From: a virus | Virus record (IMG/VR): IMGVR_UViG_3300032245_001447 | Coordinates: 1 to 23,620 of that record | Reading direction: 5' to 3' (one strand) | Length of the DNA stretch: 23,620 nucleotides | In this document: piece by piece, positions 1 to 23,620 of the stretch | Layout of the letters: each line of letters begins with the position of its first letter | Numbering within the stretch: position 1 is the first letter of the stretch | Made by a program: the position numbers and the translations under genes | The notes under the pieces: model-generated | The model's input: only the letters and a program-made list of their open reading frames with translations | Told to the model about the DNA's origin: nothing | Database searches by the model: none

Positions 1-252
1 CGCTTCTTGGTGCCTCGCATGCAGCGTTCAAAAGTCTGGCGCGCTGTCGTGAATGCCCTTCTGATCAAGCCGATGACCTCTCATGCTGAGTGGTATGTCA
101 ATGGCAAAGGATTTGGATGGATGTTCAGTCCGCTCCAGAAAACTTATCTCGCTCTGTGGGATTACTACGGAGAACGCGCTGGCGTTCCTGCCGAGGTGTT
201 CAACTTAAGGTTGGCCGCTGGGCCGTGGAACTCTGGCATTTACCCGCGCTGA
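1..252 (+). CDS. 3' end of an unrecognised gene, probably virion-related (partial)
   Basis: The reading frame is open from the first base of the window to a TGA at 250-252, giving 83 visible residues; the start lies to the left of the window. The fragment is rich in Trp, Tyr and Phe (for example EWYVNGKGFGWMF and LALWDYYGERAG) and has no motif I recognise. It is on the same strand as the two virion genes that follow and is separated from them by a hairpin terminator and a candidate promoter, so it is probably the last gene of an upstream virion transcript. That role is inferred from position only. A second open frame overlaps it and continues to 488; see rejected items. Confidence 0.5.
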   Translation, partial: RFLVPRMQRSKVWRAVVNALLIKPMTSHAEWYVNGKGFGWMFSPLQKTYLALWDYYGERAGVPAEVFNLRLAAGPWNSGIYPR

Positions 253-323
253 CTTACGTCCCGCCGCATCATCACGATTTTGATGGCAAGTTCTTTAAGC
301 TCTTCGGAAAAGGCGTAATCAAC

Positions 324-352
324 AAAGGTCACATCACCAAGATGTGGCCTTT
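324..352 (+). terminator. Intrinsic terminator between virion transcripts
   Basis: A 12-bp stem (324-335 with 341-352, one G-U pair) closes a 5-base loop and runs into a T-rich tract (CTTTGATTT). It lies 72 bases after the stop of the partial gene and 44 bases before the candidate sigma-54 promoter, so it would separate the upstream transcript from the one starting before the 438-residue gene. Confidence 0.6.
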
Positions 353-395
353 CTTTGATTTCAGACTTTATAATATTCGCAAGGGCGAAAGACAC

Positions 396-410
396 TGGCT
401 ACAAAACAGC
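396..410 (+). promoter_or_regulatory. Candidate sigma-54 (-24/-12) promoter for the virion genes
   Basis: The sequence TGGCTACAAAACAGC has GG and GC separated by exactly 10 bases, the invariant core of sigma-54 promoters, and fits the TGGC-N8-AGC form shared by other sites in this window. The next bases (AACCTTCC) resemble the CCCTCC that follows the sites at 8729 and 12757. Transcription would start near 422, giving a leader of about 70 bases before the ATG at 491. It lies just after a terminator and before the virion genes, where a late promoter would be expected. Function is inferred. Confidence 0.55.
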
Positions 411-490
411 AACCTTCCTTTAATTTTCGTAAACATTCAAAAACATACTGGCGCTGTGACAAGTGCTGGTGAGAACTTTGTGGAGTAATT

Positions 491-1807
491 ATGGCCAAAG
501 ATATTAACAAATACGCTCAGAATATCGCGCGTGCTCGCTATGCGAGTCCGTCATATACTGCGCCTCAACGTCGTGCGACTATTGATCCGACGTTGTTTTC
601 GGGTAAAGGTAAAACTGCAGCCACGGGCGCGCCTCTGGCGTCTCGTGAGGTTGCTGCACCCATTCAAGAAACTGGCCCTGAGGCCATGAGTGTTGCGGAT
701 GGAGAGGCTACGACAAAGCCTCAGATGATTACGGAGACTCAGCAGCCTATTGAGAATCGTGGCAGCTCTGCTCGCTACATGATCCAAGGCGGCGGTCCGC
801 GCATTGATCTGAGCTTCCTTGTGCCTGAGCGTGCTAACAAGGCGTATGATCCCAGCAAGGCCATTGGCGGCGAGAACGTGCCTTATCAAGAGTCTAAAGG
901 CGTTGGCGGTTTCTTCCGGCGTTTGCTTGGCGATGAGTCTAATCGCATGAACATTGAGGCTCAGCAAGCTCAAGGTGCTGAGTGGCGCGCTGAGGCTGCT
1001 GAGCAGAAGAAAGAAGAGCGCTTGCTTAATCGTATGCGTGAGGCTGACAAGCCGCAAGCTTTGAGGTTTGAGCGTCAGATGGCCGCGAATGAAGAAGAAA
1101 ATAGGCGTCGTGATGCACGCGAAGGTGAGCGGCTTGGTTTAACTAAGCAGCAGATTGCGGATGCTCAGCAGGATCGTATTGCGCGATTGCAAGCTGAAAA
1201 AGAAGATCGTGATATTCGGATTGAAAACATGCGCACTCAGAATGCTTTGAGTGACGCACAATTTGGACTTCAGAATCGCGTAGCTAATCAGCCGCGTTTT
1301 GGCGTTCACACTACCGACAAAGGTGGTATGACAATCTTTAACCAAACTACTGGCGAACCTGTTCGTACTTATACGCCGGGAGGTATGGGGATGATTAAGG
1401 ATGCTAAAGGTAATATGGTTCCCGGTATGACTCAAGGCGGCTGGGAAGATTATGTTCCGCCCGTGACTGTTCCTAAAGATCTTCCTGACTCGCCGCAGGT
1501 TGACCGTTCAAATGGTGGCATACTTGGAGGACCTTTGCTTGATACAAAACTTCCTCCGGGCGGTGGCGTTAGAATGGGCGGCGCTTTGCCTGCGCCTGCG
1601 CCGCAAAACACGGCACTTGTTCCTCGTTTTATGCGGGGTGCTGGAGATGTTATGGGTGGCGTTATGACTTCTGCGACTGATCCTTTGCGTTATGCAGGTA
1701 AAGAAATGTACAGACAATTACTTAGCTCTGGTGCGCAACAAGATCCTGAAGTTCTTAAACGTTTAAAGAAACGCGAAGAAGAATCTAGTCCTTGGGATAT
1801 TCAATAA
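491..1807 (+). CDS. Putative internal/ejected virion protein with a central coiled coil (438 aa)
   Basis: The ATG at 491 follows a GGAG ribosome-binding site at 482-485, well spaced. The protein has a low-complexity, Pro/Ala/Thr-rich N-terminal third (about 1-130), then a long charged stretch rich in Glu, Arg, Gln and Ala (about 150-260) that reads as coiled coil, then a Gly/Pro-rich, probably disordered C-terminal half. No enzymatic motif is visible. The next gene starts one base after this stop, so the two are almost certainly co-transcribed and translationally coupled. Size, composition and position directly before a giant multidomain protein resemble the internal core or ejection protein genes of podovirus-like phages. 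That role is inferred from organisation, not from a recognised domain. Confidence 0.6.
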   Translation: MAKDINKYAQNIARARYASPSYTAPQRRATIDPTLFSGKGKTAATGAPLASREVAAPIQETGPEAMSVADGEATTKPQMITETQQPIENRGSSARYMIQGGGPRIDLSFLVPERANKAYDPSKAIGGENVPYQESKGVGGFFRRLLGDESNRMNIEAQQAQGAEWRAEAAEQKKEERLLNRMREADKPQALRFERQMAANEEENRRRDAREGERLGLTKQQIADAQQDRIARLQAEKEDRDIRIENMRTQNALSDAQFGLQNRVANQPRFGVHTTDKGGMTIFNQTTGEPVRTYTPGGMGMIKDAKGNMVPGMTQGGWEDYVPPVTVPKDLPDSPQVDRSNGGILGGPLLDTKLPPGGGVRMGGALPAPAPQNTALVPRFMRGAGDVMGGVMTSATDPLRYAGKEMYRQLLSSGAQQDPEVLKRLKKREEESSPWDIQ

Positions 1808-1808
1808 T

Positions 1809-4800
1809 ATGACACAAGAACAATACAAATGGCTTAAGGATAACGGCTATGATCCTACGGTCTACGACGTAGATCCTCGTGGTCGTGTTGTTAAGAGTCC
1901 TGTTGCGCCTGAGCCTGTAGCTGAGAAGATGTCTCCCCTGCGTGCAGCGGGGACTTCTTTCTTGGGCAACGTACTGCCTAGTGCGGCTGGTTTGTATGCT
2001 GGCGCACAGGCTGGTGCTCTCGGCGGCTCGATGTTTGGTCTGCCCGGCACGATCATCGGCGGCATCGGCGGCGGTCTCGCTGGCGGCTATGGCGCAGGGA
2101 AGGCTCAAGAGGCTGCTCTTGAACACTTTGCACCTGAGGCTTTGCAACAGATGGCTCAGGCTGAACAAGATCAGCCCGTCGCGTCTTATCTTGGCGGATT
2201 TGCGCCTAATGCGCTTGCGTTGAAGCCTTCGTTCGGAGGTATCAAAGGATTGACTGCTCCTTTAGGCAGCATGTCTAAGGACGCTGCACGAGCGGCTTTT
2301 ATCCCGGCGGCTGCTAATGTGGGCGTCAACGTCGCTGGCTCGACCGCGGGTCAGCTTGTCAACATGTCACAAGGCGGCGAGTTCTCTGCCCCGCGCTTTG
2401 CTGCTGATGTTGCCCTTGGAAGTCTCTTTGCTGATCCAACGAAGCTTGGTCGTCGATTTGGTCTGACTCCGCTAAAGCCTGATGTTGCTGCGGCAGAGTC
2501 TCCGATGGATCTCGCTGCGCTTCGTACTACTGCGGCTGAGTCTAGTGAGGCTGCTCGTGTGGCTGGCGAGGCTGAATCTGCTCGCATCATGGACGAGACT
2601 CGCGGACAGATGGCTGCGGGCGGAATGACTGGGCGCGAGGTTGAGTTGTTTAAGACTCGACCTGAGATGGAATGGTGGAAGCGTCCGGAATCTGAGCGCA
2701 TTGCAGACATCGAACGCACGGCTAAACAAGTTAAACAAAAACTGCCTAAAGGTATGTCAGCTGAATTGGCTGGCTTGCCCGAAGTTTATGATGTCGTTCA
2801 GAATCCTGAGAAGTTCCCTCAGTTCCTTGCGACCTCGCTTGAGGAAGCTTTGAATGCGGCGCATGAGCGTGGTGTGCAAGATAAGTTCTTGCGGCCTGAG
2901 GATGCTACGATAATGGGTCGTTATCAAGATAACCGCTTGGAGGTTATGGCGCAGAAAGAAGCTCTCAAGCCTACGCCTGAGGAAGCTGCGAAGGCTGAGG
3001 CTATTCAAGCTGAGAATGCTCGCATTGAGTCTGAACAGAATGCGGCTGAGTTGCGTAAGCTGCAGGATCTTGAAGCCGCGCAGGCTTTGAGTGATGAAGC
3101 TGCCGAGCGTTTGCAGGTTTTGAAATCGCGACGAGCCGAGTTGTTATATGCTAATAGAGGCGAGCGTCCTAATATTCGTCAAAATATTAGAGAACAAAGT
3201 GATCCAGCAATCGCTCAAGCCAAGCAAGAACTCGCTGACGCGCGTGCTATTGCTGATGATCTATACTCGCGCTTGCAACGTCCGGGTGGCGAAGGCTTAC
3301 TTAGTCAGGCTGACCTCGATGCGGCTGCTCAACTTGCGGCTCGTCGCGGCTTGAGGATCGTGCCCGCTACGCCCGAGCAACAGGCCCAAGGCATTCGCGG
3401 CGCATATGTCGTCAATCAAAATGGCGAGCGTGTTATCTACATCAATCCTCTCGCGGCCACAGCCGACACTGCGATCCACGAAATTGGTCACGATGTTTTT
3501 AAGACATCTCCCAATGAGCGGATGCAGCGTTCGCTGATGGACACCGCTGAGGGTTCTGAGGCATATCGACGCGAATACGAAGCGCGCTTGGCTGCACGGG
3601 ATAAGAATGGTAATCCTGTTCACACTGAACAACAGGCGAGAGACATTGCGCTGGAGGAAGGTCTCGTTCAAGCGTTCGGTGAGCAGCATCCTAACGTCAA
3701 ACCGGGCGAGATTCGTCAGTGGTTCAATGCGCTGAAATCGTCCGTCAAGAGCATGGTTGGGATGAAGCTCTCGCCCGAAGACGCTCTCGCTTGGATGCAC
3801 TATGCGACTACGGAAGCTGTGCCTTGGAAGGGTGTTGCTGTGGCGAAGACTGGTGGGGCTGAGGAGAGGATGCAGCGTGCTCTTGAAAATGACGCTGCTT
3901 ATCTCCGCGCAGTTGAAGCTGGTGACATGGAGACGGCGCAGCGCATGGTTAATGAGGCGGCGAAGGTGGCAGGATATAACGAAGGTCCTCTTTATCATGT
4001 GGGCCAATCATCGTGGACCGAAGCTGATCGTCCGGTATATACACAAGACTCTAAAGAACTTGCTGACAAATTCTTGAAGAGTTTGCGACGTGATTATCCT
4101 GAAGCTCAGGCTATGAAGCTATACGCACAGATGGAAAATCCTGCTGTGCAAGGCCGTGACATAGAAAGGTCGTCATTCCTAACTAGCAGTGAGTTAGGTA
4201 AAGAACAACTATCTGAGGCTATGGGTAAGGGTTTTGATTCTGTAAAAGGTTACTATGCAGGTTTAGGTGTACCAGAATATCTTACAACTAAACCAAATCA
4301 GATTAAACTTGCAGATCCAGTTACTCGTGATAATGCTGGCAACGTCATTCCATTGTCGGAACGGTTTAACAAACAGAGTAATGACATCCGTTATCAACGC
4401 TCTATCCTCTCCGAAGCCAAGACCCCAGCAGAACTCGATTATCTCGCCTCAAAGGGCGGTCCGTTCGCTGATGTGGCTACAAACGTAAAGGCTGCTTACA
4501 ACACCCGCGACTTCAAACAAGGTCAATGGTCGAGTAAGTTCTCTCTTACGAGCGCGCTTCCTGAAGAAGCCCGTGTGCGTTTGTTCAATCATCTCGCCGG
4601 GGAGTTTGATTCAGGCGTGCGCTCTACTCCTGCGAGCGATATCCGCGCAGCTTATGATCAACTCCGTAATGAGTATCTCCCGGCAATCGTAAACGACTAT
4701 AACGCACAGGGCTTTACTGTGCGCGATACCGCCGGTCAACGAGCGCGTGGCACTAATCCGACATACTTTCCGTTGCATTCCATAGCAGACGATGTTGAGC

Positions 4801-6770
4801 GGATCTTGACCACGATGCAAGGATCGCCTGAGTATACCAAGCTTGAGAATGATTTCAAGCAATGGAACACTCAGCTACGTCAGGCCGACGGCGCATCGTT
4901 GGCTGAGGCGCAAAGATACGCAGACGAGAAGTTTCAAGAGCGCGTTGGGATTACTTCGAAACCGCCGGGCATCGAGAGCGGCATTCCGTTCTCCGGTGCT
5001 CGTAAGCCTGAAGGTTATCCGTTGCCGCCTAGCTGGCGCAGTAACGATATCATCGACATTCTGAATAACTATACGCGGCGTTCGGCCACGGACTTTGCGT
5101 ATCAGCAGCATGTCGAGAGTTCGCCTGTAGCGATGGCTGCTTTGGGCGCAAAGACGATGTTGAACAATCAGCCTATTCCTGCGAATGTTCTTCAAAGCAC
5201 GCCGCTGATTATCAACGAGCCGAGCGTGCAGTCTGTTCTGCGTGAGTATCGTGGAACACCGGCACAGCGTACAGATGGCACATTGCAGAGCTTCGGGCGT
5301 TTTGTTAGTGCATCTACGATTGGACCTGTCTCGAAGGTCGGCGACATCGGCACGTCGATGTTTAAGGGTTTGGCTTATCTGCAAGGCAGTGAATATGCGA
5401 GCGGGCTTGCTGATTTTACTAAACGCATTGGAGATTGGGCCGCGTTGAAAGAGCGTTCTTACGCGTCGGGTTTGAATAAGCGTGATGCCGCTGAGAACAT
5501 GCGTCAGGTGTTGGGCATCGCTGAAGACTCTACGGCTTTCATGGATAAGGCTGCTCGTGTGTTATCAAAAGCAACATTCGTTAACGATCTTGAATCTGCT
5601 GCGCGTGTAATTGCGCAAGGCTGGGGCGAGACTATCGTTGGGATTAATAAGAAGCTTGCGCTGAGTGGCGATAAGAATGCCACGCAGATGTTGGATACGC
5701 TTACGCCTGATTGGCGCACGCGGTCGGATGCTGATCTCGCGGCGCAGGTTGGACGTTTGTTGCAAGGTTCTTATGACATGCGACAACTTCCCGCCTCTGT
5801 TCTCGAAGGGGCCGCTGCGCCTTATCTGACATGGAGCAAGTGGAGCATTGGACAGTATGATTCGTTCGTTAAGTATGCTATACAGCCTGCGCTGCAAGGT
5901 AACATGAAGCCTCTGATCGGACAGATGTTGATTGGTGTGCTGGGCGGTGGTTCTATTGCGGCCGTGCAGGAATGGTTGAATAACCGCGAGGGCAAAGACA
6001 TATCATGGAAAGAACTCGAAAGCTGGATGCAGCAGAATCAAGGTGAGCTTGGCGCTGATGGCGGACAGCTTCTTGGGCAGAAACTTCTGTCGATGGCTCA
6101 GAAGATGGGCACATTTGGATTCGCTGGAGATTTGGTTAAGATGACTCTTGATGCATACGCTGGTGGTGTATCACAAGGCATTGCGACCATGCCTGCGATT
6201 GATGCAATCTATGATGTGAGTAAGCGTGCGGCGGCTGCTGGCAAAGCGCTTGATGATGGTGAAGACTTCGGCTTGGTGCTGAAGGCTTTGCTGCAGGATT
6301 CACTGACAGGTCATGTGCAGGCTTTGCGCGTGGCAAGGAATTGGTTGGATGAGGATGAGAATCTGCGTTATGATGATCGGCGTAAGCGTCGGTTGTTTGA
6401 TGAGTTGACGGGCTTGCCTAATAAGGGCGGCACGTTTGCTGTGAACTATAGTAATCTGTCAGAAAGGGAATTCGAGCGGGGCGAGATAACCCCACAGACC
6501 GGCGAAGAGGCATTCTCTTTGGTGTCGAGGGCGCGCGAAGAAGCAACGACGCCAGAAGATTATGCGAGCCGGATTAGGAAGTATAAGACAAGTCAGAATC
6601 AGATCATGCCTTCGTTGGAAAGGCAGCCGATGAAAGCAGCGAGATATCTGAGCTTTGTCGAAGGCGCAGAGGAAGGCGCTGGGGCTGAGACGCTGAAGCG
6701 GTATCTAACGAGAGAACAAGAAAACAAATATCGGAAGAGTTTGATAGAAGGAATGAGTGGGATACGATAA
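1809..6770 (+). CDS. Giant polyvalent virion protein with metallopeptidase and ADP-ribosyltransferase-like domains (1653 aa)
   Basis: The order along the protein is as follows. A short charged N-terminus is followed by a glycine-zipper-like hydrophobic segment (about 48-98) that could insert into membrane, then a long Ala/Glu-rich helical region. A zincin-type HEIGH motif sits at 557-561 after IYINPLAATADTAIHEIG. An ART-like polyvalent domain (about 723-864) begins YNEGPLYHVG and ends with the telltale IPLSERF and DIRY. A long helical C-terminal half includes a second hydrophobic Gly-rich segment near 1366-1385. Such domain assortments are known from polyvalent proteins of phages and other mobile elements, delivered with the DNA to protect it or modify host targets. 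Position suggests a virion protein ejected into the cell. There is no clear Shine-Dalgarno site; the ATG begins two bases after the preceding TAA. Peptidase and transferase activities are untested. Confidence 0.75.
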   Translation: MTQEQYKWLKDNGYDPTVYDVDPRGRVVKSPVAPEPVAEKMSPLRAAGTSFLGNVLPSAAGLYAGAQAGALGGSMFGLPGTIIGGIGGGLAGGYGAGKAQEAALEHFAPEALQQMAQAEQDQPVASYLGGFAPNALALKPSFGGIKGLTAPLGSMSKDAARAAFIPAAANVGVNVAGSTAGQLVNMSQGGEFSAPRFAADVALGSLFADPTKLGRRFGLTPLKPDVAAAESPMDLAALRTTAAESSEAARVAGEAESARIMDETRGQMAAGGMTGREVELFKTRPEMEWWKRPESERIADIERTAKQVKQKLPKGMSAELAGLPEVYDVVQNPEKFPQFLATSLEEALNAAHERGVQDKFLRPEDATIMGRYQDNRLEVMAQKEALKPTPEEAAKAEAIQAENARIESEQNAAELRKLQDLEAAQALSDEAAERLQVLKSRRAELLYANRGERPNIRQNIREQSDPAIAQAKQELADARAIADDLYSRLQRPGGEGLLSQADLDAAAQLAARRGLRIVPATPEQQAQGIRGAYVVNQNGERVIYINPLAATADTAIHEIGHDVFKTSPNERMQRSLMDTAEGSEAYRREYEARLAARDKNGNPVHTEQQARDIALEEGLVQAFGEQHPNVKPGEIRQWFNALKSSVKSMVGMKLSPEDALAWMHYATTEAVPWKGVAVAKTGGAEERMQRALENDAAYLRAVEAGDMETAQRMVNEAAKVAGYNEGPLYHVGQSSWTEADRPVYTQDSKELADKFLKSLRRDYPEAQAMKLYAQMENPAVQGRDIERSSFLTSSELGKEQLSEAMGKGFDSVKGYYAGLGVPEYLTTKPNQIKLADPVTRDNAGNVIPLSERFNKQSNDIRYQRSILSEAKTPAELDYLASKGGPFADVATNVKAAYNTRDFKQGQWSSKFSLTSALPEEARVRLFNHLAGEFDSGVRSTPASDIRAAYDQLRNEYLPAIVNDYNAQGFTVRDTAGQRARGTNPTYFPLHSIADDVERILTTMQGSPEYTKLENDFKQWNTQLRQADGASLAEAQRYADEKFQERVGITSKPPGIESGIPFSGARKPEGYPLPPSWRSNDIIDILNNYTRRSATDFAYQQHVESSPVAMAALGAKTMLNNQPIPANVLQSTPLIINEPSVQSVLREYRGTPAQRTDGTLQSFGRFVSASTIGPVSKVGDIGTSMFKGLAYLQGSEYASGLADFTKRIGDWAALKERSYASGLNKRDAAENMRQVLGIAEDSTAFMDKAARVLSKATFVNDLESAARVIAQGWGETIVGINKKLALSGDKNATQMLDTLTPDWRTRSDADLAAQVGRLLQGSYDMRQLPASVLEGAAAPYLTWSKWSIGQYDSFVKYAIQPALQGNMKPLIGQMLIGVLGGGSIAAVQEWLNNREGKDISWKELESWMQQNQGELGADGGQLLGQKLLSMAQKMGTFGFAGDLVKMTLDAYAGGVSQGIATMPAIDAIYDVSKRAAAAGKALDDGEDFGLVLKALLQDSLTGHVQALRVARNWLDEDENLRYDDRRKRRLFDELTGLPNKGGTFAVNYSNLSEREFERGEITPQTGEEAFSLVSRAREEATTPEDYASRIRKYKTSQNQIMPSLERQPMKAARYLSFVEGAEEGAGAETLKRYLTREQENKYRKSLIEGMSGIR

Positions 6771-6783
6771 AATTAGAAAACAA

Positions 6784-6816
6784 AAAACCCGCCCTGTGAT
6801 AAGCAGAGCGGGTTTT
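6784..6816. terminator. Bidirectional terminator between convergent blocks
   Basis: The 13-base arms 6784-6796 and 6804-6816 (AAAACCCGCCCTG and CAGAGCGGGTTTT, one internal C/A mismatch) close a 7-base loop. The plus strand continues with CTTTTTG and the minus strand with TTGTTTTC, so the hairpin can stop transcription from both sides. It sits exactly between the convergent ends of the virion block and the replication block. Confidence 0.85.
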
Positions 6817-6823
6817 CTTTTTG

Positions 6824-7249
6824 TTAGGGTTTCTCTTCTTCTAACTTCTTCATTACTATACCACCGCCACAGGCTGCATAGCCTGCGAGATCGTGCCAGT
6901 TCTCCATGTTCTTGGGATTGGCCATCAAGCGTGCTGTTTTGAAGAGGCACATCATGATGGCAACGTCGACGGAGTTGAGGTCTTGTGAGGCTGGCTCACA
7001 TTTGCTATTGTGCAAATAGACATTCCAAAGCTGTGAGATAACGCGGAAGTTATCCTCAGCGTCGCCATGGGTCACGTTGCGGTCTTTGCAGACGAAGTGT
7101 TTGACGGTTTCTAGGAACTCTTGTCGACGACCCGCATTTGTTTTTTCAAGGGCCATAGTGGCTTGTTGGTTGGTGGTTGGGATGACACCAATTCCTACGT
7201 TCATCATTGCTTGACGCAAGATCTCTTCTGTATTATTATTTGGCTGCAT
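6824..7249 (-). CDS. DUF6378-type phage protein (141 aa)
   Basis: The C-terminal two thirds (NAGRRQEFLETVKHFV, then a core with HGDAEDNFRVISQLWNVYL, DVAIMMCLFKTARLM and NWHDLAGYAA) matches my memory of the DUF6378 family, small phage proteins of unknown biochemical function with conserved DNF/W, DVA-K-R and D-GY positions. I chose the ATG at 7249, which overlaps the end of the upstream helicase gene by 14 bases. The frame is open further upstream but would then run deep inside the helicase gene. No Shine-Dalgarno site is visible, so translation is probably coupled. It is the last gene before the convergent terminator. Confidence 0.7.
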   Translation of the reverse strand: MQPNNNTEEILRQAMMNVGIGVIPTTNQQATMALEKTNAGRRQEFLETVKHFVCKDRNVTHGDAEDNFRVISQLWNVYLHNSKCEPASQDLNSVDVAIMMCLFKTARLMANPKNMENWHDLAGYAACGGGIVMKKLEEEKP

Positions 7250-8495
7250 AGTATTCAATGTTGTTTTCTTTGACACGGCAGATTCTATCCATTGTGGTGA
7301 GATCATCGAGGACTCTAGTGAGTTCATCGGGTGTTTTAAGGGATTGATAGAAACGAACGAAGATAGATTTCTTTGTAGATCTATGTGAGGTTTTGATAAA
7401 GCGCCAGATGTCTTCTGTGATCTTTGCACTCTCATTGCGGCCCATGCCGACGAATGGGATGTGCATATCCTTTTCGAGACGTGCAAGATGAGCCGTGGCT
7501 TTCTCTGCGTCCTCTCTCGTCACTGTCATATCCAACGTCCGCGCGAAGTGTACGGCGAACAAGATCTTCTGATGATGAAGATTCTTGCGGCCATAGTATT
7601 CGTCCAGCATTGGATGTTTGTTCGTGTGGACGAGATTTGGATGAAGTTCGAAGTGATGATGGATGTATTCCTTAGCTTCGTCGTTTAGAACCAAAGGGCC
7701 ATAGAGCTTTGAAAGTTCCCGAATGTAAGACTGCAGGCGAGCTTTAGCGGCCTTCTGTTCCTGCGAAAGCGGAGGAATGGAATATAGATGGAAACGCTTT
7801 TCGATCCCATAGACGATAATCGTACGAGCCATAAAGCCGTCAGAGAGAATGTCTTGATTCTGTAGACTCTGAAACTTGCCGAGCGTCGTGTTGCCGAGCA
7901 GGCTGATACACATATTTGTGCAGAAGTCTGTATCGCTGTGCTTAAGTTTGCGGACGTACTTCTTTCCACCGTTATAAGCTTCGAGAAGAAAGTCTGAAAG
8001 TTGTTCTGCATTTTTCTTAAAGATAGATGTTAGCTCGTCGAGGATGAATACGAGGGAGCTGTGATGATAGGCTTTTCTTCTTCCGGCGGAATCAACATAA
8101 CGATGGAGATAGGCGACCTTTGAAGTCTCCATTGTGAATTGCTCGAAGGTTGTACTGTTCGGAGCGATATAGATAAGAGGCTGTCGGGCGCCTTTGCGGT
8201 TGTCTGAGGCATCTTCGCCGAGGAGTTCGGCAGCGAGATCATTCTCTGGAGTTTTGATCTCGGCGGGGATTTCGAGGAGTTCTTTCATCGGACTCGTAAT
8301 GAGAGATTTACCCGCCGAAGCGGGTCCAATGAAAGCGATGTATTGATTTGGGAATACTGCGTGGAAGTCTAAGTCTCCGAACCAGACGCGCCTTTGAAGG
8401 GCGGCGCCGATCATGAAATAGAAAGCAGCATCGACAAACGGCTGCGGGCTTTGTACGTCTTTTGTGTACAAACACCAGTCTTCATATAGGCTCAT
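7236..8495 (-). CDS. DUF3987-like P-loop ATPase, probable replicative helicase (419 aa)
   Basis: The Walker A motif is GPASAGKS (57-64) after the N-terminal AAFYFMIGAALQRRVWF. The Walker B is LVFILDE (149-155). Conserved segments include the YNGG...LKHSD region and the SLLGNTT and DGFMARTIIVYG stretches typical of DUF3987 proteins. These are P-loop ATPases related to phage and plasmid primase-helicases that often stand beside DNA polymerase genes. No primase domain is present in this ORF. It lies downstream of the polymerase/ligase genes and shares a 14-base overlap with the gene before it, so it is part of the replication operon. Helicase function is inferred from family and context. Confidence 0.75.
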   Translation of the reverse strand: MSLYEDWCLYTKDVQSPQPFVDAAFYFMIGAALQRRVWFGDLDFHAVFPNQYIAFIGPASAGKSLITSPMKELLEIPAEIKTPENDLAAELLGEDASDNRKGARQPLIYIAPNSTTFEQFTMETSKVAYLHRYVDSAGRRKAYHHSSLVFILDELTSIFKKNAEQLSDFLLEAYNGGKKYVRKLKHSDTDFCTNMCISLLGNTTLGKFQSLQNQDILSDGFMARTIIVYGIEKRFHLYSIPPLSQEQKAAKARLQSYIRELSKLYGPLVLNDEAKEYIHHHFELHPNLVHTNKHPMLDEYYGRKNLHHQKILFAVHFARTLDMTVTREDAEKATAHLARLEKDMHIPFVGMGRNESAKITEDIWRFIKTSHRSTKKSIFVRFYQSLKTPDELTRVLDDLTTMDRICRVKENNIEYYAAK

Positions 8496-8709
8496 GCAAG
8501 TATGCGAGTCTTACAGAGTTCTTGCGGATTTGTAGTGTGGTGATTACGTCGAAACCTTCTAGCTTCTCAAAGCTCGGATCGAACTCGCTGGGAAGATGGG
8601 TCTCATGTACAATAACGACCGAGGGCGGCGGCAGGTTGGGCGGCCACTCTTTTACTTTTTCCCTGATCGCGTTTGTGATCTGGGTTATTCGGTCGTTCGT
8701 CTGTCTCAT
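8482..8709 (-). CDS. Small protein of unknown function between polymerase and helicase (75 aa)
   Basis: The ATG at 8709 lies 37 bases downstream of the polymerase-domain gene and only about 20 bases downstream of a candidate sigma-54 promoter (8729-8743). The 3' end overlaps the helicase start by 14 bases. The protein has a charged helical N-terminus, a proline patch (WPPNLPPPS) and a C-terminal beta-like part (VITTLQIRKNSVRLAYL). I recognise no family. No Shine-Dalgarno site is visible. If the promoter is real, the leader would be under 10 bases. Position suggests an accessory replication protein, but that is only inference. Confidence 0.55.
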   Translation of the reverse strand: MRQTNDRITQITNAIREKVKEWPPNLPPPSVVIVHETHLPSEFDPSFEKLEGFDVITTLQIRKNSVRLAYLHEPI

Positions 8710-8728
8710 ACTGGGTAAAGCGGAGGGA

Positions 8729-8743
8729 GCTTTTCTTGGGCCA
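8729..8743 (-). promoter_or_regulatory. Candidate sigma-54 promoter upstream of the helicase gene pair
   Basis: Read on the minus strand the element is TGGCCCAAGAAAAGC, followed by TCCCTCC. GG and GC are separated by 10 bases. It lies in the 37-base gap between the polymerase-domain gene and the 75-residue gene. Together with its upstream flank (AGCCTAACAG, which contains the polymerase stop codon) it is a near copy of the element at 12757-12771. Confidence 0.55.
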
Positions 8744-8746
8744 CTG

Positions 8747-9742
8747 TTAGGCTAAGTCTCTCATACCAAGTGGATTCTCTTTTGAGAACTTGCCCCAGTT
8801 CTTCCCGGCTTGGGCCTCAGATTTCATCGTAAAGTTTATGCCATCTCGGCCTGTGAGAGAAATGGCGAGGCATTCTTGCATGAGCTTCGCCGTGTCAGTG
8901 ACAATCCCATCTGGAACCAGCGCCAGAAAAGAGTCATGTTTATTGTTAATCGCCGGTAATGTTTTGAGTGGTCGCTCGTTGTTATAGCGGTTGACTGCGA
9001 GGTGTGTGATACAGCCCACGGTGGACTGAGGAACCCATGAGATGCCTTCCCGGATATAAGAGTCAGTAATAGTACGCTCGAACCGGCGTGGATATCCAAA
9101 CAGATTACGGAGCTGACGGTTAGTTCTAATTTGAAATTCAATTTCATCTTGCCATTCTATGATTTCTGGGAATAGGGACGCGAAGAAGCCGAGAAAAGTT
9201 TTACATTCTTGGAGACTTAAAGTCAAAGTACCGTGACTTTGCTTGAGAGTCTGAAGCTGAAAGGTCCGCTCACGCATCCTGTAGGATGAAGCGTGGCAAA
9301 CCATCTTGCCGATCTTGTATTCTTTATCTGAGGATTTGATTGCTTTGTCGAGGGGTTTCCAATCTTTGTCTTGCTTAAGTTCGGTGGGCGATAGGGATTT
9401 CCAATAGCTCGGTGATTTACCGGCGAGAGGCCATTCGTTCTGCATCTGCTCACAGAAGATATGAAGCGCGATGAAGGTATGGGGTTTGATCCCGACGTTG
9501 AAGAGTTCTCTATAGCGGCCGGGGCGCGTGAGGTTGGCGACAATAAGAGCCTCAGCGCCGCTTTGATCGCATTGCACGAATGTGTGGCCCGGCGGGGCGA
9601 TGTAAATATCAAGAGCTTCTTTGTCTGGATTCTGCAGATTCGCTCCGTAGTCGCCAAGAAATTGTCCAGAGGCGAGACGGAAGGAGCCAGTCCCGGCGAC
9701 CTTAAGTGAGGTCAGACAGTGGATGTGTGGTTGTTGGGGCAT
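8747..9742 (-). CDS. polA: Family A DNA polymerase, polymerase-domain half of a split enzyme (331 aa)
   Basis: The ORF contains only the palm and fingers of a PolA-type enzyme. It begins at the segment before motif A (HIHCLTSLKVAGTGSFRLAS and NLQNP). Motif A is CDQSGAEAL with D59 and E64, motif B is the KIGKMVCHASSYRM region around 143-155, and motif C is KHDS with H269 and D270. The exonuclease and thumb are in a separate ORF at 10600-12030. The two ORFs meet at exactly complementary positions of the family, so they probably form one enzyme from two chains. The ATG at 9742 starts three bases after the ligase stop, with no Shine-Dalgarno site, so coupling is likely. The usual motif A arginine is replaced by leucine, and motif C has Ser instead of the E. 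coli Glu. Confidence 0.85.
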   Translation of the reverse strand: MPQQPHIHCLTSLKVAGTGSFRLASGQFLGDYGANLQNPDKEALDIYIAPPGHTFVQCDQSGAEALIVANLTRPGRYRELFNVGIKPHTFIALHIFCEQMQNEWPLAGKSPSYWKSLSPTELKQDKDWKPLDKAIKSSDKEYKIGKMVCHASSYRMRERTFQLQTLKQSHGTLTLSLQECKTFLGFFASLFPEIIEWQDEIEFQIRTNRQLRNLFGYPRRFERTITDSYIREGISWVPQSTVGCITHLAVNRYNNERPLKTLPAINNKHDSFLALVPDGIVTDTAKLMQECLAISLTGRDGINFTMKSEAQAGKNWGKFSKENPLGMRDLA

Positions 9743-9745
9743 ATG

Positions 9746-10597
9746 TTAAACGTCATCGCGCCATCCGACAAACGACGCATTGAACGGGCGACCGTCGTCG
9801 GTGAGGTTGAGATATTTGATCGTTGCTTTCTTCTGGAAGTGATAGTTTGGGGTAATGAATTCCTCACGTTCCTCATCCGTAAAGCCCGTCCCGACTTCGA
9901 AGCGCACGCCCTTTGATGTGATAAACTCAAGCGCGCCCAGCTTACCTTTGCACTTGCCTTCATCAGAGACGACGCGCCCAATGCATTCGAACTCTGCGTC
10001 GAGGAAAGCCTTGCGCTTCTGCAGGTTCATCGTCGAGCGCTCCTTTGTGCCCTGTGGCATATAGGAACCGAAGACGCTCTTGAGCATTTGGCCTTCATAA
10101 GATTGATCAAGATAGTCATGATAGCACATATCCAGTTCAATCCGCGTTTTGCAGATAGACCACTGAATTGGGCGGATGTTAGCCGTCTTGCCTTTGCTAT
10201 CTGCAAAGATCTTATCAAGCAAGAGCATGCGCGTAAGAGCGTTATACTTAGGCTCTACGAGATCGAATGCACGAAACTCGATAAGTTCTGCATCCTGTCC
10301 CGGCTCGATACGAGACACAGCCACGGCGGCGTTGATCTTCTGCAGACTCATCCCGTGACAATACAACTCGCCATCGAGTATGTAATCCGTTGTGGGCGGA
10401 ATGATATGAGCAAGGACGGCATCATTCCATCGCTTCCCGTCGCGTGAATAAAAACCAGAGCCGGGAATGTACATGCATCTCAGGCCATTCAGCTTGGGCA
10501 TCGAGACGACATGACCGAACTTACTTGGGTCGTATATCCCAGCGCGCATAAAGGATGCGGCGATTTGCGGGTCTTTTTCTTTTGTATCTTTTTTCAT
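9746..10597 (-). CDS. ATP-dependent DNA ligase inserted between the two polymerase halves (283 aa)
   Basis: The nucleotidyltransferase motif I is PKLNGLR with Lys35 as the expected adenylation site (Asn replaces the common Asp of KxDG). Motif III-like DYILDGELY, motif IV-like YEGQMLK and motif V-like LQKRKAF follow in order, then a short C-terminal OB-fold-like part (ECIGRVVSDEGKCKGKLGALEF). Length fits small phage ATP-dependent ligases. I chose the ATG at 10597, two bases after the stop of the exonuclease ORF, with GGGA nine bases upstream; an in-frame GTG at 10618 is a weaker alternative. The gene sits between the exonuclease half and the polymerase half of the split DNA polymerase and probably seals nicks during phage replication. 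Confidence 0.85.
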   Translation of the reverse strand: MKKDTKEKDPQIAASFMRAGIYDPSKFGHVVSMPKLNGLRCMYIPGSGFYSRDGKRWNDAVLAHIIPPTTDYILDGELYCHGMSLQKINAAVAVSRIEPGQDAELIEFRAFDLVEPKYNALTRMLLLDKIFADSKGKTANIRPIQWSICKTRIELDMCYHDYLDQSYEGQMLKSVFGSYMPQGTKERSTMNLQKRKAFLDAEFECIGRVVSDEGKCKGKLGALEFITSKGVRFEVGTGFTDEEREEFITPNYHFQKKATIKYLNLTDDGRPFNASFVGWRDDV

Positions 10598-10599
10598 AT

Positions 10600-12030
10600 T
10601 TAATATTCCCAAATCCACTGTTGAAATCCTAGCATACCTTTCAGCTTAACCATACGACGCATCTCGAAGATCACATCAATAGCGACGTTCTTCGGATGCT
10701 TGAGTTTGATTTTATAGAGAGCATCCCCGGCGACACTCGGCGCGCCTTTGTCTGTTGTCTTCTCTGGTTTGTATTTTAGTTGTTCATGTAGGTAACGAAC
10801 GACTTGATCCGGGCTGCCGGGATTGAGGTCAAAGCCTACGAGGATCTTGAGGATGCGGTTGAGCTGTTTGTATCTCTCTTCACACTTTCTGACGATGTAT
10901 TGTCGTTTGACGGGATCGAAGTGCATTCCGTGCAGTGACATGAAGGCGTAGTCTGCGAGGGATCGACTGGCTTGATCGACCGAATCTTGAAGTCCACGGT
11001 CCCTTGAGATGAGGTCAATCTGACCATAGTAAATCTCTCGGAGGACAATAACGTCTTTAACGTTGTAAGCGCGGAGCTGCTCAAATTGTGCTCGATTGCG
11101 AGGATCAAAGTTCCCTGCTTCATCTTTATGGAAGGGTCTGTTGCTATAGATAGTTGCTTGATGGGCCAGAGACTTCTCGGCCTCAGGGAATATGCGATGC
11201 CCTGCGACCATGGTGTCATAGATATCATGGCCGAAAGGAATTTTGTAGAAGGCGGCGAGGAAGCATAGGTCAAAGAGGGCGTTGTGTATGACGACTCTTC
11301 TTTTCTTTAACTCTCTTATGAAGCGCGCAAAGAAAACCACACCCACATTAAGATTGCCGCCCCAATCGTACACAGGAACAGAATAAACAGGACTCTCTCC
11401 GCACGCGATGGCGAGGCACGTAAGGGTGTTGGTCTTAGGATGAGTCTCGATGTCGAAGAAGATAGGGCCGTCGTAGTCGAAGACACTTGTGCATTCGGCT
11501 GCTCTTTGGCAGATGACGGTTTGTGGTTCAGGTTGAACTTTTTCGGGGTCATAAGTTAGGAGTTTCTTGATGTCTTGTGCGAACCAAAAGCTGTAGTTAC
11601 TGCGCTTCGTCGGGGATGTGCTCTTGCCATCGTCTTTATCTAGGATGTCTTCGCCGTCATTGTCTCCCTCCAAAGCGTCTTCCATGCCCCATGCGTCGAC
11701 GCAGTCTTGAGGCCAGTAAGTAACGATGTATTGGGTTTTGTTTGGAGAGAGATAGACGACGCCGCGAAAGGCGTCTAGGGTTTTTCCTTTAGCTGCTGGT
11801 AGATAATCAAGGCTTTTAGCTCCGGCGAATATGATCTTTGTGATGCCGCTTGGTTTGTTTGCGCCTTTGAAGAAGTCGTCGGCGAAGGTGACGAAGACTT
11901 GCTCCGAAGAATCAAGATCAATGGCGTGAGCAGCAAGAACAGAACGAACGAAATCACCAGCAGGGCCAAGCAGTATTCCGTTGTTTTCTTTATCAAAGCG
12001 CGAAGGTCCATGGAGAACGAGGGCTATCAT
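10600..12030 (-). CDS. DNA polymerase exonuclease half with an N-terminal UDG-like domain (476 aa)
   Basis: Residues 1 to about 165 resemble a family 4/5 uracil-DNA glycosylase fold: HGPSRFDKENNGILLGPAG, then IIFAGAKSLDYL, RGVVY, TYWPQDC and FAQDIKKLL. The catalytic motifs look degenerate (WPQ where HPS is expected). A DEDD 3'-5' exonuclease follows: Exo I FFDIETH (D193, E195), Exo II VIHNALFDL (D254) and Exo III YNVKD (D326). The last part (NPGSPDQVVRYL to RMVKLKGML) matches the thumb and palm start of family A polymerases, and the ORF stops there. The rest of the polymerase is at 8747-9742. The ATG at 12030 has no Shine-Dalgarno site and follows a 158-base gap with three hairpins. Confidence 0.8.
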   Translation of the reverse strand: MIALVLHGPSRFDKENNGILLGPAGDFVRSVLAAHAIDLDSSEQVFVTFADDFFKGANKPSGITKIIFAGAKSLDYLPAAKGKTLDAFRGVVYLSPNKTQYIVTYWPQDCVDAWGMEDALEGDNDGEDILDKDDGKSTSPTKRSNYSFWFAQDIKKLLTYDPEKVQPEPQTVICQRAAECTSVFDYDGPIFFDIETHPKTNTLTCLAIACGESPVYSVPVYDWGGNLNVGVVFFARFIRELKKRRVVIHNALFDLCFLAAFYKIPFGHDIYDTMVAGHRIFPEAEKSLAHQATIYSNRPFHKDEAGNFDPRNRAQFEQLRAYNVKDVIVLREIYYGQIDLISRDRGLQDSVDQASRSLADYAFMSLHGMHFDPVKRQYIVRKCEERYKQLNRILKILVGFDLNPGSPDQVVRYLHEQLKYKPEKTTDKGAPSVAGDALYKIKLKHPKNVAIDVIFEMRRMVKLKGMLGFQQWIWEY

Positions 12031-12045
12031 TAGGTGGTTAATTTA

Positions 12046-12080
12046 AGAGAAAAGAAAAGGCAGACTATTTCCGGTCTGCC
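12046..12080 (-). terminator. Intrinsic terminator upstream of the polymerase exonuclease gene
   Basis: On the minus strand GGCAGAC and GTCTGCC (12074-12080 and 12059-12065) form a 7-bp perfect stem around an 8-base loop, followed directly by TTTTCTTTTCTC. It is only 16 bases before the ATG of the polymerase exonuclease gene, so it should limit how much transcription from the ssDNA-binding gene reaches the polymerase. Confidence 0.75.
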
Positions 12081-12107
12081 AGCGGGCGAGTTGGGATGTA
12101 TGTCTTG

Positions 12108-12149
12108 AGGAAAGAAACCTCTTAGAAAGTCTCGCTTCTCTCTAAGAGG
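12108..12149 (-). terminator. Second hairpin with T-rich tail in the same gap
   Basis: CCTCTTAGA (12141-12149 on the minus strand) pairs perfectly with TCTAAGAGG (12118-12126) around a 14-base loop, followed by TTTCTTTCC. It resembles an intrinsic terminator with a weaker tail, in tandem with the stronger one at 12046-12080. Confidence 0.55.
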
Positions 12150-12154
12150 CGCGT

Positions 12155-12188
12155 GTCTCTGTGATAGCAACCACTCTATCTCTGAGAC
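12155..12188 (-). other. Stop-proximal hairpin after the ssDNA-binding gene
   Basis: GTCTC and GAGAC form an outer stem and GATAG and CTATC an inner stem, separated by a symmetric 3-base internal loop, with an 8-base apical loop. It begins at the base after the stop codon of the upstream gene and has no T tract. It may protect the 3' end of the abundant upstream transcript. That role is inferred. Confidence 0.5.
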
Positions 12189-12707
12189 TTAGAAGTTATC
12201 GGCAAGCGGCGAGGCAGCGCCTTTGACTTGAGAGAAGTCAAACTGGGTGTTGTAGCGCTTGATGATGGCCTCGCCATTCTCGTCGCGCTTGGCGAACTTG
12301 AGATCGCGGGAGTTCGACGGGTCATCGCTCACGTACTCAGGCTGCGACTGGACGAGCATGTTGAAGGCTTGGCCTTCGAGCGATTTGAGCGCATCAGAAA
12401 CGTCAATGTCGTTGTAGTCTTCGGGCAGACCATCATACAGACCAGTCACTTGCAGCGGCGTGGCGAGAAGTTCCAGCGCAGAGTCAACGCCGTTCTTGTT
12501 CTCAAGCATGATGTACATATTGCCCTTTGCACCGAGGGTCTTATAGGTCGTACCGGCGGCGGTGGCGGTCTCGGGCGCAACGATCTCGCACTCACAGACA
12601 ACCATCTTGAAACCCTTCGCGCTCTGGCGAGTCTCGGTCTTGTGGACGAGAACCTTATAGACGTTGGCGGGGATGAATCCGAGCTTGACTTCAGTACCTT
12701 TTTTCAT
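12189..12707 (-). CDS. Putative phage single-stranded DNA-binding protein (172 aa)
   Basis: The N-terminal half reads as an OB-fold-like beta domain (GFIPANVYKVLVHKTETRQSAK and FKMVVCECEIVAPE), followed by a middle region with ALELLATPLQVTGLYDGLP and a charged C-terminal tail ending SPLADNF, comparable to the flexible tails of SSB proteins. It resembles DUF669-type and other phage ssDNA-binding proteins encoded beside Sak4-like recombinases. A RecA-fold ATPase is two genes upstream and the DNA polymerase is directly downstream. The ATG at 12707 follows an A-rich leader with no Shine-Dalgarno site. A candidate sigma-54 promoter lies 50 bases upstream and would give a leader of about 38 bases. 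Identification rests on fold impression and context, not on a diagnostic motif. Confidence 0.55.
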   Translation of the reverse strand: MKKGTEVKLGFIPANVYKVLVHKTETRQSAKGFKMVVCECEIVAPETATAAGTTYKTLGAKGNMYIMLENKNGVDSALELLATPLQVTGLYDGLPEDYNDIDVSDALKSLEGQAFNMLVQSQPEYVSDDPSNSRDLKFAKRDENGEAIIKRYNTQFDFSQVKGAASPLADNF

Positions 12708-12756
12708 TTTATGTTTTATGTTTTATTGTTAATCTAACACCGACAAATGGGAGGGA

Positions 12757-12771
12757 GCTTTCTGTGGGCCA
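12757..12771 (-). promoter_or_regulatory. Candidate sigma-54 promoter for the ssDNA-binding gene
   Basis: Minus strand TGGCCCACAGAAAGC followed by TCCCTCC, with GG-N10-GC spacing. It lies in the 68-base gap before the ssDNA-binding gene. Its upstream flank GAGCCTAAACTT includes the stop codon of the preceding gene and parallels the flank of the site at 8729. Confidence 0.6.
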
Positions 12772-12775
12772 AAGT

Positions 12776-13021
12776 TTAGGCTCTGTTTTTGAGGACATGA
12801 TCAATCGTTACTTCGATCATCTTATCTGTGGAATATTGAAAGTCATACTCTCTGACGAGTTGCGTTGCATTAGAGAGAAGACCTTCGTAGTTATTGACTT
12901 CGAAGTTATAGACATATCCGTTAACGCTGCCGTTAGAGTTCTGCTTGACTTTAATAACCAAGCGGATCTCGGCTTCTTGTTCAGGATATTGTTTATCGTT
13001 GGATTCAATTTGTTCGTTCAT
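12776..13021 (-). CDS. Small acidic protein of unknown function (81 aa)
   Basis: The ATG at 13021 starts four bases after the stop of the RecA-like ATPase gene. The frame is open to a TTG further upstream but that would overlap the ATPase gene. The protein has an acidic, polar N-terminus (MNEQIESNDKQYPEQEAE) and a beta-rich core (IRLVIKVKQNSNGSVNGYVYNF, then MIEVTIDHVL). I recognise no family. Its place between a Sak4-like ATPase and a likely ssDNA-binding protein suggests a recombination or replication accessory, which is inference from neighbours. Confidence 0.55.
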   Translation of the reverse strand: MNEQIESNDKQYPEQEAEIRLVIKVKQNSNGSVNGYVYNFEVNNYEGLLSNATQLVREYDFQYSTDKMIEVTIDHVLKNRA

Positions 13022-13025
13022 AATA

Positions 13026-13736
13026 TTAGGGTTTAGCAAGTTCAACTGCAATTTTGTTTAATGCCTTCACAACACAATTCTCCATGGGATTAGGCAAGCC
13101 CCAGAAGATAGGAGTCTTCGCGGTCGTGACGCCGTCGGTCTGCGTGGCGAAGAAATATTGGATCGTGTCGCTGCCTTTTTCTTTTTTAGCATAGACAGAC
13201 CACACAGCAAGACATTCAGACTCGATGCCTTTGTTTGCCCACTCTTTACCTTGGACATACAAGCGGCGGCGAGTTGTCATGCTGCCGTCGAGGCCTTGGA
13301 TTGGGACAATTTCCTCTAACCCAGTGATGATGACAGTCTTGTCCAGCGATTTGAGATTGGTGCACAAAGTCTGGATGCCGTCGTTGTAGTTCTTCCAGAT
13401 ATCGAAGCCCTTGTACATCATTTCGCACTTGACCTGAAGCTGATCAATCGCGGCAGTGATTGAGTCGATGACGACTAAGTCCTTAGAAGGATCTTTCTTT
13501 ACCTTATTCAACTCAACAGTGAGCTTATCGTAGCTGTCGATCGGCACAACGAGCTTCTCGTCGCGCACACGAAACGGCATACCCTTTCGCTCGGCGTCGA
13601 AGATAACGGTGCGTGCAGGATCTACGTTGCGGAATGATGTAGACTTACCGGCGCCGCTCGGGCCAACGAGTGCGATCAGAGTCTTGGGCCATTTTGGATT
13701 TTGTTTTTCTACAGGGGATGTTTGTTGTGTTTCCAT
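13026..13736 (-). CDS. Sak4-like RecA-fold ATPase (236 aa)
   Basis: The Walker A motif is GPSGAGKST (25-33), followed by VIFDAER and a Walker B DLVVIDS (86-92). Later come the IWKNYNDGIQTLC and TVIITGLEE stretches and an arginine-rich RRRLYVQG. These features fit the phage AAA_24/Sak4 group, RecA-like ATPases that help anneal or pair single strands, often together with a phage SSB. The length is typical. It lies between a RecB-like nuclease and a likely ssDNA-binding protein, a coherent recombination set. The ATG at 13736 follows an A-rich leader with no Shine-Dalgarno site. A candidate sigma-54 site lies about 160 bases upstream inside the nuclease gene. Confidence 0.75.
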   Translation of the reverse strand: METQQTSPVEKQNPKWPKTLIALVGPSGAGKSTSFRNVDPARTVIFDAERKGMPFRVRDEKLVVPIDSYDKLTVELNKVKKDPSKDLVVIDSITAAIDQLQVKCEMMYKGFDIWKNYNDGIQTLCTNLKSLDKTVIITGLEEIVPIQGLDGSMTTRRRLYVQGKEWANKGIESECLAVWSVYAKKEKGSDTIQYFFATQTDGVTTAKTPIFWGLPNPMENCVVKALNKIAVELAKP

Positions 13737-13756
13737 TTTATTTAAGCTTGGCTACA

Positions 13757-14683
13757 TTACCAAGAAAGTGGTTCATACTTCACGATGTCGCACTCAGAGA
13801 GGAAGAGTTCGATCTGCGTGGAGTTGTCTGCAAAGCAGAGACGTTTGAACGGACAAGAAGGGCAAGAGTTAGTGAGCTTGCCACTAGGAGGCGGAAGCTT
13901 ATCGTGGGCCATAGCTTGGTTGATATGCTTAGAGAAAAGCTCGATTCTTTGTTTTAACTCGCCACCGAACTCTTCAAGCTGCTCGGCGGAGAAACTCCAA
14001 TCGGGGCCGGTGCGCCATGCTGGGGCTGGCAGAGAGATCTGGACGACAAGAGTGCGAATCACCATGCGGCGATACCACGCAGCGTTGGCGTAGTTGATAT
14101 CGTCTTTGAATATCTCATAAGCAAAACGCTGGAAGATATAGTAATAGAAAGAGAACTGCGTGTCGCCTTCGTAGCCCGCGACCGCGTCTTTGAATGCGTA
14201 CTTGCGCGTCGTCTTATAGTCTGTGATCTGAAGGATTCCCGCTGGGGTTATGCTGAGAAGATCGACAGTGCCGACATAGGCAAAGGCGGGATGCTCTACG
14301 ATAGGAAAGTTGAAGTGAAACTCAGCCCCGCGATTGTCACCGAATTTCAAAGGCGTTGGGAGTTGTTGAAGAGGTGCGGCCGTCAGGGCTTTCTTGATCT
14401 GATCTTGATCTTTGTTCGGCAGGTTCTTTTCCTTTGCTGCTTTGAACGCTTCGAGACAGGCGTCTTGCCACTTCTCTCCGCTGCGGTCGAAGGCAATGTT
14501 CTCTGCGAACTTGTGAATGATCTTGCCGACGGTGAGTGCAGTGATGTCTTCTTTAGGTTTGAGGCCAAGGAAGACTGTAAGAAACCAGCGGCGCGGACAA
14601 GCTGAGATCTTTAGGCCAGATGCGTTGATTGGGATGACGGCGGGAATGCCTTCATGAGGGAGGTCTTTGTAGGATAGTTGCAT
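13757..14683 (-). CDS. RecB/Cas4-like PD-(D/E)XK nuclease with Fe-S cysteines (308 aa)
   Basis: The PD-(D/E)XK core is visible: H57 in GKIIHKFAE, D141 in GTVDLL, D155 and K157 in ITDYKTTRK, and a QxxxY motif at Q176-Y180. Cys29 (ACPRRW) and Cys274, Cys277 and Cys283 (CPSCPFKRLC) are placed like the four ligands of the iron-sulphur cluster in Cas4 and AddB-type nucleases. Phage members act as 5'-3' or end-processing exonucleases in recombination and replication. The downstream RecA-like ATPase and ssDNA-binding gene support this. The ATG at 14683 has an A-rich leader and a candidate sigma-54 promoter 46 bases upstream. Another promoter-like site lies inside the gene at 13897-13911. Confidence 0.8.
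   Translation of the reverse strand: MQLSYKDLPHEGIPAVIPINASGLKISACPRRWFLTVFLGLKPKEDITALTVGKIIHKFAENIAFDRSGEKWQDACLEAFKAAKEKNLPNKDQDQIKKALTAAPLQQLPTPLKFGDNRGAEFHFNFPIVEHPAFAYVGTVDLLSITPAGILQITDYKTTRKYAFKDAVAGYEGDTQFSFYYYIFQRFAYEIFKDDINYANAAWYRRMVIRTLVVQISLPAPAWRTGPDWSFSAEQLEEFGGELKQRIELFSKHINQAMAHDKLPPPSGKLTNSCPSCPFKRLCFADNSTQIELFLSECDIVKYEPLSW
13897..13911 (-). promoter_or_regulatory. Sigma-54-like site inside the nuclease gene
   Basis: Minus strand TGGCCCACGATAAGC followed by TTCCGCC closely matches the intergenic elements at 8729 and 12757 and keeps GG-N10-GC spacing. It is in coding sequence, so it could be chance, but the shared TGGCCCA and AAGCT-CC parts go beyond the core. It could supply the RecA-like gene about 150 bases downstream. 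Confidence 0.4.
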
Positions 14684-14728
14684 TTTTTGATTGAGTGATT
14701 TGAGGGAGAAAAGAGAAGGGCTTTTTAG

Positions 14729-14743
14729 GCTAACCCCAAGCCA
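14729..14743 (-). promoter_or_regulatory. Candidate sigma-54 promoter for the nuclease gene
   Basis: Minus strand TGGCTTGGGGTTAGC has the GG-N10-GC core in the 65-base gap before the nuclease gene. The 5' flank GAGCTAACAGTT resembles the flanks of the sites at 8729 and 12757, and the 3' flank includes a CTCCCTC further down. Transcription would begin near 14717, giving a leader of about 34 bases. Confidence 0.5.
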
Positions 14744-14748
14744 AACTG

Positions 14749-15189
14749 TTAGCTCATCCTGCTGTTCGAGGCGGGCGCCTCACAGTCGCACTTAGCCCTT
14801 TGCTTGAGTTTATATACGCGCTGCTCGCTCTCGTCGGCCAGGCCTTGGAGGAAGTTCAGCGTGCCGCTTGAAGATCCTTTGCAACAAGAGTCGATTTCTT
14901 TTTGCACGCGGGTCTCGATCTCAAGGAAGATGTTGGGCCACTTGTCAATAGGTTCCAGATCACAGAACCATTTGGCCAGATCGGCAGCTTGAATATTTCC
15001 GCCTGAGATATCACACTTCTCGCCCAGTCCGATCATGCGCTCGATGACAGAGTCATAAGCTTCTTCGTAGGTGCCATAGAGTTCTCCAAGATACTCATGA
15101 TCCTCGAAGAACGTTGGGCCTTGAACGGTATTGTGTTTCTCGTGCGCGGTAAGTTGGGCCGCCCGGAATAATGTAGCTAAGTTATGCAT
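14749..15189 (-). CDS. Dps-like ferritin-fold protein (146 aa)
   Basis: The segment EKHNTVQGPTFFEDHE followed by LGELYGTYEEAYDSVIERMIGLG parallels the Dps signature HWNVxGPxFxxxHE...D...AER. Taking the first His as ligand one, the second His is at +12, and Asp and Glu follow that at +15 and +19, exactly the spacing of H51, H63, D78 and E82 in E. coli Dps. The equivalent of D67 is Gly. The helical C-terminus (EIETRVQKEID and FLQGLADESEQRVYKLKQR) fits a four-helix bundle. A cysteine-bearing tail follows (CDCEAPAS). Such proteins bind or oxidise iron and may protect DNA. The ATG at 15189 has an A-rich leader and follows a large stem-loop. Confidence 0.65.
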   Translation of the reverse strand: MHNLATLFRAAQLTAHEKHNTVQGPTFFEDHEYLGELYGTYEEAYDSVIERMIGLGEKCDISGGNIQAADLAKWFCDLEPIDKWPNIFLEIETRVQKEIDSCCKGSSSGTLNFLQGLADESEQRVYKLKQRAKCDCEAPASNSRMS

Positions 15190-15207
15190 TGTTTTATAGA
15201 TAAAGAA

Positions 15208-15284
15208 AAGCTACTCGGCGCGTCGTCCACAGGGAAAACCATAACCTGCTGCAAGAACAGCTTGCATAACGCACCGAGTAGCTT
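15208..15284 (-). terminator. Long stem with internal hairpins: terminator or structured RNA
   Basis: Arms at 15270-15284 and 15208-15222 pair over 15 bases with a single G-U. Between them lies a 6-bp hairpin (TGCAAG/CTTGCA, 15250-15266) and a possible second short stem (CAGG/CCTG), giving a three-way-junction shape. The minus strand continues TTCTTTATC after the stem. It begins a few bases after the stop of the NUMOD1-like gene and ends just before the leader of the Dps-like gene. It most likely ends transcription, but the branched interior is more elaborate than a simple terminator needs. Confidence 0.55.
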
Positions 15285-15288
15285 AAAG

Positions 15289-15477
15289 TTATTTCTTATA
15301 CGCGAACGTAAAGCCCCGGCATTTCTGGCCGCGATACATTTGATGACAGACGGCGGCTGGATTTACCTTGAGAGCTATAGCTGCTGCCTTAGCGGAAGCA
15401 TATTCTTTTCCAGTCTCAAGACATATGACTGGCTTGCATGCATTATTACCGGGTCGTTTTTTCTTAAGTGTTTTCAC
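15289..15477 (-). CDS. Small NUMOD1-like DNA-binding protein (62 aa)
   Basis: After a basic N-terminus (KTLKKKRPGN) the protein reads KPVICLETGKEYASAKAAAIALKV, then NPAAVCHQMYRG and RGFTFAYKK. This is the pattern of NUMOD1-type modules, small DNA-binding helical repeats common in phage homing endonucleases and as stand-alone phage proteins. No nuclease domain is present. I chose the GTG at 15477, whose GTGA overlaps the stop of the preceding gene by four bases, with AAGAAG just upstream. DNA binding is inferred from the family. A large structured hairpin follows the stop. Confidence 0.6.
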   Translation of the reverse strand: MKTLKKKRPGNNACKPVICLETGKEYASAKAAAIALKVNPAAVCHQMYRGQKCRGFTFAYKK

Positions 15478-15695
15478 TTCTTAAACTTAAAGTTCTGCGT
15501 CTGATTGATGATGGCTTGAACGTCTATGCCTTTGAGGAGAGGATCATTGAGTAGGCTTGAAAGATCCGTACCGGTCGGGCGCGTGTGAGGGAAGTGTTTG
15601 AGTAAGAACTTTTCGAGTTCTTTATCTGTCATCTCTTCGACGGGTTTAGGTAGGCCGAGAAGGAGATCGAGTTCGTTTAGATTTGAATTACTCAT
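15474..15695 (-). CDS. Small protein of unknown function (73 aa)
   Basis: The ATG at 15695 follows the preceding stop in a TGATATGAG junction, the same arrangement as at the upstream gene boundary (15907-15913). The protein is leucine- and charge-rich (NLNELDLLLGLPKP, then MTDKELEKFLLKHFP) with a short proline/threonine linker and a basic end (NFKFKK). The pattern suggests short amphipathic helices. No family is recognised. It overlaps the NUMOD1-like gene by four bases and so belongs to the same operon. Confidence 0.5.
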   Translation of the reverse strand: MSNSNLNELDLLLGLPKPVEEMTDKELEKFLLKHFPHTRPTGTDLSSLLNDPLLKGIDVQAIINQTQNFKFKK

Positions 15696-15696
15696 A

Positions 15697-15909
15697 TCAT
15701 AGAACAATACAACAGAGTTTCTTGCGCGCTGGATTCTTGTCAATCAAAGAGGCCTCGGCTTCTTGAGGCGTGGGATATAGTGTGGTCGTGAACCATAGGC
15801 CATTGGGCTTATGCTTATAGGCATAGAAGTAATGCTCTTTTGGCGGAGGCATCTCGGAGTCTATGGCCGTGGCGTATGTGATTCCTTCGTTATTTGATGA
15901 GGCACTCAT
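15697..15909 (-). CDS. Small protein of unknown function (70 aa)
   Basis: The frame is open upstream into the lysozyme-like gene, but the ATG at 15909, one base after the lysozyme stop, is the sensible start. The core EHYFYAYKHKPNGLWFTTTLYPTPQEAEASLID is aromatic-rich and beta-like, ending in a basic, cysteine-containing tail (KKLCCIVL). It resembles small phage proteins of the form YAYR-G-W--T--YPT--EA that I cannot name. Function is unknown. Confidence 0.5.
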   Translation of the reverse strand: MSASSNNEGITYATAIDSEMPPPKEHYFYAYKHKPNGLWFTTTLYPTPQEAEASLIDKNPARKKLCCIVL

Positions 15910-15910
15910 A

Positions 15911-16357
15911 TCATTGGTTGTTTCTATATTCTTCATAAAGGTTATTAAAGCGTTCCGCTCGCCGTTTGATATTGTTCGGGATTCTATCAAAGTCATAATC
16001 TCGCCGGGAGAAAGCTTCAAGTCCAAGATTCCATGCGGCGTAAACATCCCTTGGTTGTGGATTCTTGACGCGCTGGGCGAGACAGAGTCTGAGTTCGAGC
16101 CAGCATAGATGGGCTTTGGCGCATCTTTTTGCGTCCGAAGGAATATGTCTCTTATCTTTTTCAGAAGGGAAGTGTTGCTTCCAGACGCTGCGTTTGAGTT
16201 GGTATCGCGAGAGTTCACCGTGGCGGCCTTTGGCTTTGTCGTTGTCGTTGCTTTCGATTTGGCTGATTGCCCTGAGTTTCGCGTCGAAGTCTTGCTGGAG
16301 GGCGATTAAAGTTGTCTCTGTCGCGAGTAGTGTTAGGCCTAGCATAAGGGGTTTCAT
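15911..16357 (-). CDS. Exported lysozyme-like/transglycosylase endolysin candidate (148 aa)
   Basis: A mainly hydrophobic N-terminus (MKPLMLGLTLLATETTLIA) looks like a signal or signal-anchor sequence. The following domain has AISQIESNDND with Glu35 in the position of the catalytic glutamate of SLT/lysozyme folds. GRHGELSRYQL follows (the G-GE-YQ signature of transglycosylases), then VWKQHF, and later YAAWNLG, comparable to the usual A-YN-G motif, and RAERFNNLYEE. Length fits a minimal catalytic domain. It would cleave peptidoglycan from the periplasm. No adjacent holin gene is evident. It partly masks a longer open frame in another register that I regard as spurious. Confidence 0.65.
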   Translation of the reverse strand: MKPLMLGLTLLATETTLIALQQDFDAKLRAISQIESNDNDKAKGRHGELSRYQLKRSVWKQHFPSEKDKRHIPSDAKRCAKAHLCWLELRLCLAQRVKNPQPRDVYAAWNLGLEAFSRRDYDFDRIPNNIKRRAERFNNLYEEYRNNQ

Positions 16358-16360
16358 AAG

Positions 16361-16561
16361 TTAAAACTCCATGAGGTGATAGACCCGCTTGCGAAGCTGG
16401 GCGACCTTGGCTCGTTTATCAAACAGATCGTGACGATAAGCGATGTCGTATCTGACCGATCCATCCTTGTCGTGGAATGAGTCGCAGTACTTTTCAAGAA
16501 AAGCGATGTGCTCCTCAGTGCGACGGATGCGCCAGTTGCGATACCATTTGAATGGGTTCAT
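16361..16561 (-). CDS. Small basic protein of unknown function (66 aa)
   Basis: The ATG at 16561 overlaps the preceding stop as ATGA. The protein is short, basic and aromatic (MNPFKWYRNWRIRRTEEHIAF, then DIAYRHDLFDKRAKVAQLRKRVYHL) and probably helical. No family is recognised. It ends three bases before the lysozyme-like gene and so shares its transcript. Confidence 0.5.
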   Translation of the reverse strand: MNPFKWYRNWRIRRTEEHIAFLEKYCDSFHDKDGSVRYDIAYRHDLFDKRAKVAQLRKRVYHLMEF

Positions 16562-16971
16562 AGAGGCGGCCAAAAGTATGGTAGGTTGTCTGGGATATTG
16601 GGGAACTTTGGACCATAGAACTCAGGTTTCTTCCGTATGAGATTACTCTGATGTGTCTTGTGTAGATAAGAGCCGAGCCAATGCGGCTGGATGATGTAGG
16701 GATATGTGAGAATCTCTTTCTCGAAATGCGGGAGGAGGTTATCAACGTAGCCACGAGCGCGGGCTTCTTGACATATTTTTATAGAGTAAAGACAAAGCCA
16801 AGCTGGATAGTCTCGCACCATCCGCACGGCGGGATGACTGCGCCAGCCCTCTGATTTACCTTGTATGGTGTTGAGGATTTGATAAGACTCGACCCTTTGT
16901 TTCATGAGGCGCTGTGTATCTAGCACGCGAGCAGACTGTTCGATGTCTGCGTAGGGTAAGAAGATTTGCAT
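16558..16971 (-). CDS. Pyrimidine-dimer DNA glycosylase family protein (137 aa)
   Basis: The protein starts MQIFLPYADIEQSARVLD and continues RLMKQRVESYQIL, GWRSHPAVRMV, YSIKICQEARARGYVDN, WLGSYLHKTHQSNLIRK and ends PYFWPP. This series (FLPY-d-sA--LD--RL-KQRvE, GW--HPav, RGy-D, H-SH-s-L-rK-P-Y, Y-WP) is the signature I know for the Pyr_excise/MSMEG_6728 family, related to T4 endonuclease V type pyrimidine-dimer glycosylases. Whether this branch excises dimers is not certain from sequence. The ATG at 16971 follows an A-rich leader without a Shine-Dalgarno site. It could repair ultraviolet damage in phage DNA. Confidence 0.75.
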   Translation of the reverse strand: MQIFLPYADIEQSARVLDTQRLMKQRVESYQILNTIQGKSEGWRSHPAVRMVRDYPAWLCLYSIKICQEARARGYVDNLLPHFEKEILTYPYIIQPHWLGSYLHKTHQSNLIRKKPEFYGPKFPNIPDNLPYFWPPL

Positions 16972-16992
16972 TTTGTGGTTGTGTTTTATTTA

Positions 16993-17646
16993 TCACTCCA
17001 GACCCTTCAACATCTCCTCACTCATCTTCATCGCGATGAGTTCGTTCGGCGTGGTCTCGATGATGATTGTGTTGTCTTGCATGGCGAGCTGCCGGGCGAA
17101 CTTCTCCGCACTTGAAGTATAGTTCTGCCAGCTTGCCTGACTTCCCACCTCGCCGCTGTTGACGAATGAGATGATCTCTTCGCGGAAGATCTCTTCGTTA
17201 AATGTGAAAGGATCTTCATCGCTGCCGCCGAGGAGAGGTGTCATTGCATCGAGGATATTATCCACAGGCTCAACGAGTTCGATGATGAGGTTGACTTTGC
17301 GGACGGAGATCTGCACCTTTTCTTTTAGCTCGTCGACGATGGGGATATCATCAGGGTCGATAGCGCCTTGAAGAACCCCGACACCTTTGTCGTTGATGAA
17401 TGCTTTGCCTTGTGATAGGCGGGCGCGTATGGTTTGAGGTTGCTGCCTGAGTGTTAAGGAATTGATGGTCGCCTTTTTAGAGGGGATCTTAGAGAGCTTA
17501 ATCACCAACTGAGCAAACTGCACAGCATGCTTGATGTCGTAGTATGGCCAGCCTTGCTTGCGCTCGGTTTTGTTGAGAAGACTTTCCGCTTGCTTTAGCA
17601 GAGCGGCTGGGTCGTGTTGTTGTTTTGTTGGGTTGAATATGTTCAT
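16993..17646 (-). CDS. Protein of unknown function (217 aa)
   Basis: The ATG at 17646 follows an A-rich leader (AACAAAACAAA) and starts MNIFNPTKQQHDPA, similar in opening to the helicase (MNIFATPSG) and the activator (MNIHANVLN). The protein is mixed alpha/beta with hydrophobic segments (HAVQFAQLVIKL, VRKVNLIIELVE), an acidic middle (GGSDEDPFTFNEEIFREEI) and a helical C-terminus. I recognise no motif. It stands between the small-gene cassette and the glycosylase-like gene. No function can be assigned. Confidence 0.6.
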   Translation of the reverse strand: MNIFNPTKQQHDPAALLKQAESLLNKTERKQGWPYYDIKHAVQFAQLVIKLSKIPSKKATINSLTLRQQPQTIRARLSQGKAFINDKGVGVLQGAIDPDDIPIVDELKEKVQISVRKVNLIIELVEPVDNILDAMTPLLGGSDEDPFTFNEEIFREEIISFVNSGEVGSQASWQNYTSSAEKFARQLAMQDNTIIIETTPNELIAMKMSEEMLKGLE

Positions 17647-17665
17647 TTTGTTTTGTTGTGATGGT

Positions 17666-17983
17666 TCACGGCTTGGCCTCCTTGGCTTTGTGCCACAATT
17701 GCTTTGCTGGAAGATTCTCTCCAGCTATAGATAAAAGACATTCGTCTAAGTAGTTTCCAGCTTTCACTAACCGATTGATATACTCCTCTTGCTCGCGAAT
17801 CTTGGTGGCCTGTGCATCGGCCAGCCATTCCTGCTTCATCAGTCCAAGAACCATTTTGGCAGCGTCTGTGGCGGGTATGGATTCGTTGACCGTGAACCCA
17901 CCATCCAGATCGACCCGCATGATTTGGGTCGTTGGATTGGATATTGGGTGGCTGTTGGTTGAAAAGTAGATTGGTTCGCTCAT
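17666..17983 (-). CDS. Small hypothetical phage cassette protein (105 aa)
   Basis: The ATG at 17983 has a strong AAGGAG ribosome-binding site seven bases upstream and overlaps the preceding stop by four bases. The N-terminal half is beta-like (YFSTNSHPISNPTTQIMRVDLD) and the C-terminal half is helical with a coiled-coil-like stretch (ADAQATKIREQEEYINRLVKAG). It ends KAKEAKP, like the gene at 18165, because this tail encodes an AAGGAGG ribosome-binding site. Here the following GTG opens only a very short frame, so the site may be a relic. Function is unknown. Confidence 0.6.
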   Translation of the reverse strand: MSEPIYFSTNSHPISNPTTQIMRVDLDGGFTVNESIPATDAAKMVLGLMKQEWLADAQATKIREQEEYINRLVKAGNYLDECLLSIAGENLPAKQLWHKAKEAKP

Positions 17984-18168
17984 TTGCACTCCTTCCATTT
18001 AAACTCCGCTTCTCCGCGTTCGTTCGCAACCCATTGAGCATGGCCCGTCTTCACCGCTGATGTTTTCCATGAGCTGTTGGTTGATATCGTTCCGAGCAAC
18101 ATACCAACAACAAACCCCAAACCGAAAGGGAGGATCAGAATTGGCCACGGGAAATATTTGTCACTCAC
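17980..18168 (-). CDS. Small single-span membrane protein (62 aa)
   Basis: The start is a GTG at 18168 with a strong GGAGG site upstream, overlapping the previous stop as GTGA. Residues about 7-30 (PWPILILPFGLGFVVGMLLGTI) form one transmembrane helix, followed by a polar tail (WKTSAVKTGHAQWVANERGEAEF, ending KWKECK). Holin or spanin function cannot be concluded, as it does not adjoin the lysozyme-like gene. It is part of the four-gene cassette linked by four-base overlaps. Confidence 0.6.
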   Translation of the reverse strand: MSDKYFPWPILILPFGLGFVVGMLLGTISTNSSWKTSAVKTGHAQWVANERGEAEFKWKECK

Positions 18169-18464
18169 GGCTTTGCCTCCTTGGCTTTGATCCAGTTATC
18201 GGATGCGCTCTGGCAAGCTTTGCAAAGCCCATAGCACCCACACCCACACCCAAGTTTTTTTTCGACTGTATCGCCCGCCTTTTCCAGTCGCATGATCATG
18301 TCCACCAGATTAAGAGCGTGAATATCAAGTTTTCTGTACATCTCACACGCTCTGTTTAGTTCGCGTTCGAGTTGGCAAGCAAAGTCAGCATCGACTGTTA
18401 CAATACCATCCAATGGTCCATGCGGTCTGTTGACCTCTGCTTCCGTTCTTGGTGTATCGTTCAT
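18165..18464 (-). CDS. TPRTEA-type small phage protein with a Cys cluster (99 aa)
   Basis: The ATG at 18464 follows GGGAG and overlaps the preceding stop as ATGA. The opening MNDTPRTEAEV and the segment DADFACQLERELNRA are common to a widespread class of small phage proteins of unknown function (TPRTDA...DFARQLERELN). The C-terminal part carries a cluster GCGCGCYGLCKACQ that could bind a metal. It ends IKAKEAKP, whose codons supply the GGAGG site for the next gene. Confidence 0.65.
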   Translation of the reverse strand: MNDTPRTEAEVNRPHGPLDGIVTVDADFACQLERELNRACEMYRKLDIHALNLVDMIMRLEKAGDTVEKKLGCGCGCYGLCKACQSASDNWIKAKEAKP

Positions 18465-18694
18465 TTAGACTCCCTCGCTTTGAGCATTGCGTCGGCTATT
18501 TCGTAAGCCTTACCAGATGCATTCTCTAAGCCCCATCCTCTGATAATCAATGCCTCTATCGCCTTAGCGGCAAAGTAGTCGCGCAGGGTCATGCCTCCTT
18601 TGATCGTAAATTGCGGACCGATACTTCCGATTGGCTCACTGTAATAGGCGCATGGAAACGCCGGTCCTCCGTCGTTGATTGGTTGGTTGTCCAT
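18461..18694 (-). CDS. GGPAFP/GMTLRDYFAAKA small phage protein (77 aa)
   Basis: The protein begins MDNQPINDGGPAFPCAY and contains GGMTLRDYFAAKAIEALI and YEIADAMLKARESK, a pattern seen in many proteobacterial phages and prophages, of unknown function. The ATG at 18694 has the AAAGGAG site formed by the last codons of the activator gene and lies four bases after that gene's stop. It is the first gene of the Shine-Dalgarno-rich cassette 18694-17666. Confidence 0.7.
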   Translation of the reverse strand: MDNQPINDGGPAFPCAYYSEPIGSIGPQFTIKGGMTLRDYFAAKAIEALIIRGWGLENASGKAYEIADAMLKARESK

Positions 18695-18698
18695 ATCT

Positions 18699-19538
18699 TT
18701 ATTCTCCTTTATCATATTCCGGCAATTCAATCTCCCCAAGTTCACGTTTTAGTAATAGGTTACGCAACGCACGGACATTCCCAAATGAGAACGTCTCGTC
18801 GCCGAAGTGTTCTCTCTCGCCAATAGGTGTCCAGTTTTCTTCTTCGATAATAGCGCTGGCGACACAGCGTATCTCTTGAACCCCTCGATCATACAACGAG
18901 CGAGTCTTCAAGCCGAGTTCGTTAATGCGGAAGTATAGATCCTCACGGAAAGATCCTTCCTTGACCATCTTCAACAAGTCTCTATTCGTCGCGAAGACAA
19001 ATTTACATTGAATCGGGACTGGATCGACTGCGCCGACGGGCAAGACTGTCTTATCCTGTAGGACACGCAGCAACTTAGCTTGATGCGACAGAGGCAACTC
19101 GCCTATCTCATCGAGGAAAGCAGTGCCCTTGCCGACTGCTCGGAGAAAGCCAACATCCCCGCGAGATTTAGCGCCGGTAAAAGCGCCGGGCATGTAGCCG
19201 AAGAGTTCGCTTTGGAAGAGAGTATCCGTAAGACCGGCCATGTTCATAGCCTTGAGAGGCTTGCGTTTGTGTGCAAGGATGCGAGCGATCAACTCCTTGC
19301 CTGTACCCGATGGGCCTTCGATCAGGACGTTGTATCTCTGCAAGCTTTCTTCCGCATATGTCATCGCAGAGTTGAGCATCTTCTTCGTGGCAGGATCTTG
19401 CGTGGCATAGGACGAAGCGACATTGTGGATACTGTTCTCCTTCAGCGCGTCGCCTGTGATCTTGAGGACATCTTTGCGGATGTTATCGAGAAAGCTGTCG
19501 GCGGCTGTGGTGTTAAGGACGTTTGCGTGGATGTTCAT
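18699..19538 (-). CDS. Minimal sigma-54 activator (bEBP-type AAA+ ATPase) without DNA-binding domain (279 aa)
   Basis: The protein is almost only the AAA+ core of NtrC/PspF-type activators. Walker A is GPSGTGKE (75-82), the sigma-54-contacting L1 loop SELFGYMPGAFTGA has GAFTGA at 118-123, Walker B is AFLDEIG (140-146), sensor I is FATNRDL (182-188), arginine-finger positions lie in SFREDLYFRI (R198, R204), and sensor II is GNVRALRN (253-260). It ends soon after sensor II and has no FIS-type HTH. Residues 1-50 do not look like a receiver domain. GAFTGA is diagnostic for contact with sigma-54. It is encoded 4 kb downstream of a sigma-54 homologue and in one operon with a small HTH protein. ATGA overlap couples it to the 60-residue gene. 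Confidence 0.9.
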   Translation of the reverse strand: MNIHANVLNTTAADSFLDNIRKDVLKITGDALKENSIHNVASSYATQDPATKKMLNSAMTYAEESLQRYNVLIEGPSGTGKELIARILAHKRKPLKAMNMAGLTDTLFQSELFGYMPGAFTGAKSRGDVGFLRAVGKGTAFLDEIGELPLSHQAKLLRVLQDKTVLPVGAVDPVPIQCKFVFATNRDLLKMVKEGSFREDLYFRINELGLKTRSLYDRGVQEIRCVASAIIEEENWTPIGEREHFGDETFSFGNVRALRNLLLKRELGEIELPEYDKGE

Positions 19539-19717
19539 TTTTTCTTTGGTTTATTTTTTCTCTTACTATATAAAGACGGACCGGGATCTTTTAGCTTATA
19601 AGACATGATAGCCTTGCGCGCGGCGGCGAGTTCATCTCTATCAAGATACACCTCGTCGACTGATCCTGTCTTATGTTTGGCTACGTATTGCTCACCGCGT
19701 TGATGAAAGCGGCTCAT
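19535..19717 (-). CDS. Small basic protein of unknown function (60 aa)
   Basis: The ORF is linked by ATGA overlaps to the HTH gene upstream and the activator gene downstream. The protein is MSRFHQRGEQYVAKHKTG, then EVYLDRDELAAARKAIMSY, ending in a strongly basic tail (SLYSKRKNKPKKK). The tail suggests nucleic-acid contact. No family is recognised. The strict coupling to both regulatory genes suggests a role in the same process. Confidence 0.6.
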   Translation of the reverse strand: MSRFHQRGEQYVAKHKTGSVDEVYLDRDELAAARKAIMSYKLKDPGPSLYSKRKNKPKKK

Positions 19718-20001
19718 TTTTTTAGCGTTAGTTTTCTTAGCTCACACTCTAGCTGGAAGATTCTATCGTGTTGCTTGTTGACGAGGTTAGTTAATTCAGA
19801 TATCTTGCGCTCATAGTATTCATACTTCGACGGCGTGCGCTGGATGTTTGAGATCAGACCGCGCGAGACTCCAAAGTGCTCTGCGATTTTAGATTGTGAT
19901 AGCTCTGGATGCTTTTGTATAAAGCTTCTGATCTCCTTCTTCTCTTCGATCGAGAGATAATAATTTTTTCTCTTTAGGTCTTGTATTTTTCTTTCGTACA
20001 T
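19714..20001 (-). CDS. Small HTH protein with a C-terminal coiled coil (95 aa)
   Basis: Residues 34-55 (LSQSKIAEHFGVSRGLISNIQR) form a clear helix-turn-helix. Residues about 61-92 (YYERKISELTNLVNKQ, then FQLECELRKL) look like a dimerising coiled coil. The ATG at 20001 lies six bases after the -10 element of a sigma-70-like promoter, so the message may be nearly leaderless. The gene begins a coupled series (this gene, the 60-residue gene, the activator). Because the activator lacks a DNA-binding domain, this protein could provide enhancer binding in trans, or simply repress its own promoter. Both are inferences. Confidence 0.7.
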   Translation of the reverse strand: MYERKIQDLKRKNYYLSIEEKKEIRSFIQKHPELSQSKIAEHFGVSRGLISNIQRTPSKYEYYERKISELTNLVNKQHDRIFQLECELRKLTLKK

Positions 20002-20004
20002 GGT

Positions 20005-20032
20005 AGTATAGGGTTAATGAATAAAGAATCAA
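20005..20032 (-). promoter_or_regulatory. Sigma-70-like promoter for the HTH/activator operon
   Basis: On the minus strand TTGATT (20027-20032) and TATACT (20005-20010) are separated by 16 bases, in the 42-base gap after the helicase gene. An 8-base direct repeat (TGATTCTT on the minus strand) at 20024-20031 and 20039-20046, spaced 15 bases apart, overlaps the -35 element and may be an operator. Confidence 0.5.
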
Positions 20033-20043
20033 GTAGTGAAGAA

Positions 20044-22218
20044 TCATGCCGCCTGTGCCTGAGGTTCGTCGTCCTCATCATCATCATCCTCGTCCGTCTC
20101 GATCACGCCCGTGGACTCAGCGACGGCGAGATCTTCTTCTGTTAGTTTAACGGCGGTCGCTCGATCACGAAGAGCTTTCTCTAGTTCGCCAGCGAGATCG
20201 ACATTTGAGGAGCCAATAGCGTCGACACTTTTCAACTTTCGTGCAAGCTTAGGTGCCATGTGGTCGCTGAGGATTGTGCCTTCTGGGACATAGATGTCTT
20301 GCGTTGTGTCGGTTAGAGTAGTGATGCGCACGCAGCGACCAAGAGCCTGTGCAAATTCCTCTGCCCAATAAGTCATCGTGCTCATGACCTTGCGGGGTTT
20401 GGTGTGGACGTAGCGATGATCTAGTGAGATACCTGTGCCGCCGGAGGATAGAGTGTAGATACAGAACTCCGTCTCTCCGTTGAGGAAAGCTTGCACGTTC
20501 TCATGGCGTTCCTTCTGGTTCTGATTGTGGAGCTTCATCTCTCTGAGCTTCTCATTCCTTTGTGCGAATGCATCCTTCGTCATCTCTCGGAAGATTCTTT
20601 CTGAGGTGTACTTGATACCTTTGTGGAAGGCGCGGAATTCTTCCTTCGTGATGCCGATGTCGTCTGCCTTAGGCTTTCGTGCCTCGTCTGGATTGTCGAG
20701 AATCCACATGCCCATCTTGGCCGCGATCTCTGCCGCGCGGGTTTCTGGAAGGAGATCCTCGGGCTTGATCTCTCGATTGCCACCCCAGATTAGAGAGATC
20801 TTTTCTTTCGTTAGACCTTTGCTCTTGAAGTATTCACTATCACATAGCTTCATCACTAGCTCCTTGAGCGTCTCTGTGAAGCGAATGGCAATGACTGGCG
20901 CATAGCCGTTTTGATGGGCATGAATTGCATCGGCGACCCAAGTGTCTACGGTTGCAAGCTCGGCCGCTCGGGCCATGACCATGAAGGCAACCATGACTTG
21001 ACCTTGTGGATCTATTGAGCGACCTGTGCGTTCGAGAGCTTCAAGATAATTCTTCATCGCGTTCTTGAGCATCGCTTTGTTCGCGGGGTCAGTGATCTCG
21101 AAGAGCTTGACTTTGTTGAGAGCCTTGACTTTCTGAGGATCGCCCGGCGGCTTGACGAAACGGTCGCCGATCGCAGCGCCCCAGCGTTCGAGAGCGGCGG
21201 CGTTAGCTTGACGGGGATCTGCGCCGAGTGTGAGAGTGCGCGCGAATTCTGGAAAGGTTTCTCTCGTCAAGGGTCGAGCGCCATATTGTAAACGCATTGC
21301 GATAGACATGAACATCGTGTCCCATACTGTTACGGCGGGCGTCGCAGAGGTAAAGACCCAAGTGATTTCTGGGAACTGAAGGAATGCTTCGAGATATTTT
21401 GTGCGCTTAGACTTCTCTTTCTTGATCTCCTGACACTCGTCGAGGATAATAAGCTTGGGCGCAGCGGACGCGGGCAGATTAAAGCGGATTACTTTAGTCG
21501 CTTGGCCGAAGACATCTACGACTTCCTCTTTGAAGAAGTTCCTGTTTTTCGCGGAGAAGACTTCGTTGTAAGACCATACATCTACAGCGAGTCCGACAGA
21601 TTCGAGACCTAGTTTCTTGAGTGTGTCACGGAAGTCTAAGACGACAGACTTTTTAGTCACTATCAGAATGGGCGGAAAGAGGCCGAGAAAATTACAGAAC
21701 TTCTGAGGGTCATGCTTTTGTAGCCACAGCGCGAGACCTGCGGCGATCCAGCTCTTACCCTTACCAGTGCCGAGTGGAACAAGAGAGCCATTGAGGTTCT
21801 TGTTATACAATACATCAAGCAGCGCCGCGATAGCTTTCTTCTGCTGGGGCTTGAACTCTAGCCCGTTGGGAAGCTTGATGTCGATTGTGCTATAGGTGCG
21901 CTTCTCTCTCAAGGCAAGCTCTTCCGCGAGACGAAGAGCTTCCTTTTGCTGGCGCGCTGGGGCTTGATTAACCCAGCCCTGTAGAAATCCCAACAACGTA
22001 GCATAGTCAAGTTTGACTGTTGGGATTACGGCAAGAGAGAGTTCCTTCTGGAGAAAGTCCCAATCAAATGGCTCTCTGCGATACAGATCAGTGAGCTTCT
22101 TAGCTTGCGCCCGGGCGGTCGTGAGGGCGGTCTGTTGAAGCCTGTCTTCTTTGCTTGTGTATTGTTCGGTTTGGACTGGGGCTTTCTTTATCCCCGAAGG
22201 AGTAGCGAATATGTTCAT
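20044..22218 (-). CDS. SF2 DNA helicase/translocase (724 aa)
   Basis: Motifs run in SF2 order: FKPQQKKAI (Q-motif-like, about 122-130), Walker A PLGTGKGKS (148-156), motif Ia-like PPILIVTKKSVV, motif II LIILDECQ (256-263), and motif III FTSATPA (289-295). In the second domain come TLSSGGTGISL and the motif VI-like EEFAQALGRCVRI. The overall pattern, with a GG-G--L and a Q-LGR-R ending, resembles the SNF2/strawberry-notch-like group. A very acidic tail (TDEDDDDEDDE) ends the protein. Such phage enzymes unwind or remodel DNA in replication or recombination. The ATG at 22218 has no Shine-Dalgarno site and nearly abuts the previous gene. Confidence 0.8.
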   Translation of the reverse strand: MNIFATPSGIKKAPVQTEQYTSKEDRLQQTALTTARAQAKKLTDLYRREPFDWDFLQKELSLAVIPTVKLDYATLLGFLQGWVNQAPARQQKEALRLAEELALREKRTYSTIDIKLPNGLEFKPQQKKAIAALLDVLYNKNLNGSLVPLGTGKGKSWIAAGLALWLQKHDPQKFCNFLGLFPPILIVTKKSVVLDFRDTLKKLGLESVGLAVDVWSYNEVFSAKNRNFFKEEVVDVFGQATKVIRFNLPASAAPKLIILDECQEIKKEKSKRTKYLEAFLQFPEITWVFTSATPAVTVWDTMFMSIAMRLQYGARPLTRETFPEFARTLTLGADPRQANAAALERWGAAIGDRFVKPPGDPQKVKALNKVKLFEITDPANKAMLKNAMKNYLEALERTGRSIDPQGQVMVAFMVMARAAELATVDTWVADAIHAHQNGYAPVIAIRFTETLKELVMKLCDSEYFKSKGLTKEKISLIWGGNREIKPEDLLPETRAAEIAAKMGMWILDNPDEARKPKADDIGITKEEFRAFHKGIKYTSERIFREMTKDAFAQRNEKLREMKLHNQNQKERHENVQAFLNGETEFCIYTLSSGGTGISLDHRYVHTKPRKVMSTMTYWAEEFAQALGRCVRITTLTDTTQDIYVPEGTILSDHMAPKLARKLKSVDAIGSSNVDLAGELEKALRDRATAVKLTEEDLAVAESTGVIETDEDDDDEDDEPQAQAA

Positions 22219-22219
22219 G

Positions 22220-22519
22220 TTATAGTAGTTTTGAGATCACTTCTTCAGCGTTCTTGAATCCGTATGCGGTTGGAGTTTTGCTGATGAGACTTACGTATTC
22301 GCTGAATACGATACTCTCGGCCGTGGGTTTGTCAAGTTGAGTGTAGGATCTGTTGATGTTGTCGCGTTGATTAAGAAGTGGCGTTAGCTTTTTCTGCAGA
22401 GCAAGCATCTTATCCTCCAGCTGTTGGCGTATCAAGACGTTCTTCTTGGTGGCTTTGTCCATTGCTTTCTTCAGGCGCAGGGATTCTTTGATTGTCTTCT
22501 GTTGTAGGGCTTTGTTCAT
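22220..22519 (-). CDS. Coiled-coil protein of unknown function; start uncertain (99 or 62 aa)
   Basis: From the ATG at 22519 the protein begins with a basic amphipathic helix (MNKALQQKTIKESLRLKKAM) and would overlap the upstream gene by 110 bases. An alternative ATG at 22408 lies just after that gene's stop with a well placed GGAGG and would give 62 residues starting MLALQKKLTPLLNQ. In the overlap the codon third positions are richer in G and C in this frame than in the upstream gene's frame, which favours the longer form, while the ribosome-binding site favours the shorter. No family is recognised. Confidence 0.5.
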   Translation of the reverse strand: MNKALQQKTIKESLRLKKAMDKATKKNVLIRQQLEDKMLALQKKLTPLLNQRDNINRSYTQLDKPTAESIVFSEYVSLISKTPTAYGFKNAEEVISKLL

Positions 22520-23093
22520 AGTTTAGGATGTTTCTTGTGTCTACGATTTTTAGTACTTCTTCGAGAGGGAAATAGCAGTTGATGTTGTTGAATGCGCCTT
22601 TGAGGGCGTCGTTGAGTTGGCGAGATTTATTAAGATAGACCTCTTCGCCCTGCGAAGTGATCGCGATGGCGACCTCGGTTGCCTTCTGTCTGTTGAAGAG
22701 CTTAGCTTTAGCGAGTGCATCACTGATCATCTCTACGCGGAGATCTTCCGCTTTCTTGCGGATGTAGGATATGTCAGAGGCAAGATGGTTTGCACGAAGG
22801 ATTCTGCGGCGTTCGTCGGAGAGGTTCCAATCGGTGCTGTCCCAGATGACAGAGTAAGAGAATCCGTCTTCGTTGATTCTCTGAATATGGAGATGCTCAC
22901 TTGCGCAGTGAGCCTTAACCCAGTCGGCTGTTTCATTTGTAGCAACAATCGCATGGGCAAGATTATTCCCGCCAGTTCGGCGGATGAAATGCCCTCGCTC
23001 TGCATCGACATGACAAGAGCACGATGGGAAGAGTAATCCCCAGAGTTCTTGCGGGGTGATTTCTTTTTGGTCGTCTTCATTTTGAGGAGGCAT
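22410..23093 (-). CDS. Protein of unknown function next to the sigma-54 gene (227 aa)
   Basis: The ATG at 23093 overlaps the end of the sigma-54 gene by 17 bases, so the two are translated together. The protein has an N-terminal part with a Cys pair (FPSCSCHVDAERGHF), a middle beta region (HIQRINEDGFSYSVIWDSTD), a helical stretch (ASDISYIRKKAEDLRVEMISDALAKAKLF) and a polar, probably disordered tail. I recognise no family. Coupling to sigma-54 makes a regulatory partner possible, but nothing in the sequence shows it. The last 110 bases overlap the next gene in another frame. Confidence 0.6.
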   Translation of the reverse strand: MPPQNEDDQKEITPQELWGLLFPSCSCHVDAERGHFIRRTGGNNLAHAIVATNETADWVKAHCASEHLHIQRINEDGFSYSVIWDSTDWNLSDERRRILRANHLASDISYIRKKAEDLRVEMISDALAKAKLFNRQKATEVAIAITSQGEEVYLNKSRQLNDALKGAFNNINCYFPLEEVLKIVDTRNILNYEQSPTTEDNQRIPAPEESNGQSHQEERLDTPTAGG

Positions 23094-23620
23094 AGACTTT
23101 CCTTAAGTGCGAGGGTTGAATACCTAGTTCTGCTCTGTATTTAGCGATTGTCCGGCGAGCGATTGTGTTCTTGAGGAGTGAGACAATATCCTCATCCGAG
23201 AGAGGGCGAGACTTATCTTCTCGTGAGATGATCTCTGCGATTTGATTTTTTATTGAGAGGTTACTTTGCATGGTGTTTTGTTCATGGTTTACGATAGCAC
23301 TGGTGAAGAAAAATCTTAGTTCATATGTCCCGCGCGGAGTAGAGATGTATTTGTTACAGACGGCGCGACTCACGGTGGTTTCGTGGATCTCACAGACCGT
23401 GGCGATCTGAGCCATCGTGAGAGGCTTGAGATCTTTGATCTGGCCGCTGCGGAAGAAGTCTTGTTGATAGTCTACGATCGCATTAGACACGCGGCCGAGG
23501 GTAGACTGGCGCTGCATGATAGATCGAATGAGGAACTTTCCCATCTTTACTTTCTCACGAACGAACTCACGCTCAGCGGGCTTGAGCTTGTGGAGATAGC
23601 TTAGAACGTGATCGTTGATC
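23077..23620 (-). CDS. rpoN: Sigma-54 (RpoN) homologue, C-terminal part (partial at right edge)
   Basis: The frame is open to the window edge, so at least 180 residues are seen and the true start lies outside. The order of segments is that of RpoN: LIRSIMQRQSTLGRVSNAIV, then YQQDFFRSG (core-binding region end), then LTMAQIATVCEIHETTVSRAVCNKY and STPRGTYELRFFF, the conserved HTH region. Next is KSRPLSDEDIVSLLKN, then the RpoN box ARRTIAKYRA (consensus ARRTVAKYRE), which reads the -24 element. The turn before the RpoN box is about three residues shorter than in my recollection of typical RpoN (where QGIxx is expected). Region I, which meets the activator, is outside the window. The gene is in the phage operon, 17 bases overlapping the next gene. 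Confidence 0.92.
   Translation of the reverse strand, partial: INDHVLSYLHKLKPAEREFVREKVKMGKFLIRSIMQRQSTLGRVSNAIVDYQQDFFRSGQIKDLKPLTMAQIATVCEIHETTVSRAVCNKYISTPRGTYELRFFFTSAIVNHEQNTMQSNLSIKNQIAEIISREDKSRPLSDEDIVSLLKNTIARRTIAKYRAELGIQPSHLRKVYASSK

Follow-up and report, generated by a model that had tools for sequence, protein, structure and literature searches.

What kind of element is the branched structure that lies directly ahead of the Dps-like gene in this viral DNA, and what could it do there? The stretch analysed here, called the window, is a 23,620-base IMG/VR virus fragment, which from ca 7 kb to its right end carries genes on the minus strand, among them polymerase pieces, a ligase, Sak4, a PD-(D/E)XK exonuclease, the Dps-like gene and a helicase. 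The structure, at 15208–15284, occupies one of the larger gaps among these otherwise tightly packed genes. It begins 4 nt past the stop codon of a 62-aa ORF (15289..15477, minus strand), and a gap of 18 nt separates it from the ATG of the Dps/ferritin-like gene (14749..15189, minus strand), which is followed by the exonuclease (13757..14683, minus strand). The Dps-like product has a Pfam match (PF00210, 4.5e-5, 23.9 bits) just below the cut-off of 24.5, and matches PHROG 3636 at 2.5e-10. The 62-aa ORF has no Pfam or PHROG family, and its comparison with the 95-aa HTH ORF gave no match.

Folded as RNA of the minus strand, which is also the strand of the flanking genes, 15208..15284 is predicted to form three helices around a junction, the feature as a whole being placed by fold, model matches and covariation. 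The closing helix P1 is a 15-bp stem with one G−U pair, made up of the 5′ arm AAGCTACTCGGTGCG (15270..15284) and the 3′ arm CGCGCCGAGTAGCTT (15208..15222, placed by predicted fold and covariation), and it has 17 pairs in the predicted fold, with an extra pair between 15269 and 15223. It encloses P2, a perfect 6-bp hairpin (TGCAAG-CTGTT-CTTGCA, 15250..15266), and P3, a stem of 4–5 bp (CAGG..CCTG with the loop TTATGGTTTTC, 15230..15248, where 15245–15248 pair with 15230–15233). The junction segment J3/1, TGGACG, is found at 15224..15229. All of these are on the minus strand, as is a pyrimidine-rich tract 3′ of P1 (15196..15207). The 15-bp closing stem, the perfect 6-bp hairpin, the second small stem and the three-way junction described in the first-pass annotation are thus all present in the predicted fold.

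The minimum free energy of the minus strand is −38.8 kcal mol−1, compared to −22.4 (sd 3.0) for 200 shuffles, none of which is as good (z −5.5). It has to be noted that the plus strand folds too (−34.7, z −6.2), which means that a single sequence cannot fix the strand and that the relatives are needed for this. ARAGORN detects no tRNA or tmRNA in the window. The Rfam search proposed in the first-pass annotation, here of the whole window against Rfam 15, was negative, with 0 matches at gathering score; at E up to 10 there are five matches, all below gathering, the best being mir-5856 (22.4 of 90 bits, E 0.012). The window does have the stem and U-run of an intrinsic terminator, with TTTTCTTT at and after the stem end and TTCTTTATCT following the TT that closes P1. 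An intrinsic-terminator scan (loop 3–8), overall at chance with 18 found and 19.9 expected, did not pick up this stem.

Relatives were gathered by protein search, independently of structure, giving 5 Dps loci and sets of 54 and 59 exonuclease loci. A model (R2) built from 8 relatives, all with the form of the RNA seen in the window (type I), searched against 63 sources, finds 35 copies at E <1e-8, a single one in each record; the window copy is counted among them, and 21 are distinct. At E up to 1 it gives 54 matches, namely the 35 type I copies, 4 RNAs of another type (type II) in exonuclease leaders, and 15 antisense matches. When whole records were searched for second type I copies, 13 of 20 had a match. 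The candidate second copy in G013 scores 20 bits and, by eye, falls within a coding region; all remaining extra matches are antisense.

In the 21 distinct type I sequences, 97.7% of the cells are paired, as compared to 92.0% in shuffles and 30–51% in slid controls, and 10 of 27 pairs are changed on both sides vs 4.6 in shuffles; 0 of 500 shuffles are as high for paired cells, both-side changes or covariation score, the further pair types are not raised (21 vs 22.0 in shuffles, 442 of 500), and for these statistics, as for those of type II below, the alignments are fitted to their own models and the shuffles ignore relatedness. The covariation check across relatives suggested earlier hence reveals compensatory changes in all three helices: P1 has 97.9% of cells paired and both-side change in 4 of 16 pairs, P2 100% and 4 of 6, and P3 94.2% and 2 of 5. 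The strand is also fixed by the relatives. Their gene-sense pairs contain 47 G−U cells vs 0 A−C, with a further 13 cells T−T or T−C, which identifies the gene-sense RNA as the conserved form; with R2, the 35 gene-sense matches score 66–114 bits and antisense ones at most 21.2.

The pattern of conservation was followed in the 7 most distant relatives compared, whose exonucleases are 82–84% identical and whose fourfold sites keep 39–47%. In five of them P2 keeps 10–12 of its 12 paired positions and 5 of 5 in the loop, and the inner hairpin is better conserved than the outer stem, while P1 keeps 23–26 of 32 positions in all seven; L178 and L187 have a different P2 sequence, with 1 of 12 positions kept, that still pairs. 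J3/1 has 5 or 6 of its 6 positions unchanged in 12 of 13 relatives compared, the spacer from stem to start codon opens pyrimidine-rich in 34 of the 34 listed, and a run of at least four T's close to the end of P1 is seen in 13 of the 14 scorable sequences among the 21 distinct ones. The first-pass annotation had held that an interior varying freely inside a kept outer stem would speak against it; such freedom is seen only in the P3 loop (6–7 of 12–15 kept in the most distant relatives), whereas P2, P3 and the junction covary or are kept. Its view of a structured RNA that goes beyond a plain terminator is borne out by the fold, the covariation and the conserved branched interior. We regard it as virtually certain that the structure is a conserved RNA, and the comparison of related sequences shows a gene-sense phage RNA with a three-way junction, kept by selection between two genes of the replication/recombination region.

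We now consider which gene the RNA belongs to. In 28 of 34 relatives the exonuclease follows it immediately, and L003 (= L197) has Dps and no RNA; the idea of a Dps-specific leader was therefore rejected, Dps being a minority cargo. Pairing between GUUAUGCA and the start region of Dps, UGCAUAAC, was likewise rejected, as it is seen in the window and by eye lost in L004 and L037. The exonuclease/Dps leader is in view in 53 loci, of which 35 have type I, 4 have type II and 14 have neither. The set comprises 53 of the 59 loci plus the window, i.e. 54, one of them cut short, and leaves out L053, L202, L203 and L205–L207, where the contig ends at the exonuclease start; the type I count is the sum of 34 found by a position script (900-base limit) and L174 found by the model. 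At RNA-less loci where the upstream gene abuts the exonuclease start, the pyrimidine tract is missing too. In L042 (the same contig as L187) a small gene sits between RNA and exonuclease (2202–2535); behind it the P1 3′ arm plus TTT is repeated, a hint that cargo may be inserted by way of repeats.

Some other features of the window were noted along the way. Between Dps and the exonuclease, GGCTTGGGGTTAGCCTAAAAAGCCC (14718–14742, minus strand) resembles a small H-type pseudoknot; it is also present in Dps-bearing relatives and, in L048, ahead of a different inserted gene. A pyrimidine dimer DNA glycosylase is encoded at 16558–16971 (minus strand; Pfam PF03013, 3.7e-22), a sigma-54 activator domain at 18699–19538 (minus strand) and a sigma-54 DNA-binding domain, ended by the window edge, at 23077–23619 (minus strand). 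The last of these domains was found in 10 of 14 records searched, in open frames of 433–441 aa in the nine other than the window, and a literature search gave no recognised account of a phage-encoded sigma-54. The polymerase leader (12031–12188, minus strand) has three stems, GTCTC..GAGTGGTTG..GAGAC, CCTCTTAGA..TCTAAGAGG and GGCAGACCGG..GTCTGCC, the last before TTTTCTTTTC. All three occur in 42 of the 47 loci showing this leader, the last in 46 of 47, and terminator-like hairpins lie downstream in the leader.

Type II occurs in the polymerase leader of the clade and in the exonuclease leaders of L172, L173 and L029. Its junction has UAGAG before P2, AC after P2 and UGAACA before P1′; AUAGAG and UGAACA stand at matching junction positions despite different stems, with AUAGAA in L171. 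Four relatives (L171–L173 and L029) carry it in the exonuclease-leader slot. Where both leaders are in view, the polymerase-leader type II is present in 10 of 13 loci without an exonuclease-leader RNA vs 1 of 33 with one, a contrast that is suggestive only because many of the ten are near-identical there and relatedness is uncorrected; L192, L198 and L208 have RNA at neither leader.

A letter search of viral contigs gave 103 stretches, with a closing stem of at least 6 pairs in 17 of 52 distinct cores, one of which, L250, is doubtful; two further letter patterns gave 28 and 56 stretches. The letters in two of the search patterns were TAGAG(CG), (CG)AC and TGAACACC, or GGCATAGAG, and the invariance of the junction there is therefore partly by construction. 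The search letters have no bearing on the stems, on the loops of P2 and P3, on the exonuclease- and polymerase-leader copies found by protein, or on the first copy in L248. In the 103-stretch search the closing stems are bimodal, 25 of 62 distinct stretches having 8–11 pairs and the rest 5 or less. The split is less clean for the 56-stretch pattern, where 13 of 38 stretches have at least 8 pairs and 3 have 7, and a swapped-flank control, which mixes relatives, reaches 8 or more pairs in 16 and 14 of 200.

A second model (R3) was made from 14 type II sequences, with the exonuclease-leader members excluded; in this set 12 of 15 pairs are changed on both sides, and 3 of 500 shuffles are as high. 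Of 47 loci it matches 41, with 67 matches in all, including one that is the complement of another, and of 46 other loci it matches 28 once each, the weakest at E 0.27; pattern matches unmatched by R3 were taken as chance. The held-out exonuclease-leader RNAs score 41.7 bits (L029), 38.4 bits (L172 and L173) and 27.0 bits (L171). Across the type II set, which has 59 distinct members, pairing reaches 96.1% of cells vs 63.4% in shuffles, 291 cells are changed on both sides vs 82 (0 of 500 as high), and both-side change is seen in 14 of 15 pairs, a level attained by 22 of 500 shuffles. By eye, the P2 cap is often GAGA or GAYGN and the 3′ half of P3 often has GGUU.

Type II is present in dozens of other viral contigs, in varied surroundings. 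L229 has two copies in tandem, followed by genes for HTH_17/excisionase-like, RecT-like (Pfam just below cut-off, PHROG 561 at 6.9e-25), exonuclease VIII-like, SSB-like and ThyX proteins; HTH and RecT-like ORFs are placed in the same way, by eye, in L321, L256, L257 and L248. A promoter-like TTGAC or TTGCA, 17 nt, nAnnCT lies by eye immediately upstream of the RNA in the L229 group. The L229 exonuclease has no BLAST similarity to that of the window. In several contigs, by eye, type II lies downstream of a DnaB-like ORF and immediately follows a stop codon, and in L315 it precedes an ORF near a ParB-like ORF (by eye). In L231, a 175-kb viral contig with a weaker R3 match (24.9 bits), it ends 4 nt before a tmRNA. 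A tRNA-Gln and a tRNA-Thr are also found near this RNA and tmRNA (2969–3422).

Is the window RNA then related to type II? The two share the three-way P1/P2/P3 junction architecture in a leader, and type I and the true type II members L171–L173 and L029 occupy one orthologous exonuclease-leader slot. The outer P1 arms of L171–L173, AGCUAC/GUAGCU, are the same as in type I, and by eye the P3 loop and the GGAC of type I resemble type II. R2, a model of type I sequences alone, picks up L172/L173 (26.5 bits, E 0.0026); its scores linking the types (26.5, 22.5 and 18.8 bits) are, however, not far above antisense type I (21.2). The type II junction, UAGAG - AC - UGAACA, is absent from the window RNA, where UUA, G and UGGACG are the most that can be set against it; R3 scores this RNA at 6.8 bits gene-sense vs 6.6 antisense, and the R3 search gave no match to it. 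Since it is without the type II core, the window RNA was named derived type I. Judging from position, outer stem, P3 loop and the R2 matches on L172/L173, it is quite likely a derived relative of type II, and type I would probably be one branch of a larger phage RNA family to which type II also belongs. This family appears to be one of widespread phage RNAs without an entry in the RNA catalogue searched (Rfam 15), and in the literature searched no account was recognised as this RNA.

Beyond the clade, bacterial genomes yielded 115 candidate stretches with no exonuclease relative. Two bacterial matches to the type II letter pattern with CGACAGGG were set aside, as they look coding by eye and have no closing stem listed. 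Cultured phages gave no DNA match for 4 kb and none for the exonuclease or helicase protein; remote matches were found for a polymerase piece (3 records, 23–25%) and Sak4 (2 records, 28%). In Verrucomicrobia phage P8625, the nearest to the L229 RecT (31%), no such RNA was seen by eye in the 611 bases inspected.

What could the RNA do? The explanation that we put forward, tentatively and at somewhat below an even chance for the whole of it, is that a conserved leader RNA, of which the window has the type I branch, controls read-through in cis. It would act on the elongating transcript and set the read-through of RNA polymerase into the downstream early genes, i.e. exonuclease, Sak4 and polymerase. 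In type I, the long P1 with the U/C-rich tract would serve as an attenuator, and the branched interior would be the part recognised by RNA polymerase, a phage factor or a host factor; type II, close to transcript starts, might be more like a polymerase-modifying (put-like) element. With surroundings as different as a RecT operon, the polymerase, a DnaB neighbourhood and a tmRNA, a general role at the level of transcript or polymerase is favoured over a gene-specific sensor. Termination is unlikely to be the only role, since no more than 26 of 59 type II sequences have at least four T's in a row close to the end of P1 and the U-run thus does not characterise the family. Control of translation is equally conceivable, as no Shine–Dalgarno sequence is evident by eye before the gene starts and just 8 nt separate P1 from the ATG in L172 (= L024). 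A bolder version, possible but one we would not count on, is that the UAGAG/UGAACA RNAs are an uncatalogued, widespread phage class that modifies the host transcription complex (or self-cleaves) ahead of early operons and the tmRNA cluster, and that the window RNA is a core-less branch turned attenuator.

An unlikely reading, yet one to be taken seriously, is a riboswitch-like or autoregulatory leader that senses a ligand or protein and controls translation or transcription of the next gene, with the type II junction as its aptamer. This would agree with an unpaired junction that is conserved while the helices change freely, with the tandem copies, and with the recurrent P2 loop (by eye), which is outside the search letters. 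However, the downstream genes are diverse, the tmRNA among them, a type I P1 of 15–17 bp would form regardless of ligand, and the core is lost in type I.

We regard as rather doubtful an RNA-processing or mRNA-stability element, where the stem would be cut by host RNase III or a different nuclease, or would block it, and so part the upstream and downstream messages. P1 and P2, with 23 predicted pairs, could stack, the site is intergenic among tightly packed genes, the L231 copy is very close to the tmRNA, and presence varies irrespective of the next gene, but such an element has no obvious need for a conserved type II junction or a conserved type I P2 sequence. It is improbable that a stand-alone or 3′-UTR-derived small RNA is made that acts in trans and has P1 and the U-rich tail as its 3′ end: neither neighbour gene is constant and type I has a U/C-rich tail behind P1, but the promoter scan (consensus only) lists no site beside the window RNA, and over half of type II is without the tail. 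Very improbable is a self-cleaving, hammerhead-like three-way junction with conserved unpaired bases, for although the type II architecture and junction are of this kind, by eye its letters differ from those of the hammerhead, no Rfam family is reached at gathering score, and type I has no core. Finally, that the structure works as DNA, be it as a recombination site, a cruciform or an enhancer dyad serving the phage sigma-54 activator, is already disfavoured and scarcely credible: cargo genes adjoin the RNA, L042 has its second P1 3′ arm, P2 is also a dyad and the phage encodes a sigma-54 domain and activator, but the G−U and A−C counts mean that one strand alone pairs well, and nowhere else in the window is the P2 dyad matched with up to 1 mismatch (overall the matches are at chance, 17 found and 13.6 expected). 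A sigma-54 promoter at the RNA was rejected, as the pattern matches are at chance (20 found, 19.96 expected) and none is at the RNA.

Cis control of read-through by a leader RNA thus remains our preferred reading. A conserved junction RNA across unrelated environmental viral contigs, often before recombination or replication genes, constitutes a ready test case, either for a new sensor or catalyst, or for a further type of RNA able to reprogram RNA polymerase with no protein involved. The occurrence of type I and type II in one orthologous slot lets one ask what the loss of the core does to the RNA.

It is instructive to compare the family with known systems. With an intrinsic terminator, type I shares the stem and the U-rich run; unlike it, it is branched with a conserved interior, and over half of type II lacks a T-run of 4 near P1. 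In T7 early mRNA, RNase III sites reportedly separate the messages, and a long intergenic stem just before early-gene start codons is shared with them, although we know of no conserved three-way junction core at those sites. The purine, TPP and glutamine aptamers are three-way-junction riboswitches with a closing stem, two hairpins and a conserved junction, a layout similar to that of type II, but our scans gave no Rfam family at gathering score. The manA and wcaG families, which are included in Rfam, are absent from the scan results. In PMC2864571 they are orphan candidate structured RNAs of marine phages from metagenomes, and hence likewise metagenomic and phage-borne, but other families. 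The HK022 putRNA is, according to PMC9378689, a ca 70-nt structured phage RNA that acts in cis in an early-gene leader, with putL just downstream of the early promoter. The likeness to the present RNA lies in the structure, the location in a leader and the presumed cis action; the description there is of two stem-loops with a triplex and names no three-way junction, whereas the window family is three-helix by covariation.

Follow-up and report, generated by a model that had tools for sequence, protein, structure and literature searches.

Towards the end of a 23,620-nucleotide stretch of viral DNA (positions 1 to 23,620 of IMG/VR record IMGVR_UViG_3300032245_001447, referred to here as the window), the gene for a small AAA+ protein forms a chain of overlapping genes with two short neighbours, and a run of genes on the same strand leads back to a sigma-54 gene at the contig end. 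The features discussed below are the following:

12189..12707, minus strand: SSB-like gene (172 aa), downstream of the next site; weak PHROG match to ssDNA-binding proteins (E 0.045)
12756..12772, minus strand: sigma-54-type promoter site TTGGCCCACAGAAAGCT (GG-N10-GC), upstream of the SSB-like gene
18699..19538, minus strand: predicted AAA+ sigma-54 activator, core only (279 aa, GAFTGA), assigned by Pfam PF00158 and PDB profiles
19170..19187, minus strand: GAFTGA codons (L1 loop, predicted contact to sigma-54 region I)
19535..19717, minus strand: 60-aa basic protein, in four-base overlaps with the HTH and ATPase genes; kept in relatives
19714..20001, minus strand: 95-aa HTH protein ending in a long helix; putative regulator or DNA-binding partner
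20044..22218, minus strand: SF2 helicase gene (724 aa), between the sigma-54 and the HTH/activator genes; Pfam ResIII 2.4e-7, PHROG DNA helicase
22220..22519, minus strand: 99-aa gene in the same run of genes
22410..23093, minus strand: 227-aa gene overlapping the end of the sigma-54 gene
23077..23619, minus strand: C-terminal part of sigma-54 (RpoN), with the DNA-binding domain (DBD) and RpoN box ARRTIAKYRAEL; Pfam Sigma54_DBD 4.4e-50

The activator gene and its neighbours

The sequence-only reading of this locus described a 279-residue AAA+ protein that keeps all motifs of sigma-54 activators, including GAFTGA, and has neither a receiver nor a C-terminal HTH; the open reading frame, the Pfam search and the motif alignment bear out this description. 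The Pfam Sigma54_activat profile matches residues 47-210 (E 2.4e-49; 168 bits, cut-off 20), and the PDB profiles matched are those of the AAA+ cores of NtrC1, ZraR, FleQ and PspF. The nucleotide motifs (Walker A GPSGTGKE, residues 75-82; switch Asn, 99; Walker B GTAFLDEIGE, 138-147), GAFTGA (118-123), sensor I (ATNR, 183-186), the arginine fingers (REDLYFR, 198-204) and sensor II (GNVRALRN, 253-260), all read from the sequence, are invariant across 14 aligned sequences, the ATPase being 91-97% identical to its 13 relatives in this set. Activator relatives (92-99% identity) occur at 29 viral loci. When the window was searched with a back-translated GAFTGA pattern, there was a single match, as against none in 100 shuffled versions. 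Since the AlphaFold2 model was poor (pLDDT 48, shallow alignment) and was set aside, the fold of the activator rests on sequence profiles.

The protein consists of little more than this core. Only about 46 residues, with no domain match, lie ahead of the AAA+ match, and about 19 residues, with no HTH_8 match, follow sensor II; a Pfam profile search found no receiver, GAF or HTH_8 domain. Thus, both the N-terminal regulatory domain and the C-terminal DNA-binding domain, which are usual but not universal in enhancer-binding proteins (bEBPs), are absent.

The 95-residue HTH/coiled-coil protein and the 60-residue basic protein that the earlier reading placed beside the ATPase were recovered as well, and the HTH/60-aa and 60-aa/ATPase junctions are both ATGA-type four-base overlaps. 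The 60-aa protein matched no known family in a Pfam search. In the 95-aa protein, the HTH is weak by family search (HTH_24/Sigma70_r4, approx. 1e-3); AlphaFold2 (pLDDT 82.5) predicts helices at residues 18-30, 36-43 and 47-55 followed by a long helix at 60-94, i.e., an HTH plus what is likely a coiled coil, and Foldseek with this model returned no match at E 0.001. Related phages keeping the ATPase with neither an HTH partner nor sigma-54 sites would have spoken against the sequence-only reading; what is found instead is an HTH gene beside the activator in every relative in which the region is covered, usually two genes upstream with the overlapping 60-aa gene between, and the sites are present (see below). 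Nonetheless, the HTH proteins are only about 42-55% identical between genomes whose ATPases are 94-95% identical, one clade (L007/L027) encodes a 55-aa version without the coiled coil, and several relatives have extra genes inserted between the HTH and ATPase genes. In three loci (L021, L022 (G010) and L023), the 60-aa and ATPase genes are preceded by two tandem copies of the HTH gene. A sigma-70-like site ahead of the HTH gene (TTGATT-N16-TATACT) was rejected: it is confined to the window's own clade, and sigma-70-like matches are near chance overall.

Elsewhere in the window, a family A DNA polymerase appears to be split between two genes (8747-12030, minus strand), the N half (10600-12030) corresponding to positions 567-947 of PHROG 17 and the C half (8747-9742) to positions 963-1232. 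An ATP-dependent DNA ligase gene (9746-10618) lies between the halves, and a relative (G001) has a further 180-aa gene there. Just before the gene for the N half, at about 12031-12100 (minus strand), a hairpin GGCAGACCGGAAATAGTCTGCC, kept in most relatives, is followed by a T-rich tract and is likely a terminator. Also on the minus strand are genes for a ferritin-like protein of 146 aa (14749-15189; Pfam 4.5e-5, just below the cut-off) and a denV-like pyrimidine dimer DNA glycosylase (16558-16971; Pfam 3.7e-22).

A phage-encoded sigma-54

The sigma-54 gene was overlooked in the earlier reading. It lies on the activator's strand, approx. 3.5 kb upstream, and its open reading frame continues to the very end of the contig, so that only the DBD falls inside the window and the N-terminus beyond it. 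Wherever the upstream region is covered in relatives, sigma-54 is likewise encoded on the activator's strand, approx. 3.5-4.6 kb upstream. The full-length proteins comprise about 430 residues, with the activator-interacting domain (AID, 2e-11), the core-binding domain (CBD, 5e-18) and the DBD (5e-50), all three above the cut-off in three relatives, and an alignment spanning 424 residues links them to sigma-54 in solved structures of its complex with RNAP (5e-53). The phage group conserves all three domains as well as the RpoN box, and close relatives suggest that the window's own phage also encodes a full-length sigma-54. Six relatives are large (49-59 kb), and a motif search found exactly one RpoN box/sigma-54 and one GAFTGA ATPase in each; one of these genomes, G006, is probably complete, judging by its terminal repeat of 127 bp.

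When IMG/VR was scanned with a back-translated RpoN box, a pattern that altered boxes could escape, 24 contigs were recovered, 21 of which belong to this phage group. In two of the others (L096 and L104), the sigma-54 genes look bacterial, and the third (L113) was discounted as probably a flank, since no long frame for sigma-54 was recovered from it. Matches to sigma-54 and to the activator in INPHARED were also discarded, being mostly bacterial-looking contigs inside "phage" assemblies rather than true phage genes.

Among the phyla sampled, the phage sigma-54 is closest to that of Verrucomicrobiota (best match 1.3e-64, about 42% identity; Pseudomonadota, 4e-49 at best). A quick tree with few phyla sampled places the phage proteins as one clade, on a very long stem, beside the sampled Verrucomicrobiota (SH-aLRT 87), most of which carry sigma-54. 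This suggests Verrucomicrobiota as a possible source of the gene or a possible host.

Sigma-54-type sites and the role of the HTH protein

The strict bacterial consensus (TGGCAC-N5-TTGCW) showed no excess over control and was replaced by a matrix and a comparative search. A generic sigma-54 matrix, compiled without reference to the phage genomes, ranked CTGGCATATCGTTAGCA upstream of the capsid-like gene first in 6/6 large relatives, and further matches lay before rpoN; total match counts were near the shuffle level in most genomes, the signal residing in position and conservation. A refined strict motif gave 21 matches (2.5 expected), and in a spacing control 26 sites were found at GG-N10-GC as compared with 0-10 (mostly 1-3) at other spacings. 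GG-N10-GC is present upstream of rpoN in 16/16 genomes, of a 214-aa gene (g214) in 15/15, of the SSB-like gene in 19/19, the window included, of the TerS-like gene in 9/9 and of the capsid-like gene in 8/8. This amounts to 67/67 upstream regions of five genes vs. 11/150 for 12 control genes, a contrast rather than a p-value, as the five genes were chosen after the sites had been seen and the genomes are related, so that the counts are not independent. The window's own site, though conserved in all 19 genomes, is by itself not above chance within the window. It should be noted that the names TerS-like, capsid-like and SSB-like reflect gene order together with weak or no family matches, and that the large terminase was named by length and order, with only an uncharacterised PHROG matched. 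Where bacteria have TTGCW, the -12 half of the phage sites is ARGCW/TGCT (RGCW-like), and TGGCCC occurs in the SSB site.

The presence in these phages of both a full sigma-54 gene and conserved promoters of the sigma-54 type strongly supports the identification of the 279-aa ATPase as a sigma-54 activator. The activator gene has no GG-N10-GC directly upstream (0/23), and its transcripts must therefore start elsewhere, either at rpoN, with read-through, or at another promoter. Terminator-like stem-loops immediately precede the promoters of g214 and rpoN, which makes these look like insulated units. In nearly all of 16 aligned genomes (e.g., L030 near 5100), an inverted repeat (TGCCAA-NNN-TTGGCA) overlaps the -24 element of rpoN and could be an operator. 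It is often preceded in relatives by a second palindrome, TTGGCAT-N7-RTGCCAA. A common enhancer was sought near the five promoters; no 12-14-mer beyond T-rich/A-rich words is shared, a search that short or degenerate sites could escape.

How the HTH protein fits into such a system can be answered in more than one way. An answer with a fair claim, although we would put it somewhat below an even chance, is that the short proteins are separate regulators: the HTH protein would be an autoregulator acting at the rpoN palindrome with the effect of a brake or timer, the 60-aa protein would modulate the ATPase in the way PspA modulates PspF, and the ATPase would act from solution. Conservation of the palindrome across the -24 element is consistent with this, as is the duplication or truncation of the HTH gene while the ATPase stays unchanged. 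However, the palindrome might just as well serve as a further contact for sigma-54 or reflect a chance reuse of the -24 element.

More doubtful is the arrangement favoured by the sequence-only reading, a classical activator divided in two, in which the 95-aa protein would bind DNA near the promoters and deliver the ATPase, the two together making up one classical bEBP. The constant company of the genes, the modelled HTH with its long helix and the inverted repeat at rpoN would all fit, and FleT of Rhodobacter, which is without both extra domains, works in complex with FleQ (PMC7277832). However, the HTH is not of the HTH_8/Fis type found in classical activators, the search near the five promoters found no shared upstream element, the palindrome being confined to rpoN, and the divergence of the HTH protein beside a nearly constant ATPase, its loss of the long helix in the 55-aa versions and the inserted genes also count against the arrangement. 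Thus, the earlier proposal of a sigma-54 activator gains from the phage sigma-54 and the conserved promoters, whereas there is some evidence against its division into two proteins. An activator working from solution, which the same reading had offered as its other option, is at least as likely, and the HTH protein may be a partner or a regulator.

It is highly improbable that the activator acts mainly on host sigma-54 polymerase and host promoters, with the phage sigma-54 as a decoy or anti-host factor. GAFTGA activators are able to act on heterologous sigma-54, and sigma-54 is present in most of the Verrucomicrobiota sampled; nevertheless, the phage has conserved sites before its own genes, including rpoN, and its sigma-54 retains all three domains and the RpoN box. 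Least credible of all is a replication or packaging factor that has retained GAFTGA by chance, for although a helicase gene separates sigma-54 from the activator in the window, and the gut phage MT121960 has a lone GAFTGA ATPase (L116:19773-20687, 304 aa) whose neighbours are primase- and helicase-like genes, its 41-kb fragment showing no sigma-54, every sigma-54-remodelling residue is conserved here and sigma-54 and promoters co-occur.

The proposed switch among known systems

Very probably, then, this group of approx. 50-kb phages, whose virion genes appear podophage-like from their order, carries a complete sigma-54 transcription system of which the 279-aa ATPase is the activator half. We also consider it likely that the system is self-contained, comprising sigma-54, a minimal activator and phage-specific promoters, that of rpoN included, and that it acts as an ATP-gated, self-amplifying middle/late switch, possibly with a detached HTH partner. 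From the genes, motifs and conserved sites we infer the following course. The phage sigma-54 would bind host core RNA polymerase and hold it in a closed complex at the -24/-12 promoters, and the AAA+ protein, assembled into a ring, would engage region I of sigma-54 with its GAFTGA loops and open the promoter by ATP hydrolysis. With a sigma-54-type promoter in front of rpoN itself, and the activator gene following a few genes later, the system would amplify itself once started; the proposal covers this amplification and not the production of the first sigma-54. The SSB-like, TerS-like and capsid-like transcription units would then be switched on. The activator has no receiver, so that its control probably lies in its synthesis and not in a signal; having no DNA-binding domain, it would either act from solution or be recruited by a second protein, perhaps the HTH protein.

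Within the context of known activators, a FleT-like architecture is the best reading. According to a 2020 review, FleT is the only known bEBP without both regulatory and DNA-binding domains (PMC7175178); in Rhodobacter/Cereibacter sphaeroides this AAA+ core is tied to a dedicated sigma-54 copy and acts with FleQ (PMC7277832). FleQ, however, is a second bEBP, whereas the six large phage relatives each have a single GAFTGA protein, the motif search having found no FleQ-like partner with a DNA-binding domain. Helicobacter FlgR and Chlamydia CtcC also lack a DNA-binding domain (PMC3162934, where a cited title describes FlgR as enhancer-independent), but both have a receiver (PMC7175178). The group 4 bEBPs PspF and HrpR/S, which are controlled by a protein in trans (PMC7175178), resemble the phage activator in having no receiver and differ from it in keeping the C-terminal HTH.

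The phage sigma-54 shares AID, CBD, DBD, the RpoN box and GG-N10-GC promoters with its bacterial counterparts, but it is shorter, at best about 42% identical to those sampled, and accompanied by sites with an RGCW-like -12 element. To our knowledge, the phage sigma factors described so far are sigma-70-like, and a search of the open-access literature yielded no description of a sigma-54 encoded by a virus. T4 gp55 and the phiEco32-like and group 2 jumbo factors likewise redirect host RNA polymerase to phage promoters; however, they belong to the sigma-70 family or are minimal HTH proteins and open promoters without an ATPase, whereas here the unrelated sigma-54 family would operate with a dedicated one. 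A review of jumbo phages lists sigma factors of the RpoD type or minimal HTH proteins and does not mention sigma-54 (PMC7824862).

If the proposal is true, a phage carries the whole of a gene switch that has hitherto been known in bacteria alone, and viruses have taken over ATP-dependent, activator-gated transcription as a whole. The system would offer a minimal natural activator of 279 aa, without a sensor or DNA-binding domain, together with a defined partner sigma and approx. five conserved promoters. Thus, it would be well suited to asking whether activators work from solution and how sigma-54 and its activator co-evolve.
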